Shown: piece by piece, positions 1 to 64,000 of the stretch | Layout: each line of letters begins with the position of its first letter | Numbering within the stretch: the first letter of the stretch is position 1 | NCBI RefSeq assembly: GCF_024662235.1 | Contig: NZ_CP096276.1 | Span: forward strand, 3,162,001-3,226,000 | From: Pimelobacter simplex | GTDB taxonomy: Bacteria > Actinomycetota > Actinomycetes > Propionibacteriales > Nocardioidaceae | DNA: 64,000 nt | Direction: 5' to 3' | Program-made: the position numbers and the translations under genes | The notes under the pieces: generated by a model | Told to the model about the DNA's origin: nothing | Database searches by the model: none | What the model saw: only the letters and a program-made list of their open reading frames with translations

Positions 1-158
1 GACACGAGCGCCGGCGAGCGCGTCTGGGAGGCCACCAGCAGCGGCCCGGCGGCCAGCGCGATCCCGTCGCCCAGGTTGCTCACCCAGGCCGACGCCATGA
101 GGTGCCGGAAGCCCGGTCCGAGCCGGGCCGGCGCGACTGCTTCGATCACCCGGCCCAC
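1..158 (-). CDS. MFS transporter, N-terminal fragment (cut by window edge)
   Basis: Only the first roughly 52 codons lie in the window; the gene continues off the left edge. The reading frame is bounded upstream by an in-frame TAA and can start at GTG 158 or GTG 149. The visible residues (PGFRHLMASAWVSNLGDGI, then ALAAGPLLVASQTRSPALV) look like the first transmembrane helix and following loop of a major facilitator of the EntS/MFS_3 type, where an Asn-Leu-Gly-Asp-Gly motif sits in helix 1. Substrate cannot be judged. No convincing Shine-Dalgarno is seen. Assignment rests on a short stretch, so confidence is moderate. Confidence 0.55.
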   Translation of the reverse strand, partial: MGRVIEAVAPARLGPGFRHLMASAWVSNLGDGIALAAGPLLVASQTRSPALV

Positions 159-310
159 AAGGTCGAGACGTTATGCCCGCACCCGGCCCCGGCGCCAATC
201 AATTGCCGGGGGCCGGAAAACCAGTCGGACCACCCGGCGCCGTACGGCGAGGGTGGTCCGTGGTGTGGTGCACCTGGGCGACGACGGGAGCTCGTCGTCG
301 GAGTCCGGGG

Positions 311-508
311 TCAGGCCGGCTGCATCTCCTGCGCGTCGCCGGTCAGGATCTCGGCCGCGCGGGCCGACATCAGCTTGTCGTTCTCCTCCGAGAGGCGAAG
401 GACGAGGGACTCCAGCTCGGCGACCCGGTTGCGCAGACGAGCATTCTCGACGGCGAGACGGGGGTCGCGGAGGTCGCTGTTCAGGTGACCGATCAGCGCC
501 TTGGCCAT
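311..508 (-). CDS. small conserved coiled-coil protein
   Basis: A 65-residue protein starting MAKALIGHLNSDLRDPRLAV. The ATG at 508 is preceded by a good GGAAGG ribosome site, which is why the longer frame reaching 730 is not used. Residues about 20-50 form a leucine-zipper-like heptad helix (ENARLRNRVAELESLVLRLS) and the tail is acidic and Gln-rich. There is no signal peptide or membrane segment. I recall similar short proteins in other Nocardioides-type genomes but know of no function; a dimeric scaffold or regulator is only a guess. It lies downstream of nothing obvious and is probably monocistronic. Confidence 0.75.
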   Translation of the reverse strand: MAKALIGHLNSDLRDPRLAVENARLRNRVAELESLVLRLSEENDKLMSARAAEILTGDAQEMQPA

Positions 509-629
509 GAAGTGAGCCTTCCGGTTCGACAGGGTGTCAGCCCGAGGGGGGCCGTCTACAAGAGTCCCACTTCGGCTCGCCAGGGTCAAACCTCCGGGGG
601 ACGGCCCCGCTCGACCGTCCCCCGGGGGC

Positions 630-1601
630 TCAGCAGGACCGCTTCTGCTCGGCCGAGCAGCGGTCGCGACCAGGGCCGCCGTCGGCGATGTCGTAGCCCA
701 GGCCGCCCACGATCCGGTCGTTGCCCCCACGGCCCTGGATCACGTCCGCTCCCCCGTTGCCGTCGAGCTCGTCGGCACCGGGCCCGCCCAGGATGACGTC
801 GGCCCGGCTGCTGCCCTCGACCCGCTCGATGCTGGCGAGGGCGATCCGTCCGTCTGCCCAGCGCGCCCGCTGGGCGGCGAGGTCGACCCGCGCCCGTCCC
901 GTCTTCATCCGGAGGTAGTCGCGGCCGGTACCGCCCTGGATCGTGGAGGTCGTGGACGTGTTGAGCCCGGGCAGTCCGCCCCTCGCACGTTCCGAGACGG
1001 TGAAGGTGTCGTTGCCCGGGCCGCCAAGGACCTTGCCCGAGGTCCGGACCAGGCTCACCCGGTCGTTCCCCTCGCCCAGGACCAAGGTGGTGGTGAGGTA
1101 CTCGGCGCTGACGTAGTCGTTGTCGGCGCCCGTGTCGATCCGGGCGCCGGGTGAGCTGACGTAGACCCTGTCGCGCCCAGCCCCCGTCGTGACGCGATCG
1201 TCACCCTCGAAGGCTCGCACCCAGTCGTTGCCGTCACCGGCGTCGACGCGGTCGGCGCCGCCCCCGCCGTCGATCATGTCGTCGCCGTCTCCACCCACGA
1301 TCAGGTCGTCACCATTGCCACCGCAGATGAGGTCGTCGCCGTCGAGACCGTTGAAGACGTCGTCGCCGTCGCCCAGCAGGACCACGTCATCGCCCGGGGT
1401 GCCGACGAGGGTGTCCGACCCTTGGGTCCCCATGATCGTCACGTTCTGGCCGAGGCACGTCTCCGGAGTTGAAGCGCCGGATGGCCCGCTCAGCCCGACG
1501 GAGAGCGTAGCGATACCGAGCGCAAGCCCGGCGCCGGCGGCGATGCGCCGGAAGCAGCAGGGGATGGTGTGGGTGCCTGAGTTGTCAGTGTCCGCGTTCA
1601 T
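630..1601 (-). CDS. secreted RTX-type calcium-binding repeat protein
   Basis: 323 residues. A hydrophobic stretch at about 20-44 with an upstream Arg-Arg looks like a signal peptide. Two blocks of glycine/aspartate nonapeptides of the GGxGxDxUx type follow, at about residues 58-128 (GDGDDVFNGLDGDD, GGNGDDLIVGGDGDD) and about 265-310, separated by a less regular beta-rich region. In the family, such repeats form calcium-bound parallel beta-rolls that fold after export. There is no protease, lipase or adhesin domain, so it appears to be only a repeat protein. C49, C93 and two C-terminal Cys could form disulfides. It is divergent from the sigma factor gene at 1686, with 84 bases between. Confidence 0.85.
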   Translation of the reverse strand: MNADTDNSGTHTIPCCFRRIAAGAGLALGIATLSVGLSGPSGASTPETCLGQNVTIMGTQGSDTLVGTPGDDVVLLGDGDDVFNGLDGDDLICGGNGDDLIVGGDGDDMIDGGGGADRVDAGDGNDWVRAFEGDDRVTTGAGRDRVYVSSPGARIDTGADNDYVSAEYLTTTLVLGEGNDRVSLVRTSGKVLGGPGNDTFTVSERARGGLPGLNTSTTSTIQGGTGRDYLRMKTGRARVDLAAQRARWADGRIALASIERVEGSSRADVILGGPGADELDGNGGADVIQGRGGNDRIVGGLGYDIADGGPGRDRCSAEQKRSC

Positions 1602-1685
1602 GACCCCGACAGCGGCCGGGGCACCGCATCCATTACCGGCTCGGCCGGATGTAATGACTTCGCGCCGCGATCCGCTGTCCTGGTT

Positions 1686-2306
1686 GTGTCAGGATCGTCG
1701 ACCCGCCTGACCACCGAGCGAGGAGGCACCCTGACCGCGTCGGAGCGTCACGGTCCCGCCGACCCGCTCGGTGGGTCGCTGGCGCGCGCCCTGGAGGGGG
1801 ACGAGGCGGCGTTCGGGGAGGTGTGGCGGCTGCTGCAGCCGCCGTTGCTGCGCTACCTGAAGGTCCGCGACCGGGAGTACGCCGAGGACATCGCGGCCGA
1901 GACGTGGCTGCACGTCGTGCGCGACCTCGGGCGGTTCTCGGGTGGGGCGGCGGAGTTCCGGGCGTGGGTGTTCACGCTCGCGCGGCACCGGGCGATCGAT
2001 GCGGCGCGGGCGCAGGCGGCGCGGCCGAGTGTGCCGACGGCCGAGGTGATCGACATCAGTACGGCGCCGAGCGCGGAGAGCGCGGCGCTGGAGCGGGCCG
2101 ACACCGAGGCGGCGGTACGGCTGGTGGCGACGCTGCCGACGGTCCAGGCCGAGATGGTGATGCTGCGGGTGGTGGCCGGGTTGTCGGTCGCCGAGGTGGC
2201 CACGATCGTCGGCAAGAAGCCCGGCACGGTGGCGGTCGCGGTCCACCGGGCCCTCAAGAAGCTCGCCGGCGCCCACGGCGCCCCGACGGCGGACGGAACA
2301 CGATGA
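1686..2306 (+). CDS. ECF-type RNA polymerase sigma factor
   Basis: 206 residues from GTG 1686. Sigma region 2 is seen at about 50-110 (AEDIAAETWLHVVRDLGRF, then FRAWVFTLARHRAIDAARA) and region 4 at about 147-195 (LPTVQAEMVMLRVVAGLSVAEV, with a helix-turn-helix ending VAVHRALKKLA). It directs RNA polymerase to a small regulon, probably under control of the membrane protein encoded next, whose ATG overlaps this stop codon (ATGA). GTG 1686 has no ribosome site; a perfect GAGGAGG precedes an in-frame CTG at 1731 that would give a protein beginning (M)TASERHGP, so the true start may be 1731. Confidence 0.9.
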   Translation: MSGSSTRLTTERGGTLTASERHGPADPLGGSLARALEGDEAAFGEVWRLLQPPLLRYLKVRDREYAEDIAAETWLHVVRDLGRFSGGAAEFRAWVFTLARHRAIDAARAQAARPSVPTAEVIDISTAPSAESAALERADTEAAVRLVATLPTVQAEMVMLRVVAGLSVAEVATIVGKKPGTVAVAVHRALKKLAGAHGAPTADGTR

Positions 2307-3430
2307 CCTACGACGACCACGACCTCGGCGAGCTGGCGGACAGCCCGCTCGTGCGAGCCCTCCGCGCCCCCGGTACGGCGGCCGAGCTGGCCGGCGAGGA
2401 GCAGGTGCTCGCCGCGTTCCGCGACCACCACCCCGGACGACGCCGCCGCGGCCCCGGCCGGGTCGTCGGCCGGATCGGCGCGGGCGGCACCGCGCTGGTC
2501 GCCGCGCTGGCGCTGACCGGAGGGGTCGCCGCGGCGGCCTACAACCAGGCGCTGCCCGACCGGGTCCAGGCGTTCGCGCACGACGCGCTCGGCGGTCTCG
2601 GCGTCCCTCCGGCCCGTACGCCGGACCCGCAGCAGCCCCCGTCGGCGGGCCCCGACGGCGACCAGCGGGACGGCCGCTCCACCGACTCCCCGCGGACGCA
2701 CTCCCCCACCGACCCCCGCCCGGGCACCGGCGCGGGCCGGGAGGGCCGCCCGCGGCAACGCGGCCACGCCGACATCCGGCGGCACGAGGCGCCGACCGGG
2801 CCGGCCGTGGTCCGGGTCTCGCTGACCGCGCGGACCGTCGACGCCGGCGCCAGCACCACGATCACCGCGCGGGTGCGCGACGCGGCGCTGATGCCGATCA
2901 CCTCCCAGGAGGTCGTGCTCTGGCAGCGGCCGGCGGGCAGCAAGTGGAGCCAGGTGGGCGGCGGGGTCACCGACGCCGACGGGTGGGTCTCGATCGCGAC
3001 CGAGCCGGTCACCGCGAGCACCGACCTGCGCCTCGAGACGACCGTCGTCGACGGACTGGGCGAGGCGATGGTGCTCCAGAGCGAGCAGCGGCGGGTCGCG
3101 GTCCGGCCGGCGCTCACGACGAGCACCGCGGGCAGCCTGCTCACGGTCCACGTCACCGGCGGGCAGGCCGGCGACCAGGTCTGGCTGGCCCGGCGCGGCC
3201 CGGGTGGGCGGATCCTGCGGGTCGGCACGGTGCGCCTCGACGAGCAGGGCGTCGCGACCTACGACCTGGCGCGGTTCCGCGGGCAGGTCAAGGTGCGGGT
3301 CCGGCTGGCGCGGACGGCGGCCCACCTGGGCGCCGAGCGCTGGGTCGTGCTCCGGCTGGGCAGCGGCCCGCAGGAGCCGGAGCCGTCCCCCGAGCCCACC
3401 CCGGGCGCGGAGCAGACGCCCGGGGGCTAG
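2303..3430 (+). CDS. single-pass membrane protein, putative partner (anti-sigma) of the ECF sigma factor
   Basis: 375 residues. ATG 2303 overlaps the sigma factor stop, so the two are translationally coupled. The order is a short cytoplasmic N-terminus (about 1-50), one membrane helix at about 56-79 ([21 protein letters not shown]), a Pro-rich linker (about 101-165), and an outer part with two beta-rich Ig-like segments (about 170-270 and 275-350). Position and topology are those of an ECF anti-sigma factor, but there is no zinc anti-sigma HxxxCxxC motif or recognisable RskA domain. Function as a sigma regulator is inference. The C-terminus is again Pro/Glu-rich. Confidence 0.75.
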
Positions 3431-4287
3431 CCCCGGCGCCGGCGCGGGGCCGGCTGGCACGACGGGCAGAAGTACGACGAGCGGTTCATGAACGCGATCC
3501 GGCGGATCGTCGTACCGCACCGGTCGCACGGCTCGTCCTCGCGCCCGTAGGCGTGCAGCGAGCGGTCGAAGTAGCCCGACTCACCGTTGACGTTGACGTA
3601 GAGCGCGTCGAACGACGTCCCGCCCTGGGCGAGCGCCTCGTTCATCACGTCGCGGGCGTTGCCGAGCAGCGCGAGCGCCTGGGCGCGGGTGAGCCGGTCG
3701 CCGGGCCGCTCGCCGTGCAGGCTCGTGCGCCAGAGCGCCTCGTCGGCGTAGATGTTGCCGACGCCGGAGATCAGACCCTGGTCGAGCAGCAGCCGCTTGA
3801 CCCCGGAGGTGCGCTTGCGGAGCCGGGCGACGAAGGCGTCGTCGTCGAACTCCGGGTCGAGCGGGTCGCGCGCGATGTGGGCGATCTCGTGGGGCAGCTC
3901 GGCGCCGTCGACCGAGACCGACAGCCCGCCGAACATCCGCTGGTCCACGAAGCGCAGCTCGCGCCCCTCGGCGGCGCCGTCGAGGACGAACCGCACGCGC
4001 AGGTGGCGCTCGACGGGGGCGGCCGGCTCCTGGACGAGCATCTGGCCGCTCATCCCGAGGTGGCCGAGGATCGCGTCGCCGTTGTCGAGCGGCAGCCAGA
4101 GGTACTTGCCGCGGCGCCGCGCGCCGTCGATACGGCGTCCGGTCAGGGCCGCGGCGAAGCCGAGCGGACCACCGGGGTGGCGGCGCACGGGACGTTCGTG
4201 GAGGACGTCGACCGCGGCGATGGTGGCGCCGGTGACGTGACGTTCGAGGCCGGCTCGGACGACCTCGACCTCGGGGAGCTCGGGCAC
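3427..4287 (-). CDS. mutM: formamidopyrimidine-DNA glycosylase (Fpg/MutM)
   Basis: 286 residues, the usual length. The mature N-terminus MPELPEVE carries the catalytic Pro2 and Glu3. The C-terminal zinc finger is intact ([13 protein letters not shown], then SYFCPSCQ), as is the H2TH region (about 150-200, including [18 protein letters not shown]). It removes oxidised purines such as 8-oxoguanine and cuts the abasic strand in base excision repair. It follows rnc on the same strand with a gap of about 10 bases, an arrangement common in Actinobacteria, and its end overlaps the end of the membrane protein gene at 3430 by four bases. Confidence 0.97.
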
Positions 4288-4297
4288 GACGCCCTGC

Positions 4298-5059
4298 TCA
4301 GCTGCCGGAGCCGACCGGGCGGCCGTTGGTGTCGAGGCCGAGCGCGGCCGCGATCTCGCCGAAGGCGGTCTGGGCGGCGCCCTGCTCGGCTTCCTTCTTG
4401 GAGCGGCCGACGCCGTTGCCGTAGAGCTTGTCGCCCACGCGCACCTGGGCGGTGAACGTCTTCATGTGGTCCGGGCCGTCGTCCTCGATGACGTACTCGG
4501 GCACGCCGAGCGTCTGGTCGGCGGCGAGCTCCTGGAGCGAGGTCTTCCAGTCCAGGCCGGCGCCGAGCGCCGAGGCCGCCTCGATGAGCGGGTCGAACAG
4601 CCGGTGCACGACGACCGAGGAGACCTCGATGCCGCCGGTGAGGTGGATCGCCCCGATCACGGCCTCGACCGTGTCGGAGAGGATCGACGCCTTGTCGCGC
4701 CCGCCGGTCGCCTCTTCGCCGCGGCCCAGCTTGATGTGGGCGCCGAGCCCGATCTCGCGGGCCACGCCGGCCAGCGCGCGGGCGTTGACGACCGCGGCGC
4801 GCAGCTTGGCGAGGCGACCCTCGGACAGGTCCGGGTGGGTCAGGTACAGCGTCTCGGTGACCACGACGCCGAGCACCGAGTCACCGAGGAACTCCAGCCT
4901 CTCGTTGGTCGGAAGACCACCGTTCTCGTAGGCGTAGGAGCGGTGCGTCAGCGCGAGGTCGAGCAGCTCGGGGGTCAGCGAGGGATCCCCGAGCGCTCGA
5001 CGCAGCTCGTCGTACGCGGTGATGCTGGTGTACCTGACGTCGTCCGGTCGGTCGCTCAG
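4298..5059 (-). CDS. rnc: ribonuclease III, probable CTG start
   Basis: 253 residues from CTG 5059. The RNase III signature [12 protein letters not shown] lies at about 53-64 and the double-stranded RNA-binding domain at about 180-250 ([18 protein letters not shown], then [18 protein letters not shown]). It cuts double-stranded RNA in rRNA and mRNA maturation. No ATG, GTG or TTG exists in this frame between the conserved catalytic domain and ATG 5185, which lies deep inside rpmF. CTG 5059 overlaps the rpmF stop as CTGA, imitating the usual ATGA coupling, and gives the expected N-terminal length. The alternative is the long form 4298-5185, whose first 42 residues would be out-of-frame rpmF sequence. 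Confidence 0.9.
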
Positions 5060-5241
5060 AGAACCTGGCGACGCTCGGCGCGCGCGCCGTACTGACCGCA
5101 GGTGCCGCAAGCGCGGTGCGGGAGGTGCTTGGCGCCGCAGGCCGGGTTGGCGCAGGTCACCAGCGACGGGGCGACAGCCTTCCACTGCGAGCGACGGTGC
5201 CGCGTGTTGCTGCGCGACATCTTCCGCTTCGGAACAGCCAC
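5056..5241 (-). CDS. rpmF: 50S ribosomal protein L32
   Basis: 61 residues from GTG 5241, with GGAGAA as ribosome site. The N-terminus [19 protein letters not shown] is the L32 signature. Four cysteines in a CxxxxC ... CGTCG arrangement (CANPACG, then CGTCGQY) make it a zinc-binding form. It is a component of the large ribosomal subunit near the peptidyl transferase region. It lies between yceD and rnc, the standard bacterial yceD-rpmF pair. Confidence 0.97.
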
Positions 5242-5284
5242 TGTCTTCTCCTTGGTTCGGGTGCGCTCGGGGTCGAGCGCCTCT

Positions 5285-5878
5285 TCAGTCCGTGGGGTCT
5301 TGCTCGAGCTTGGTCAGCGCCGCCCAACGCGGGTCGATCGCAGCCTCGTGCGTGTGGTCCGGCTCGTCCGCGAGCCGGGCCCCGCACTCGGGGCACAACC
5401 CGGGACAGTCGTCCTGGCACAGCGGCTGGAACGGCAGTGCGAGCACCACCGCGTCCCGCAGCACGGTCTCCAGGTCGAGCAGGTCGTCCTGGAGCATGCT
5501 GACCTCGTCGTCCTCCTCGGCTCCCTCGGCGTCACGGATGTCGTCGTAGACGAACAGCTCCTGGAACGTCACCGCGATCTCGTCGCGGATCGGCTCCAGG
5601 CACCGCACGCACTCACCCTCCAGGCCGGCCTTCGCCGACCCGGTGACGAGCACGCCTTCCATGACCGCCTCCAGGCGCAGGTCGAGCTCGACCGGCGCGC
5701 CCTCGGGGACGGAGAGGACTTCGATGCCCAGATCTGCTGGTGCCGGCACTGACCGTGACACCTGTCGCTGGGACCCCGGGCGGCGTCCGAGCTCGCGGGT
5801 GTCGAGCACGAGCGGCGCTCTCGGGTCCAGATGCTTCAGGGGTTCACTTCCAGGTCCGGGCACAACAGATCGGTTCAA
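5285..5878 (-). CDS. YceD/DUF177 family protein (rRNA accumulation)
   Basis: 197 residues from TTG 5878, or 184 from an in-frame CTG at 5839. The DUF177 core is clear: [20 protein letters not shown], then a CxxC pair (ECVRCLEPI) and a C-terminal metal-like motif ([13 protein letters not shown]). Proteins of this family are cotranscribed with rpmF and in E. coli and plants affect 23S rRNA accumulation. TTG 5878 lacks a ribosome site; CTG 5839 has GGAAGTGA seven bases upstream and would begin (M)[16 protein letters not shown], which fits the family better. The acidic middle (residues about 115-135) is unremarkable. Confidence 0.92.
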
Positions 5879-5931
5879 TGTTAGAGGGGCGGGTGGGACA
5901 GGGCCAATTCAGGGGTCGTCCGCCCCGTCGT

Positions 5932-6414
5932 TCACTGCCGTTCAGCGAGCTTCTCGGTGAGCCGGGCGAGCACCGCCGGAGGCACGAACGCCGAGATGTC
6001 GCCGCCGAGCGAGGCGACCTCCTTGACCAGGCTGGAGGAGACGTAGCCGAGGCTGGCGGTGGTCGGGACGAAGACCGTCTCGACCCCGGTCAGGTGGGCG
6101 TTCATCTGGGCCATCGGCAGCTCGTACTCGTAGTCGTTGCCGCCGCGCAGGCCCTTGACGATCGCGTGGGCGTCGATGTCCTTGCAGAAGTCGACGATCA
6201 GGCCGGTGAAGCCCATCACGGTCACGTTCGGCAGGTCGGCGCACGCCTCGCGGAGCATCTCCAGGCGCTCGTCGGGCTCGAACAGGCGCGACTTGGACAT
6301 GTTGGTGCCGGTCGCGACGACCAGCTCGTCGAAGAGGGCCGAGGCCCTCCGGAAGATGTCCAGGTGGCCGTAGGTGACCGGGTCGAAGGAGCCGGGGCAC
6401 ACCGCGCGGGTCAT
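5932..6414 (-). CDS. coaD: phosphopantetheine adenylyltransferase
   Basis: 160 residues, the typical CoaD length. The nucleotidyltransferase motif TYGHLDIF (TxGH) follows the N-terminal CPGSFDPV, and the second ATP-binding motif is GYVSSSLVKEV near 125. It converts 4'-phosphopantetheine and ATP to dephospho-CoA, the fourth step of coenzyme A synthesis, in the cytoplasm. ATG 6414 begins MTRAVCPGSFDPV. It lies downstream of rsmD on the same strand with an 88-base gap, the usual rsmD-coaD order. Confidence 0.97.
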   Translation of the reverse strand: MTRAVCPGSFDPVTYGHLDIFRRASALFDELVVATGTNMSKSRLFEPDERLEMLREACADLPNVTVMGFTGLIVDFCKDIDAHAIVKGLRGGNDYEYELPMAQMNAHLTGVETVFVPTTASLGYVSSSLVKEVASLGGDISAFVPPAVLARLTEKLAERQ

Positions 6415-6502
6415 GGGGCGAGGCTAGTGGCTGACGGGTGCTCGGCGAGCCAGCGGGTGGCAGCGCGGCGGGAGGCGGGGCACCGGCAGCCTGCTGACCC
6501 AC

Positions 6503-7090
6503 CTACGCCGGAGACGCGCTCACCCCGGCAAACCAGAGGGTCGTCTCGCCGTACTTGCGCTGGCCGCGCTTGCCCTCGAGCGGCACCAGGGCGCTGGGCC
6601 ACAGCGGCGCCGGGCTGCGCCGGGAGCGCTCGACGATGACGAGCGCGTCGGGCGCGAGCCAGCCGTGGGCGGCCAGGGCGGCGAGGTCGGCGGCGACCGC
6701 CTCGTCCGTCAGCGGGTACGGCGGGTCGGCGACCACGAGGTCGTAGGGCTCCCCCGCCGGCGGGTCGGCGAGCACCGCGGCGACCGGGCGGGCCAGGACC
6801 TGGGCGGCGTCGCAGCCGATCGAGCGGGCGTTGGCCCGCACCAGGTCCGCGGTACGGCGGTCGGACTCGACGAGCGTGACGGCGGCGGCGCCGCGCGACC
6901 AGGCCTCGAGCCCGAGCGCGCCGGAGCCGGCGTACAGGTCGAGGACGCGCAGGCCCTGGAGCGACCCCGCCCACGCCTCGACGGCCGAGAACAGCGCCTC
7001 ACGGACCCGGTCGCTGGTGGGCCGGGTCTGGTCGCCCTTGGGGGTCTGGAGCCGGCGGCCGCCGGCCGCTCCGGCGATGATCCGGGTCAC
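6503..7090 (-). CDS. rsmD: 16S rRNA (guanine(966)-N(2))-methyltransferase
   Basis: 195 residues from GTG 7090, which overlaps the recG stop as GTGA; the frame stays open far upstream but the start VTRIIAGAAGGRRLQTPKG is the family N-terminus. SAM-binding motif I is VLDLYAGSGALGLEAWSRGA and the catalytic NPPY-type motif is VVADPPYPL. It methylates G966 of 16S rRNA during 30S assembly. The C-terminus ends with the family-typical GQRKYGETTLWF segment. It is translationally coupled to recG. Confidence 0.95.
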   Translation of the reverse strand: MTRIIAGAAGGRRLQTPKGDQTRPTSDRVREALFSAVEAWAGSLQGLRVLDLYAGSGALGLEAWSRGAAAVTLVESDRRTADLVRANARSIGCDAAQVLARPVAAVLADPPAGEPYDLVVADPPYPLTDEAVAADLAALAAHGWLAPDALVIVERSRRSPAPLWPSALVPLEGKRGQRKYGETTLWFAGVSASPA

Positions 7091-9342
7091 GACTTGTCCA
7101 CGAAGTCGGCCTGGACGGAGCGCTCCAGGTCGCGCACGGCCGCGCCGAGGCCCGGCGCCTGGCCCAGGTCGGTGTCGGCGTCGAGGAGCCCCTCGGCGGC
7201 CTGGCGGGCGGCGACGATGGTGTCCTCGTCGCGCAGCACGCGGAGGTTCTCCAGGCTGGTCCGGCCGCCGGCCTGGGCGGCGCCGAGGACGTCGCCCTCG
7301 CGGCGCATCTCCAGGTCGATCCGGCTGAGCACGAAGCCGTCGGTGGTCGATGCGACCGCCTCGAGCCGCTCCCGGGCGGGCGATCCGGCGTCGGTGTGGG
7401 TGACCAGGAGGCACAGCCCGGGCAGCCCGCCCCGGCCGACCCGGCCGCGGAGCTGGTGGAGCTGGGAGACGCCGAACCGGTCGGCGTCGAGGATCACCAT
7501 GCCGGTCGCGTTGGCGACGTCGACGCCGACCTCGATCACGGTCGTCGAGACGAGCACGTCGATGTCGCCGGCGGCGAAGGATCGCATCACGGCGTCCTTC
7601 TCGTCGGCGGGGAGCCGGCCGTGGAGGCGGGCGATCCGCAGTCCGGCCAGGGGGCCCTCGGCGAGCCGGGAGACGACCTCCTCGACCGCGGCGGCGGGCG
7701 GCTTGGGGGCGACCTCGACCTCGCCGTCGTCCGGGTCGGGCAGGTCGACCGCGTCGACCTGGCCGGCCTCGGCCTCGTCGCCGGAGATGCGGGGGCACAC
7801 GACGTAGACCTGGTGGCCCTTGCCGACCTCCTCGCGCACCCGCTCCCACACCCGGCCGAACCAGGTCGGCTGCTCGGCCAGCGGGACGACGTTGGACTGG
7901 ATCGGCGCGCGTCCGGCCGGCAGCTCGCTCAGGGTCGAGGTCTCCAGGTCGCCGAAGACCGTCATCGCGACGGTCCGCGGGATGGGCGTCGCCGTCATCA
8001 CCAGCAGGTGCGGCGGGGCGGCGGCCTTGTCGGTGAGCGCGGCGCGCTGCTCGACGCCGAAGCGGTGCTGCTCGTCGACGACCACGAAGCCGAGGTCGGC
8101 GAACATGACCTGGTCCTGGAGCAGGGCGTGGGTGCCGATGACGATCCCGGCCTCGCCGGAGGCGATCCGCGAGAGCGGGCCGGTGCGCTGGGTCTTGTTC
8201 ATCGAGCCGGTGAGCAGCTCGACGCGGGTGCCCTCGCCGGAGCCGAAGATCGTGCCGCCGTCGGCGAGGTCGCCGAGCATCGCGACGATCGAGCGGTAGT
8301 GCTGCTGGGCGAGCACCTCGGTCGGCGCGAGCAGCGCGGCCTGGCCGCCGGAGTCGACGACACGGAGCATCGCCCGCAGCGCGACGAGGGTCTTTCCGGA
8401 GCCGACCTCACCCTGGAGCAGGCGGTTCATCGGGTGCGGCTGGGCCAGGTCGGCCTCGACCTGGGCGCCGACCTCGACCTGGCCGGCGGTGAGCTGGAAC
8501 GGCAGCCGCTCGTCGAACGCGCGCAGCAGGGCGCCGTCGCCGCCGGTCCGGGCGGTCGCGCCCTCGGCCTGGCGGGCCCGACGGCGGCGGCCGAGGACGA
8601 GCTGGGTGACCAGCGCCTCCTCGAACCGGAACCGGTGGTGGGCGCGCTCGACCTGGTCGCGGTCCTCGGGCTGGTGGACCCAGTCGTAGGCGTCCTGGAT
8701 GCCGAGGACGTCGTACTCGTCGCGGACGGGGTCGGGCAGCAGCTCGGCGACCGGCTCGATGACCTTGCGGGCGAAGGTCACCGCGCGGGTGATGTCCCAG
8801 GTCTCGACGCCCTTGGTGAGCGGGTAGATCGGGAACAGCGGGCCGAAGTCGAGGACGTCCTCGACACCGCTCCCCTCGCCCTCGGCCTCGTCGCCCATGC
8901 CGAAGATCGTCATCGCCGGGTTGACCAGCTGCCACTGGTCGCGGAACCGGTCGGCCTTGCCGAGGAAGACCCCGCGGTTGCCCTGGGCGACGCGGCGCGC
9001 GTGCCAGCCGGCGGTGCCCTGGTTCTTGGCGAAGAACGTCATCTTGAGCCGCGGGCCACCGGTGCGCAGCACCGCCTCGACCCGGTACGCCGGACGGCCG
9101 GTGCGGCGGTCGTTGTAGGTCTTGATCTCGCACTGGTCGATCTCGCCGACCACGCACAGCAGCTGGCCCACACGCAGGTTGTCGATCCGGGTCAACGAGC
9201 CGGTCTCGAGGTAGCGCCGCGGGAAGTGGCGCATCAGGTCGCCGACGGTCTCGATGCCGAGCCCCTCGGCGAACCGCTTGCGCTTGGCAGGCGTGGTCGC
9301 CCCCAGGACCGCGGTCACGGACGATGCGAAGTCGATAGCCAC
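7087..9342 (-). CDS. recG: ATP-dependent DNA helicase RecG
   Basis: 751 residues from GTG 9342. The order is an N-terminal wedge/OB domain (about 50-180), helicase motif I GEVGSGKT near 310, motif II VVDEQHRFG, motif III TATPIPRT, and motif VI QLRGRVGRGG. RecG remodels stalled forks and Holliday junctions. A Pro/Asp/Glu-rich stretch of about 30 residues (PDPDDGEVEVAPKPPAAAVEE) is inserted before motif IV, as in other high-GC Actinobacteria. It starts 9 bases after the DAK2 gene ends and overlaps rsmD by 4 bases at its own end. Confidence 0.97.
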   Translation of the reverse strand: MAIDFASSVTAVLGATTPAKRKRFAEGLGIETVGDLMRHFPRRYLETGSLTRIDNLRVGQLLCVVGEIDQCEIKTYNDRRTGRPAYRVEAVLRTGGPRLKMTFFAKNQGTAGWHARRVAQGNRGVFLGKADRFRDQWQLVNPAMTIFGMGDEAEGEGSGVEDVLDFGPLFPIYPLTKGVETWDITRAVTFARKVIEPVAELLPDPVRDEYDVLGIQDAYDWVHQPEDRDQVERAHHRFRFEEALVTQLVLGRRRRARQAEGATARTGGDGALLRAFDERLPFQLTAGQVEVGAQVEADLAQPHPMNRLLQGEVGSGKTLVALRAMLRVVDSGGQAALLAPTEVLAQQHYRSIVAMLGDLADGGTIFGSGEGTRVELLTGSMNKTQRTGPLSRIASGEAGIVIGTHALLQDQVMFADLGFVVVDEQHRFGVEQRAALTDKAAAPPHLLVMTATPIPRTVAMTVFGDLETSTLSELPAGRAPIQSNVVPLAEQPTWFGRVWERVREEVGKGHQVYVVCPRISGDEAEAGQVDAVDLPDPDDGEVEVAPKPPAAAVEEVVSRLAEGPLAGLRIARLHGRLPADEKDAVMRSFAAGDIDVLVSTTVIEVGVDVANATGMVILDADRFGVSQLHQLRGRVGRGGLPGLCLLVTHTDAGSPARERLEAVASTTDGFVLSRIDLEMRREGDVLGAAQAGGRTSLENLRVLRDEDTIVAARQAAEGLLDADTDLGQAPGLGAAVRDLERSVQADFVDKS

Positions 9343-9350
9343 CTAGAACC

Positions 9351-11048
9351 TCATTCGACGGACATGAGGAGCGGGTACCGCTCCTGCCCACCGTCGTACA
9401 CCACGACGTCGACATGGGGGTGGAACTCCTCCACCCAGGCGGTCGCCCGGTCGGCCAGGTCACCGGCGTCCTCGCCGCTCACCAACGTGACCAGCTCGCC
9501 GCCCGCGGCCAGCAGCCGGTCGAGGACGACGAGCGCGACCCCGCCGAGCTCCTCGCCGACCACCGCGAAGTCGCCCGCGATGACGCCGAGCGCGTCGCCG
9601 GGCTCGCACGGGCCGGCCATCGTCATCGCCTGGCGGGCCGCGATCGTGACCGCGCCGTGGCGCACGTGGCGGGCGGTCGCGGTCATCTCGGTGACGTCCT
9701 GGTCGAACGTGCGTCCCGGCTCGTGCACCGCGACCGCGGCCAGGCCCTGCACCTGGGTGTGGGTCGGGATCACCGCGACCCGCAGCCCCCGGGTGCCGTG
9801 GTCGGCCTCGGCGGTCGACGCGGCCGCCAGCGCGGCACGCACGCTCGGCTCGTCGTTGGGGAGGATGACGACCTCCTTGGCCCCGCAGGCCGTGATCGCC
9901 GCGAGCAGCTCTCCGGTCGAGGGCCGCCGGCCGGGGCCGCCGCGGACGGCGACCGCGCCGGCCTCCTCGAACAGCTCGGCCAGCCCGGGCCCGGCCGCGA
10001 CCGCGACGACGCGGCGTCCGGTCAGCGTGGGCAGCGCGGGAGCGGGCGCCTCGGCGGCCGCGGCCTTGGCCGCGATCTGCTCGGCGAAGTGGGTGACCCG
10101 GATCCGGTGCGGGCGGCCGATGCCGAGACCGGCCTCGATCGCGGCGCCGACGTCGTCGGTGTGCACGTGGACGTTCCACAGGCCCTCGCGGCCGACCACC
10201 ACGACCGAGTCGCCCAGCTCGCCGAGGCGGCTGCGCAGACCCGGAGCGGCGTCGTCGGCGGCGTCGAGGAGGTACATCACCTCGTACGCCGGGCCGTCGG
10301 CGCTGAGCTCGTCGGCGGCCGGCTCCAGGTGCGGCACCGGGATGACGTGGCTGCCGAGCGGCGCGGTGACCGGGATCGGGCGGCGCCCGGTCAGCACGGT
10401 CTCGGCGGCGTCGAGGATCACCGAGACCCCGCGTCCGCCGGCGTCGACGACCCCCGCCTGGGCGAGGACGTCGAGCTGCTCGGGGGTGTGGCCGAGCGCC
10501 TCGCGGGCGGCGGCGGCCGCCTCGGTGAGGACGTCGGCGCTGCGGGCGCCGGGCAGGGCCGCGGCCGCCGTACCGGCGTCGGCGGCCGCACGCAGGACGG
10601 TGAGCATGGTGCCCTCGACGGGCTCCCCCACCGCGGCATAGCTCGCGACGGACGCCTCGCGCAGCGCCTCGGCCATCACGGTCGCGTTGCGCTCCTCGGG
10701 CGTGGCCCCGGCGATCCGGCGGGCCGCGGCGCCGAGCATCTCGCTGAGGATCACCCCGGAGTTGCCGCGCGCGCCCAGCAGGGCGCCACGGGCGAGCGCG
10801 GGCAGCGGCTCGGCGTCCTCGTCCAGCGCGGCCCGGATGGCGTCGCGCGCGGCGACGACGGTGAGGTACATGTTGGTGCCGGTGTCGCCGTCGGGCACGG
10901 GGTAGACGTTGAGCGCGTCGACCTCCTCGCGCGCCTCGGCGAGCGCGTCGACCGCGATGTCGACGAAGCGGACCACGGACGCCAGTGCGATCCCGCTCCG
11001 CCCCGGGCCGGTCTCCCGGCTCCCCTCGCGCGCCGTCCCCTCATCCAT
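9351..11048 (-). CDS. DAK2 domain protein (FakA-like fatty acid kinase / YloV family)
   Basis: 565 residues from ATG 11048, which has AAGGTGAC upstream; the frame is open to 11159 but the extra part would run into the rpmB promoter region. The N-terminal DhaL (DAK2) kinase domain shows the Mg-ADP binding motif [17 protein letters not shown] and [15 protein letters not shown]. The C-terminal half resembles the DegV-like/middle domain of FakA. In Firmicutes FakA phosphorylates fatty acids held by FakB. I see no fakB in the window, so the substrate here is inferred. It is placed immediately upstream of recG, as in most Actinobacteria. Confidence 0.9.
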
Positions 11049-11194
11049 CGAGGTCACCTTAGGGCAGGGCCCGCGGGCTTCGCCGATTTCGGCCGACACG
11101 TCGCGGTCGGCTATTCTCTTCCGGTTGCCCGAAGCGCCTGCTGCGCACGGGCGCGACACGACTTAGTACGAGCAATCTCTCAGGAGTGACAACC

Positions 11195-11380
11195 ATGGCC
11201 GCCGTGTGCGACATCTGCGACAAGAAGCCGACGTTCGGCAACAACCGGCCGTGGTCGCGCAAGATCACCAAGCGCCGCTTCGACCCGAACATCCAGCGCG
11301 TGCGCGCGGTGGTCAACGGCACCCCGAAGCGCCTCAACGTCTGCACCGGCTGCATCAAGGCCGGCAAGGTCACCCGCTGA
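11195..11380 (+). CDS. rpmB: 50S ribosomal protein L28 (zinc-binding form)
   Basis: 61 residues from ATG 11195 with AGGAGTGACAACC upstream; a GTG nine bases earlier is in frame but overlaps the ribosome site. The sequence MAAVCDICDKKPTFGN and RVRAVVNGTPKRLNVCTGC carries two CxxC pairs, so this is the C+ (zinc) paralogue of L28. It is a large-subunit ribosomal protein. It is divergent from the DAK2 gene and followed by a strong terminator. Confidence 0.97.
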   Translation: MAAVCDICDKKPTFGNNRPWSRKITKRRFDPNIQRVRAVVNGTPKRLNVCTGCIKAGKVTR

Positions 11381-11406
11381 CCTTCGCGACTCGCTGAGTC
11401 CTCGTT

Positions 11407-11446
11407 CGAAGGCCGCCACCCTCGCGGGTGGCGGCCTTCGGCGTTT
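11407..11446 (+). terminator. rho-independent terminator after rpmB
   Basis: A perfect 15-bp stem (11407-11421 pairing with 11426-11440) around a TCGC loop, followed by GCGTTTTCGG. It lies 26 bases after the rpmB stop and before the end of thiL on the other strand, so it may serve both. Confidence 0.85.
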
Positions 11447-11466
11447 TCGGCGCGCGCGCCGGACGG

Positions 11467-12438
11467 TCAGAAGTGGGTCCAGCCGGTGGGGCCGTCGTAC
11501 GCCCCGCCGTCGACGGTGACCGGCAGGTCCCCGCGGGCGCCGACCGTGCCGATCCGGGTCCAGCCCTCGGGCAGCGCGGTGCCGGCCGGGAAGGTGGCGA
11601 GCAGCGAGTGGTCCTCGCCCCCGCCCAGGATGAACTGCATCGGGTCCGCGCCGAGCGCCTGACCCACCGCGACGAGCGGCTCGGGGACCTCGAAGGCGGC
11701 GGTCTCGACGTCGATCGTCACGCCCGAGCCCTCGGCCAGGTGCCGGGCCTCGGCGAGCAGGCCGTCGGAGATGTCGATCATCGCGGTCGCGCCCGCCTCG
11801 GCGGCGACCGGCCCGGCGTCGTACGGCGGCTCGGGGCGGCGGTAGGCCTCGACCAGCACCCGGGGTGACCGGAAGCCCCGGCCCAGCACCGCGAGCCCGC
11901 CGGCGGCCCAGCCCTGGCGCCCGCAGAGCGCGAGGACGTCGCCCGCCGCGGCGCCGGAGCGCAGCACGGGCGAGACGGTGCACGCGCCGAGGACGGTCAC
12001 CGAGATCATCAGCTGGTCGGCGCGGCTGATGTCCCCGCCGACGAGCCCGGCACCGACGGCGGCGCACTCCTCGGCGAAGCCGCGGGTGAAGTCGAGCGCC
12101 CACTGCGCCGGCAGGTCGGCGGGCGTGGCCAGTCCGACCGTCAGCCACTGCGCCCGCCCGCCCATCGCGTTGATGTCGGACAGGTTCTGCGCGGCGGCCC
12201 GGTGCCCGACGTCGAGCGCCTCGGCCCAGTCGCGCCGGAAGTGCCGGCCCTCGACCATCACGTCGGTGGAGACCACCACGTGCCCCTTGCGCACGCGCAG
12301 CACCGCGGCGTCGTCCCCGGGCCCGACGAGTACGTCCTGACCCGGCGCGCCCGCGGCGACGATCTCGCCGATCCGGCCGATGAGCCCGAACTCCCCGAGA
12401 TCCGCCACCGTCGCGTCAGGGTCGATCGCCTCAGCCAT
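11467..12438 (-). CDS. thiL: thiamine-monophosphate kinase
   Basis: 323 residues from ATG 12438 (GGAG upstream). Family motifs are clear: GPGDDAAVLRV, STDVMVEGRHF, NLSDINAMGG, GGDISRADQ and DISDGLLAEA, ending with GGGEDHSLL. It phosphorylates thiamine monophosphate to thiamine diphosphate, the last step of vitamin B1 cofactor synthesis. It is divergent from the Lrp-like gene at 12529 with a 90-base gap that must hold both promoters. Confidence 0.96.
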   Translation of the reverse strand: MAEAIDPDATVADLGEFGLIGRIGEIVAAGAPGQDVLVGPGDDAAVLRVRKGHVVVSTDVMVEGRHFRRDWAEALDVGHRAAAQNLSDINAMGGRAQWLTVGLATPADLPAQWALDFTRGFAEECAAVGAGLVGGDISRADQLMISVTVLGACTVSPVLRSGAAAGDVLALCGRQGWAAGGLAVLGRGFRSPRVLVEAYRRPEPPYDAGPVAAEAGATAMIDISDGLLAEARHLAEGSGVTIDVETAAFEVPEPLVAVGQALGADPMQFILGGGEDHSLLATFPAGTALPEGWTRIGTVGARGDLPVTVDGGAYDGPTGWTHF

Positions 12439-12528
12439 GGCTCCATCCCATCACGCGCGAGTTCTCCTCCCGCGCCCGGGCAAGGTAGGTTGAATCGTTC
12501 CGGCAATCACGTCGACGGGAGCAGACCC

Positions 12529-12765
12529 ATGGTGGTTCAGGCCTACATCCTCATCCAGACCGACGTCGGCAAGGCCGCGGAGGTAGCACGCGAGGTCGGT
12601 CAGATCAGCGGCGTCACGCTCGCCGAGGACGTCACCGGCCCCTACGACGTGATCGTGCGCGCCGAGGCCCGCAACGTCGACGAGCTCGGCAAGCTGGTCG
12701 TCTCCAAGGTCCAGAACCTCGAGGGCATCACCCGGACCCTCACCTGCCCCGTCGTCCACATCTGA
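12529..12765 (+). CDS. stand-alone Lrp/AsnC ligand-binding (RAM) domain protein
   Basis: 78 residues from ATG 12529, preceded by GGGAG. It consists only of the Lrp/AsnC effector-binding fold (MVVQAYILIQTDVGKAAEVA, then AEDVTGPYDVIVRAEARNVDE); there is no helix-turn-helix. Such stand-alone RAM domains oligomerise and can bind amino acids or modulate full-length Lrp proteins. Its place between thiL and a DUF3515 gene is conserved in Actinobacteria. The next gene starts 2 bases after its stop, so they are probably cotranscribed. Confidence 0.9.
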   Translation: MVVQAYILIQTDVGKAAEVAREVGQISGVTLAEDVTGPYDVIVRAEARNVDELGKLVVSKVQNLEGITRTLTCPVVHI

Positions 12766-12767
12766 CG

Positions 12768-13277
12768 GTGCCCCACCCCCGCCGCCGGCGGCTCACGCCG
12801 CTCCCGGCTCTCCTCGCCCTGCCCGTCTCCCTCGCCCTGGTCGCCTGCGGCGGCCCGGTCGAGGTCGACGTACCGAAGCTCTCGGCGGCCGACCAGACCA
12901 CCTGCGACGCCTTCCTCGACGACCTGCCCCCGACCTTCGCCGAGCAGGACCGCGTCGAGATCGACCCGTCCGACGCCCCCGCCCGCGCGTACGGCGACCC
13001 GGCGATCGTGGTCACCTGCGGGGTCGGCAAGCCGAAGGGCTTCGACCTGACCTCGTCGTGCGAGCAGGCCGACGGGGTCGGCTACTACATCCCCGACGAG
13101 CAGTACACCGACCAGGAGGCCGACCTCACCCTCTATGCCGCGGGCTACCGGCCGCGGATCGAGGTGGCCATCCCCGCGTCGTACCGGCCGGGGGCGGTGG
13201 CGGCGGCGATGTCGGTGCTGGCGCCGCTGGTGAGCGAGCACCTCGAGCTGGTCGAGCCCTGCGACGACGGCGGCTGA
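12768..13277 (+). CDS. DUF3515 family lipoprotein
   Basis: 169 residues from GTG 12768, two bases after the preceding stop. An Arg-rich N-terminus is followed by a hydrophobic helix and the lipobox LALVACGG, so C26 or so should be lipidated and the protein anchored outside the membrane. The rest matches the actinobacterial DUF3515 family (TTCDAFLDDLPPTFAEQ, VVTCGVGKPKGFD), whose function is unknown. It is found next to ddl in many relatives, here convergent with it, which hints at a cell-envelope role but does not prove one. Confidence 0.88.
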   Translation: MPHPRRRRLTPLPALLALPVSLALVACGGPVEVDVPKLSAADQTTCDAFLDDLPPTFAEQDRVEIDPSDAPARAYGDPAIVVTCGVGKPKGFDLTSSCEQADGVGYYIPDEQYTDQEADLTLYAAGYRPRIEVAIPASYRPGAVAAAMSVLAPLVSEHLELVEPCDDGG

Positions 13278-13284
13278 GCGGCTG

Positions 13285-14409
13285 CTAGCGCAGCCCGGTC
13301 TCGCGCTGCAGCGCGAGCGTCAGCAGCCGGTCGACCAGGGCGCCGTAGTCGAGCCCCGTCGCGGCCCACATCTGCGGGAACATCGACAGCGGTGTGAAGC
13401 CCGGCATGGTGTTGAGCTCGTTGACGACGAGCGAACCGTCGGGCATGAGGAAGAAGTCGACGCGGGCCAGGCCCTCGCAACCGACCGCGGTGAAGGCGCG
13501 GGCGGCCATGGCGCGCATGCGCTCCTGGACGCCGTCGGGCAGGATCGCCGGGACGTCGAGCTCGGTGTGCTCCTCGGGGAGGTACTTGGCCTCGAAGTCG
13601 TAGAACTCGTGCTCGCCGGTGATCCGGATCTCGGCGGGCAGGCTGGTGTCGACGCCGCCGTCGAGGGCCTCCAGGACGCCGCACTCGACCTCGCGCGCGC
13701 CCTCGGCGGAGACCTCGACGAGGACCTTGGGGTCGTGGGCGAGCGCGCCCTCGAGGGCTGCGTCGATCTCGTCGGGGGTGTGGGCCTTGGCGATGCCGAT
13801 GCTGGAGCCGCCGCGGGCGGGCTTGACGAAGAGCGGGTAGCCGAGCTCGGCGACGCGCTCGCGGACGGCCTGGGGGTCGGCCTTCCACTCGCGGGCGGTG
13901 ACGGTCTCGCTCGGCATGACGGGCAGGCCGGCGTCCTTGAGGACGACCTTCATGAACGCCTTGTCCATGCTGACGGCCGAGGCGAGGACGCCGGAGCCGA
14001 CGTAGCGGACGTCGGACATCTCGAACAGGCCCTGGATGGTGCCGTCCTCGCCCCAGGGGCCGTGCAGGAGCGGGAACACGACGTCAACCTCGCCCAGCGC
14101 ACGGGGGGTCTCGGCGGGCTCGCTGACGACGAGACCGGTGCCGTCGTCGGTCGGGGCGAGCGCGACGGGGGCGCGGTCGCCGTCGACGGACGGGAGCTGC
14201 CCCGGACCGGTGATCCGGTGGCGCTGGGGGTCGTCGGCCTCGAGCACCCAGCGGCCGTCGGTCGCGATGCCGACGGGTACGACGTCGTACTTGTCGCGGT
14301 CGATGGCCTGGAGCACGCTCCCCGCGGTCACGCACGAGATGGCGTGCTCGCTGGAGCGGCCGCCGAAGACGACAGCGACGCGGATACGGCGGCCAGTGGG
14401 AGCGTTCAT
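13285..14409 (-). CDS. ddl: D-alanine--D-alanine ligase
   Basis: 374 residues from ATG 14409; the open frame continues upstream but is a shadow of the next gene. N-terminal VAVVFGGRSSEHAISCVTAG is the Ddl signature, FPLLHGPWGEDGTIQGLFE the substrate loop, and the ATP-grasp residues are seen in FVKPARGGSSIGIAKA and VNELNTMPGFT. It makes the D-Ala-D-Ala dipeptide for peptidoglycan. The start is only 24 bases from the divergent PLP-enzyme gene, so both promoters must overlap or lie inside the opposite gene. Confidence 0.97.
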   Translation of the reverse strand: MNAPTGRRIRVAVVFGGRSSEHAISCVTAGSVLQAIDRDKYDVVPVGIATDGRWVLEADDPQRHRITGPGQLPSVDGDRAPVALAPTDDGTGLVVSEPAETPRALGEVDVVFPLLHGPWGEDGTIQGLFEMSDVRYVGSGVLASAVSMDKAFMKVVLKDAGLPVMPSETVTAREWKADPQAVRERVAELGYPLFVKPARGGSSIGIAKAHTPDEIDAALEGALAHDPKVLVEVSAEGAREVECGVLEALDGGVDTSLPAEIRITGEHEFYDFEAKYLPEEHTELDVPAILPDGVQERMRAMAARAFTAVGCEGLARVDFFLMPDGSLVVNELNTMPGFTPLSMFPQMWAATGLDYGALVDRLLTLALQRETGLR

Positions 14410-14433
14410 CGCGGAAGACCCTACCTTTGGGGC

Positions 14434-15513
14434 ATGACCGGCCCCACGTTGCGCCCTGCCACTCTCGCCGTGACCGCCGGACGTCCCCCGCACGAACCCG
14501 ACGAGCCGCTGAACGTGCCGATCACGATGACATCGACGTACGTCGCGACGGGCGAGCTGGAGTACGGCCGCTTCGGCAACCCCACCTGGACGGCCTTCGA
14601 GGACGCCCTCGGCGCGCTGGAGGGCGGCCGGGCACTGGCCTTCGCCTCCGGCATGGCCGCGGTCACCACCCTGCTCGACCTGGTCGGCCAGGGCAGCAGC
14701 GTGATCGCGCCCCGGCACGCCTACAACGGCACGGTCGCCGCGCTCGCCGACGCCGAGGCCCGCGGCCGGCTCCGCGCGAACCTCGTCGACATCACCGACA
14801 CGGCCGCCGTCGTCCAGGCGATGCACGACGACGAGGACTGCGCCTTCCTGTGGCTGGAGTCCCCGACCAACCCGGCGCTCGAGATCGCCGACATCCCGGC
14901 CCTGGCCGCGGCCGCGCGCGAGCTGGGCATCCGCGTGGTCGTCGACAACACCTTCGCCACTCCCCTGCTCCAGCAGCCGCTCTCCGACGGCGCGGACATC
15001 GTGCTGCACTCGGCCACCAAGTACATCGCCGGCCACAGCGACGTACTGATGGGGGCCCTGGTGGTCGCCGACGACGAGGTGCACGACGCGCTCAAGGCCC
15101 GCCGCAGCCTCGCCGGCTCCACCCCGGGCCCCTTCGAGACCTGGCTGGCCCTGCGCGGCCTGCGCACCCTCCACGTCCGCCTGGAGCGCGCCTGCGCCAA
15201 CGCCGCCGAGCTCGCCCGCCGCCTCGCCGAGCACCCCTCGGTCGCGGAGGTCCGCTACCCGGGCTTCGGCGCCATCGTCGCGCCGGTCCTCGAGGGCGGC
15301 GCCGACGCGGGCGACTTCCTGGTCCGCGCCACGTCGCTGTGGGTGCACGCGACGTCGCTGGGCGGCGTGGAGTCGACGTTCGAGCGGCGCCGGCGCTGGA
15401 AGCTGGAGGCCGCGACGATCCCCGAGGGGCTGGTCCGGCTCTCGGTCGGCATCGAGGACGTCGACGACCTGTGGGACGACCTCAAGCAGGCGCTCGACCG
15501 GATCGACGCCTAG
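14434..15513 (+). CDS. PLP-dependent cystathionine gamma-synthase/lyase family enzyme
   Basis: 359 residues from ATG 14434. The Cys/Met metabolism PLP fold is clear: YGRFGNPTWTAFEDALGALEGG, FASGMAAVTT, WLESPTNPALEIADIP, and the PLP lysine in SATKYIAGHSD. The C-terminal segment is shorter and diverged (HATSLGGVESTFERRRRW in place of the family SLGGVESLxxxP), so the substrate could be a sulfur amino acid or something else. It lies between ddl and gpsA without other methionine genes. No ribosome site stands out (TTTGGGGC). Confident on family, not on substrate. Confidence 0.85.
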   Translation: MTGPTLRPATLAVTAGRPPHEPDEPLNVPITMTSTYVATGELEYGRFGNPTWTAFEDALGALEGGRALAFASGMAAVTTLLDLVGQGSSVIAPRHAYNGTVAALADAEARGRLRANLVDITDTAAVVQAMHDDEDCAFLWLESPTNPALEIADIPALAAAARELGIRVVVDNTFATPLLQQPLSDGADIVLHSATKYIAGHSDVLMGALVVADDEVHDALKARRSLAGSTPGPFETWLALRGLRTLHVRLERACANAAELARRLAEHPSVAEVRYPGFGAIVAPVLEGGADAGDFLVRATSLWVHATSLGGVESTFERRRRWKLEAATIPEGLVRLSVGIEDVDDLWDDLKQALDRIDA

Positions 15514-15529
15514 AGCGTTCCCGCCGCGC

Positions 15530-16537
15530 TCAGCTCAGCTCGGCCTTGGTGTCGCGGCTGATGAACGCATCCATCAGCTGCGCCGTGGTCAGCCGCCCGA
15601 GGACGACCTCGTCGACGGCGTCCACGATGGGCGTCTCGACGCCGGTCGCGGCGGCGAGCGCGCGCAGGGACGAGCAGGACTTGGCGCCCTCGGCGACCTG
15701 GCGGGTGGAGGCGTAGATCTGCTCGACGCTCATGCCCTGGCCGAGCTTCTCGCCGAAGGTGCGGTTGCGCGAGAGCGGCGAGGAGCAGGTGGCGACGAGG
15801 TCGCCGAGGCCGGCCAGGCCCATCAGGGTGAGGGGGTTGGCGCCCTGGTTCATCGCGAGGCGGGCGGTCTCGGCGAGGCCGCGGGTGATGAGCGAGGCGG
15901 TGGTGTTGTCGCCGAAGCCGAGGCCGACGGCCATGCCGACGCAGAGGGCGACGACGTTCTTGTAGGCGCCGCCGAACTCGCAGCCGAGGACGTCGACGCT
16001 CGTGTACGGGCGGAAGGCGGGCGAGTGGACGCGGGCCTGGAGGAGGTTGGCGACGTCCTCGTCGGCGCACGCGACGACCGAGGCGGCGGGCTCGCGGCGG
16101 GCGATCTCGCGGGCGAGGTTGGGGCCGCTGACGACGGCGATCCGGTTCGGGCTGATGTCGCCGACCTCGGCGACGACCTCGGACATGCGCTTGAGGGAGC
16201 CGAGCTCGACGCCCTTCATCAGCGAGACGAGGACGGCGTCGTGGTGGATGTACGGCAGGAAGGTCGGCAGGTTCTCGCGCAGGGACTGCGACGGAACGGC
16301 CAGGACGACGACGTCCGCGCCCGCGAGCGCCTGCTCGGGGTCGTGGGTCGAGGTGATGGTGCGCGGGAGCTCGATGCCCGGCAGGTAGTCGACGTTCTCG
16401 TGCTGCTCGTTGATCGCCGCGGCGACCTCCTCGCGGCGGGCCCACACCGAGACGTCGTTGCCGGCGTCGGCGAGGACGATCGAGAACGCCGTGCCCCACG
16501 AGCCGGCGCCGAGCACCGCGACCTTGTTGCCACCCAT
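15530..16537 (-). CDS. gpsA: glycerol-3-phosphate dehydrogenase (NAD(P)+)
   Basis: 335 residues from ATG 16537, sharing one base with the plsC stop (TGATG). The dinucleotide-binding motif is [14 protein letters not shown]; the catalytic lysine region is [17 protein letters not shown], and [17 protein letters not shown] is a family signature. It reduces dihydroxyacetone phosphate to sn-glycerol 3-phosphate for phospholipid synthesis. Coupling to the acyltransferase gene plsC puts two consecutive steps of membrane lipid synthesis in one transcript. Confidence 0.97.
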
Positions 16538-17286
16538 CAGTTCGCCTTCTTCTTCTTGAAACGGTCGCCGCGCACGGCCATGTCGTAGCGCTCCGCCGGC
16601 GCGGTCTCGCCCCGGACCAGCTCGAGCTGGTGGGTGATGGCGTCCATGATGCGGTCGGTGGCCTGGTTGACGATCGCGGAGGTGCGCGGCTCCTGGGCGC
16701 GCAGGTCCGCGAGGTCGACCGGCGGGCCGACCCGCATGGTGACCTTGTGCCGGGGCACCAGGTGCGGCCGCTTCGTGTACGGCGCCAGGATCTCCTGCGC
16801 TCCCCACTGACCCACGGGGATGACCGGGCAGCCCGTCTCCAGCGCGATCCGCGCGGCACCGGACTTGCCCTTCATCGGCCACATGTCGGGGTCGCGGGTG
16901 ATCGTCGCCTCCGGGTAGATGACCACGCACTCCCCCGCCCGTACGGCGTCCACCGCGGCCGCGTAGGCGCCCACGGCGTCCTTGGTCTCGCGCTTGACGG
17001 GGATCTGCCCGGCACCGCGCAGGAAGTAGCCCAGCACCTTGTTGTCGAAGAGCCCCGACTTCGCGAGGTAGCGGGGCTTGTAGCCGTGGTCGTAGACGAG
17101 GTGCGCGGCCGTCAGCGGGTCCGCGTGGGAGATGTGGTTGAGCGCGATGATGAACCCACCCGTCTCGGGGATGTTCTCGCCGCCGATCCACTCACGCCGG
17201 GTCGTCGCGAGAAGGGTGGGCTTGAGGATGGGCACCGCGATGTTGAAGGCCCAGCCCCGCTTCTCCTGCAACTTCCGAACCGTCAC
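16537..17286 (-). CDS. plsC: 1-acyl-sn-glycerol-3-phosphate acyltransferase family protein
   Basis: 249 residues. The acyltransferase HxxxxD motif is [13 protein letters not shown], and the phosphate-binding motif appears as [10 protein letters not shown], followed by [14 protein letters not shown]. It transfers an acyl chain to lysophosphatidate to make phosphatidate at the membrane. The Lys-rich end (RFKKKKAN) is immediately followed by gpsA. The start [19 protein letters not shown] gives one amphipathic membrane-associating helix. It is divergent from cofC. Confidence 0.92.
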
Positions 17287-17359
17287 GAGGATGCAGGTTA
17301 CCCGTCAGTGACGCCGACCACTTGAGGGCACGGCATTGTTTGCCTGGGAGGATTCCAGG

Positions 17360-17989
17360 GTGTTCACGCGTTCCGGCGGCTTCGCCGTGCTGCTGCCGGT
17401 GAAGTCACCCGGCACCGGCAAGTCCCGCCTGACCTCGCTCGACCCCGACGAGCGCGCGCGGTTGGCGGCGGCGTTCGCCACGGACGTGGTCGATGCCTGC
17501 CTCGCCACCGACGGTGTCGCCGGGGTCCTGGTGGTCAGCGACGACGCCGCCTTCGCGTCCTCGCTGGCGGCCCGGGGGGCCGAGGCGTGCGCGGATCCCG
17601 GCGGCGGCCTCAACGCGGCGCTGCGCCACGGCGCGGACGTCGTACGGCGGGCGCGGCCGGACCTCCAGCCCGTCGCCCTGTGCGCGGACCTGCCGGCGCT
17701 GCGTCCCGCCGATCTGGCCTCGGCACTGGCGTTCGCCGGCGCCCAGGCCGGCGCCCCCTGCTTCGTGCGCGATGCCGACGAGACCGGGACCACCCTCTAC
17801 ACCGCGCGGTACGACGACTTCGACCCGCGCTTCGGCGTCGACTCGGCAAGCGCCCACACGAGCGCCGGAGCACGGCCCGCGCCGGGCGAGCTCCGCACCC
17901 TGCGGCGCGACGTCGACGACGCCGACGGTCTCGCCGACGCCATCGCGATCGGTCTCGGCGCGGCCTCGCAGAAGGTCGTCGCACCATGA
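17360..17989 (+). CDS. cofC: 2-phospho-L-lactate (or PEP) guanylyltransferase, F420 biosynthesis
   Basis: 209 residues from GTG 17360, which has GGGAGGA eight bases upstream; an in-frame TTG at 17336 lacks one. The N-terminal nucleotide-binding motif is VLLPVKSPGTGKSRL, followed by VLVVSDDAAF and ALCADLPALRPADL, the CofC/MobA-like Rossmann fold. It activates phospholactate or phosphoenolpyruvate with GTP for coenzyme F420 synthesis (FbiD in mycobacteria). The other F420 genes are not in the window. A bidirectional terminator follows directly. Confidence 0.92.
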   Translation: MFTRSGGFAVLLPVKSPGTGKSRLTSLDPDERARLAAAFATDVVDACLATDGVAGVLVVSDDAAFASSLAARGAEACADPGGGLNAALRHGADVVRRARPDLQPVALCADLPALRPADLASALAFAGAQAGAPCFVRDADETGTTLYTARYDDFDPRFGVDSASAHTSAGARPAPGELRTLRRDVDDADGLADAIAIGLGAASQKVVAP

Positions 17990-18028
17990 CGAACGGGCCG
18001 CACTCCCGAGGGAGTGCGGCCCGTTCGT
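17989..18028. terminator. bidirectional terminator between cofC and hupB
   Basis: An 18-bp perfect stem (17989-18006 with 18011-18028) around a CGAG loop, sitting between the convergent cofC and HU genes. The left arm begins at the last base of the cofC stop codon. There is no strong T-run on either side, so termination efficiency is inferred. Confidence 0.8.
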
Positions 18029-18044
18029 GAGGACGGAGGAGGCG

Positions 18045-18677
18045 TCAGGCCTTCTTCGCGGCCTTCTTGGCCGGAGCCTTCTTGGCGGGGGCCTTCTTGG
18101 CCGGAGCCTTCTTGGCCGGAGCGGCCTTCTTGGCAGCGGGAGCCTTCTTCGCGGGCGCCTTCTTGGCCGGAGCCGCCTTCTTCGCGGCGGGAGCCTTCTT
18201 CGCGGGCGCCTTCTTGGCCGGAGCCGCCTTCTTCGCGGCAGGAGCCTTCTTGGCCGGAGCCTTCTTGGCCGGGGCGGCCTTCTTGGCGGCGGTCGCAGCC
18301 TTCTTCGCCGGAGCAGCAGCCTTCTTGGCGACGGAGGCGGCGGCCTTCTTCGCGGGGGCGGCAGCCTTCTTGGCGGGCTTCGGCAGGGCCGGAAGCTTCT
18401 TCGCGCCGGAGACGACGTTCTTCAGGTCGGCGCCGGCGCTGAACTTCGGAACCGACTTCTTCTTGGTCTTGACCCGCTCGCCCGTCTGGGGGTTGCGGAC
18501 CCAACGGGCGTTGCGAACGGCCTTCTCGAAGGAGCCGAAGCCCGTGATGGCGACCTTCTCGCCCTTGGCGACCTGGCGCGTGATGGTGTCGAGGACCGCG
18601 TCGAGAGCGTGGGCCGCGTCCTTGCGGCTGCCCTCGAACCGGTCAGCCAGCGTGTCGATCAACTGAGACTTGTTCAC
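18045..18677 (-). CDS. hupB: HU-family nucleoid protein with Lys/Ala/Pro-rich tail
   Basis: 210 residues from GTG 18677 with GGAAGG upstream. Residues 1-90 are a complete HU fold ([52 protein letters not shown]). Residues about 91-210 are a histone H1-like tail of [11 protein letters not shown] and AKKAAP repeats. This is the long actinobacterial HupB, an abundant chromosome-compacting and protecting protein. The tail is encoded by near-identical DNA units and is likely to vary in length between strains. Upstream is a relatively AT-rich region that should hold a strong promoter. Confidence 0.96.
18058..18385 (-). repeat. tandem DNA repeats encoding the HupB tail
   Basis: Short repeats of the type GCCTTCTTGGCCGGAGCC (plus strand) recur throughout, with larger near-identical blocks of about 57-60 bases (for example the blocks around 18130-18190 and 18190-18240). 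They encode the [11 protein letters not shown] tail. Such arrays are prone to slippage and to assembly error. Confidence 0.85.
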
Positions 18678-18843
18678 TACCTGTCCTTCCGAAACGCACC
18701 GCCTGCGCGTCCCTGGATGATGCGGCTGAGCCCACGCCCAGCCGTCCTTTCATGGGAACGCTAGGCACTAGCACGCACACTCACAATCACCACGCCGATG
18801 TTCTTGCGTGTTTTTTCGCGATTTCTGGGGTATTTCGGCCTTT

Positions 18844-20817
18844 TCAGGGCTTTTGGGCCACTGCGCCGGGCCAGAGGCGGTCCAGCGCGCGCCGGCCGCC
18901 GATCGAGAAGTCGAACTGCACGAGACGCAGATCGGCCAGCAGTTGAGCGGTTTTCGCGTCCAGGTCGGACTCCTCGATCCGCTCTCCGGACGGGTCCAGC
19001 ATGCGTCCTTGCTGCAGTGCGCTGACGCGTTCGTGGAGCTTGCCGAGCATCGCGAGGTACGGCGGCACCGGTGCGTCCGCGACGTCGTACAGCAGGGGCA
19101 GGAAGAACGCCGGGCTCGTGGTCGGGATCGTGCGTGCGCGGTTGTGCCCGGGCTCGCTGCTCCAGATGAAGAAAGGCGTGCGGTAGAGCGAGATCCCGGT
19201 GTTCTGGTGCTTGATGTCGGAGTCGTAGATGCCGGGCAGGTGGTCGCCGTAGAAGAGCACGATGGTCTTCTCGCGCTTCTTCTCCAACGTGTCGAGGAAC
19301 TCGTCGAGTGCTTCGTCGGTGTGCTCGAGACCCCGTGCGTACTGGCCGATCTTGTCGTCGTCGCTGCCCGAGACCCCGATCGGATCGTCGTAATTGCCGT
19401 CGACGGGAATGTGGTTCTGCATCGTGACGAGGTTCACCATCAGCGGACGATCGTGCTCGTCGATCTGCGCGAGCACCTCGTCGAACGCCGAATGGTCCGA
19501 GATGTAGGGGTTGTCGTCGATCGTGTCGGTCTCGCGGATCGTCGAGTCGTGGATGAACGACTGGAAGCCGAAGCGCTCGTAGACCTGCTCGCGCTTGTAC
19601 ATCCCCACCCGGTAGGGGTGAACGGCGATGGCGTCGTGTCCCTGGGCCCGGAACCAGCCCACGGCCGAGGGATAGTCGGCGTGCTCGGGCACGAGCATCT
19701 GGTACGGCGAGAGCATCTGCGGCCGGAACAGCCCCAGGGACTGGCCGGTCAGGGTCTCGAACTCCATGTTGGCCGTGCCGCCGCCGTACATCTGGGAGAG
19801 CATGTGGCCCGACGTCGTGCCCGCCATCCGCGCCCGGGTGCGCGGGATGGGGTCGCGCTCGAGGTCGAAGCCCTCGAGCTCGGTGGGATCGGTGAACGAC
19901 TCGCTCAGCACGATCACGACGTTGGTGTCGTCGAGGGAGCCGGTACGTCCGGCGTTGGTGCGTGCGGCCAACCGCTCGTAGCGATCGGCGATCTCGTCCA
20001 TCCGCGCGTCGTCGTAGTCGTCGGGCTCGGCCATCGCGTCGACCGGCATGTTGAAGAGGAAGCCGCCGATGAAGCCGTTGGAGCGGTAGTTCGTCTTCTG
20101 GTTCCAGTAGCGCCAGTGCTCGCCGCGCGCCTCGTACATGCCGCGCCACAGGTTGCCCGGCTGGTTGAACTGACCGGCCTGCGCGAGCAGCAGGAGCGCC
20201 ACGACCCCCACCAGGACACGGCTTCCGGCGAGCACCCACGCATGGGGCCGGGGCAGGTCGCGCAGCCGCGGCCGCGGGTAGCGCCGCGCCATCCGGCGCC
20301 CCAGGAGCACGCCGCCGACGACCACGCCGGCGATCGCGGCGACGGCCAGCACCAGCAGCGCCGGCGACACCATCGAGGTCAGGAAGCCCGGCTCCCGCAG
20401 GAAGTCGACGTCGCTCGGGTAGACCGGCTCCTCGCGGTACTGGATCTTGACGAGGGTCGCGACGCCGACCGCGAGCACGATCGCGAACACCACGCCGATC
20501 GCCCACCACAGCCGGCCGAGCACGGCCCACAGCAGGCCGAGGAACAGCCAGATCACGAGGGTGTCGACGTAGAAGCCGACGCCGAAGATCAGCTGGTCGC
20601 CCAGCCAGCGGATGCTGAACAGGCCCAGCGTCGAGGCCTGGAGGAGGACCGAGGCGACCACCGCGGCGAGGAGGCTCCCGAGGAAGCCGCGCCGGAGCAC
20701 CTCGCGCGGTGGAGCGGGGACGTCGGGTGCATCGGCCGTGTCCTCAGGGGGCTCCTCGTCCGCGCGGTCCGCACGAACGAGAAGGGACACGAGATGAACA
20801 GTATCTGTCCATCCCAT
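18844..20817 (-). CDS. LTA synthase / phosphoglycerol transferase family membrane sulfatase-fold protein
   Basis: 657 residues. About five transmembrane helices lie between residues 43 and 215, followed by an extracellular alkaline-phosphatase/sulfatase-type domain. The metal site and nucleophile are visible: Glu306 in VLSESF, Thr348 in GGGTANMEFETLTG (the catalytic Thr of LtaS), and LFYGDHLPG. Family members transfer glycerol-phosphate from phosphatidylglycerol to build teichoic or lipoteichoic acid or modify glycans. ATG 20817 gives MGWTDTVHLVSLL. It stands alone, with leuD ending 37 bases away. The exact acceptor is unknown. Confidence 0.9.
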   Translation of the reverse strand: MGWTDTVHLVSLLVRADRADEEPPEDTADAPDVPAPPREVLRRGFLGSLLAAVVASVLLQASTLGLFSIRWLGDQLIFGVGFYVDTLVIWLFLGLLWAVLGRLWWAIGVVFAIVLAVGVATLVKIQYREEPVYPSDVDFLREPGFLTSMVSPALLVLAVAAIAGVVVGGVLLGRRMARRYPRPRLRDLPRPHAWVLAGSRVLVGVVALLLLAQAGQFNQPGNLWRGMYEARGEHWRYWNQKTNYRSNGFIGGFLFNMPVDAMAEPDDYDDARMDEIADRYERLAARTNAGRTGSLDDTNVVIVLSESFTDPTELEGFDLERDPIPRTRARMAGTTSGHMLSQMYGGGTANMEFETLTGQSLGLFRPQMLSPYQMLVPEHADYPSAVGWFRAQGHDAIAVHPYRVGMYKREQVYERFGFQSFIHDSTIRETDTIDDNPYISDHSAFDEVLAQIDEHDRPLMVNLVTMQNHIPVDGNYDDPIGVSGSDDDKIGQYARGLEHTDEALDEFLDTLEKKREKTIVLFYGDHLPGIYDSDIKHQNTGISLYRTPFFIWSSEPGHNRARTIPTTSPAFFLPLLYDVADAPVPPYLAMLGKLHERVSALQQGRMLDPSGERIEESDLDAKTAQLLADLRLVQFDFSIGGRRALDRLWPGAVAQKP

Positions 20818-20853
20818 GTCCCTTCATCGGGATTCGTCCCTAGGGGACGCAGA

Positions 20854-21447
20854 TCACGCGTGCTGGGTGACCGGCTTGAACGTGGGCCGGCCCGCCTCGT
20901 ACGCCGCGATGTCGTCGGCGTGACCGAGCGTGATGCCGATGTCGTCGAGGCCCTCGAGCAGGCGCCAGCGGGTGTAGTCGTCGATCTGGAAGGTGACCTC
21001 GATGTCGCCGGCCTTGACCGTGCGGGCCTCGAGGTCGACGGTGATCTCGGCGCCCGGGTCGGCCTCCAGGTAGGCCCAGATCCGCTCCACGTCGGCCTCG
21101 TCGAGCTGACCCGCGACCAGGCCGGCCTTGCCGGAGTTGCCGCGGAAGATGTCGGCGAAGCGGGCGGAGAGGACGACCTTGAAGCCGTAGTTCTGCAGGG
21201 CCCAGACGGCGTGCTCGCGCGAGGAGCCGGTGCCGAAGTCGGGGCCGGCGACGAGGACCGAGCCCGCGGCGTAGGCGTCCTTGTTGAGCACGAACTCCGG
21301 GTCGTTGCGCCAGGCGGCGAACAGGCCGTCCTCGAAGCCGGTGCGCGTGACGCGCTTGAGGTAGACCGCCGGGATGATCTGGTCGGTGTCGACGTTGCTG
21401 CGTCGCAGCGGGACGCCGACGCCGGTGTGGGTGGTGAACTTCTCCAT
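20854..21447 (-). CDS. leuD: 3-isopropylmalate dehydratase small subunit
   Basis: 197 residues from ATG 21447 with AAAGGGAG upstream. LeuD motifs are intact: [40 protein letters not shown] and [14 protein letters not shown]. With LeuC it isomerises 2-isopropylmalate to 3-isopropylmalate in leucine synthesis. It follows leuC by 14 bases in the same operon. Confidence 0.97.
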
Positions 21448-21461
21448 GGTCAGACTCCCTT

Positions 21462-22874
<1,413 letters not shown>

Positions 22875-22960
22875 GACTCGCTCCTCCTCGTTCGGGTCGC
22901 CGACGGCACCACTGCCGCCGACCGTGATCGAGCCTACTCTTGCATCCCAGATCCCGAGAC

Positions 22961-22972
22961 GGCAGTATTGCC
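22961..22972. promoter_or_regulatory. candidate operator in the leuC / IclR intergenic region
   Basis: The perfect inverted repeat GGCAGTATTGCC lies 2 bases before the regulator's ATG in the 100-base divergent region. It is the only clear palindrome there. The link to LtbR/NdgR-type control is from gene context; I do not claim that it matches their published site. Confidence 0.4.
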
Positions 22973-22974
22973 AT

Positions 22975-23697
22975 ATGGACAACTCGAGCGGCGTCGGCGT
23001 ACTCGACAAGGCGGCCCTGGTGCTCACCGCACTGGAGTCCGGCCCGGCCACCCTGGCAGGCCTCGTGGCCGGCACGGGCCTGGCCCGCCCGACGGCGCAC
23101 CGGCTCGCCGTCGCGCTCGAGCACCACCGTCTCGTGGCCCGCGACATGCAGGGCCGCTTCGTGCTCGGCCCGCGCCTGGCCGAGCTGTCCGCCGCCGCCG
23201 GCGAGGACCGCCTGCTCGCGACCGCCGGCCCGGTGCTGGCGCGGCTGCGCGACATCACCGGCGAGTCCGCCCAGCTCTGGCGGCGCCAGGGCGACCACCG
23301 CGTCTGCGTGGCCGCCGCCGAGCGCCCCTCCGGCCTGCGCGACACCATCCCGGTCGGCTCCCAGCTCACCATGCGTGCCGGCTCCGCCGCCCAGGTGCTG
23401 CTCGCCTGGGACGACCCGGAGCGCATCCACCGCGGCCTGCAGAACTCCGCCTTCTCCGCCGCCGAGCTCTCCGCCATCCGCCGCCGCGGCTGGGCGCAGT
23501 CGGTCGGCGAGCGCGAGCAGGGCGTCGCCTCGGTGTCGGCCCCCGTCCGCTCCCCCGGCGGCAAGGTCATCGCCGCCGTGTCGGTGTCGGGTCCGCTGGA
23601 GCGGCTCTCGCGCCAGCCCGGCCGGATGCACGCACCTGCGGTGCTCGCCGCGGCCGAGCGGCTCTCGGAGTCGCTGCGCCGCGCGGCGGCGGAGTAG
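22975..23697 (+). CDS. IclR-family transcriptional regulator of leucine biosynthesis (LtbR/NdgR-like)
   Basis: 240 residues from ATG 22975. N-terminal winged helix-turn-helix: [21 protein letters not shown], then [22 protein letters not shown]-terminal IclR effector domain from about 80 ([38 protein letters not shown]). In Actinobacteria the IclR gene divergent from leuCD is the conserved LtbR/NdgR regulator of leucine and other amino-acid genes. No ribosome site precedes the ATG, so the transcript may have a very short leader. Family and context are strong; effector unknown. Confidence 0.93.
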
Positions 23698-23700
23698 CAC

Positions 23701-24573
23701 TCAGCGCACGGCGTCGCGCCCGGCCTCCAGGAACGCCGCCACCCGCGCGGCGAGCTCGGCCGGCGCGTCCTCGGGGACGAACGTCCGCGCCCGCGCGATG
23801 ACCTCGAAGCGCGCATCGGCCATGCTCGCGGCCAGGCGCCGGCCACCGCGCCGCGAGAACCACGGGTCCGAGCCGCCCCAGATCACCAGCACCGGCCGGG
23901 CGAAGCCGCGCAGGGCGCGCGCCGCGCGCAGGGTGTGCCGCGGCCGGGTCCCGCGGAAGAACCGGACGAGCTCGCTGCGCACCTCGGCGTCGGAGAGCAT
24001 CGGCTGCAGGTAGGAGTCGAGGATCTCCGGGGGCAGCGGCGTCCGGGCCACCGACCAGAAGAAGGGCCGGTGCACCAGCGGCCGGCGGAAGGCCCGCGCG
24101 ATCCGGTCCCCCGCGCCCGGAAGCGCCGCGGCCCAGCGCAGCGGCTTGAGCCAGCGCGGCGGGAACTGCAGGTACTGGTCGCACGAGGTGAGCACCAGCC
24201 GGTCGATCCGCTCCGGGTACGCCGCCGCGAACATCTGGCTGATCGCGCCGCCCGCGTCGTTCGCGACGATCACCACCCGGTCGAGGCCGAGCGCGTCGAG
24301 GAGCTCCTTGATGAGGACGACGATCCCGGGCGGCGTGACGTCCGCCTGCGGCCCCAGCGGATGCCGGTGCGATCCCAGCGGCCAGTCCGGGCTGATCAAC
24401 CGGTAGCGGCCGTGCTCGGCGAGCAGCGGCACCACGTGCCGCCACAGGTCCGCATTGGCGAGGCCGCCGTGGACGAACACGACCGGCACTCCCTCTCCTC
24501 GCTCGCGAAGGGCGATCGGCCCCTGCGGGAGGACGACGACCCGCTCGGCGCCGAGCGCCTCCGAGACCGCCAC
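23701..24573 (-). CDS. alpha/beta hydrolase, dehalogenase/epoxide-hydrolase type, catalytic His apparently lost
   Basis: 290 residues from GTG 24573, one base after the upstream SnoaL-like gene stops, with GGAGCGC as ribosome site. The oxyanion motif is [13 protein letters not shown] (H35-G36-G37), the nucleophile elbow is [12 protein letters not shown] with Asp106, as in haloalkane dehalogenases and epoxide hydrolases, and the acid is probably Asp236 in IWGGSDPWF. Where the family has a catalytic His (xHFVPEDAP) this protein reads [10 protein letters not shown], with Thr264. It may be inactive or use another residue. It is cotranscribed with the SnoaL-like gene under a divergent TetR regulator. 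Confidence 0.85.
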
Positions 24574-24574
24574 G

Positions 24575-25102
24575 TCAGCGCGCTCCGCCGTCGCGACCGG
24601 CCCGCCCGGCCCGGCGCTCGGCCCGGACGAACGCCAGCGCCACCCGGGGCGCCAGGACGAGCGCGCGGATCCGCGCCCGCCACGACTCCGCCGGCCGTAC
24701 GACGAGGAACGTCTCGGCCCGGTGCTCCACGACGAGCCCCTCGTCACCGAACGTCCACGACTCGATGCCGCGGCACGCACCCCCGCCGGTGAAGGTGCCC
24801 TCCCACCGGTTGACCACCGTGGTGGGCGAGACCGCGACGAGCGACTTCGTCACCCGAAGACCGCGGCCGCGCCCGGCGCCGAGCACCACCTGCCACGCGC
24901 GCTCGACCGCGTCGCGCCCGTGGTGCCACGCGACCGCACCGTCGGTCACCAGCTCGAGGCTGGCGTCGGCGGCGTAGACCCGCGCGGCGCCCGCGGCGTC
25001 GTAGGCGTTGGTCAGCCGCTCCGCCTCGGCGATGAAGGCGGCCGCGCCGTCGGGCAGCACGGTCCGGGGCGGTGCGGGGGTCCGGCTCGGAGAGGTCGTC
25101 AT
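24575..25102 (-). CDS. SnoaL-like / NTF2-fold protein
   Basis: 175 residues from ATG 25102 with a strong AAAGGAG eight bases upstream. The cone-shaped alpha+beta NTF2 fold is suggested by FIAEAERLTNAYDAAGAARVYA, then HHGRDAVERAWQVVL and NRWEGTFTGGGACRGIESWTF. Family members are small hydrolases, isomerases or binding proteins. The extra C-terminal Arg-rich tail (about 150-175) overlaps nothing. It is the first gene of a two-gene operon with the alpha/beta hydrolase, repressed presumably by the adjacent TetR protein. Confidence 0.85.
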   Translation of the reverse strand: MTTSPSRTPAPPRTVLPDGAAAFIAEAERLTNAYDAAGAARVYAADASLELVTDGAVAWHHGRDAVERAWQVVLGAGRGRGLRVTKSLVAVSPTTVVNRWEGTFTGGGACRGIESWTFGDEGLVVEHRAETFLVVRPAESWRARIRALVLAPRVALAFVRAERRAGRAGRDGGAR

Positions 25103-25117
25103 GGTCGGGAGCTCCTT

Positions 25118-25132
25118 TTGCAACGGTTACAA
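25118..25132. promoter_or_regulatory. TetR operator copy 1 (TTGCAACGGTTACAA)
   Basis: Two hexamers (TTGCAA, TTACAA) spaced by three bases, just upstream of the ribosome site of the SnoaL-like gene. It is a degenerate copy of the site at 25164, so the divergent TetR regulator probably binds both. Confidence 0.6.
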
Positions 25133-25163
25133 GAACTCGGAAAGTAGTCCTTCGGCCAACTTT

Positions 25164-25178
25164 TTGCAATGCTTGCAA
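25164..25178. promoter_or_regulatory. TetR operator copy 2 (TTGCAATGCTTGCAA)
   Basis: Two perfect TTGCAA palindromes spaced by three bases, ending one base before the ATG of the TetR gene at 25180. It leaves no room for a ribosome site, which suggests a leaderless transcript and direct autorepression. Confidence 0.65.
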
Positions 25179-25179
25179 G

Positions 25180-25788
25180 ATGGATCCCCGGACCCGCCGC
25201 ACCCGCGAGGCGCTGCTCGCCGCCGCCGAGCGGCTCTTCCTCGACCGGCGCCTCGACGACGTGACGCTCGACGAGATCGCGGCCGAGGCCGGCGTCGCGG
25301 TCGGCTCGGTCTACAACCACTTCGGCTCCAAGGCCGGGCTCCACGCGGCCGTCGTCGAGCAGGCCCTCGACGTCGACCGGGCCCACATGGACCGCGCCTA
25401 CGTCGACGGCGAGCGCCCGGTGGACCAGATCCGCGGCGCGGCGCACGAGTACCTCGCGTTCGCGCTGGCCCACCCCGAGCACTTCCGGATGCTGGCCGCT
25501 CCCCCGGAGCCCGGCCGCTACCCGGCCGGACGACGGACCGCCGACGAGCTCGCCCGCCGGGTCCGCGAGCAGAACCAGCGCCTGGTCACGGCGATCACCC
25601 ACGGCATCGCGGCCGGCGAGCTCCGGCCGGTCGACCCCGAGCTGACCGCGACCGCGCTGTGGGCGGCCTGGAACGGCATCATCGGGCTGGCCTGGCGCCC
25701 CGACGCCCTCCAGCACGGACCCGACGAGCTGCGCGACCTACTCGACGTCGCGACGGACATCGTCGAGCAGGGACTCCTCGCCCGCTAG
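25180..25788 (+). CDS. TetR-family transcriptional repressor
   Basis: 202 residues from ATG 25180. The N-terminal TetR helix-turn-helix is complete (TREALLAAAERLFLDRRLDDV, EIAAEAGVAVGSVYNHFGSKAGL). The C-terminal ligand domain (about 80-200) is typical of unclassified TetR proteins. It is divergent from the SnoaL/hydrolase operon, and two related TTGCAA sites occupy the intergenic region, one on each promoter, so it most likely represses both transcripts. The ligand is unknown. Confidence 0.92.
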   Translation: MDPRTRRTREALLAAAERLFLDRRLDDVTLDEIAAEAGVAVGSVYNHFGSKAGLHAAVVEQALDVDRAHMDRAYVDGERPVDQIRGAAHEYLAFALAHPEHFRMLAAPPEPGRYPAGRRTADELARRVREQNQRLVTAITHGIAAGELRPVDPELTATALWAAWNGIIGLAWRPDALQHGPDELRDLLDVATDIVEQGLLAR

Positions 25789-25813
25789 GGCGTCCGCCCC
25801 GGAGCCAGAAGAG

Positions 25814-26302
25814 CTAGAAGAGGGCGTCCTGCAGCGGCTCCGTCTCGAGGTCGAGCAGCAGCTGCTTGCGGTCGAGCCCGCCGGCGTAGCCGGTCAGCGT
25901 CCCGTCGGCCCCGATCACCCGGTGGCACGGGATGACGATCGGGATCGGGTTCGCGCCGTTGGCCGTGCCGACCGCGCGCGAGGCGGCGTTGGTCTTGCCG
26001 AGCCGCGCCGCGATGTCGCCGTACGACGCGGTCTCGCCGTAGCCGATGCCCAGCAGCTGGGCCCACACCGAGCGCTGCCAGGCACTGCCGGCGGGCGCCA
26101 GCGGCAGGTCGAACTCGGTGCGCTCGCCGGCGAAGTACTCGGCGAGCTGCTGCGCCGCCGCGACGAGCACCGGGTGGTCCGCGCCCTCGACGCCGAGGGG
26201 GCGGGCGCCGTCGCGGAAGGGCGAGAACTCGATGGCGGTGATCGCGCCGTCCTGCTCGACCAGGCGCAGCGGTCCGATGGGCGATTCGATGACGGTCCAC
26301 AT
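25814..26302 (-). CDS. ogt: methylated-DNA--protein-cysteine S-methyltransferase
   Basis: 162 residues from ATG 26302 (MWTVIESPIGPLRL). An ATG at 26314 overlaps the upstream stop (ATGA) and is possible, but the family N-terminus begins at MWTV. The active site is PIVIPCHRVIG with the acceptor Cys, preceded by the DNA-binding helix region SYGDIAARLGKTNAASRAVG. It transfers the methyl group of O6-methylguanine to itself. It follows the ada/alkA fusion gene and is probably in the same operon, an alkylation-repair unit. Confidence 0.95.
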   Translation of the reverse strand: MWTVIESPIGPLRLVEQDGAITAIEFSPFRDGARPLGVEGADHPVLVAAAQQLAEYFAGERTEFDLPLAPAGSAWQRSVWAQLLGIGYGETASYGDIAARLGKTNAASRAVGTANGANPIPIVIPCHRVIGADGTLTGYAGGLDRKQLLLDLETEPLQDALF

Positions 26303-26310
26303 GGCGGGGC

Positions 26311-27783
26311 TCATCCTTCCAACGAGGTCCACAGGTGCAGGAGGGCGTAGGAGCGCCACGGCGCCCACGCCTCGGGGTCGACGACGGCTCCGTCGTGGCG
26401 GGCCAGCGCGTTGCGGACGCCGACGTCGGTCGGCAGCCACACGTCGGGGTGGCCGAGCGCGCGCAGCGCGATGTAGTCGGCCGTCCAGGGACCGATGCCG
26501 GGCAGCGCCACCAGGTCCCGGCGTACGTCGCCCCGGTCGGGCCCGCGGTCGAGCACCAGGTCGCCGGCCGCGATCGCCGCGGAGAGCCCGATCAGCGCCC
26601 GGCCGCGGGCCCGCGGCATCCGGAAGTCCTCGGGATCGAGCGCCGCGACGGTGGCCGCGTCGGGGAACAGGTGGGTCAGCCCCGCCACGCTCGTCGTGAC
26701 CGGACGGCCGTGCGCCGCGACGAGCCGGGCCGCCGCCGTCCGGGCGGCCACCACGGTGACCTGCTGGCCGAGCACCGCGCGGACGGCGATCTCGGCACCG
26801 TCGACGTGCCCGGGCACCCGCAGGCCAGGACGCGCGGCGACGAGCGGACGCAGCAGCGGATCGGCGGACAGGTGCTCGTCGACGGCGACCGGGTCGGCGT
26901 CCGCGTCGAGCATCGCCCGCATCCGGGCCAGGGCGGCCGCGGTGTCGCGCAGGTCGTCGAGCACCAGTCGCAGCGGCACGTACGACGACCCGACCGCGTC
27001 GAGGTCCGCGAGGTCAACGCGCGCGACCCCCGGTCCGTGCGGGAGGTCGAGCGTGCGGGCGTACCAGCCGCCGCCGTCGGCACCGACCTCGGCGACCTCG
27101 ACGCCGGGGACCGCGCGGTCGGCGAGGAAGCGCAGCAGCGCGCTGCCGCGGAACGGCGTGCGGACCGCGATGCGCAGGTCGATCGCGCCGGGGACCGGGC
27201 CGGGCACCGGCGCCTTGCGCCCGCGCAGCTCGCTGGGCGTGGCGGCGTACACCTCGAGCATGGTGTCGTTGAACTGGCGCACGCTGGAGAAGCCCGCCGC
27301 GAACGCGACGTCGGCGAGGCTGAGCGTCGTGCTCTCGACGAGTGCCCGTGCCGTCTGGGCGCGCTGGGTGCGCGCGAGCGCCAGCGGACCGGCGCCGAGC
27401 TCGGTCGTGAGCAGCCGTCCGAGGTGGCGCGAGGTGTAGCCGAGCCGAGTCGCGAGCCCCTCGACGCCCTCGCGGTCGACGACGCCGTCGGCGATGAGCC
27501 GCATCGCACGCCCGGCGACGGTCGCGGCGAGGTTCCACTCCGGGCTGCCGGGCGTCGCGTCGGGCAGGCAGCGCTTGCACGCGCGGTAGCCGGCGGACTG
27601 CGCGGCGGCGGCCGTGCGGTGGAACGAGACGTTGCGCGAGGCCGGGGTGCGAGCCGGGCAGGACGGGCGGCAGTAGATGCCCGTCGTCCGGACCGCCGTG
27701 TAGAACACCCCGTCGAAGCGGCGGTCCCGCGACTGCACGGCCGTGTAGCAGCGCTCGAAGTCGAGGCTCTCGGCGGTCGTCAT
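26311..27783 (-). CDS. Ada/AlkA fusion: methyl-sensing AraC regulator plus 3-methyladenine DNA glycosylase
   Basis: 490 residues. Residues about 1-80 are the Ada metal-binding domain with four cysteines (GIYCRPSCPAR, RACKRCLPD), the first of which takes a methyl group from DNA phosphotriesters. Residues about 90-190 are an AraC-type helix-turn-helix. The remainder is an AlkA-type HhH-GPD glycosylase (VLGQQVTVVAARTAAARLVA, LPGIGPWTADYIALRALGHP, with the catalytic Asp in LPTDVG). It thus senses alkylation damage, activates transcription and removes alkylated bases. This fusion is common in Actinobacteria. ogt follows. Confidence 0.95.
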   Translation of the reverse strand: MTTAESLDFERCYTAVQSRDRRFDGVFYTAVRTTGIYCRPSCPARTPASRNVSFHRTAAAAQSAGYRACKRCLPDATPGSPEWNLAATVAGRAMRLIADGVVDREGVEGLATRLGYTSRHLGRLLTTELGAGPLALARTQRAQTARALVESTTLSLADVAFAAGFSSVRQFNDTMLEVYAATPSELRGRKAPVPGPVPGAIDLRIAVRTPFRGSALLRFLADRAVPGVEVAEVGADGGGWYARTLDLPHGPGVARVDLADLDAVGSSYVPLRLVLDDLRDTAAALARMRAMLDADADPVAVDEHLSADPLLRPLVAARPGLRVPGHVDGAEIAVRAVLGQQVTVVAARTAAARLVAAHGRPVTTSVAGLTHLFPDAATVAALDPEDFRMPRARGRALIGLSAAIAAGDLVLDRGPDRGDVRRDLVALPGIGPWTADYIALRALGHPDVWLPTDVGVRNALARHDGAVVDPEAWAPWRSYALLHLWTSLEG

Positions 27784-27888
27784 GGCTCCATCCTGCCGGG
27801 GTCCACCGACACTCTCTCGCGGAAATCGGACATGACGGTCGAGACCGGGATCACAGTCTTCCGGGCTGGCCTCCCTCTCGCGAAGTAG

Positions 27889-27907
27889 TTAGGTTTGCCT
27901 TACCTTA
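27889..27907 (+). promoter_or_regulatory. DtxR/IdeR-type iron box upstream of the ferredoxin reductase gene
   Basis: TTAGGTTTGCCTTACCTTA matches the classic 19-bp DtxR/IdeR consensus TTAGGTTAGGCTAACCTAA at 15 of 19 positions. It ends 24 bases before the ATG at 27932, where it would block transcription when iron is plentiful. Confidence 0.75.
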
Positions 27908-27931
27908 TTTCTCCGCCTCAGGAGGCACTCC

Positions 27932-29278
27932 ATGCGCGAGCTCCGGGTCGCCGTCGTCGGCGCCGGGCCGGCCGGCATCTACGCGGCCGACATCCTCACC
28001 CGCGACCACCCCGGCGCGACCGTCGACATCATCGAGCGGCTGCCCGCGCCGTACGGCCTGGTCCGGTACGGCGTCGCGCCCGACCACCCGCGCATCAAGG
28101 AGATCATCAAGGCCCTGCACCGCGTGCTGAGCCGCGACGAGATCCGCTTCCTCGGCAACGTCGACTACGGCACCGACCTCAAGCTCGACGACCTGCGCCG
28201 GTTCTACGACGCGGTGATCTTCGCGACCGGCGCGGTCGCGGACCGGCCGCTCGACATCCCCGGCATCGACCTGCCGGGCTCGCACGGCGCGGCCGACTTC
28301 GTCTCCTGGTACGCCGGCCACCCCGACGTCCCGCGCACCTGGCCGCTCGACGCCGAGTCGGTCGCCGTCATCGGCGCCGGCAATGTCGCGCTCGACGTCG
28401 CCCGGATGCTCGCCAAGCCCGCCGACGAGCAGCTCACCACCGAGATCGCCGCCAATGTGTACGACGGCCTGCGTGCCAACCGCGCCCGCGACGTCCACGT
28501 CTTCGCCCGCCGCGGCCCGGCGCAGATCAAGTTCTCCCCCATGGAGCTGCGCGAGCTGTCCCACTCCCCCGACGTCGACGTGATCGTGCACCCCGAGGGC
28601 TTCGAGATCGACGAGGCCGGCCAGCAGGCGATCAGCGGCAACAAGGGCACCCGCCTCGTCGTCGACACGCTGCTGCGCTACCTCGAGACCGAGCCCACCG
28701 GCGCCGACCACCGGATCCACCTGCACCTGTGCCAGGCGCCGGTCCGCGTCATCGGCGCCGACCGCGTCGAGGGCCTGCGCACCGCGCGCACCGAGCTGCA
28801 GGGCGACGGCACCGCGCGCACCACCGCCGACTACACCGACACCCCCGTGCAGGCGGTCTACCGCGCCGTCGGCTACCTCTCCACGCACCTGCCCGACGTG
28901 CCCTTCGACCACGCCGCGGGCGTCGTACCGCACGACGCGGGGCGGGTCCTCGGCCTCGACGGCGTCGCGATGCCCGGCACCTACGTCACCGGCTGGATCA
29001 AGCGCGGCCCGATCGGCCTGATCGGGCACACGAAGTCCGACGCCGCCGAGACGATCACCAGCCTCCTCGCCGACGTGGACGGCATCCCCCGCCCGGAGAT
29101 GCCCGCCCGCAGCGCCGTCGTCCAGCACCTCGCCGCCCGCGGCGCCGAGGTCGTCACCTGGGACGGCTGGCAGCTCCTCGACGCTCACGAGGCCGCCCTC
29201 GGCGCCGCATCCGGCCGCGACGCCGAGCGGATCAAGGTCGTCCCGCGCGAGGACATGCTGCGCCACGCTCGTCGCTGA
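27932..29278 (+). CDS. fprA: FprA-type ferredoxin/adrenodoxin--NADP+ reductase
   Basis: 448 residues from ATG 27932, with CAGGAGG nine bases upstream. FAD-binding VAVVGAGPAGIYAADIL at the N-terminus, followed by LPAPYGLVRYGVAPDHPRI, the NADP-binding VIGAGNVALDVARML near 150, and VTGWIKRGPIGLIGHTKSDA, all hallmarks of adrenodoxin-reductase-like FprA. It passes electrons from NADPH to ferredoxins for P450s, iron-sulfur or siderophore reactions. The iron box in front implies induction on iron starvation, as for a role in iron release or as a ferredoxin-supply enzyme under low iron. Confidence 0.94.
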   Translation: MRELRVAVVGAGPAGIYAADILTRDHPGATVDIIERLPAPYGLVRYGVAPDHPRIKEIIKALHRVLSRDEIRFLGNVDYGTDLKLDDLRRFYDAVIFATGAVADRPLDIPGIDLPGSHGAADFVSWYAGHPDVPRTWPLDAESVAVIGAGNVALDVARMLAKPADEQLTTEIAANVYDGLRANRARDVHVFARRGPAQIKFSPMELRELSHSPDVDVIVHPEGFEIDEAGQQAISGNKGTRLVVDTLLRYLETEPTGADHRIHLHLCQAPVRVIGADRVEGLRTARTELQGDGTARTTADYTDTPVQAVYRAVGYLSTHLPDVPFDHAAGVVPHDAGRVLGLDGVAMPGTYVTGWIKRGPIGLIGHTKSDAAETITSLLADVDGIPRPEMPARSAVVQHLAARGAEVVTWDGWQLLDAHEAALGAASGRDAERIKVVPREDMLRHARR

Positions 29279-29317
29279 GGTCTCCCGCCCGGCCGCCGGT
29301 TCTGCCACCCTGACGGG

Positions 29318-29782
29318 ATGGCGGATGCTCCCCTGAACCCGATCGACCTGCTGCTCAAGTCCCAGCAGGCCGCGCTCAAGCTCACGAGCGACGTCCTGCG
29401 GACCGTGCGCGACACCGCGGTCACCGGCGTCACCCAACCCGACGAGCTCGCGAAGCAGGTCGGCGACCTCGCGGGCGCGGTCGCCGGCATGGCCACCGGC
29501 ATCACCGGCCTCGCCGGCGCCACCGCCCAGCCGCTCCAGGACTTCATCGTCCGCCAGCGCGAGCTCGCCGACACCGTCCACACCCTCGCCGAGGCGCAGG
29601 CCGAGCTCGCGGGCGTGGTCGCCTCGCTCGCCGAGCGGCACGCCGAGGCGGTCGCGGCGCTGGAGAAGGTCACCGCGCCGATCTTCGCGGTCGTGGGGAC
29701 CGAGCCGACGGCGCCACGGACGCGGGCGGCGAAGCAGAGCGCGGCGGCGCGCGCGAAGGACCCGAAGGCCCCGAAGGACTAG
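29318..29782 (+). CDS. phasin-like alpha-helical protein, function unknown
   Basis: 154 residues from ATG 29318. Nearly all alpha-helical and heptad-like, with a hydrophobic Gly/Ala stretch in the middle (GDLAGAVAGMATGITGLAGAT) and a Lys/Ala-rich tail (RTRAAKQSAAARAKDPKAPK) resembling the tails of phasin and histone-like proteins. There is no signal peptide. A polyhydroxyalkanoate-granule or membrane-surface role is possible but not shown; no pha gene is nearby. It overlaps the end of the convergent gene at 29779 by four bases. Confidence 0.75.
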   Translation: MADAPLNPIDLLLKSQQAALKLTSDVLRTVRDTAVTGVTQPDELAKQVGDLAGAVAGMATGITGLAGATAQPLQDFIVRQRELADTVHTLAEAQAELAGVVASLAERHAEAVAALEKVTAPIFAVVGTEPTAPRTRAAKQSAAARAKDPKAPKD

Positions 29783-30492
29783 TCCGCGGGAGCCACCCCG
29801 GCCGGCGGCACCGGCCCGACCGGATCGACCGGGTCGTCGTCACCGGGCAGCGCGTGCCGCGGTGCGCCGGGGATCGCGGCGTACCCGTCGTCGCGGCGCA
29901 CACCGACCGCGACGCCCTCGATGCCGCTCGCCGCGACCGGCCCGAGGATCCGCGAGTCCATCGCCCGCGAGCGGTTGTCGCCGAGCACGAACACCTCCCC
30001 CTCCGGTACGACGACCGCCGCGAACGGTTCCGTGGGCAGCCCCGCCAGGTAGGCGTCGGCGCTCGGGCGCCCGTCGACGAGCACCCCCGCGCACGTCCCG
30101 TCGGGGCGTGCCGGACAGCTCACCGTCGCGCCACCCACCGCGATCACCCGGGTCAGCAGCGGGACCGGCACCTCCGGGACCGAGATCCGCACGACATCGC
30201 CGGGCGCAGCGGTGAGGTCGCGGTCGAAGGTCACCGACTCCCCCATCGCGACCGCCGGGTCCATCGCGTGGCTCGGTTGGCGCTCGTCGTAGTAGGGCCC
30301 CGCGCCGATCCGCCCGGCGCCCCACGAGACGCCGAGGCCGACGACGACCACACCCGCCGCGATCACCGTACGGCGCCGGCGGGTGCGGCGCGCGCCGCGC
30401 ACGGCCCGGGCGGCCAGGCCCGCCGGTGCGCTGATGTCGCCGCCCGCGGCGGCGGCCAGCGTGCGGAGCTCGGTCTCGACCGGCGTCGTCAT
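29779..30492 (-). CDS. membrane-anchored inactive signal peptidase I-like protein, putative sigma-factor partner
   Basis: 237 residues from ATG 30492, overlapping the sigma factor stop (ATGA). Order: basic cytoplasmic N-terminus (1-42), one membrane helix (about 42-60), then a LepB/S26 fold. Box B reads PSHAMDP: Ala76 stands where the catalytic Ser precedes Met. Box D reads LLTRVIAVGG: Thr114 stands where the catalytic Lys precedes Arg. Box E, VFVLGDNRSRAMDSR, is intact, as is an inserted disulfide-like pair (C126, C134). The fold is kept and the dyad lost, so it should not cut peptides; a binding or sensing role linked to the sigma factor is inferred. Confidence 0.85.
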   Translation of the reverse strand: MTTPVETELRTLAAAAGGDISAPAGLAARAVRGARRTRRRRTVIAAGVVVVGLGVSWGAGRIGAGPYYDERQPSHAMDPAVAMGESVTFDRDLTAAPGDVVRISVPEVPVPLLTRVIAVGGATVSCPARPDGTCAGVLVDGRPSADAYLAGLPTEPFAAVVVPEGEVFVLGDNRSRAMDSRILGPVAASGIEGVAVGVRRDDGYAAIPGAPRHALPGDDDPVDPVGPVPPAGVAPAD

Positions 30493-30992
30493 GACATCGC
30501 CTCCAGGGAGTCGTCGAGGCGGCCGCGCAGGCTGCCGAGGGCGCGCGAGAGGTTGCTGCGGACCGTGCCGGCAGCGCAGCCCATGATCCGCGCGGTCTCC
30601 GCCTCGCTGAGGTCCTCCACCACGCGCAGCACGACCGTCGCGCGCTGCTTGGGCGGCAGGCTCGCGAGCAGGGCGTCGAGCCGGCGGCGGGCCGCGACGG
30701 CGTCGGCCGGGTCCGCGACGGTGGCCCGACGCTCGGGCTCGACCTCCTCGGCCGGGGTGGGCACGAGGTGGCGGCGGCGACCGCGGTCCCGGGCGAGGTT
30801 GACCAGGATCGTGCGCGTGTAGGCCTCCGGCGTCTCGGTCCGGTGCCAGTGCCGGGCGAGCCGGGTCAGCGCCTCCTGCAAGGCGTCCTCGGCCTCGCCG
30901 TGGTCGAGCACCAGGAGCCGGGCGAACCGGAGGAGCCGGTCGCCCGCGGCGGCCACGAACGCCGTGAACGCGGCCTCGTCCTGGTCTCTCAC
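30489..30992 (-). CDS. SigE-family ECF RNA polymerase sigma factor
   Basis: 167 residues from GTG 30992. Region 2: FTAFVAAAGDRLLRFARLLV, AEDALQEALTRLARHW, YTRTILVNLARDRGRRR. Region 4: LASLPPKQRATVVLRVVEDL, EAETARIMGCAAGTVRSNLSRAL. This is the actinobacterial SigE-like ECF subgroup, usually followed by a membrane protein that controls it. Here that gene overlaps by four bases and encodes an inactivated signal-peptidase fold. The target genes are unknown; the M14 peptidase gene upstream is separated by 118 bases and reads on the same strand. Confidence 0.92.
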   Translation of the reverse strand: MRDQDEAAFTAFVAAAGDRLLRFARLLVLDHGEAEDALQEALTRLARHWHRTETPEAYTRTILVNLARDRGRRRHLVPTPAEEVEPERRATVADPADAVAARRRLDALLASLPPKQRATVVLRVVEDLSEAETARIMGCAAGTVRSNLSRALGSLRGRLDDSLEAMS

Positions 30993-31110
30993 ACCCAGGT
31001 AGACGAGAGCCGCGACGGAATCGTTGCACGGAGCGGCCGACGTCCACCCCGACCCGGACCCGTAGGTCCTGGTCGCGGTGGCGTCGGCCGCCCGTGCTGC
31101 AGCACCAGGA

Positions 31111-34100
31111 TCAGCGGCGGACCACCTTGACCTTGGTGGTGGCGACCGCCCGCGCCAGGTGGGCGCTGCCCAGGTAGGTCACCTGCACCGTGTGCTTGCC
31201 CTTGCGGAGCTTGGGCAGGAAGAGCGTCACCTTGCCGTTGGCGGCGACGGCACGCGAGGCGACCAGACGGCCGTCCACGCGGACCAGGACGGTGCCGGAG
31301 ATCTTGGCACCGGGCGCCGCGACGACGACCTTGAGCTTGGCCCGCTTCTTCGGCGTCACCTTGGCGGTCTTGATCTCCGCGGTGAGCGTCGAGGCGGCCT
31401 TGGCCACCTTGAGCACGGCGCTCGACGAGACGCTCGGGGCGAAGGCGGCGTCGCCGCCGTACTCGGCGGTGAGCACCTTGTTGCCGGCCTTGGCGAAGGC
31501 GGTCACCGGGATCGAGGCGACCCCGTTCTCGTCGATCTCACCCGAGCCGACGACGGTGGCTCCGTCGCGGAGGGTGACCACGCCCGAGGGCACCGGCTGG
31601 TCGCCGGCTCCGGTCGCGGTGACCTCGACCTGGGCCTTGACCCCCGTCGCACCGACCTTGGTGGTCGCCGGGCTGAGGGTGAGGGACGTCGCACTGGACG
31701 CGAGCGGCTCCTCGTAGCCGACCTCGGCCTTCCACGAGCGGTAGTTGCCCTCCTTGCCCGGGACGAAGTGCCGCTCGACGTTGCCGCGGCTGTCGACGGT
31801 GATCCAGCGGACCTCCGCACCGGCGTCGACCTTGAGGCGGGCGCCGAGGGTGTTGCGGAGGCCGTCGGCGTCGTACCGCTCCGAGGAGAGGTTCGGGACG
31901 GTGCCGTCGAGCGTGTAGAAGATCGCGGCCGGCTCGTTGGTCTCGAACTGGACGTTGACCTTGCCCGGTGCGGACGGCGCCGCGGTCACCGCGACCGAGG
32001 AGACCGGCGGCACCTCGTCGCGCTCGTGGTCGAGCGCGACCCGGGCCATCTCGATGAGGCCGTTGGCGAACTCCTGGCTCTCCGCGTGGGCGGAGGCGCC
32101 CTTGGGATCGGCGTTCTCGAAGGCGGGCTGGAACGTCGTGCCGACCTCGAAGTCCCAGGCGTAGATGCCGTACTTGTACCAGAGCATGTCGCCGGAGTTC
32201 CCGGCCGCCGAGTAGAGCACGTCGACGACCTGCCCCGTCTTCGCAGGCGTGACGCTCAGGCCACGGTGCCGCTTGATGGCGGTCAGGATCCGCGAGGAGG
32301 CGCCCCAGAACAGGCCTTCCTCCTCGAGGGTCGGGACGGGCGCGGTCTCGCGCCCGGCCGTCTTGTACGACGCCGGCGACCACATGAAGTAGTTGCCGGA
32401 GCTGTGCACGTTCATCGAGAACGTCATGTTCGGGTGCGCCGCGACCCAGTCGACGTTGCGCGCCTCGGGCTCGGACATCTCGGCCGGGCCCGCCGACGTA
32501 CCGCTGGTGCAGCTCGTGGTGGACGCGCCGCTGTAGCCGTCGAACGCGCTGTAGGTGTCGTAGTTGCGGTTGACGTCGACGCCCCACGAGTTGCGGGAGG
32601 CGAAGTCGCCGGTGGTGTCGAGACCGCAGTAGCGGGTCATGTTCTTGCGCTGGCTGTTGAAGTCGTAGAACGAGTAGTGGCCACCGTCGGGGTTGACCGA
32701 CGGGAGGATCCAGATCTCCAGGTTGTCGACCAGGTCGCGCGTGCCCTCGTGGGTGGCGTAGTTGCGGAGCAGGCGCTCGGCGGTCTCGATCGTCACCAGC
32801 GGCGGCACCCACTCCCGGGCGTGCTCCTGGGCGTAGTAGAAGACACCGGGCTTCGAGCCGTCGCGCACCTTGCCGATCTTGATGGCATAGACCTGCTGGG
32901 GGTCGTGGGAGATCGACGCCGGCGCGTTGAGCCCGTCGCTCAGCGCGGTCGTGGCGACCGGCGCGATCACTCCGGAACCCGTGTTGCCCCGGTAGGTGTA
33001 GGCCTTCACCAGGGCTCCGGCGGCCGGGCTGGCGTTGATCATGGCCACCGCCTGGGCGGCCGTGGTGGTCGGTGCACCGGCGGGGTCGGTGGCCAGGCTC
33101 AGCGTGATCGCCTTGCCCGTGACGGCGACCGAGGCCGCTGACGTGGGTGCCCCCGGGTCGACGACCGTGATCGTGATGTCGTTGCCGCCCTCGTGACCCC
33201 AGGCCAGCGAGTCGAGACCGACGCGCTGGGACATCGCCGTCGCGTTGTTCGCCGTCGGGCCGACCATCGCCTGGGCGACGCGCCGGTAGCCGTTGGTCTT
33301 GTACGGCAGCTCGACGATCTCGGCGAGGTTCGGGTAGGTCTCGGCGAGCTGCTTGATCCGGTCGTAGAGCTGGGTCGGGTCGAGGTAGGACTGGATGTAG
33401 TCCTCCTGGTAGCCCGGGCCCTTGAACGGGTCGGCCTCACCGGGGTTGGTCGGCAGCCAGTCGCGGACCTTGAAGATCGCCACATCGCCGCTGGGGCTGG
33501 TGATCCGGACCCGGTCGGGCCGCGTCGTGAGGCCGGCCGAGCTCGCACCGGTGTGGTACATGTACACGCCCGCGTCGATGAACGGCGGGATCGTCTGGGT
33601 GCCGCCGCTGCCGAACTCCGTGCCGGGGCCGCTGTCCCGCTCGACGGTGAGCGTCGGGACCAGCGCGCCGTTGGCGACCTGGGCCTCGACGGCGAGCGTC
33701 GGCGTACCGAACGACGTGAAGTAGTCGGCGCGCAGGATCTTGACGTCGCTCGTGTCCGGGTCGGTCGCCTCGGCGTCGAGCTGGTCGGCGCTCTGCTGGT
33801 GCTCCTCGATCGTGGCGTCGCGCTCGGCGACCACGGCCTCGGTGTCCGCGGCGGTCAGCAGCGTCGGGCCGACCTTGAAGCCGAGCGCCTTGAGCTGCTT
33901 GACCTCGCCGGGCGTGACGACGGCGTTGACCGCCAGGCCGTCCTCCTCCTGGTGGACGCCGTGGTCGAGGTCGACGCCGGTCGCGACGAGGCGGTCGAGC
34001 TCGGCGGTGCCCGGGACGACGATCTCGACGACCTGCGGCGTCTCGTCGGCGCTCCGGTCGAGCACCGGGTCGTCGGGAGCCGCCTGGCTGCGCGGCGCGG

Positions 34101-34209
34101 GCGCCGCGGTGGACTCGCTCGGCAGGACGCCGACGACGAGCCCGAACAGCGCCAGTCCGGCAGCAGAGGCCGCCCAGCGCCTTTTTCTCAGATGTGCTGA
34201 TGAAGTCAC
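31111..34209 (-). CDS. secreted M14 zinc carboxypeptidase with Ig-like C-terminal domains
   Basis: 1032 residues from GTG 34209 (GAGGG upstream). Signal peptide about 1-36; propeptide-like region to about 310; M14 catalytic domain about 440-750 with zinc ligands in EHAREW (His463, Glu466) and NVHSSGNYF (His602), substrate-binding DVNRNY, and the general base Glu688 in AWDFEVG. Residues about 317-437 form an insertion between two strands of the catalytic fold. The C-terminus has a chitobiase-like segment (about 760-840) and two Ig-like repeats (about 860-1030) ending in Lys/Arg. It should digest peptides outside the cell. Confidence 0.93.
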   Translation of the reverse strand: MTSSAHLRKRRWAASAAGLALFGLVVGVLPSESTAAPAPRSQAAPDDPVLDRSADETPQVVEIVVPGTAELDRLVATGVDLDHGVHQEEDGLAVNAVVTPGEVKQLKALGFKVGPTLLTAADTEAVVAERDATIEEHQQSADQLDAEATDPDTSDVKILRADYFTSFGTPTLAVEAQVANGALVPTLTVERDSGPGTEFGSGGTQTIPPFIDAGVYMYHTGASSAGLTTRPDRVRITSPSGDVAIFKVRDWLPTNPGEADPFKGPGYQEDYIQSYLDPTQLYDRIKQLAETYPNLAEIVELPYKTNGYRRVAQAMVGPTANNATAMSQRVGLDSLAWGHEGGNDITITVVDPGAPTSAASVAVTGKAITLSLATDPAGAPTTTAAQAVAMINASPAAGALVKAYTYRGNTGSGVIAPVATTALSDGLNAPASISHDPQQVYAIKIGKVRDGSKPGVFYYAQEHAREWVPPLVTIETAERLLRNYATHEGTRDLVDNLEIWILPSVNPDGGHYSFYDFNSQRKNMTRYCGLDTTGDFASRNSWGVDVNRNYDTYSAFDGYSGASTTSCTSGTSAGPAEMSEPEARNVDWVAAHPNMTFSMNVHSSGNYFMWSPASYKTAGRETAPVPTLEEEGLFWGASSRILTAIKRHRGLSVTPAKTGQVVDVLYSAAGNSGDMLWYKYGIYAWDFEVGTTFQPAFENADPKGASAHAESQEFANGLIEMARVALDHERDEVPPVSSVAVTAAPSAPGKVNVQFETNEPAAIFYTLDGTVPNLSSERYDADGLRNTLGARLKVDAGAEVRWITVDSRGNVERHFVPGKEGNYRSWKAEVGYEEPLASSATSLTLSPATTKVGATGVKAQVEVTATGAGDQPVPSGVVTLRDGATVVGSGEIDENGVASIPVTAFAKAGNKVLTAEYGGDAAFAPSVSSSAVLKVAKAASTLTAEIKTAKVTPKKRAKLKVVVAAPGAKISGTVLVRVDGRLVASRAVAANGKVTLFLPKLRKGKHTVQVTYLGSAHLARAVATTKVKVVRR

Positions 34210-34392
34210 GATGAAACCCTCGGGGTGGGGGACGGGGGGGGTTGCGCCTCGCGAATGTGAGGGGGATCACAAAAGGCGTGCGCTCACCCAAGCGGCCCCG
34301 GCCGGGCTCGTCAACCGTCCGCCCGCGCCGTCCCGCCGTTCCTGGACGAATGGCGCGCAAAGGCGCGCCCGGGAGAGCCAGGCGTCCAGCCC

Positions 34393-34432
34393 GAAAACGC
34401 ACTCGGGCCCGGTCCTGATGGACCGGGCCCGA
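34393..34432 (-). terminator. terminator downstream of tRNA-Glu
   Basis: A 13-bp perfect stem (34403-34415 with 34420-34432) and 4-base loop, starting six bases after the tRNA 3' end on the minus strand and followed on that strand by GTGCGTTTTCGGG. A standard rho-independent terminator. Confidence 0.85.
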
Positions 34433-34437
34433 AGCTG

Positions 34438-34510
34438 TACCCCCGACCGGATTCGAACCGGCGCTACCTACGTGAGAGGCAGGCGTGCTAGGCCGCTACA
34501 CAACGGGGGC
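34438..34510 (-). tRNA. tRNA-Glu (anticodon CTC)
   Basis: 73 bases on the minus strand form a full cloverleaf: acceptor GCCCCCG/CGGGGGT, anticodon stem CCTGC/GTAGG with loop CTCTCAC (anticodon CTC at 34474-34476), and T loop TTCGAAT. CCA is not encoded. It decodes GAG, the dominant Glu codon in this genome. It lies close to gltX, which charges it. Confidence 0.96.
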
Positions 34511-34621
34511 AATGTCGCTGCGTTGACCCCGAGGGGGTCTCTCAACGACCTGCGGAACTCTAGCGATCTTGTCCGTTCGGCGCCAAATCGGCGCTTTCTC
34601 GGGCCTTCTCGCGAGAACTCG

Positions 34622-34693
34622 CTGGTCTACTAGGACTCGAACCTAGACTAACTGGACCAGAACCAGTCGTGCTGCCAATTACACCATAGACCA
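34622..34693 (-). tRNA. tRNA-Gln (anticodon CTG)
   Basis: 72 bases on the minus strand: acceptor TGGTCTA/TAGACCA plus discriminator G, anticodon stem ACTGG/CCAGT with loop TTCTGGT (anticodon CTG), T loop TTCGAGT. CCA is not encoded. It is upstream of tRNA-Glu on the same strand and probably cotranscribed. In organisms lacking GlnRS, GltX charges this tRNA with Glu for later amidation. Confidence 0.96.
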
Positions 34694-34738
34694 CTGCTGC
34701 ATCGGCCTGATCCCGGAGGACCGGGCCGACCAGGAACA

Positions 34739-35722
34739 CTACACGCGGCCCCGCCGCGCCTCCAAAATGGCCCCGATGGTGGCGGGATCGGTGCGCGCCG
34801 CGACACCCATGCGGCGGGCGGCGAGGACGGCCAGGAGCAGGTAGCTCACCGACTGGGTCAGGGTCACCGGGATGGCCCACCAGGTGCCGCCGCTCGGGTT
34901 GAGCGCGCTGGTCATGTCGCCGAAGGCGAGGGCCAGGCCGAAGGCGAAGAAGTTGTTGAGCACGTGCATCGCGATGCCCGCCTCGAGGCCGCCGGTGAGC
35001 AGCACGAGCAGGCCGGCGACGAGACCGAAGGCCAGCCGGTCGAAGAAGATCGGGACGTCCTGGCCGAGGCCGTGGGCGAGCGCGAACAGCACCGCCGGTA
35101 CGACGACCGCGACCGCCGCGCCGGTCCGGGACCCGAAGCGGGCGGCGAGCCCGCCGAAGGCCTGCGCGAGGTAGCCCCGGAAGACGAACTCCTCCCCCGC
35201 CGCCTGGAGCGGGGTGAGCAGCACGATGACGAGCAGGAAGTCGCGCACGGTCGACGTCCAGGGGTTGGCTCCCCCGCCGACGTCGACGGAGCCGGCGCCC
35301 TGGTCGGGCAGCACGGTCGAGACGAGGAAGGTCAGGCCGAGCGAGACCACGGCGAGGCCCAGGCACACCGCGAACCAGCGCCACCGGAAGACGCCGACGA
35401 CCGACGCCACCCAGCCGGGCCTCTGGTCGTGCAGGGCCCGGGCGACCAGCCACACCATCGGGATGGCGACCGCCCAGCCGAGGTTGACCAGCGCCAGGAA
35501 GGCGGGCGTCGTGACGTCGCCGGACAGGTTCTCGACGGCCTCCTTGGAGGTGTCGCCCCCGGCCACCAGCAGCGTCGTCAGGACGACGCTGAGGACGACC
35601 TGCCCCATGAAGAACAGCACGACGAGGGACGGGATCCCGGCGAAGGGCCGCCAGGCGCCCGCCGGCCCGAGCCGGTGGAGCTCGTCGTACCGGAGGTGCG
35701 GGGCGGGGTCAGCCGAGGGCAC
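34739..35722 (-). CDS. CPBP family intramembrane glutamic endopeptidase
   Basis: 327 residues from GTG 35722, overlapping the gltX end by 14 bases. About eight transmembrane helices. The three ABI/CPBP motifs are intact: EExxxR in [14 protein letters not shown], FxxxH in [10 protein letters not shown] and HxxxN/B in [11 protein letters not shown]. Family members are Rce1-like intramembrane proteases or protective membrane proteins. The first 30 residues are cytoplasmic ([19 protein letters not shown]). Substrate unknown. Confidence 0.93.
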
Positions 35723-37172
35723 GCTGCAGCCGTCCGAGGCTGCGGTCGCGACCGAGCAGCTCGAGCGACTCGAACAGCGGCGGCGAGATCCGCTTGCCGG
35801 TCACCGCGACCCGGACCGGGCCGAAGGCGTTGCGGGGCTTGAGCCCCAGGCCCTCGACGAGCGCGTCCTGGAGCGCGGTCTGGATCGCGTCGGTCGACCA
35901 GGTGCCCAGCGCGGCGAGCGCGTCGTGGGCGGCCTGGACCACGGGCCGGCCGGCCTCGCCGAGCTGCTTCTCGGCGTCCTCGGGGTCCACGGCGAAGTCG
36001 GCCTCGTCGACGAAGAGGAAGGCGAGCAGCCCGCTGGCCTCGGAGAGCTTGTTGATCCGCTCGGCCACCAGCGGCATCGCGAGCTCGAGGAGCTGGGCGT
36101 CGGCGTCGCCGACCGGGTCGCCGACCACGCCGTCGCGCTTGAGGAACGGCAGCACCCGGTGGGTGATCTCGTCGGTGGAGAGCAGGCGCATGTGGGCCGC
36201 GTTGATCGCGTCGCACTTCTTGAGGTCGAAGCGCGCCGGGTTGGGGACGACGTCGGTGACGTCGAACGCCTCGACCATCTCCTCGAGCGAGAAGACGTCG
36301 CGGTCGGCCGCGATCGCCCAGCCCAGCAGGGCCAGGTAGTTGAGCAGCCCCTCGGGCAGGTAGCCCTGGTCGCGGTAGGCCAGCGCGTGGGCCTCGGGGT
36401 CGCGCTTGGAGAGCTTCTTGTTGCCCTCGCCCATGACGTAGGGCAGGTGGCCGAACTCCGGCGTCGCCTTCGCGATGCCGACCGCCTTGAGCGCCTCGTA
36501 GAGGGCGATCTGGCGCGGCGTCGACGACAGCAGGTCCTCGCCACGCAGGACGTGGGTGATCTCCATCAGCGCATCGTCGACCGGGTTGACCAGCGTGTAG
36601 AGCGGGTCGCCGTTGGCGCGGGCCAGCGCGAAGTCCGGCACGAACTCGGTCTCGAAGCTCACCTCGCCGCGGACCAGGTCGTTCCAGGTGATCGAGCCGT
36701 CGGGCATCCGGAACCGGACGACGGGCTTGCGGCCGTCGGCGACGAACGCGTCGACCTGGTCCTGGGTGAGCTCGCGGCAGAAGCCGTCGTACCCCTGGAC
36801 CTTGGAGCCGGCGGCCTTGCGGCGCGCGGCAGCCTCGTCGTTGGTGCAGTAGCAGTCGTAGGTGTGGCTGCTGTCCTTGAGCCGGGCGAGCGCGTCGGCG
36901 TACTTGTCGCTGCGCTCGCTCTGGAAGTACGGCGCGTGCGGGCCGCCGACCTCGGGGCCCTCGTCCCAGTCGAGACCGAGCCAGCGCATCAGGTCGAGGA
37001 TCGAGTCGAGCGACTCGGTGGTGCTGCGCTCCTTGTCGGTGTCCTCGATGCGGAACACGAACGTGCCGCCGTGGTGGCGGGCGAACGCCCAGTTGAAGAG
37101 GGCGGTCCGGATCATGCCGACGTGGGGGCTGCCCGTCGGGGACGGCGCCATCCGGACTCGTACGTTGCTCAT
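35709..37172 (-). CDS. gltX: glutamyl-tRNA synthetase
   Basis: 487 residues from ATG 37172, overlapping the FAH gene stop (ATGA). Class I motifs: [21 protein letters not shown] (HxGH reads PHVGM, as in many bacterial GluRS variants) and [14 protein letters not shown] (KLSKR). It attaches glutamate to tRNA-Glu, and to tRNA-Gln where glutaminyl-tRNA is made by amidation. Both cognate tRNA genes lie about 1 kb downstream on the same strand. Confidence 0.97.
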
Positions 37173-37981
37173 GCGCGTGCTTCCACCTTGTTCGTGAGGG
37201 TTCCCAGACCGGCGATCGAGATCTCGACCTCGTCACCGACCTGCAGGGGGCCGACACCCTCGGGGGTGCCGGTGAGGATGACGTCGCCCGGCAGCAGCGT
37301 CATCACGCTGGACACGTGCGCGACGAGTGCGGGCACGTCGAAGATCATGTCGGCCGTCGTACCGTCCTGGACGACCTCGCCGTTGAGGAAGGTCTGCACC
37401 CGGCGGCCCTCGGCGAAGTCGTGCGGGTCGAGATCGGTCTCGATCCACGGCCCCAGCGGGCAGAACGTGTCGAAGCCCTTGGCCCGGGTGAACTGCCCGT
37501 CGGCCTTCTGCAGGTCGCGCGCGGTCACGTCGTTGGCGATCGTGTAGCCGTGGATGACGTCGGTCGCCTGCTCGGCCGGGACGTCGCGGCAGATCCGCCC
37601 GATGACGACGGCGAGCTCGCCCTCGTAGTGCACGTTCGTGGACTGGCGCGGGTAGCGGATCACGTCGTCGGGGCCGATCACGCTGGTGTTCGGCTTGAGG
37701 AACATCATCGGCTCGCTCGGCACCTCGTTGCCCAGCTCGGCCGCGTGGGCGGCGTAGTTGCGGCCGATGCCGACGACCTTGCTGCGGGGCAGGACGGGCG
37801 CCAGCAGGCGGATGTCCTCGAGCCGGTACTCCTTGTCGAGCAGCTTGATGCCGACGTAGAGCGGGTCGCCGGCGAGGCCGACGACCACGGCGTCGTCCCC
37901 GGGCTGGCCGTACTCGTCGAGGTCGCCGGTGAGGACGCCGTAGGACGGCTCCTCGCCTGTGGTGAATCGGACGATGCGCAC
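37169..37981 (-). CDS. fumarylacetoacetate hydrolase (FAH) family protein
   Basis: 270 residues from GTG 37981. C-terminal FAH domain from about 70: [33 protein letters not shown], metal ligands in [13 protein letters not shown] (ExE) and NDVTARDLQ, and the closing [14 protein letters not shown]. Members hydrolyse or decarboxylate diketo acids (for example fumarylpyruvate, 2-hydroxyhepta-2,4-diene-1,7-dioate) with Mg2+. It is coupled to gltX, a conserved actinobacterial arrangement, so the role may be metabolite repair rather than aromatic catabolism. Confidence 0.92.
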
Positions 37982-38032
37982 GCCGCGAGCCTATCGGGCG
38001 CGGCGTGCGCCTCCGTCATCGTGAGCGGGCGC

Positions 38033-40594
38033 TCAGGGCAGGATCGTCACCGGCGACAGGCTGCCCGCGTTGATGGCGCCGGTGCCGAGCTGACCCTGGA
38101 AGTTGTTGCCCCACGACCGCTGCGTCCCGTCGTCCTTGAGGGCGTAGGTCATGCTGCCGCCGGTCGCCACCTGGGCCCAGTCGGAGTCGGTGCCGACGCG
38201 GGTCGGCGTGACCCGCTGGGTGGTGTCGCCCGTGCCGACCTCGCCGTCCCCGTTGTAGCCCCAGCACCAGAGCTGGCCGCCGGTGTTGACCGCGCAGGCG
38301 TGGTTGCCCAGGCCGCCGGCGCCGGTCGCCGAGACCGACTCCCAGTCACTGGCCGCACCGACCTGGGTCGGCAGGAGCCGGTCGGTGCCGGGGCTGCCGG
38401 TGCCGGTCTCGCCGTGGGCGTTGTAGCCCCAGCACCACAGCGTCGCGTCGGTCTTGAGGGCGCAGCTGGTGCCGGCACTGACCGAGACGGCGGCCCAGGT
38501 CGTGCCGTTCGAGCCCTCCCGCACCGGGACGTCCGAGCCGTTCGTCGTACCGTCGCCGAGCTGGCCGCGGGGGTTGAACCCCCAGCACCACAGCTGGCCC
38601 CCGGTGGTCGTGGCGCAGGTGTGGGTGTAGCCGGCGGAGACCGACTTCCAGTCGCTGCGGGTACCGACCCGGTCCGGTGCCGCGTCCCCGGGCCGGCCGA
38701 GCTGGCCGAAGGTGTCGTTGCCCCAGCACCAGAGCTGACCGTCGGTCGTGACCGCGCAGGTGTGGGCGTAGCCCGAGCTGACCGCGGCCCAGTTGCGCCC
38801 GACGTCCACCCGCTTCGGCACGAACTCGGTGCCGGCGCCGGGCTGACCGAGCTCGCCGTCGATGTTGGAGCCCCAGCACCACAGGCTGCGGTTGGCGCGG
38901 ATCCCGCAGACGTGCGCCCACTGCGCCGCCCCGCCGGCCGAGACGTCCACCCAGTCGCTGGACGTGCCGACCTGGGTGGGCGTGGGGTTGCGCGGGTTCT
39001 GGAGGTCGAGCTGCTGGCCGAGCTGCTGCGCGAAGTTGTAGCCCCAGCAGTCGACCGTGTGGTCCGCGTTGACCCGGCAGCCGTACTGCCCGCCCGCGCT
39101 GAGCCGCACCGTCGCCGGGGCCACCGCGGGGGCGTCGACCCGCAGTGAGAGCACCTTGGCGACGGCGGGGACGCCGGTCGAGGTCTGGGTGAAGCCGATC
39201 GTGACGTTGGACGTGCCCGTGGCCGTCGGCGTACCGCTGATGACGCCGGTCGCGGCGGCGTAGGTCAGGCCGTTGGGCAGACCGGTCACCGACCAGGTGC
39301 CGGCCGGGCTGCCGACCGCGGCGAGCTGCTTGGAGTACGCCGTGCCCTGCAGGCCGTCGGGCAGCGAGGAGGTGGAGATCACGGGCGGCGGCGGTGCGGC
39401 GACCAGGAGCGGCAGGACCACCGGCGTCGCGGCGACTCCCGTCGAGGTCTGGGTGAAGCCGATCGTGACGCTGGACGTGCCCGCGGCCGTCGGCGTACCG
39501 CTGATCAGGCCGGTCGCGGCGGCGTAGGTCAGCCCGTTGGGCAGACCGGCCACCGACCAGGTGCCGGCCGGGTTGCCCACCACGGCGAGCTGCTTGGAGT
39601 ACGCCGTGCCCTGCAGCCCGTCCGGCAGCGAGGAGGTGGAGATCACCGGCGGCGGTGCGGCCGTCACCTGCAGCGGCAGGAGGACGGGGTTCGCGGCGAC
39701 TCCGTTCGCGGTCTGGGTGAAGCCGATGGTGACGTTCGAGATGCCGGGTGTCGTCGGCGTACCGCTGATGACGCCGGTCGCGGGGACATAGGTCAGCCCG
39801 TTCGGCAGACCGCTCACCGACCATGTCCCGACCGGGTCGCCGGCCGCGCTGAGCTGCTTCGAGTACGGCGTGCCCTGCACGCCGTTCGGCAGCGAGGACG
39901 TCTCGATCACCGGGATCGGCGCGGTGGCGCCGAGCGTCCGGGCAGGCGAGACGCCGGCGAGGCGGGGCCCGCCCGCCGGGACCGTCGCCCGGTAGGTCAT
40001 CTCCCCCGAGGCCGTCGTCGTCGCCGTGAAGGCGCCCGTCGCGCTGAGCTTCGCGGTCGTCACCGGCACCCACACGGCGCCGGACCGGCTCTGGAGCGTG
40101 ACCGTCGTCCCGGCGGCGAACGGGCGGACCGTGCCGCTCAGCGTCACCGGCGTCGGGATGCCGTCCACGACCGAGACGGGGTCGACGGTGAGCCCGACCG
40201 CGACCGAGGTCTGCGAGACCACGGCGACCGCCCGCGACGTCGCCGCCTTGAGCTTGCCGCGCTTGGGCGCCACCGCGCGGTAGTAGGACGTGCCGGGCGT
40301 CGTCGTACGGGCGAGCTTGACGGTGTAGGCGCCGGACTTGTTCTTCGTCCGCACCGACGCCACCTTCGCCCACCCGGCGCCGACCTTGCGCTGGACGACC
40401 AGCGGTGTCCCCTTCGGGGAGCGGGTCAGCCGGCCGGTGAGCGTCACGCTCGACCCGGCCATGGCCTGGGCCGGGGCGGCCGTGATGCTCACGGTGCGCT
40501 TGGTCGCCGCGTCGGCGGCACCGGGCGCACCGGTGAGGAGGACGGCCGCGAGGAGCAACGGCAGGACAGTGCGGAGCAGGCGTGTGAGCAGCAC
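38033..40594 (-). CDS. large secreted protein with Ig-like repeats and an RCC1 beta-propeller
   Basis: 853 residues from GTG 40594 (GAGG six bases upstream). Signal peptide 1-29. Two beta-rich modules (about 33-225), three near-identical 88-residue putative-Ig (He_PIG) repeats at 228-312, 316-400 and 404-487 (each with GTWSVxGLPNGLTY and ISGTPT), then seven RCC1/BLIP-II-like repeats (about 495-853). Six of the seven have the paired cysteines and LWCWG motif (for example CAVTTDGQLWCWGND); the last has lost both. Such propellers bind proteins; here the partner is unknown. No sorting motif or anchor is seen. Confidence 0.92.
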   Translation of the reverse strand: MLLTRLLRTVLPLLLAAVLLTGAPGAADAATKRTVSITAAPAQAMAGSSVTLTGRLTRSPKGTPLVVQRKVGAGWAKVASVRTKNKSGAYTVKLARTTTPGTSYYRAVAPKRGKLKAATSRAVAVVSQTSVAVGLTVDPVSVVDGIPTPVTLSGTVRPFAAGTTVTLQSRSGAVWVPVTTAKLSATGAFTATTTASGEMTYRATVPAGGPRLAGVSPARTLGATAPIPVIETSSLPNGVQGTPYSKQLSAAGDPVGTWSVSGLPNGLTYVPATGVISGTPTTPGISNVTIGFTQTANGVAANPVLLPLQVTAAPPPVISTSSLPDGLQGTAYSKQLAVVGNPAGTWSVAGLPNGLTYAAATGLISGTPTAAGTSSVTIGFTQTSTGVAATPVVLPLLVAAPPPPVISTSSLPDGLQGTAYSKQLAAVGSPAGTWSVTGLPNGLTYAAATGVISGTPTATGTSNVTIGFTQTSTGVPAVAKVLSLRVDAPAVAPATVRLSAGGQYGCRVNADHTVDCWGYNFAQQLGQQLDLQNPRNPTPTQVGTSSDWVDVSAGGAAQWAHVCGIRANRSLWCWGSNIDGELGQPGAGTEFVPKRVDVGRNWAAVSSGYAHTCAVTTDGQLWCWGNDTFGQLGRPGDAAPDRVGTRSDWKSVSAGYTHTCATTTGGQLWCWGFNPRGQLGDGTTNGSDVPVREGSNGTTWAAVSVSAGTSCALKTDATLWCWGYNAHGETGTGSPGTDRLLPTQVGAASDWESVSATGAGGLGNHACAVNTGGQLWCWGYNGDGEVGTGDTTQRVTPTRVGTDSDWAQVATGGSMTYALKDDGTQRSWGNNFQGQLGTGAINAGSLSPVTILP
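39134..39913 (-). repeat. three tandem 264-bp repeats encoding He_PIG domains
   Basis: Three direct copies with a period of 264 bases (88 codons) inside the RCC1-protein gene. Copies 2 and 3 are the most alike at DNA level, and copy 1 (nearest the gene start) has drifted furthest. This indicates stepwise duplication from the 3' copies. Confidence 0.85.
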
Positions 40595-40693
40595 GGAAGA
40601 CCTCGGGAGCTAGGTCGGTGGGGGATGTCCAGGCTAGGCGTCCGCAGCTACCTGCACCGCGGAATGCGACAACCGGTCACTAACCTCGGTGGC

Positions 40694-41572
40694 GTGGACA
40701 CCTGGCAGGAGCGAGCGACGGCGCACGCCGCCCGCATCGACGCCTACGTCGCCCCGCACCTCGCGCGCCGCGAGTCGCACGTGAAGCACCCGGTCTTCGA
40801 CTTCCTGTTCACCTACTACTCGTACCGGCCGGCGCAGCTGCGCCGCTGGCACCCGGGGTACGGCACCACGCTGCCGGCGTCGGCCGAGCACGCCTCGCTC
40901 AAGGGGTACGGGCCGGTGGGCTCGGCTGTCGGCGACGGCGTCGGCGTCGGCGTCACGGCTGCGTACCTGGCCTCGCAGCGGCCGCTGGTCGAGGCGCTGC
41001 ACCGCCTCCTCACCGCGACCGCCGGCCGTACGCCCCACTTCGGCTGCTTCGGCCTGCACGAGTGGGCCATGGTCTACCGCCTCACCGAGGACGAGACCCG
41101 CCACGCCGACTGGCCCCTGCGCCTGGGCCCGGACGGCACCGACGCCGTCGTCGAGGGCCACCGGATCGCCTGCTCGCACTTCGACGCCTACCGCTTCTTC
41201 ACTCCCCCGGCCCGGCCGCTGAACACGCTCTCCCCCGGGCGCGACGACCGCGTCGCGTTCGAGCAGCCGGGGTGCCTGCACGCGGGCATGGACCTCTACA
41301 AGCACGCCTTCCGGCTCTCCCCGCTCATCTGCTCGGACCTCGTCGCGGACTGCTTCGAGCTCGCCTGGGACGTGCGGGTGCTCGACATGCGGGCGGCGCC
41401 GTACGACTTGGCGGACCTGGGGTTCGCGCCGGTGCGGATCGAGACGGCGGAGGGCAAGGCGGCGTACGCGGAGGCGCAGCGGGAGTTCGCGGAGCGCGCG
41501 GCACCGCTCAGGAACCAGCTCATCGAGGAGTGCCGGCGCCTGCTCTCGCGCGTCCCTACAGTGACGGGATGA
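40694..41572 (+). CDS. conserved actinobacterial protein, often annotated 3-methyladenine DNA glycosylase
   Basis: 292 residues from GTG 40694; an ATG at 40664 is also in frame, neither with a strong ribosome site. The sequence (HPVFDFLFTYYSYRPAQLRRWHPG, GCFGLHEWAMVYR, CSHFDAYRFFTPPARPLN) matches a family that, from memory, databases label as 3-methyladenine DNA glycosylase. I see no helix-hairpin-helix or Aag-type motif, so that label is doubtful. Conserved His, Tyr and Trp suggest an enzyme. The next gene overlaps by four bases (ATGA). Confidence 0.8.
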   Translation: MDTWQERATAHAARIDAYVAPHLARRESHVKHPVFDFLFTYYSYRPAQLRRWHPGYGTTLPASAEHASLKGYGPVGSAVGDGVGVGVTAAYLASQRPLVEALHRLLTATAGRTPHFGCFGLHEWAMVYRLTEDETRHADWPLRLGPDGTDAVVEGHRIACSHFDAYRFFTPPARPLNTLSPGRDDRVAFEQPGCLHAGMDLYKHAFRLSPLICSDLVADCFELAWDVRVLDMRAAPYDLADLGFAPVRIETAEGKAAYAEAQREFAERAAPLRNQLIEECRRLLSRVPTVTG

Positions 41573-41934
41573 CCGTGCTGAGACTCATCGGCTTCTGGCG
41601 GAACGAGCAGCATCCGGAGTACCCGTCGCCGGCCGACTGGGTGGATGCCGGTTGGGACGATGAGGAGCGGCACGCCGTCTGGCACTACCTGGCCAGCGGC
41701 ACCATGCTCCATGCCTGGATGGGCTTCTCGCCCTGCCGGATGTGCGGCAAGGACAACGGCGCGCTGGACTTCACGGACGGCACCTACGTGTGGCCGGAGG
41801 GCTTGGCGCATTACGTCTACGAACACGACATTCGGCTCCCTGGCGAGTTCGTCGAGCACGCCCTGCGCCGCCAACGGGAGCTCGAGGAGGCCGAGAGCTC
41901 GGTGGAGTGGTGGCTTCGCGAGACGAGTCGCTGA
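41569..41934 (+). CDS. small conserved protein with zinc-like CxxC, function unknown
   Basis: 121 residues from ATG 41569, overlapping the upstream stop. Compact and acidic, with FSPCRMCGKDNGALDFTDGTY giving one CxxC pair and FTDGTYVWPEGLAHYVYEHD near residue 85. No membrane segment. I recall similar proteins in other bacteria described only as hypothetical. Coupling to the preceding gene suggests a shared job. Confidence 0.8.
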   Translation: MTVLRLIGFWRNEQHPEYPSPADWVDAGWDDEERHAVWHYLASGTMLHAWMGFSPCRMCGKDNGALDFTDGTYVWPEGLAHYVYEHDIRLPGEFVEHALRRQRELEEAESSVEWWLRETSR

Positions 41935-41976
41935 GCGCAGGTCGCTGCCGATAGCCGGGCGCGGCACGGCCGTCGT

Positions 41977-42237
41977 TCAGTGGCGCGCTCGTTTGCCGGG
42001 CTTCGTCGGCCCGGTCACGAGCCGGCGGCCGAGCTCGTAGAGCGCGGCACCGATCCAGCCCGCTCCGAAGAGGAAGCCGAGCCAGACCGACCGGCCGGGG
42101 CGTCCCTCGGCCTCGTCCACGCCGAGGGCGAGCAGCGCGAGCGTGAGCAGGATGCACGCGAGTCCGACCGCGAAGGCGAAGGCGATCCGCTTGAACCTGC
42201 GTCGGTCGGCACTGCGTTGGCGCGGGTCCACCGGCAC
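41977..42237 (-). CDS. small two-helix membrane protein
   Basis: 86 residues from GTG 42237 (VPVDPRQRSADRRRFKRI). Two hydrophobic helices at about 18-43 (IAFAFAVGLACILLTLALLALGV) and 55-75 (SVWLGFLFGAGWIGAALYELG), flanked by positive charges; basic tail. The codon pattern favours this frame over the overlapping one on the same strand that starts ATG 42242. No recognised family; could be a membrane accessory protein. Moderate confidence that it is a gene. Confidence 0.6.
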   Translation of the reverse strand: MPVDPRQRSADRRRFKRIAFAFAVGLACILLTLALLALGVDEAEGRPGRSVWLGFLFGAGWIGAALYELGRRLVTGPTKPGKRARH

Positions 42238-42269
42238 ATCATGGCGCAAGCGCGGGCTACGCGGCCCGC

Positions 42270-43157
42270 TCAGACGAGTGCCGGCTGCCCGCCCGAAGCC
42301 GTACGACGCTCCCGCCCCCACGCCACCCAGGCGATCCGCCCGACCAGCGCCAGCCACCCCACGATCAGTACGACGTCCAGCGCGATGTGCAGATCGCCGA
42401 TCGCGCCGACGACGGTCACCGCGTTGACCAGGATGACCAGCCCGCCGACCATCGCGCCCATCGGGGCGTGCGGGAGCCGGCCGGCGAGGCGGGCGGCGAT
42501 GGGGGCGACGATGACGCCGCCGATGACGAGGCCGATGACCGGCAGCCACGGGATGTCCTGGTGGGCGGCGCCGGTGATGAAGCCGGTGGAGACCGAGAGG
42601 GCGACGACGAACTCGGCGGCGTTCGTCGTACCGACGACGCGGCGGGGCTCGTGGGTGGTGACGGTCATCAGGCTGGGGGTGACGACGGGGCCCCAGCCGC
42701 CGCCTCCGGTGGCGTCGACGAAGCCGCCGAGGAGGCCGATCGGCGAGAGCCAGCGGGCGGTGTGGCCGGACTTGGGGGTCGGGATGATCCGGAAGCCGAA
42801 GCCGAAGCGGGCGAGGATGACGAGGCCGAAGAAGAGCAGCAGGCCGGCCATCGACGACTTGGCGGCCTCCAGGCTGATCGAGGTGAGGATGACGGCGCCG
42901 GCGAAGCCGCCGATCGCGCCCGGGACGGCGACGCGCAGGAGCACCGCCTTGTCGACGTTGCCGGCCCGCCAGTGCGAGATGCCGGAGACGAAGGTGGTCG
43001 GCAGCTTCGCGGCATGGGTGGCGGCGCTGGCCGTGGCGGGGGCGACGCCGAGGGCGAGCAGGACGGTGGCCGAGGTGACCCCGAAGCCCATGCCGAGCGT
43101 CCCGTCGACGAGCTGCGCGAGCCCGCCGGCGAGTGCGAACACGGCGACCAGCCACAT
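42270..43157 (-). CDS. TauE/SafE-family sulfite/organic anion exporter
   Basis: 295 residues from ATG 43157. About eight transmembrane helices in the typical duplicated TauE/SafE pattern: GGLAQLVDGTLGMGFGVTSA near the start, ASAATHAAKLPTTFVSGISH, and the second-half GLLGGFVDATGGGGWGPVV. It exports sulfite, sulfoacetate or similar anions. It reads away from the rhamnosidase end and has no sulfur-metabolism neighbours, so the substrate is not decided. Confidence 0.93.
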   Translation of the reverse strand: MWLVAVFALAGGLAQLVDGTLGMGFGVTSATVLLALGVAPATASAATHAAKLPTTFVSGISHWRAGNVDKAVLLRVAVPGAIGGFAGAVILTSISLEAAKSSMAGLLLFFGLVILARFGFGFRIIPTPKSGHTARWLSPIGLLGGFVDATGGGGWGPVVTPSLMTVTTHEPRRVVGTTNAAEFVVALSVSTGFITGAAHQDIPWLPVIGLVIGGVIVAPIAARLAGRLPHAPMGAMVGGLVILVNAVTVVGAIGDLHIALDVVLIVGWLALVGRIAWVAWGRERRTASGGQPALV

Positions 43158-43254
43158 GGCGGCACCCCGCTTTCTTCATCAACGCGATAAACCCTACCTA
43201 TCAAGGCTACATACATGACCTTGAACGCGTCGAATCTCGATCATCACCAGCCGT

Positions 43255-45936
43255 TCAGCCGCGACGCGCGCGCAGGCGATGCACCCCCGAGGCAAGGTGA
43301 AGCTCCGTGGCGAACCGCCCGGGCGCGTCCGGATCAGCGACGACATATCCGGCCGGCGCGCGATACGTGGCCGCGATGGACGGCGGCACCAGGATCGTGT
43401 GCTCGATCCCATCGGAAGCGCGTTGCCAACTGCTCTCGATCCGCCCGACCATGCCGTCGGTCGACCCGCCGACCCGGTCGATGCGGTCGGTGTAGACGGG
43501 CGCGATCGTCAGCGCCCGGTCGAACACGGCCCCCATCGTCCGGATCCCCAGGAGGTCCTCGTAGAGGAAGGCTCCCACCGAGCCGAGGGCGCAGTGGTTC
43601 ATCGAGTTCATCTCGGCGGTGGCCCGCGAGCCGTCGGGACGGATCGCATCCCACTTCTCCCAGATGGTCGTCGCCCCGGCGTTGACCATGTACAGCCAAC
43701 TCGGAAGCTCCTCGCGCAGGAGCAGGTCGATCGCGAGGTCGGCATGTCCGTGGCGCGCAAGCGCCGACAGGACGTGCTGGACGCCATGGATTCCGGTCGT
43801 GAGGTAGCCACGCTTCTCGATCAGGTCGCGCAGATGGCCGGCAGCCTGGACGGCCTCCGCGCCGGTGAAGAGGCCGAAGCCGATCGCCTGAGCGTAGGCC
43901 GTCTGCGTTGCCCCCTCGATCGTGAGATCGTCACGGACGAAGGCATCGAGATAGGCCTGGCGGATCTGCGTGGCGCGCTCGTGCATCCGGTCGGCATCCG
44001 CCGCGCGGTCGAGCCGGTGGGCGATCTGAGCCGCCTGCACATAGGACCGATAGGTGTGCGCGGTCCCGACCACGTCCTTCCGGCTCGTCGAGAAGGCACC
44101 CGTCCAGGTGTAGGCCGGATCGACGTCCATTCCCTCCTGCTCCGGGGAGGGGAGCGAGAGCCAGTCGCCATAGTTGAAGCCGACCGCGTTGCGGCGCAGA
44201 CCGTCCGGGTTGTGCAGGTCAACGAAGCTCAGGTAGCGCCGAACGTGATCGAAGTGCCGCTCGCCGGTCAGGGTGTCGCCGTAGCCCTCGACCAGCAGTC
44301 CGAGCATGCGAACGTACCCGTCGGACCAGCCGGGCGCACCGGGCGCGGTGTCACCGGGCGGGTAGGACGGTGCCCAATCCGGGAGATCTCCCTGTTCACC
44401 CTGGGCATCGGCTGCGTCCTGGCAGAACTTCGCGAGGAACGCCGCACAGTCGAACAGGTAGCCGGCGGTCGGCGCGATGACTCCCGCGTCGCCGAGCCAG
44501 CCGCACCGCTCGTCGCGCTGGGGGCAGTCCGTGATGACCTCGAGGAAGTTGTCCCGGACCGTCCAGGCGATGTTCTCGACCAGCCGCCCGAGAAGCGGGT
44601 GAGAGGAGTCGAAGGTGCCGACGCGTTCATGCGCCGTCTCGATCGAATACGCCGTCACCGAGGTGCTCGGCAGCATCTCCACGAAACCCGACGGCGCAGC
44701 GTTCGGAAGCCCCCACACCTCGGCATAGCGAAAACCGTGGCTGGTGAAGGACGGCTCCAGGTCGACCTCGGGGCCAGGAGAGGCGACGTAGCGGTCCTCC
44801 TGGAACGCGTGCCGCAGCGTCTCCCGCGCGACCAGCCGATCGACCGTGAGCGTCTCGCCGTGGCGAACCACGATCTCGGTGTCGGGAAGCGTGGTGGAGT
44901 GGATCCTGGTCCAGCCGACCAGGTTCTGCCCGAAGTCGAAGACGGCCGGGCCTTGCGCGTGGGTGTAGACCAGCGAGCCCACATGCTCGCGGAGCCGGCG
45001 GATCGAGTCGTGCGGCTGCGGGACCACCGGGACGCGATGGGGCACGACGACAGCCGCCCGCCAGGCCGCGTCGTCGAATCCAGGATCCCGCCAACCGGTC
45101 GGCTCCTGCCGATAGTCGACGATCTCGCCACGGAGCAGGTCGGAGGCCTGGATCGCACCCGTGGACCCGCGCCACGGCGAGCCTGTCGCACAGAGGACCT
45201 GCCGACTCCCATCGGGCGCGATCTCCTCCAACTGCGCCAGGAAGGCGGGATGCTTGCCGTAGTAGCCGGGCTCGGGGAGGAGACCGAGCCGCCCTGCGTA
45301 CCAGCCCTTGCCCAGGGTCACGGCGAGGACGTTCGTGCCGTCGACCAGGATGTCGTCGCAGTCGAAGGTCTGGTGGTGGACACGCGTGCGGTAGTCGGTC
45401 CAGCCCGGCCGCAGCACCTGCTCCGCGGTGAGCTCGGTGCCATTGAGCCAGACCCGGTAGAGGCCGAGCGCGGTCGCGAACAGCCGTCGACGGCCCCGAG
45501 GAGAGCCGGGGGCGACCTCGAACTCGGCACGCAGATAGGGAGCCGGGTCGAACGTCTCGCGCGGGTAGGGCACGGGCGCGGTCGAGATCCAGGCAGCACT
45601 CCAATCGGGCGCCGAGAGACCGAGCTCGAAGGATGCCGTGACCGGACTGCCCTGCCCGGGACCGTCGGCCGGCGACAAGGTCCAGGAGTAGCGCCCGCCG
45701 GGCCTGTCGAGCACCCCGTCCGGAACCACCGCACGCGCACCACCGGTTCGGGCGCTCCACACCTCGCCCCCGGACTCATCGCGCAGGACGACGTCGAATG
45801 CCCCGGCCCCCCTGGGCGACCAGCTCAAAGTGGTGGCCGCCGCGGGCAAGCCCAGCGGCGCGACCCGGAAACCGGTCCGCAACCGGTCGGCGCACGGTTC
45901 AGGGAGGTAGTCGGCATCGGCAGGTACGGCAGGCAT
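43255..45936 (-). CDS. alpha-L-rhamnosidase, glycoside hydrolase family 78
   Basis: 893 residues from ATG 45936, which has CTGGAG five bases upstream (ATG 45951 is possible but lacks a ribosome site). N-terminal beta-sandwich domains (about 25-430) include YRVWLNGTELTAEQVLRPGW and the rhamnosidase-B-type WYAGRLGL; the (alpha/alpha)6 barrel follows with DCPQRDERCGWLGDA near residue 470 and a catalytic-region WEKWDAIRPDG. No signal peptide, so it acts on imported rhamnosides. Third positions look less GC-extreme than in neighbours. A 30-bp palindrome sits just upstream. No transporter is adjacent. Confidence 0.93.
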   Translation of the reverse strand: MPAVPADADYLPEPCADRLRTGFRVAPLGLPAAATTLSWSPRGAGAFDVVLRDESGGEVWSARTGGARAVVPDGVLDRPGGRYSWTLSPADGPGQGSPVTASFELGLSAPDWSAAWISTAPVPYPRETFDPAPYLRAEFEVAPGSPRGRRRLFATALGLYRVWLNGTELTAEQVLRPGWTDYRTRVHHQTFDCDDILVDGTNVLAVTLGKGWYAGRLGLLPEPGYYGKHPAFLAQLEEIAPDGSRQVLCATGSPWRGSTGAIQASDLLRGEIVDYRQEPTGWRDPGFDDAAWRAAVVVPHRVPVVPQPHDSIRRLREHVGSLVYTHAQGPAVFDFGQNLVGWTRIHSTTLPDTEIVVRHGETLTVDRLVARETLRHAFQEDRYVASPGPEVDLEPSFTSHGFRYAEVWGLPNAAPSGFVEMLPSTSVTAYSIETAHERVGTFDSSHPLLGRLVENIAWTVRDNFLEVITDCPQRDERCGWLGDAGVIAPTAGYLFDCAAFLAKFCQDAADAQGEQGDLPDWAPSYPPGDTAPGAPGWSDGYVRMLGLLVEGYGDTLTGERHFDHVRRYLSFVDLHNPDGLRRNAVGFNYGDWLSLPSPEQEGMDVDPAYTWTGAFSTSRKDVVGTAHTYRSYVQAAQIAHRLDRAADADRMHERATQIRQAYLDAFVRDDLTIEGATQTAYAQAIGFGLFTGAEAVQAAGHLRDLIEKRGYLTTGIHGVQHVLSALARHGHADLAIDLLLREELPSWLYMVNAGATTIWEKWDAIRPDGSRATAEMNSMNHCALGSVGAFLYEDLLGIRTMGAVFDRALTIAPVYTDRIDRVGGSTDGMVGRIESSWQRASDGIEHTILVPPSIAATYRAPAGYVVADPDAPGRFATELHLASGVHRLRARRG

Positions 45937-45961
45937 GGGGGCTCCAGTCATCGACGATGTT

Positions 45962-45991
45962 CACATATGCGAACGCAAGTTCTCATATGTG
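45962..45991. promoter_or_regulatory. 30-bp palindromic operator upstream of the rhamnosidase gene
   Basis: CACATATG-c-GAAC, a GCAA centre, then GTTC-t-CATATGTG: arms of 13 bases matching at 12. It ends 26 bases before ATG 45936. Size and symmetry fit a dimeric repressor of the GntR or LacI type; no such regulator gene is adjacent, so the protein may be encoded elsewhere. Confidence 0.7.
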
Positions 45992-46061
45992 GGATCCGCC
46001 ACTCTAGGCGATCCTGCGCGCCCTTGTCACCGAATCGAGGCATCACGCCAGGCGCGCGCCT

Positions 46062-46958
46062 TCACCCCTGCGGGACGAGGGCCAGCGCGTCGTAGGACTC
46101 CTTGACGATCGCCAGGTGCTGCCAGGTCACTACGTCGCGCACGCCGGGCAGCGAGCGGATCCGCTCCAGCACGTCGAGGGTCGGCTGCGAACGGCCGTCG
46201 GCGAGGGTGAGCAGCAGGTCGGCGCGACCGTAGGTGGCCGCCAGGAAGAGGACGTCGGGCAGCTCCAGGACCGCGGCGACGACCGGGTCGAGGGCACCCC
46301 CGACCCGTACCGCGACGCCGGTGACGTCCTGCCCCGCGAACCGGGTCCGTCGGGCCAGCCCACCGATCCGCACCGCCGACGACGCGACGAGTCGCCGGAC
46401 CCGCCGGCGCACCGCGGCCGGGGTGAGCCCGACCGCCTCGGCCAGCGCGACGTACGACGCGCGCCCGTCGGCCTGCAGCAGCCGCAGCAGGTCGAGGTCG
46501 ACCTCGTCCACCTCGCAGGTGACCGGGCCGACCGGGCCGAGCACGTCGCGGTGCACCGCGGCGTAGACGAGCGTGTCGACCGCGACGACGCCCGGCAGCG
46601 CGCGCAGCCCGGCGACCGCCGCCGCGAAGCCCGCCGCATCGGGCTCGCGGACCTCGACCACGACGGGGCGGTCGCCGGTGGTGATCGAGACGAGGGTGGC
46701 ATCGGTGCGCTCCGCGGCGGCGCGGGCGACCGGGAGGACGGGCCCGTCCACCCCGAGCGCGAGGTAGCCCAGCTCGCGTTGGCCGAGCAGCTCGGGATTG
46801 ACCGCGCCGCGGACGACGACCGCGGCGTCGGCGAGCAGCCGGGTCAGCCGGGCCCCCGCGGCCGAGCGGGACAGCCCCGTGCGCTGGGCGATCTCGCGGT
46901 GGGTCATCCGTCCGTCGGCGGCCAGGAGCGCGACGATCCGCGCATCGACGTCGTCCAC
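46062..46958 (-). CDS. double-domain Lrp/AsnC-family regulator
   Basis: 298 residues from GTG 46958 with a perfect AAGGAGG six bases upstream. Two complete Lrp units in tandem: HTH at about 1-50 (VDDVDARIVALLAADGRMTH), RAM domain to about 140, second HTH at about 145-200 (DLDLLRLLQADGRASYVALA) and second RAM domain to the end (LPDVLFLAATYGRADLLLTL). One chain therefore equals an Lrp dimer. It is divergent from the NTF2/NCS1 permease pair across 221 bases and probably controls it. Confidence 0.92.
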   Translation of the reverse strand: MDDVDARIVALLAADGRMTHREIAQRTGLSRSAAGARLTRLLADAAVVVRGAVNPELLGQRELGYLALGVDGPVLPVARAAAERTDATLVSITTGDRPVVVEVREPDAAGFAAAVAGLRALPGVVAVDTLVYAAVHRDVLGPVGPVTCEVDEVDLDLLRLLQADGRASYVALAEAVGLTPAAVRRRVRRLVASSAVRIGGLARRTRFAGQDVTGVAVRVGGALDPVVAAVLELPDVLFLAATYGRADLLLTLADGRSQPTLDVLERIRSLPGVRDVVTWQHLAIVKESYDALALVPQG

Positions 46959-47179
46959 GAGACCTCCTTGCACGAAGTCGCAGCAAGATATTTCCGCGAC
47001 GGCCACCGGCCGATCGATAACGCTGCGCACCTCACGATCCCAGATCGCGCCGGATCCGCCCAGCACACCGGCAGATCGATACTCCGGCCCGGATGGGGAC
47101 CTCGGGTTGTGCTTGTCACCACCGCCACCCCGCCGTAGCGTCAGCCGACCGATCAGCGCCGGAGGACCAGGAGGACGAC

Positions 47180-47617
47180 GTGACCGATGCCCCGACCGAG
47201 CCGCGGCAGGCACTCACCGAGGCCGCCGTCCTCGCCGCCGCCGACCACCTCGTCGCGGCCTTCGCCGCGACCGACACCGACGCCTACTTCGCGTGCTTCG
47301 CACCCGACGCGACGTTCGTCTTCCACACCGAGCCGGCCCGGCTCGACGACCGCGCGGCGTACGAGGCGCGGTGGGCGTCGTGGCTGGCCGACGGCTGGCA
47401 GGTCCTCGCCTGCGCAAGCACCGAGCGCAAGGTCCAGGTCGCCGGCTCGACCGCGATCTTCACCCACACCGTCCGCACGACGGTCCGCCCGGCCGCGGGC
47501 GCCGCCGAGGAGTCGTACGCCGAGGAGTCGTACGCCGAGCGGGAGACCATCGTGTTCACCGCGACCGGCGCGGGCCTCGTCGCCGTCCACGAGCACCTGT
47601 CCCCGATCGCCGAGTGA
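47180..47617 (+). CDS. NTF2/SnoaL-like protein
   Basis: 145 residues from GTG 47180 (GGAGG five bases upstream). The fold is suggested by AAADHLVAAFAATDTDAYFA, CFAPDATFVFHTEPARLDDR and VTARAA-type strands ending ETIVFTATGAGLVAVHEHLS. It resembles SnoaL/DUF4440 proteins, which act on or bind small ring compounds. An in-frame 15-bp duplication repeats EESYA at 47507-47536. It is cotranscribed with the NCS1 permease, 7 bases downstream. Confidence 0.85.
   Translation: MTDAPTEPRQALTEAAVLAAADHLVAAFAATDTDAYFACFAPDATFVFHTEPARLDDRAAYEARWASWLADGWQVLACASTERKVQVAGSTAIFTHTVRTTVRPAAGAAEESYAEESYAERETIVFTATGAGLVAVHEHLSPIAE
47507..47536 (+). repeat. 15-bp tandem duplication inside the NTF2-like gene
   Basis: GAGGAGTCGTACGCC occurs twice head to tail and in frame, doubling EESYA. 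A third partial copy begins directly after (GAG). Confidence 0.85.
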
Positions 47618-47624
47618 GGCTCCG

Positions 47625-49136
47625 ATGACCACCACCGACCGCGCCGCCGCCGCTCCGCCGGCCGCGACCACCATCGAGGTCAACGGCATCGCGCCGATCC
47701 CGGACGAGGAGCGCACCGCCTCGCCCGTCGACCTCTTCCGGCTCATCTTCGGCGGCGCCAACACGTTCGCCACCGTCGTCCTCGGCACCTTCCCGATCGT
47801 CTTCGGCCTCTCCTTCTGGCAGGGCGCCGCCGCGATCGTGATCGGCCTGCTCGTCGGCGCCGCGCTGCTCGCGCCGATGGCGCTCTTCGGTGCCCGCAAC
47901 GGCACCAACAACGCGGTCTCGTCCTCGGCCCACCTCGGCGTGCACGGCCGGGTGGTCGGCTCGTTCCTGTCGCTGCTGACCGCGCTCGCGTTCTTCTCCA
48001 TCTCGGTGTGGTCCTCGGGCGACATGCTCATCGGCGCCGCGCACCGCGCGATCAAGATCCCCCAGAACGACGCCAGCCTGGCCGTCGGCTACGGCCTGTT
48101 CGCCGTCCTCGTGCTCGTCGTGTGCATCTACGGCTTCCGCTTCATGCTGCTGGTCAACAAGATCGCCGTGGTCGCCACGACGCTGCTGTTCGTGCTCGGC
48201 ATCGTCGCCTTCGCCGGCGACTTCGACGCCGGGTACGCCGGCACCGCCACCGGATCGCTGTTCTGGCCGGCCTTCGTGGGCGCCGTCCTCATCGTGATGT
48301 CCAACCCGGTCTCGTTCGGCGCCTTCCTCGGCGACTGGTCGCGCTACATCCCGCGCGAGACCCCGCGCCGGCACCTGATGCTCGCCGCCTTCGGCGCCCA
48401 GATCGCCACGCTCGTACCGTTCACCTTCGGCCTGACCACCGCGACGATCGTCGCCACCGCGCAGCCCGACCTGTTCGCGGCCGGCAACTACTCCGGCGGC
48501 CTGCTCGCCGTCTCCCCCGGCTGGTTCATGCTCCCGGTCTGCGCGATCGCCGTCATCGGCGGTCTCTCCACCGGCACGACGGCGCTCTACGGCACCGGCC
48601 TCGACTTCTCCAGCGTCTTCCCGGCGTTCAGCCGGGTCCAGGCGACCGCCTTCATCGGCGCGTTCGCCATCGCCTTCATCTTCGTCGGCCGGTTCGCGAT
48701 CGACGTGGTCACCAGCATCAGCACCTTCGCCGTCCTCATCGTCGTGTGCACCGCGCCGTGGATGGTCGTGATGATGATCGGCTGGTTCGTGCGCCGCGGC
48801 TGGTACGACTCCGACTCACTCCAGGTCTTCAACCGCCGCCAGCACGGTGGCCGCTACTGGTTCGCGCACGGCTGGAACTGGCGCGCGATGGGCGCCTGGC
48901 TCATCGCGGCCGGCGTCGGCCTGCTGTTCGTCAACCTGCCCGGCCAGTTCGTCGGCTGGCTCGGCGACCACGCCAACGGCGTCGACCTGAGCATCCCGAT
49001 CAGCCTCGGCCTCGCCGCGATCCTCTACCTGGGCGCGCTCTTCGTGTTCCCCGAGCCGGCCGACGCCTACGGCCCCGAGGGCGCCCGGCTGGTCCCGACC
49101 GGTCCGGCGGCCAACCACCCGATCGTCGGCGACTAG
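47625..49136 (+). CDS. NCS1-family purine/cytosine permease
   Basis: 503 residues from ATG 47625. Twelve or so membrane helices with the NCS1 pattern: FRLIFGGANTFATVVLGTFP (helix 1), MALFGARNGTNNAVSSSAHL (helix 3 substrate region), FGAFLGDWSRYIPRETPRR and VVCTAPWMVVMMIGWFVRRG. Members import nucleobases, allantoin or related compounds with H+ or Na+. Pairing with a SnoaL-like protein and divergence from an Lrp regulator suggest uptake of a nitrogenous compound; which one cannot be read from sequence. Confidence 0.93.
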   Translation: MTTTDRAAAAPPAATTIEVNGIAPIPDEERTASPVDLFRLIFGGANTFATVVLGTFPIVFGLSFWQGAAAIVIGLLVGAALLAPMALFGARNGTNNAVSSSAHLGVHGRVVGSFLSLLTALAFFSISVWSSGDMLIGAAHRAIKIPQNDASLAVGYGLFAVLVLVVCIYGFRFMLLVNKIAVVATTLLFVLGIVAFAGDFDAGYAGTATGSLFWPAFVGAVLIVMSNPVSFGAFLGDWSRYIPRETPRRHLMLAAFGAQIATLVPFTFGLTTATIVATAQPDLFAAGNYSGGLLAVSPGWFMLPVCAIAVIGGLSTGTTALYGTGLDFSSVFPAFSRVQATAFIGAFAIAFIFVGRFAIDVVTSISTFAVLIVVCTAPWMVVMMIGWFVRRGWYDSDSLQVFNRRQHGGRYWFAHGWNWRAMGAWLIAAGVGLLFVNLPGQFVGWLGDHANGVDLSIPISLGLAAILYLGALFVFPEPADAYGPEGARLVPTGPAANHPIVGD

Positions 49137-49177
49137 CTCCCGAGCACCGGCCCCTGCCCGGCCCGGGCAGCGGTGCT

Positions 49178-49285
49178 GTAACACGCTGTCCGCGTTGCTA
49201 CCCGGCGGTTGTCGTTGCCGAACGCCCCGATTCCACGGCGTGTCGCGCCGACAACCGGCGCGTAGTGCGGTGGACGGCGTGTTAC
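49178..49285. repeat. large imperfect inverted repeat between convergent genes
   Basis: Arms 49178-49214 and 49249-49285 (37 bases each) pair at about 28 positions: GTAACACGC, GTCC, CTAC and CGGTTGTCG blocks are perfect, with a 6x6 internal loop in between and a 34-base apex. It lies between the NCS1 permease gene and the convergent TetR gene. There is no T-run, so it is not a simple terminator. Confidence 0.75.
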
Positions 49286-49326
49286 CCGCGCCCGCCGCCG
49301 ACCAGGCGCCCAGGCGACCCCCGCCG

Positions 49327-49956
49327 CTAGCGCGCCGCGATCCCGTCGTACATCACCGCACGGATGGCGGCGCTCAGCCGCTCCTGCTGCGCGGGCGCGG
49401 GATCGCGCATGCCGACGAGGACCGAGCCCAGGATCATGCCGTTGATCGACTGCGCGGTCGGCTCGACGTCGAGGTCGGCGCGCAGGTAGCCGAGCCGCAC
49501 CCCGTGCTCCAGGTACGCCGCGGTGAGCGGCGTGGTCATCGCGAACAGGTCGAGCATCCGCTCGCGCATCGCGTCGTCGATGCCCGCGGCGGAGAGCAGG
49601 AGCTGGGCGACGCGCGGGTCCTCGCTGAAGATCTGGGCCAGGGCGGTGCCGATCCGGGCGGTCTGGGCGCGGTACTCGTCGAGCGTGCTGACGGCGTCGG
49701 GCGCGTTCTCGGCGCCGAGCGCGCCGACGATCCGGTCGATCAGGTCGGTGATGACGTGCTCGACGATGTCGCGCTTGTTCTCGAAGTAGCGGTAGAAGGT
49801 GCCGTGCCCGATGCCCAGGCGCGCGGCGATGTCGGCGATCCCGGTGGCGTGGTAGCCCTGCTCCGCGAAGCACGTGAACGCGGCCTCGATGATCTCGCGG
49901 CGGGTCTCGGCCTTGCGCCGCTCCAGTCGCGTGAGCCCCTCCGTGGTCGCCGTCAT
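49327..49956 (-). CDS. TetR-family transcriptional regulator of the BVMO module
   Basis: 209 residues from ATG 49956. HTH: RREIIEAAFTCFAEQGYHAT, DIAARLGIGHGTFYRYFENKRDI. The ligand domain (about 70-205) is typical of actinobacterial TetR proteins that control lipid or ketone genes. Divergent from the patatin gene across 95 bases that contain TACGTTCCGTA, so it likely represses the patatin-SDR-monooxygenase operon. Confidence 0.92.
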   Translation of the reverse strand: MTATTEGLTRLERRKAETRREIIEAAFTCFAEQGYHATGIADIAARLGIGHGTFYRYFENKRDIVEHVITDLIDRIVGALGAENAPDAVSTLDEYRAQTARIGTALAQIFSEDPRVAQLLLSAAGIDDAMRERMLDLFAMTTPLTAAYLEHGVRLGYLRADLDVEPTAQSINGMILGSVLVGMRDPAPAQQERLSAAIRAVMYDGIAAR

Positions 49957-49993
49957 GACACCGGAGCCTATTGCAGATCGCCGAAACTGACGA

Positions 49994-50004
49994 TACGTTC
50001 CGTA
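49994..50004. promoter_or_regulatory. candidate TetR operator TACGTTCCGTA
   Basis: A short inverted repeat (TACG/CGTA around TTC), flanked by direct repeats of ACTGAC (49986-49991 and 50005-50010), in the middle of the TetR/patatin divergent region. Confidence 0.45.
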
Positions 50005-50051
50005 ACTGACACGCCATTCCGCTTTGCTCGACACGACCCGCAGGGGGCCAC

Positions 50052-50981
50052 ATGGGGCGCGCACTCGTCATCGGCTGCGGCGGCACGCTGGGCTTCGCCT
50101 GGACCGCCGCCGTGCTCGCCGAGCTCGACCGGCAGGGCTGGGACACCCGGACCGCCGACGTCCTCATCGGTACGTCGGCCGGGGCCGAGCTCGTCGCCCT
50201 CCTCGGCGCCGGCGTGCCCGCGGGCGCGATCGAGGACCGCAGCGACGCCCGCGTCGCGGCGCACCTGTCCTGCCCCGGCGCGCCGGGCCGGCTGCCGGGC
50301 CTGCCCCGGCCCACGCTGCCCGCGCTCGGGCTGACCCGGGCCGCGCTGCGCGGCCGCGGCGACGTGCTGTCCGGGCTGGCCGGGCTGCTCCCCCGCGGGG
50401 GCGGGGACGCGCAGTGGCTCGTCGACCTGGGCACCGCGCTCGCCGACCCCGACACCGGCTGGGTCGCGCACCCCGCCACCTGGCTGGTCGCCGCGGACAC
50501 CCGCACCGGCGCCCGCGTGCCGCTCGGCCGCGCCGACGCCCCCGCGACCTCCCTGGGCCACGCGATCGCGGCCTCGTGGGCGATCCCCGGCTGGTTCCCG
50601 CCCGTCGCGATCGGCGCTCGCCGCTACGTCGACGGCGGTGCCGTGTCGCCCACCTCGGCCGACCTCCTGCTCCCCCACGTCGCCGACGGCCGGATCGACG
50701 AGGTCGTCGTGGTCGCCCCGATGTCCAGCCACGGCGGCGCCCGCGCCCGCGGGGCGGAGCGGGCCGAACGGCTGCTCCGGCACCCGATGACGCGACGCGT
50801 CGACAGCGAGGTCGCCCAGCTGCGAGCCGCGGGCGCGCGCGTCCACCGGATCGAGCCGAGCCCCACCGACCTGTCCGCCATGGGCGCGAACTTCATGGAC
50901 CGCTCGCGCGTCGAGCGGGTCCGCGAGGTCGCCGCCCGCACCGCTCCCTCCCTCGTCGCCCGCCAGGAGGCCCGCCGATGA
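50052..50981 (+). CDS. patatin-like phospholipase/esterase
   Basis: 309 residues from ATG 50052. N-terminal glycine-rich oxyanion motif ALVIGCGGTLGFAWTAAVL, nucleophile GTSAG (VLIGTSAGAELVALL, Ser near 44) and the dyad Asp in YVDGGAVSPTSADLL. Patatins use a Ser-Asp dyad to hydrolyse lipid or small esters. As the first gene of an operon with an SDR and a Baeyer-Villiger-type monooxygenase, it is placed to open the ester or lactone that the monooxygenase makes. No signal peptide, so cytoplasmic. Confidence 0.93.
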   Translation: MGRALVIGCGGTLGFAWTAAVLAELDRQGWDTRTADVLIGTSAGAELVALLGAGVPAGAIEDRSDARVAAHLSCPGAPGRLPGLPRPTLPALGLTRAALRGRGDVLSGLAGLLPRGGGDAQWLVDLGTALADPDTGWVAHPATWLVAADTRTGARVPLGRADAPATSLGHAIAASWAIPGWFPPVAIGARRYVDGGAVSPTSADLLLPHVADGRIDEVVVVAPMSSHGGARARGAERAERLLRHPMTRRVDSEVAQLRAAGARVHRIEPSPTDLSAMGANFMDRSRVERVREVAARTAPSLVARQEARR

Positions 50982-51826
50982 CCCGTCCCACCCCCATCGA
51001 CCTGGCCGGAGCGCACGTCGCGCTCACGGGCGGTGCCCGCGGCATCGGCCGGGCCACCGTCGAGGCGTTCCTGGCCCGCGGGGCGAAGGTCTCGTTCGGC
51101 GACCTCGACCTGGACACGGCACGGGCCACCGCGGCCGCGACCGGAGCGTCGGCGCACCTGCTCGACGTCGCCGACCGGGCGTCGTACGACGCGTTCGTCG
51201 ACGCCGCGGAGGCCGAGCACGGCCCGGTCGACGTCCTGGTCAACAACGCCGGGATCATGCCCAACGGCGCCTTCCTCGACATGGATCCCGCACTCGACCG
51301 GCTGATGATGGAGGTCAACGTCCACGGCGTCCTGCACGGCATGCGCCGGGTCCTGCCCGGCATGGTCGAGCGCCGCCGCGGCCACGTCGTCAACGTCGCC
51401 TCGCTGGCCGGCAAGTTCCCCATCCCGGGACTCGCGGTCTACAACGCCAGCAAGTTCGCGGTCGTCGGGCTCACCGCCGCGACCCGCCTGGAGATGGCGC
51501 CCCACGGCGTCACCCTCACCGCAGTACTGCCGTCCGCGGTCGACACCGACCTCGCCTCAGGCCTCGACATGAAGCCGATCCCCAAGGTCTCCCCCCAGCG
51601 GATCGCCGATGCCGTCGTCGGCTCGGTCCGCAGCCGCGACGCCGAGATCGCGGTCCCCGGGTACGTCGGCGCGCTCGCCGCCGGCTCCCACCTGGTGCCC
51701 GTGCCGGTCCTCGACCGGTTCCGGCGCCTGATGCGCGACGACCGCGCCCTCCACGCCGACACCGCCGAGCGGGCGTCGAACACCGAGCGTCTGGCCGACG
51801 CCGCCACCGAGAGGAACTCCCGATGA
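50978..51826 (+). CDS. short-chain dehydrogenase/reductase
   Basis: 282 residues from ATG 50978 (CAGGAGG upstream), overlapping the patatin stop by four bases. NAD(P)-binding ALTGGARGIGRATVEAFL, NNAGIMPNG, catalytic Ser in VVNVASLAGKF and YxxxK in VYNASKFAVVG. In this operon it probably interconverts an alcohol and the ketone used by the monooxygenase encoded next. D-rich motif FGDLDLD after the second strand favours NAD+. Confidence 0.94.
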   Translation: MTRPTPIDLAGAHVALTGGARGIGRATVEAFLARGAKVSFGDLDLDTARATAAATGASAHLLDVADRASYDAFVDAAEAEHGPVDVLVNNAGIMPNGAFLDMDPALDRLMMEVNVHGVLHGMRRVLPGMVERRRGHVVNVASLAGKFPIPGLAVYNASKFAVVGLTAATRLEMAPHGVTLTAVLPSAVDTDLASGLDMKPIPKVSPQRIADAVVGSVRSRDAEIAVPGYVGALAAGSHLVPVPVLDRFRRLMRDDRALHADTAERASNTERLADAATERNSR

Positions 51827-53331
51827 GCACCATCCATGACGCCGTGATCGTCGGCGCCGGCTTCGGCGGCATGGGTGCCGCGATCGAGCTGCACCGCCAG
51901 GGCTACGACGACCTGGTCATCCTCGAGCGCGAGGACGACCTCGGCGGCACCTGGCACGTCAACCGCTATCCCGGCCTCGCCGTCGACATCCCGAGCTCGA
52001 CGTACTCCTACTCCTTCGAGCCGAACCCCCACTGGTCGCGGCTGTTCGCCCCCGGCCCCGAGCTCAAGAAGTACGCCGGCCACGTCGCCGACAAGTACGG
52101 CCTGCGCCGCCACATGCGCTTCGGCGCCGTGGTCGAGGGCGCGCGCTGGGACGAGGACGCCACCGCGTGGGAGGTGACGCTCGCCGGCGGCGAGGTGGTC
52201 CGCGGGCGCTTCCTGCTCACCGCGACCGGCTTCCTCTCCCAGCCCAAGCTGCCCGACATCGCGGGCATCGAGGACTTCGCCGGCACCGTCGTGCACACCA
52301 CGCGCTGGGACGACGACATCGAGCTCGCGGGCAAGCGGGTCGGCATCATCGGCACCGGCGCGACCGCCGTCCAGCTCATCCCCGAGCTGGCCAAGGTCGC
52401 CGACCACCTCACCGTCTACCAGCGCACGCCGATCTACGTCTCGCCCAAGATGGACGGCCCGGTGCCGGGCGTCGTGCGCACCGCGTTCGCCAAGGTCCCG
52501 CTCACCCAGAAGGCGACGCGGCTGGTCGGCACCTCGATCCTCGAGGTGATGATGGTCGCCGGCGTCCTGCACTTCCGCGACCTGCCGTGGGCCAACGCCG
52601 CCGGCAAGCGCGCGTGCGCGGCCCACCTCAAGCGCCAGGTCAAGGACCCGGTGCTGCGGGCCAAGCTCACGCCGGACTACGACTTCGGCTGCAAGCGGCC
52701 GACGTTCTCCAACACCTACTACCCGACGTTCACCAAGCCGCACGTCGACCTGGAGACGACCTCGATCGACCACGTCGACGCCCACGGCATCGTCACCACC
52801 GACGGCAACCGCGTCGACCTCGACGTGCTCGTCCTCGCCACCGGCTTCAACCTGTGGGACGTGAACTTCCCGGCCGTGCAGATCGTCGGCCGCGAGGACC
52901 GCGACCTGGGCAAGTGGTGGCGGGACAACCGGTTCTGCGCCTACGAGGGCATCACGGTCCCGAAGTTCCCCAACTTCTTCTCGCTCAACAGCCCCTACTC
53001 CTACTCGGGCCTGTCGTACTTCACGACGATCGAGACCCAGATGGCCCACCTGGGCCGGGTGCTCGGCGCGATGCGCCAGCGCGGGGCCGACGTCGTGGAG
53101 GTCACCGAGGAGGCCAACGACCAGTTCCTGGACCGGATGACCGGCCTCCTCGGCAACTCCGTGTTCAACGCGGGCAGCTGCGCCACCGCGCGGAGCTACT
53201 ACTTCAACCAGCACGGCGAGGCGGTGCTGCTGCGCCCGACGTCGACGTTGAGCGCGGCCCGCGAGGCCACCCGCTTCCCGCTGGACGACTACACGTTCAC
53301 CGGCGCGAGGGTGGCCGCCTCAGCCTCCTGA
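51823..53331 (+). CDS. flavin-containing / Baeyer-Villiger-type monooxygenase
   Basis: 502 residues, ATG overlapping the SDR stop. FAD motif VIVGAGFGGMGAAIEL, the BVMO fingerprint FxGxxxHxxxW as FAGTVVHTTRW (Phe152, Gly154, His158, Trp162) followed by Asp, and the NADPH motif GIIGTGATAVQ. Such enzymes insert oxygen next to a ketone carbonyl to give an ester or lactone, or oxidise heteroatoms. Order patatin-SDR-BVMO implies alcohol to ketone to ester to acid plus alcohol. The last 43 bases overlap the convergent MFS gene. Confidence 0.95.
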   Translation: MSTIHDAVIVGAGFGGMGAAIELHRQGYDDLVILEREDDLGGTWHVNRYPGLAVDIPSSTYSYSFEPNPHWSRLFAPGPELKKYAGHVADKYGLRRHMRFGAVVEGARWDEDATAWEVTLAGGEVVRGRFLLTATGFLSQPKLPDIAGIEDFAGTVVHTTRWDDDIELAGKRVGIIGTGATAVQLIPELAKVADHLTVYQRTPIYVSPKMDGPVPGVVRTAFAKVPLTQKATRLVGTSILEVMMVAGVLHFRDLPWANAAGKRACAAHLKRQVKDPVLRAKLTPDYDFGCKRPTFSNTYYPTFTKPHVDLETTSIDHVDAHGIVTTDGNRVDLDVLVLATGFNLWDVNFPAVQIVGREDRDLGKWWRDNRFCAYEGITVPKFPNFFSLNSPYSYSGLSYFTTIETQMAHLGRVLGAMRQRGADVVEVTEEANDQFLDRMTGLLGNSVFNAGSCATARSYYFNQHGEAVLLRPTSTLSAAREATRFPLDDYTFTGARVAASAS

Positions 53332-54614
53332 GCCTCGCTGGTCATCGCCCGGTGCCGGGTCTCCGGCATGAGCAGCACGCACACCACGCTGCCGAGGGCG
53401 AAGACCGCGAGCATCCACCCGATCGCCGCCGTGTTGCCCGCCTCCGCGAAGTCGGAGGCGAGGTACGGCGCCGTGCCGCCACCGATCACGCCGGCCAGGT
53501 TGTACGCCATGCCGGCGCCCGTGTAGCGGTACTCCGTGCGGAACATCTCCGGCAGCATCGCGCCCGCCGGACCGTACGACATCGCGAAGATCGCGAGCGT
53601 GCCGAACAGGCCGAGCGCGAACGCCGTACCGGTGCCGCGGTCGAGGATCGGGAACAGCGCGAAGCCCCACGGGATCGCGAGCAGGCACGAGAACAGCACG
53701 ACCTTGCGGCGGCCGATCCGGTCGCTGTAGACCGCCGACAGCAGCGTGATGGTGCCGAAGACGAACGCCGCGGCGACGCCGATCGTGAGCACGGTCGCCC
53801 GGGACAGCCCGATCGCGGTGGTGCCGTACGACGTGAGGAACGCGGTGCCGACGTAGAAGAACGCGAACAGCATCGCCAACGACCCGCCGCCGAGGAGGAT
53901 CTCCTTCCACTGGTGGCGCAGCGCCGACGCGAGCGGGCCCTGGGTGGACGCCCGGGTGCGGGCGTTCTCCTGGAACATCGGCGTCTCCTCGACCTTGAGC
54001 CGCACGTAGAGACCGACCGCGACGAGCAGCGCGCTGGCGATGAACGGCACCCGCCAGCCCCAGTCCAGGAAAGCCGGGCTGGTGTCGCCGACGACCCGGT
54101 TGACGACGAGGAAGGTCCCGCTGGACAGGGCGAACGCCAGCGCCGGGCCCATCTGCGGGAACGCGCCGTAGAGGCCGCGCTTGTGCGCCGGCGCGTACTC
54201 CGCGGCCAGCAGCGTCGCGCCCGCCCACTCGCCACCGACGGCCAGGCCCTGCAGGAAGCGCAGCGCCACCAGGAGGATCGGCGCGGCCACACCGATCGTC
54301 GCCGCACCGGGCAGCAGGCCGATCGCGACGGTCGCGGCGCCCATGAGCAGCAGCGTGCTGATCAAGGTCTTCTTTCGCCCGAGCCGGTCACCGAAGTGGC
54401 CGAACCCGATCGCGCCCAGCGGCCGGGCGATGAACGCGACCGCGAAGGTCGCGAACGACGCCACGCTGGCGGCCGAGTCGCCCAGCGCCGGGAAGAACAC
54501 CGTCGGGAACACCAACGCCGCGGCGGTTCCGTAGATGAAGAAGTCGTAGAACTCGATCGTCGTGCCCGCACAGCTGGCGAAGGCGACACGACGCATCGGG
54601 GTCGGTCGGGACAT
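53289..54614 (-). CDS. MFS transporter, metabolite:H+ symporter family
   Basis: 441 residues from ATG 54614 with GAGGAG eight bases upstream. Twelve membrane helices; the MHS signature is FGHFGDRLGRKKTLI between helices 2 and 3, and GTTIEFYDFFIYGTAAALVF in helix 1 is typical of ShiA/KgtP/ProP-like carriers of organic acids. It probably imports the substrate or an acid intermediate of the BVMO module. It shares its upstream region, with several C/G-run boxes, with the GAF-LuxR regulator gene. Confidence 0.94.
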   Translation of the reverse strand: MSRPTPMRRVAFASCAGTTIEFYDFFIYGTAAALVFPTVFFPALGDSAASVASFATFAVAFIARPLGAIGFGHFGDRLGRKKTLISTLLLMGAATVAIGLLPGAATIGVAAPILLVALRFLQGLAVGGEWAGATLLAAEYAPAHKRGLYGAFPQMGPALAFALSSGTFLVVNRVVGDTSPAFLDWGWRVPFIASALLVAVGLYVRLKVEETPMFQENARTRASTQGPLASALRHQWKEILLGGGSLAMLFAFFYVGTAFLTSYGTTAIGLSRATVLTIGVAAAFVFGTITLLSAVYSDRIGRRKVVLFSCLLAIPWGFALFPILDRGTGTAFALGLFGTLAIFAMSYGPAGAMLPEMFRTEYRYTGAGMAYNLAGVIGGGTAPYLASDFAEAGNTAAIGWMLAVFALGSVVCVLLMPETRHRAMTSEAQEAEAATLAPVNV

Positions 54615-54678
54615 GGAAACCACTCCTCAGGGTTCGCTTCGGTCGGCGGGAGTGTGAGCCGGGCCACAACGCCGCCGA

Positions 54679-54705
54679 ACCCCTCGAAGGGGGTGCTACC
54701 CCCCA
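54679..54705. promoter_or_regulatory. RamA-like C/G-run boxes between the MFS and GAF-LuxR genes
   Basis: Three boxes in 27 bases: ACCCCT (54679-54684), AGGGGGT (54688-54694) and ACCCCCCA (54698-54705). They fit the published RamA pattern of 4-6 G (or C) flanked by A/C/T and T/C. RamA of Corynebacterium glutamicum is a LuxR-type regulator with a GAF-like domain, like the gene that follows. Confidence 0.55.
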
Positions 54706-54757
54706 AGGAGGGTGCTCCCGTTGCCGCCTGTGACAGCAGTCACCTACCGTGGGAGCC

Positions 54758-55663
54758 ATGTCCCTGGCCATGTCCCCCGAGCTCGTCCAGGAGCCGCCGA
54801 CCGAGGGCGCGCGCCTGCTGCGCTCGCTCGCCGCGTTCCGCGCGACGGGGCACAGCGACATGGCCTTCGGCGGCCCTGTCGTCGACAGCGGTGGCGCCCT
54901 CGACATCACCGGGCTGCACAGCGCCCAGACCCGTGCCCTCCAGGGCCTGCGGGTGCGCTCGGGCTACGGCCTGGGCGGCAAGGCGCTGCTCATGGGCCGC
55001 CCGGTCTCGGTGACCAACTACTACGACGCCCGCGGCATCACCCACCAGTACGACGGCCCGGTCCGCGCCGAGCAGCTCGAGACCGTCACCGCACTGCCCA
55101 TCGTGGTCGACCGGGTGCCCCGGATGATCGTCTACCTCGGCCACCGGGCCCAGGTCGTGCTCGGCGACGTCTGGTACGACGCCTTCCTCCCCCACGTGCG
55201 CCGCCTCGAACGCGAGATCGCCGTCGACGACGAGGTCCGCCGCCGTCTGGGTCAGCTGCGCCACCTGCGTCCGGCCACGCCCGCGCCGCCGTCCGACGTC
55301 CAGCTCACCCGCGCCGACCTGCGCGACATCTCCGACGAGCTCGCCGACCTCGCCGCGCTCGTCGAGGACGACGCCCTGCGCGCCCGCCTCGAGGAGGTGC
55401 GCAGCCGGGTCGAGCACGGCCGTGCCCCGGCGGCACCGGCCGCGCGTCGTACCGGACGCGGGGTGCCGACCGGTCTCGCCGCCCGCGAGATCGACGTCCT
55501 CACCCAGGTCGCGCTCGGCCAGAGCAACCGCGAGGTCGCGGTCTCGCTCGGGCTCGTCGAGAGCACCGTGAAGTCCTACCTCAAGAACGCCATGCGCAAG
55601 CTCCACGCGACCAACCGGGTGCACGCGGTGCGGCTGGCGCGTGAGGCGGGCGTCATCGACTGA
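54758..55663 (+). CDS. GAF-LuxR (RamA-like) transcriptional regulator
   Basis: 301 residues from ATG 54758 (GGGAG upstream; GTG 54749 is in frame). Residues about 20-175 look like a GAF-type sensor (RATGHSDMAFGGPVV, GYGLGGKALLMGRPVSVTNY), and the C-terminal 60 residues are a LuxR helix-turn-helix (LAAREIDVLTQVALGQSNRE, LVESTVKSYLKNAMRKLHAT). Size and layout match RamA-type regulators of carbon metabolism. It is divergent from the MFS gene and is flanked by RamA-like boxes, so it probably regulates it and itself. Confidence 0.92.
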   Translation: MSLAMSPELVQEPPTEGARLLRSLAAFRATGHSDMAFGGPVVDSGGALDITGLHSAQTRALQGLRVRSGYGLGGKALLMGRPVSVTNYYDARGITHQYDGPVRAEQLETVTALPIVVDRVPRMIVYLGHRAQVVLGDVWYDAFLPHVRRLEREIAVDDEVRRRLGQLRHLRPATPAPPSDVQLTRADLRDISDELADLAALVEDDALRARLEEVRSRVEHGRAPAAPAARRTGRGVPTGLAAREIDVLTQVALGQSNREVAVSLGLVESTVKSYLKNAMRKLHATNRVHAVRLAREAGVID

Positions 55664-56288
55664 CCGGCCGGGCGCCGTCGATGAGGACGGCGCACAGGGT
55701 GTCGACGTTGCGCGTCGCCGGGTCGCCCAGGATGTCGGCGCGCCGGGCCGGGTCGGTGAGCCCAGTGATCGCGGTGAAGATGAGCCAGGTCATGCCGGCC
55801 GGCGAGATGTCCGGGCGCAGCGACCCGTCGGCCTGCCCCCGCCGGATGACCATGTGCCAGATGGCGATGCAGCGCTGACCGTCGGTGACCAGCGACTCGG
55901 CTCCCGGCTCGCGGCGCACCTGCATGAGCTCGCGCACCATCGTGAGGTGGTCGAACGGGTGCGCCGTGCTGACCGCGGTCGCGGCCCGGATGAGGTTCTC
56001 GAGCCGGTCGACGCCGGTCCCGGGCAGCCGTGAGGCCGCTTGGAGCTCGGGGACCAGCGCGGCGAAGTAGCGCTTGCCGACCGCGATGAGCAGCTCGTCC
56101 TTGCTGGCGAAGTGGTTGTAGATCGAGGGCGCGCGCATCCCCGCGGCGTCGGCGATCGTGCGCATCGAGGCCCCGCGGCTGCCGTGGAGCGCGAAGGACT
56201 CCGCCGCGGCGTCGAGGATCCGGTCGGCCGCGGTGATGGCCGGCTTGCCGCGCGGGCGGCCGCGCTGTCGTGTCGTGTCGTCGTTCAT
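55653..56288 (-). CDS. TetR-family regulator of the acyl-CoA module
   Basis: 211 residues from ATG 56288 (CGGAG upstream). HTH: ADRILDAAAESFALHGSRGA, TIADAAGMRAPSIYNHFASKDEL. Ligand domain about 80-205. Divergent from the acyl-CoA synthetase gene; a perfect 16-bp palindrome lies between the two. Its 3' end overlaps the end of the convergent LuxR gene by 11 bases. Confidence 0.92.
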   Translation of the reverse strand: MNDDTTRQRGRPRGKPAITAADRILDAAAESFALHGSRGASMRTIADAAGMRAPSIYNHFASKDELLIAVGKRYFAALVPELQAASRLPGTGVDRLENLIRAATAVSTAHPFDHLTMVRELMQVRREPGAESLVTDGQRCIAIWHMVIRRGQADGSLRPDISPAGMTWLIFTAITGLTDPARRADILGDPATRNVDTLCAVLIDGARPVSR

Positions 56289-56322
56289 CGGACTCCGCAT
56301 CCTAGGTCCTGGGGCTTGACAG

Positions 56323-56338
56323 ACTAACGATCGTTAGT
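56323..56338. promoter_or_regulatory. TetR operator, perfect palindrome ACTAACGATCGTTAGT
   Basis: A 16-bp perfect palindrome in the 104-base region between the TetR gene and the acyl-CoA synthetase gene. TTGACA at 56316-56321 precedes it on the plus strand, so repressor binding would cover the promoter of the downstream operon. Confidence 0.75.
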
Positions 56339-56392
56339 AAAACCTGACACTGCCCCCCGAACCAAGCATTTGCTTCGCTGAAGGAGTGTTGG

Positions 56393-58498
56393 ATGGACCA
56401 CATCGACCGCGCGAGCGTCGACCTCGACGCCCTGTTCCGACCCGAACGGGTGGCGGTGATCGGGGCCTCGGACGCCGAGGGCCGGCCGACGACGCTCAAC
56501 TGGCGCCGGGTCGCGGCCTGGGCCGCGCGGGTCGGTGCCGAGGCCGTGCCCGTGCACCCGCGCCGGGCGGTCATCGACGGGCTGCCGGCGTACCGCTCGA
56601 TCGAGGACGTGCCCGGCCGGGTGGACGTGGCGATCGTGCTCATCGGGGACGTCGACTCGGTGCTCCCGGGCATCGCGGCCAAGGGCGTCGGCTTCGTCGT
56701 GCTCTTCGCCGCCGGCTACGCCGAGACCGGCCCCGAGGGCGCGCAGCGCCAGGCCGCGCTGGTCCGCTCGCTGCGCGCGGCCGGGGTCCGCGCGCTCGGC
56801 CCGAACACCAACATGAACCTCTTCGAGGAGTTCCGCACCGACCTGCCCGGACGGCCGATCGCGCTCATCACGCAGAGCGGCCACCAGGGCCGGCCCGTCT
56901 TCCAGGGCCAGGAGCTGGGCATCCGGTTCAGCCACTGGGCACCCACCGGCAACGAGGCCGACCTCAACGCCGCGCACTTCGTCGACTACTTCGCGCACGA
57001 AGAGGAGACCGGCGCGATCGCGCTCTACCTCGAGGGCTTCGCCGACGGTACGGCGTTCCGCCGGGCCGCGCGCGCCGCCGCCCGCCGCGGGGTCCCCCTG
57101 GTCGCGGTCAAGGTCGGCCGGACCGAGCTGGGCCGGTCCTGGGCGCTGTCGCACACCGGCCACCTGGCCGGCGCGGACGACGTCGCGTCGGCGGTGATGC
57201 GCCAGTACGGCATCGCCCGCGTCGACGGCCTCGACGAGCTGCTCGACACCGCCGCCCTCTTCGCCCGGGCCGGCACTCCCCCGCACGCGGGCGTCTGCGT
57301 CTACGCGATCAGCGGCGGGACCAGCGCGCACATGGCCGACCTGCTCGGCGCCGCGGGGATCGACCTGCCCGAGCTGAGCCCGGAGACCGTCACGACGCTG
57401 CGCCAGTGGATCCCCGACTACCTGCGGGTGAGCAATCCCGTCGACAACGGCGGCCACCCCGTGGGCGACTGGCGCGGCCGGCGCATCCTGGAGACGATCC
57501 TGGCCGATCCGGCCGTTGGCATCCTGGTCGTCCCGATCACGGGCGCCTTCCCGCCGATGAGCGACACGCTCGTGGCCGACCTGGTCGCGGTCGCGGAGAC
57601 CACGGACAAGCCGATCTGCGTGATCTGGGGCTCGCCCTCGGGGACCGAGGACGCCTACCGCCGGGTGCTGCTCGGCTCCCGGCTCCCCGTGTTCCGCACG
57701 TTCGGCAATTGCGTCGCCGCGATCCGCGCCCTGGCCGACCACCTCGAGCTGCGCGAGCGGGCGCACGAGATCCCCGCGATCCCGGACCCGCCCCCGACCC
57801 CGGCGGGCGCCGGGCGCCAGCTCACCGAGCTCGACGCGAAGAGCCTGCTCGCCGAGCACGGCGTCCCGGTCTCGCGCGACGTGCTGTGCGCCGACGCCGC
57901 CGAGGTCGCCCGGGCGATCGATCGGCACGACGGCGCGGTCGTGCTCAAGGCCGTCGTCGACGGGCTCGGGCACAAGTCCGACCTCGGGCTGGTCCGGCTC
58001 GGGATCACCGACGCCGCCGCGGGGCGCGCCGTCGTCGCCGACTTCGAGCGGATCGTCGCCGGCCTGCCCGCGGGCGAGCACCCCGACGGGCTCGCCGGCG
58101 TCCTGGTCAGCGAGCAGGTCGACGGCGGCGTCGAGATGGTCGTCGGCATCGCACCCGACCCGGTGTTCGGGCCGACCGTGATGCTCGGCGTCGGCGGTGT
58201 CGCGGTCGAGCTCTACCGCGACGTCTCCTTCCGGGTGCCGCCCTTCGACCGGGCCGAGGTGCACCGGATGGTCGACGAGCTCACCGGATCGGCCCTCCTC
58301 AAGGGCTTCCGCGGGGCACCCCCGGCCGACCTGGAGCCGCTCGTCGACGTCGTCATGGCGGTCCAGCGGCTGGCCGCGGACGGCGTCGTGACCGAGCTCG
58401 ACATCAACCCCCTCATCGTCCTGCCCGATCGCGTCGTCGCCGTCGACGCGCTCGCCTCGATCCCCGACTCGCACGAGAACGCCGGAGCCGTCGCATGA
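56393..58498 (+). CDS. NDP-forming acyl-CoA synthetase (acetate--CoA ligase family)
   Basis: 701 residues from ATG 56393 with AAGGAG seven bases upstream. CoA-binding domain about 12-135 (PERVAVIGASDAEGRPTTLN), ligase-CoA domains to about 460 with the phosphohistidine His254 in ALSHTGHLAGAD, and an ATP-grasp domain about 480-700 (LTELDAKSLLAEHGVPVSRD, LKAVVDGLGHKSDLG). It joins an organic acid to CoA with ATP or GTP giving NDP and phosphate. Placed before an ABC importer, it probably activates the imported acid. The ABC gene overlaps its stop by four bases. Confidence 0.93.
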   Translation: MDHIDRASVDLDALFRPERVAVIGASDAEGRPTTLNWRRVAAWAARVGAEAVPVHPRRAVIDGLPAYRSIEDVPGRVDVAIVLIGDVDSVLPGIAAKGVGFVVLFAAGYAETGPEGAQRQAALVRSLRAAGVRALGPNTNMNLFEEFRTDLPGRPIALITQSGHQGRPVFQGQELGIRFSHWAPTGNEADLNAAHFVDYFAHEEETGAIALYLEGFADGTAFRRAARAAARRGVPLVAVKVGRTELGRSWALSHTGHLAGADDVASAVMRQYGIARVDGLDELLDTAALFARAGTPPHAGVCVYAISGGTSAHMADLLGAAGIDLPELSPETVTTLRQWIPDYLRVSNPVDNGGHPVGDWRGRRILETILADPAVGILVVPITGAFPPMSDTLVADLVAVAETTDKPICVIWGSPSGTEDAYRRVLLGSRLPVFRTFGNCVAAIRALADHLELRERAHEIPAIPDPPPTPAGAGRQLTELDAKSLLAEHGVPVSRDVLCADAAEVARAIDRHDGAVVLKAVVDGLGHKSDLGLVRLGITDAAAGRAVVADFERIVAGLPAGEHPDGLAGVLVSEQVDGGVEMVVGIAPDPVFGPTVMLGVGGVAVELYRDVSFRVPPFDRAEVHRMVDELTGSALLKGFRGAPPADLEPLVDVVMAVQRLAADGVVTELDINPLIVLPDRVVAVDALASIPDSHENAGAVA

Positions 58499-59328
58499 GC
58501 ACCCCAGGAGCCACCTTGTCCCCCACCACCGATCCCGCCGCCGCGGGCGCCGCCGCGATCGAGGTCCGCGGTGTCGGCAAGAGGTACGGCACCCGGGACG
58601 CCGTGGTCGCCCTCGACGGCGTCGACCTGACCGTGCGCCAGGGCGAGTTCGTCTGCCTGGTCGGCCCGTCCGGGTGCGGCAAGTCGACCCTGCTGCGGAT
58701 GATGGCCGGGCTGCACCGCCCCAGCGAGGGCGAGGTCCTCGTCCACCACGAGGGCAGCGGGCGGACGCCGACCGCGATGGTGTTCCAGGACTACGGGATC
58801 TTCCCGTGGAAGTCGGTGCGGGCCAACGTCCGGTTCGGGCTCGACGTGGCCGGCGTACCGCGCGCCGAGGCCACCCGGACCGTCGACACCTGGCTCTCCC
58901 GGCTGGGCCTGGCCGACTTCGCCGACGCCTACCCTGCGACGCTCTCGGGCGGCATGCGTCAGCGCGTCTCGATCGCCCGGGCGCTCGCCGTCGAGCCGGA
59001 GGTGCTGCTGCTCGACGAGCCGTTCGCGGCCCTCGACGCCCAGCTGCGCACGGTGCTCCAGGAGGAGCTCCTGGCGCTGTGGCAGGCCGACCGGCGCACG
59101 GTCGTGTTCGTGACGCACAGTCTCGAGGAGGCCATCCTGCTCGGCGACCGCGTCGTCGTCATGTCGGCCCGACCGGGACGGATCCTCGCCGACCTCCCGG
59201 TGCCGCTCCCCCGGCCCCGCTCCGCCGAGACCCGCGGCGAGCCCGCGTTCGCCGCCCTGGAGCAGCAGCTCTGGACGCTGCTGCGCGACGAGGTCTCCCG
59301 CACCTTCGCCGGCGGGAGCGCGTCGTGA
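58495..59328 (+). CDS. ABC transporter ATP-binding protein, NitT/TauT type
   Basis: 277 residues from ATG 58495, overlapping the synthetase stop. Walker A GPSGCGKST (about 57-65), Q-loop VFQDYGIFPWKSV, signature LSGGMRQRVSIARAL, Walker B VLLLDEPFAALDA, and switch His in VTHSLEEAILLGD. The FPWKSV and EEAILLGDRVVVMSARPG segments are those of nitrate/sulfonate/taurine importers (SsuB/TauB). It energises the permease encoded next. Confidence 0.95.
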   Translation: MSTPGATLSPTTDPAAAGAAAIEVRGVGKRYGTRDAVVALDGVDLTVRQGEFVCLVGPSGCGKSTLLRMMAGLHRPSEGEVLVHHEGSGRTPTAMVFQDYGIFPWKSVRANVRFGLDVAGVPRAEATRTVDTWLSRLGLADFADAYPATLSGGMRQRVSIARALAVEPEVLLLDEPFAALDAQLRTVLQEELLALWQADRRTVVFVTHSLEEAILLGDRVVVMSARPGRILADLPVPLPRPRSAETRGEPAFAALEQQLWTLLRDEVSRTFAGGSAS

Positions 59329-60155
59329 GCGCCACCGTGGTGGTCCGGCCCACCGCCGCCGAGATCGACCCGGTCCGCACCGCCCGGCGGCGCCGGCGCC
59401 TCGAGCGCGCGCTCGCCGTCCTCACCCCGCTGGTGGTGCTCGTCGCCTGGGAGGTCGCCGCCCGCACGGGCGCCATCCCGGTCCGCTTCTTCCCCGCGCC
59501 CACGATGATCGTCTCCACCGCGGGCGACATGATCCGCAGCGGCGTGCTGCTCGACGACCTGGGCGCGACCCTGCGCCGCGTGGTCGTCGGCTTCGTCGCC
59601 GGCTCGGCCGCCGGCGCCGCGGCCGGTCTCGCGCTCGGCCTCTCCGGTCTTGCCCGCGCGGCGTTCGACCCGTTCCTCTCGGCGCTCTACACGGTGCCGA
59701 AGCTCGCGCTGCTCCCCCTGCTCCTGCTGATCTTCGGCCTCGGCGAGACGCCGCTCGTCCTGCTCGTCGCGCTCTCGGTGTTCTTCCCGACCTGGATCAC
59801 CTGCATGGCCGGCGTGACCGCCATCCCCGAGGGCTACCGCGAGGCGGCGCGCGCCTTCGGCGCGAGCCGGTGGGACATGTTCCGCCACGTGCTGTGGCCG
59901 GCCTTCCTGCCGCAGCTCTTCGTCGCGCTCCGGCTCTCGGTCGGCGTCGCCATCCTGGTGATCGTCGGCGCCGAGTTCGTCCAGGGCAGCAGCGGCGTCG
60001 GCTTCCGGATCTGGCACAGCTGGTCGCTCTTCCAGGCCCGCCCCATGTACGTCGGCATCTGCGTCATCGCCCTTCTCGGCCTGCTCTGCACGACCTTGGT
60101 CACCGCGCTCGGACGGCGGCTCCTGCCGTGGGCGCAACCGGCGAACCGCCGGTGA
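59325..60155 (+). CDS. ABC transporter permease, NitT/TauT type
   Basis: 276 residues from GTG 59325, overlapping the ATPase stop. About six membrane helices and the EAA loop EGYREAARAFGASRWDMFRH that docks the ATPase. RFFPAPTMIV at about 50 is typical of SsuC-like permeases. It forms the membrane channel of the importer. Confidence 0.95.
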   Translation: MSATVVVRPTAAEIDPVRTARRRRRLERALAVLTPLVVLVAWEVAARTGAIPVRFFPAPTMIVSTAGDMIRSGVLLDDLGATLRRVVVGFVAGSAAGAAAGLALGLSGLARAAFDPFLSALYTVPKLALLPLLLLIFGLGETPLVLLVALSVFFPTWITCMAGVTAIPEGYREAARAFGASRWDMFRHVLWPAFLPQLFVALRLSVGVAILVIVGAEFVQGSSGVGFRIWHSWSLFQARPMYVGICVIALLGLLCTTLVTALGRRLLPWAQPANRR

Positions 60156-60190
60156 CGCCCCTCCTCCCTCACCCCCGCAAAGGAACCGAA

Positions 60191-61180
60191 GTGTTGAAAC
60201 GAAAACTCGCCCTGCCCCTCGCCGGGCTGCTCGCCGGCGCCCTGCTCGCCGGATGCGGCTCGTCCGACGACGCCGCCGACAAGAACACCGTCAAGGTCGC
60301 CATCTCCGCCAAGCTGGAGGCGTTCGCGCCGCTGCTGGTCGGCATGGAGCTCGGCAGCTACGCCGACCAGGACCTCGACGTCGAGATCGTCACCGCCGCG
60401 CCCAGCGACGCGATGGTGCTGCTCGCCACGGGCGAGGTGGACGCCGTCTTCAGCGCGCCGAGCGCGGCGTTCTTCAACGCCGTCTCCGGCGGTTCCCCCA
60501 TCAAGATCGTGGCGCCGGGCATGTTCCCGCCCCCGAACAGCCGCTCCGGGCTGTGGGTCAACAAGGACCTCGCGCCGAACGGCACCTTCGACCCCGCGAA
60601 GCTGCGCGGCGAGACGGTCGCGACCGCCGTCGGCACCGGTGCTCCGGTCTCGATGGTGCTGGAGGAGGAGCTGGAGCGCAGCGGCGTCTCCGCCGGGGAC
60701 GTGAAGTTCCAGACCATGGGCGCCACCGACATCCTCGTCGCCCTGGAGAGCGGTGCGGTCAAGGCTGGATGGCTCTCCGACCCGGTCTGGCTCGAGGCGG
60801 AGAAGTCCGACGACCTCGCCTTCGCGTTCGGCCAGCCCGACGACATCACCATGGGTGCGGTGCTCTTCGGCCCCAACCTGCTGGAGAAGGACCGCGACAA
60901 GGGCAAGCGCCTCCTCGCAGGCATGCGCAGCGCCGTCGCCGACCACCTCCAGGGCGCGTACCACGACGACGCCGACGTCCGGGCGGCGCTGGTCAAGCAG
61001 CTGGAGATCTCCGAGGACCAGCTCGACAAGCTGCCCGAGCTCGTCTTCCCGCCCGACCTGGCCTACCCGGCCGGGCTCACCGACCGCTACCAGGCGACGT
61101 ACGCCCGGCAGAAGGGCGTGCTGGTCTACTCCGACCCGCTCCCCGAGGACGAGGTCATCGACGCCGACCTCGCGAAGTAG
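60191..61180 (+). CDS. ABC transporter substrate-binding lipoprotein, NitT/TauT type
   Basis: 329 residues from GTG 60191 (AAAGGAA upstream). Lipobox LLAGC with Cys22, then a SsuA/THI5-like periplasmic-binding fold (VKVAISAKLEAFAPLLVGME, VDAVFSAPSAAFFNAVSGG, LRGETVATAVGTGAPVSMVL). The lipid-anchored protein captures the substrate. Family members bind nitrate, sulfonates, aromatic acids or thiamine precursors; here linkage to acyl-CoA chemistry favours an organic acid. Confidence 0.94.
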   Translation: MLKRKLALPLAGLLAGALLAGCGSSDDAADKNTVKVAISAKLEAFAPLLVGMELGSYADQDLDVEIVTAAPSDAMVLLATGEVDAVFSAPSAAFFNAVSGGSPIKIVAPGMFPPPNSRSGLWVNKDLAPNGTFDPAKLRGETVATAVGTGAPVSMVLEEELERSGVSAGDVKFQTMGATDILVALESGAVKAGWLSDPVWLEAEKSDDLAFAFGQPDDITMGAVLFGPNLLEKDRDKGKRLLAGMRSAVADHLQGAYHDDADVRAALVKQLEISEDQLDKLPELVFPPDLAYPAGLTDRYQATYARQKGVLVYSDPLPEDEVIDADLAK

Positions 61181-61187
61181 CCGCCTG

Positions 61188-61889
61188 GTGAGCGCGATCT
61201 ACATCCACGAGGAGATCGACATCATCGGCGCCCGCCGCGCCGACTACCTGGAGCACATGACCTCGGGCTGGGACGCCGAGGCGCGCGGCGAGCGCGGGAT
61301 GCGCTGCTTCGGGGTGTGGGCGACGGTCGGCAGCACCGGCCGGTGGCCGAGCGTGGTCAACCTGTGGGAGCTCGACGACTGGGAGGGCCTCGCCGCCAAC
61401 TTCGCCCACGAGCTCTCGCACGACTCGCTCCAGGACCCCACGCTCGCCCGCTGGTGGGCCGCGGCCGCCGAGCTCCGCTCCGGCGGGCGCGACCGGATCC
61501 TGCTCCCTGCCGACTACAGCCCCACGATCGACGGGCTCTGCGCGGACCTGCCGGCCGCGGTCTGCCACCTGCACGAGGTGGTGACCGTGGCCCGGGGCCG
61601 GGCCCGCGAGTACCTGGCGCTCCTGGCCGGCGAGTGGCTCGACCCGGCGCTCGGCGCCGGCCTCGGGCTCACCGGCGCCTATCGCACCGCGATGGTCTCC
61701 GACAGCGAGGTGATCGTCGTGTGGTCGGTCCCGGACTGGCCACGCTGGGCCGAGATCGAGCGGTTCCTCGACCACGGCCCCGCCGTCGACCGGTGGCGCG
61801 AGCGCACCGCCGGCCTCGTCCTGTCCGACCAGCGCACGCTCCTGTGCGCCGCCCCCTTGTCGCCGCTGCGCACCGGCCGGCAGCCCTGA
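61188..61889 (+). CDS. NIPSNAP-like two-domain protein
   Basis: 233 residues from GTG 61188, seven bases after the preceding stop; no good ribosome site. Two similar halves, each starting with a strand of the type IYIHEEIDIIGARRADYL / VCHLHEVVTVARGRAREYL and continuing with a VVNLWELDDW / VIVVWSVPDW strand, suggest a duplicated dimeric alpha/beta-barrel. NIPSNAP-like proteins often sit in catabolic clusters of Actinobacteria without a proven reaction. Position in the operon suggests a role in the same pathway. Confidence 0.8.
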   Translation: MSAIYIHEEIDIIGARRADYLEHMTSGWDAEARGERGMRCFGVWATVGSTGRWPSVVNLWELDDWEGLAANFAHELSHDSLQDPTLARWWAAAAELRSGGRDRILLPADYSPTIDGLCADLPAAVCHLHEVVTVARGRAREYLALLAGEWLDPALGAGLGLTGAYRTAMVSDSEVIVVWSVPDWPRWAEIERFLDHGPAVDRWRERTAGLVLSDQRTLLCAAPLSPLRTGRQP

Positions 61890-61905
61890 ACCCGAGAGGA
61901 TCCCC

Positions 61906-63129
61906 GTGACCCCCACCTCCCTGCTCGACGGCATCCGCGTCGTCGAGTGCACCCTGCTGGAGCCCGGCGCGCTGGCCATGACCCTGGGCGACCTCGGCGC
62001 CGACGTGATCAAGGTCGAGCCCCCGGGCGGCGACTACATCCGCCGGCTCGGCTGGCCGATCGTCGAGGGCCACTCGCTGCTGCACTGGCACGTCAACCGG
62101 GGCAAGCGCTCGATCCGGCTCGATCTCCGCGCCCCGGGCGGTCCCGAGGTGTTCCTCGACCTGGTCGAGGGCGCCGACGTCGTCGTCGAGGGCATGCGGC
62201 CCGGAGCGCTGGAGCGCCGCGGCCTCGGCTACGACCGGCTCCGCGAGGTCAACCCCGCGATCGTGCTGTGCTCGCTGTCGGGCTTCGGCATCGACGGCCC
62301 CTACCGCGACCTGCCCTCGCACGGCGTCGGCTTCGACGCCTGGGCCGGGCTGGCCGCGCCCGCGGTCGACGAGCAGGGGTTCACCTACATCCCCGAGCAC
62401 ACGGGCACCGGCACCAAGGTCGGGCCGCTGTGGGGCGCGCTCGCGGCGGTGTCCGCGGTGCTGCGGGCACGTCGTACCGGGGTGGGGTGCCATCTCGACA
62501 TCTCCCAGAGCGACGCCGCGGCGTTCAGCAACTGGCTGCCGATCGAGGGCCACCGGGCGTACGAGCGCCCCGAGCCCGAGGTGACCGGCAACCCGGCCGA
62601 CGGCGGCGCCCGGCGCCGCCCCGGACCGGGCGGGATGGAGGAGGCCGTGCGCTACCAGTACTACCGGTCGGCCGACGGGCACGTGCTCTTCCAGGCCTCC
62701 GAGCAGGAGTTCTGGCGCAACTTCTGCCTCGCCTGCGACCGGATGGACCTCTTCGCGGGCCGCGAGGGCCGGCAGTACGGCGACCACGCCACCGGCGACC
62801 GGGACCTGCGCGCCGAGCTGCAGGACCTGTTCGCCACCCGCACCACCGCCGCCTGGGTCGAGCTCGGCCTCGCCATCGACTGCCCCATCGCGCCGGTCAA
62901 CGACGCCTCCGGGATCGGCCGTGACCCCCAGTTCGCGCACCGGATGCCCTGGTGGCCGGCCGCCGAGCACGGCGCCGACCTGCTGCCCACCCCGGTCAAC
63001 GTCATCGGCGAGCAGCGTCGTCCACCCCGGCGGGCGCCCGAGGTCGGTGCGGACACCGAGGAGGTGCTCGCCGAGCTCGGGTACGGCGGCGACCGGGTAG
63101 CCTCGCTGCGCCGATCCGGCGTCATCTAG
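61906..63129 (+). CDS. type III CoA-transferase (CaiB/BaiF family)
   Basis: 407 residues from GTG 61906 (GAGAGGA upstream). N-terminal family motif GIRVVECTLLEPGALAMTLG, DVIKVEPPGGDYIRRLGW, NRGKRSIRLDLR, and the catalytic Asp144 in HGVGFDAWAGLA. It moves CoA between acids through a mixed anhydride. Having both an acyl-CoA synthetase and a CoA-transferase suggests that one activates the substrate and the other recycles CoA from a product, or that two acids are handled. Confidence 0.94.
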   Translation: MTPTSLLDGIRVVECTLLEPGALAMTLGDLGADVIKVEPPGGDYIRRLGWPIVEGHSLLHWHVNRGKRSIRLDLRAPGGPEVFLDLVEGADVVVEGMRPGALERRGLGYDRLREVNPAIVLCSLSGFGIDGPYRDLPSHGVGFDAWAGLAAPAVDEQGFTYIPEHTGTGTKVGPLWGALAAVSAVLRARRTGVGCHLDISQSDAAAFSNWLPIEGHRAYERPEPEVTGNPADGGARRRPGPGGMEEAVRYQYYRSADGHVLFQASEQEFWRNFCLACDRMDLFAGREGRQYGDHATGDRDLRAELQDLFATRTTAAWVELGLAIDCPIAPVNDASGIGRDPQFAHRMPWWPAAEHGADLLPTPVNVIGEQRRPPRRAPEVGADTEEVLAELGYGGDRVASLRRSGVI

Positions 63130-63142
63130 GGGGAACTGAGCC

Positions 63143-64000
63143 GTGCCGCACCCGAAGGACCACCGCGTCGCCGTCGTCACCGGAGCGAGCCGCGGGCTCG
63201 GCAAGGGCATCGCGCTCGCCCTCGGCGAGGCCGGGTACGTCGTCTACGTCACCGGCCGCACCGTCGACCCCGCCGCGCACGACCTCGGCGGCACCGTCGG
63301 CGAGACCGCCCGTGCCGTCACCGAGCGCGGCGGGACCGGCATCGCCATCGCCTGCGACCACCGCGACGACGACGCCGTCGCGGCGCTCGTCGCCCAGGTC
63401 CGCGCGGAGCACGGCGTGCTCGACGTCCTGGTCAACAACGCGTTCGCGGTGCCCGACGAGGTGACCGCGGGCGGCGGGTTCTGGGAGAAGCCGCTCGACG
63501 CGGTGATGATGTTCGACGTCGGGCTGCGCTCGACGTACACGACGACCTGGCACGCCGCTCCCCTGCTGCTCGCGTCGGCCGAGCGCGCGCCACTGGTCGT
63601 CAACATCTCCGGCTTCGGTGCGACCTGCTACCTGCACGGGCCGGCGTACGGCGCGGTCAAGGCGGGCGTGGACAAGATGACCCACGACATGGGCGTCGAC
63701 CTCGCCGGGACCGGCGTCAGCGTCGTCGCGCTGTGGCCGGGCCTGCTGCGCACCGAGCGCACGATGCGCGTCGTCGACGGCGATCCGGACCTCTACCGCG
63801 ACTCGCTGCCGATCATGGAGCACCCCGAGCTCACCGGCCGGGCGATCGCGGCACTCGACGCCGACCCGGCGCTCAAGCGGGAGCGGTCGGGCCAGGCGCT
63901 GATCGGTGCCGAGCTCGCGGTCGCGCTGGGCGTCACCGACGTCGACGGCCGCACGCCGGTGTCGCGCCGGGCGCTGCTGGGCGGGCCGGCGGGCTACAGC
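63143..64000 (+). CDS. short-chain dehydrogenase/reductase (runs off right edge)
   Basis: 286 codons visible from GTG 63143 (AGGGGGAA upstream), no stop before the window ends. NAD(P)-binding VAVVTGASRGLGKGIALALG, NNAFAVPDEV, Ser in VVNISGFGATCY and YxxxK in AYGAVKAGVDKM. The long insertion and the AFAVP segment resemble DHRS1-type SDRs. Last gene of the visible acyl-CoA module; it likely oxidises or reduces a hydroxy-acyl intermediate. Confidence 0.92.
   Translation, partial: MPHPKDHRVAVVTGASRGLGKGIALALGEAGYVVYVTGRTVDPAAHDLGGTVGETARAVTERGGTGIAIACDHRDDDAVAALVAQVRAEHGVLDVLVNNAFAVPDEVTAGGGFWEKPLDAVMMFDVGLRSTYTTTWHAAPLLLASAERAPLVVNISGFGATCYLHGPAYGAVKAGVDKMTHDMGVDLAGTGVSVVALWPGLLRTERTMRVVDGDPDLYRDSLPIMEHPELTGRAIAALDADPALKRERSGQALIGAELAVALGVTDVDGRTPVSRRALLGGPAGYS

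Follow-up and report, generated by a model that had tools for sequence, protein, structure and literature searches.

The window analysed here is a 64,000-nucleotide stretch of the soil bacterium Pimelobacter simplex (NZ_CP096276.1), and all coordinates given below are window positions. On its reverse strand, the gene of a SigE-family ECF sigma factor (30489–30992) is followed by a partner gene (29779–30492, stop codon included) encoding a membrane protein of the signal peptidase type. The sigma gene starts with GTG at 30992 and its stop codon ends at 30489, the partner gene starts with ATG at 30492 and its stop codon ends at 29779, and direct reading bears out the overlap of the two by ATGA (30489–30492) that the first-pass annotation had described at 29779–30992 on this strand. 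The sigma factor, of 167 amino acids, contains both regions 2 and 4 (Pfam Sigma70_r2 and r4_2) and scores 142.6 bits against the NCBIfam model of the SigE family, TIGR02983, only just over its cut-off of 141.55. Just upstream on the same strand, a gene (31111–34209) encodes a large protein identified by Pfam as an M14 zinc carboxypeptidase that carries Ig-like repeats, and at another P. simplex locus (L159) a similar frame is found at the equivalent place. A convergent gene for 154 amino acids on the forward strand (29318–29782), without a significant Pfam match, ends at 29782, so that its last 4 bases are shared with the tail end of the partner gene. A Pfam scan of the four neighbouring window genes gave neither a pilin nor a sortase match.

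In the partner protein, of 237 amino acids, a basic N-terminal tail and a single hydrophobic segment precede an S26 domain, which is followed by a C-terminal tail that is conserved. Its sole Pfam match is PF10502 (Peptidase_S26, E 8.7e-16), it reaches 52.3 bits against NCBIfam TIGR02227 (cut-off 47), and its structure model (AF2) has an S26 fold together with a two-helix tail. The basic N-terminus, the one predicted membrane helix and the LepB/S26 fold recognized earlier from the letters are confirmed. All its parts lie on the reverse strand. The N-terminal tail (residues 1–41, 30370–30492), with helices predicted by AF2 at residues 4–17 and 26–46, is thought to lie inside the cell, given the basic residues ahead of the membrane segment; this segment is predicted at about residues 42–60 (30313–30369) from a hydropathy window starting at residue 41, and AF2 confidence is low at residues 47–60. 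The S26 fold spans residues 67–205 (29878–30294).

Within this fold the catalytic centre of a signal peptidase is absent. Ala76 stands in place of the catalytic Ser in box B (PSHAM, within PSHAMDP; codon GCG, 30265–30267) and Thr114 in place of the catalytic Lys in box D (LLTRV, within LLTRVI; codon ACC, 30151–30153), both read directly, as had been claimed, and placed by alignment. Box E, which had been called intact, is not: when GDNRSRAMDSR of the window protein is aligned with GDNRDNSADSR of the E. coli signal peptidase, Ala177 (29962–29964) falls at the Ser site, a third change that was overlooked. Measured against S26 peptidases, the protein thus has the fold and the sequence, and lacks both the Ser/Lys dyad and the box E Ser. 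Two cysteines, Cys126 (30115–30117) and Cys134 (30091–30093), are present in 81/81 family members and perhaps form an outer disulphide or a redox-sensitive loop. The C-terminal tail (residues 206–237, 29782–29877) follows in alignments the pattern PGAP...VDP.GPVPPA across the family, members that keep the dyad included; it is specific to the family and might occupy the emptied cleft.

Relatives were collected by one protein search for the close ones and then by two profile searches for the wider family, whose limit was set in one profile search at a drop in score from 151 bits, through one fragment at 99, to 88. The family reaches Nocardioides, Catellatospora, Plantactinospora, Dactylosporangium, Micromonospora and many metagenome proteins (names as given by the sources), an extent that is a lower bound because the protein searches scored no more than about 8000 candidates, those with the most words in common with the query. 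Eighty-eight sequences were aligned, and the exclusion of seven that lack one of the two dyad sites left 81 readable at both, which include close relatives and hence are not independent. A search of these orthologues for joint loss of Ser and Lys found it in 66 of the 81, with 5 keeping Ser only, 4 Lys only and 6 both, and on this alignment the loss of the catalytic residues is not private to the window protein. All ten proteins that keep Lys retain the box E Ser as well; in the 66 without either dyad residue the box E Ser site is Ala (61), Ser (4) or Val (1), and wherever Lys is gone position 114 is Leu, Ser, Thr, Met, Gln, Gly, Phe, Arg, Asn or Tyr. The surroundings are preserved: in the dyad-lost rows of one alignment (A4), chosen for their lack of Ser76 and Lys114, Pro73, Met77, Asp99, Arg115, Gly121, Asp172, Arg174, Asp179, Ser180 and Gly184 are each found in 51/51 and Ser74 and Arg181 in 50/51.

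Ser74 (50/51) and Asp179/Ser180 (51/51), so conserved, could be read as parts of a different catalytic apparatus, with which the partner would go on working as a protease. This is very improbable, since no base takes over from Lys at position 114 and since SipA, a streptococcal protein with the same losses, showed no peptidase activity (PMC4049620). That the partner is a decaying gene without function is hardly credible: its dN/dS does rise to 0.48–0.49 in two of six pairs, but the frame is open in 12 loci, all six ratios are below 0.5 and the ten positions named above are invariant in 51/51. Overall, the ratios (Nei-Gojobori, own script) are 0.22–0.49 for the partner genes in these six pairs and 0.12–0.33 for the sigma genes in four, so that both genes are under purifying selection, stricter on the sigma gene than on the partner.

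Within the genus, a member scoring more than 180 bits occurs in 6/215 genomes, and the best match after these reaches 70 bits; Ser and Lys are both lost in all six, and of 17 weaker genus matches 14 were inspected, every one with Ser and Lys kept. Across the order a clear member occurs in 4/293 genomes, each of the genus, and five more matches at 80–86 bits are classed as ordinary signal peptidases by score only. At the level of the class 3/197 genomes matched one family query (P0055), one of them new (L145), and 5/200 matched in the family of Asanoa. A laboratory strain of Nocardioides (Pimelobacter) simplex also carries a closely orthologous pair (L002). Two S26 proteins outside this family have Ala/Gln (P0119, from Phytohabitans aurantiacus) and Ala/Val (P0019) at the dyad positions and, by their sequences, may represent further dead signal peptidase lineages.

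The history of the loss was followed on a tree of 86 rows, of which 80 are from the family and 6 are ordinary signal peptidases, with the three sites themselves removed before it was built; proteins shorter than 195 amino acids (8), and in an earlier tree those shorter than 200 (7), were left out. Both trees resolve the base of the family poorly and have flagged long branches. On the 86-row tree the minimum number of changes is 5 for the dyad state, 5 for Lys and 9 for Ser. A cluster of near relatives displays, at positions 76/114/177, the forms SKS, GKS, TKS, AKS, GTS, ATS, SSA and ASA, a mixture that marks the loss there as recent. Orthologues that keep the dyad, which had been named as a sign of a recent mutation in the window protein, do exist (6/81), but in the clade of the window protein the dyad is lost in 19/19 rows, which excludes such a mutation here.

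The coupling to a sigma factor proved to be as widespread as could be followed in DNA. A SigE-family sigma gene lies directly upstream in 12/12 distinct family loci with readable DNA, in agreement with the synteny that had been proposed, and the sigma factors of the 11 other loci are 55–93% identical to that of the window. The two genes overlap by 4 bases in 11 loci and by 8 in L145; the 11 include L083 and L087, where the script took an earlier start and the ATG giving the 4-base overlap lies ten codons in. The partner gene is an open reading frame in all 12. Compared with 22 other sigma factors of the window's genome, the 12 partner sigmas form one clade (100/99), and among the matches listed the sigma/partner pair is all that the main clades share as neighbours. 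The dyad-keeping protein of L145, which also keeps the box E Ser, is sigma-linked too, and the pairing therefore does not depend on the loss of cutting; L145 is the only dyad-keeper whose DNA context was read, the others being P0007, P0056, P0153, P0155 and P0159. Of the overall first-pass reading, therefore, the combination of a signal peptidase fold without catalytic centre and a SigE-family sigma factor stands, and is conserved beyond the genus; the intact box E does not, and a sensor of pre-proteins that holds the sigma factor by its inner tail is a putative role. The partner is thus, as far as comparison can tell, almost certainly without signal peptidase activity and coupled to its sigma factor. 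Taken together, at least five changes of dyad state, nearly invariant flanking residues and the sigma linkage argue that catalysis has repeatedly been discarded from a sigma-coupled membrane protein.

A promoter-like motif, TGCAAC-N15-CTCGTC in the window (31002–31028, reverse strand), is found as TGCAAC-N15-CTCGT(C/T) 35–36 bases before the sigma start in 12/12 loci, although L165 has a spacer of 16 bases and L169 reads CGCGT. Since the spacers differ between clades, the motif is a footprint, and its occurrence at all 12 loci makes autoregulation of the sigma factor likely. In the 12 genomes the strict motif has 25 matches, 11 of which are the sigma factor's own promoter (that of L169 is missed because it reads CGCGT), and the 14 others compare with 19 for a reversed-pattern control, so that targets beyond the sigma gene itself do not rise above the control in these genomes. 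In the window's genome the second strict match falls either shortly ahead of a frame or within it, and this frame appears to be aldehyde dehydrogenase-like.

The same genome offers a wider setting, with 44 matches to TIGR02983 at E 1e-10 or better. In 18 of the 21 best SigE-family loci, the window's included, with gene starts chosen by script, an overlapping gene comes next whose product has a membrane segment starting at residue 34–47; the exceptions are L111, L115 and L119. About twenty SigE-family sigma genes are found at these loci (L107–L127); the 18 partners combine a short tail and a single membrane segment with varied outer domains, and the whole is a large paralogous set of probable sigma/membrane-partner pairs. 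The N-terminal tails were compared by a profile of 55 family tails (residues 1–45), run against the 17 other SigE-family partners of the genome, and no similarity was detectable: these scored –9.1 to 2.5 bits, as against 51.0 for the window's own tail. Shuffled sequences scored as high as the partner in 1/50 cases for L107, 4/50 for L121 and L123, and at least 8/50 for the other 14. Homology of the tail with those of other SigE-family partners is thus not detectable, and the common plan is one of architecture. No Pfam anti-sigma domain was found in the 63 members scanned, all of which contain PF10502; the three further matches, single and weak, are not anti-sigma domains.

These two results speak for a partner that activates the sigma factor or tethers it to the membrane, as opposed to an anti-sigma factor. 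Such a role for the partner is nevertheless distinctly unlikely, since the membrane partners encoded after ECF sigma factors are more often inhibitors. The partner is probably a regulator of its sigma factor, and a putative way of holding it is suggested by CnrY, the class II anti-sigma factor of CnrH, which contains a short two-helix anti-sigma element (PMC7406223). Anti-sigma factors of this kind wrap the sigma factor with a short cytoplasmic tail of two helices. Two helices are predicted in the window tail (AF2), a likeness that comes from the model, and the outer domain here is of the S26 type.

The closest known counterpart of the outer domain is SipA (LepA) of Streptococcus pyogenes (PDB 4n31, 4k8w), the best structural match of the partner model, both having an S26 fold without the dyad. 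SipA is a dead signal peptidase that has lost the two dyad residues and showed no peptidase activity, and in its structure the cleft is kept with a peptide inside, oriented much like arylomycin in the E. coli signal peptidase (PMC4049620). The bound peptide speaks for peptide binding by a dead cleft. SipA also provides the model for an assembly chaperone, in which the dead S26 domain would hold one secreted client and the linked sigma factor, instead of being held, would drive expression; in its favour, SipA has lost the same two residues and kept its peptide cleft (PMC4049620). SipA, however, serves pilus polymerisation, whereas the window partner is coupled to an ECF sigma factor and carries a basic N-terminal tail and a conserved C-terminal tail. 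As no client gene is common to the clades among the matches listed, and as a basic tail, one membrane segment and an overlap of 4–8 bases are the plan of 18/21 SigE-family loci, the chaperone is unlikely. Besides the window copy, the genome encodes two S26 proteins in which Ser and Lys are both kept, and cutting therefore does not require the window copy. Their presence, and the preserved cleft-side residues, would be in keeping with a decoy or modulator of a true signal peptidase that competes for pre-proteins or pairs with LepB, its amount being set by the sigma factor; this is quite improbable, because it leaves unexplained the pairing with one sigma clade across bacterial families.

Dead signal peptidases are already known from SipA and from SpsA of Staphylococcus aureus, a homologue that is likewise without two conserved catalytic residues (PMC12445088), although in the part of that source available no sigma coupling is mentioned for SpsA, unlike the window partner. 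Coupling of such a protein to a sigma factor is not found in the literature listed: a search of the open-licence PubMed Central literature gave no sigma-coupled S26 protein among the matches listed. Signal peptidase and ECF control are also joined in the anti-sigma factors RsiV and RsiP, which are cut at site 1 by signal peptidase; there the cut is made by a peptidase that is active and separate from the anti-sigma factor, whereas here the dead fold is part of the sigma factor's own partner. PbpP, a penicillin-binding protein that senses beta-lactams for sigma-P (PMC8092216), similarly shows the homologue of a drug target as an ECF sensor. Its fold is unrelated and it acts beside a separate anti-sigma factor, so the likeness to a sensor of inhibitors is one of logic, not of family.

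The evidence is best explained as a whole, with somewhat better than even confidence, by a self-regulated signalling unit of two genes, a SigE-family ECF sigma factor and a one-pass membrane regulator whose outer domain is a signal peptidase I that lacks both dyad residues as well as the box E Ser. The short two-helix N-terminal tail would exert a CnrY-like hold on the sigma factor at the membrane, and the sigma factor would be freed, directly or via proteolysis, when the emptied cleft of the S26 domain binds a peptide-like ligand or when that ligand is absent; the freed sigma factor would then drive its own operon and so amplify itself. Candidate ligands are pre-proteins that remain uncut, free signal peptides and natural inhibitors of the peptidase. 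The gene coupling, the loss of three residues with the fold preserved, the repeated loss in the family and the common promoter motif are its basis, each established by comparison of sequences. For the putative use of the S26 cleft in sensing a ligand, taken by itself, the case is evenly balanced; restraint of the sigma factor by the tail together with sensing of a peptide-like ligand by the cleft is a likely, still putative, arrangement. More tentatively, and somewhat below an even chance, a cutting signal peptidase may first have joined an ECF sigma factor through the N-terminal tail and then shed catalysis several times independently, leaving a receptor. On the same tentative footing, its emptied cleft may read the flux of uncut pre-proteins or the signal peptidase inhibitors of neighbouring soil bacteria.

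Related pairs are present in other bacteria, and an enzyme thus seems to have found a second use, probably as a sensor of the outside. If this is true, a housekeeping protease has become the sensing part of a sigma-factor switch, in a family in which dyad-keeping, half-lost and dead relatives (6, 9 and 66 of 81) coexist today, and the bacteria that carry it would gain a direct monitor of protein export or of signal peptidase inhibition.
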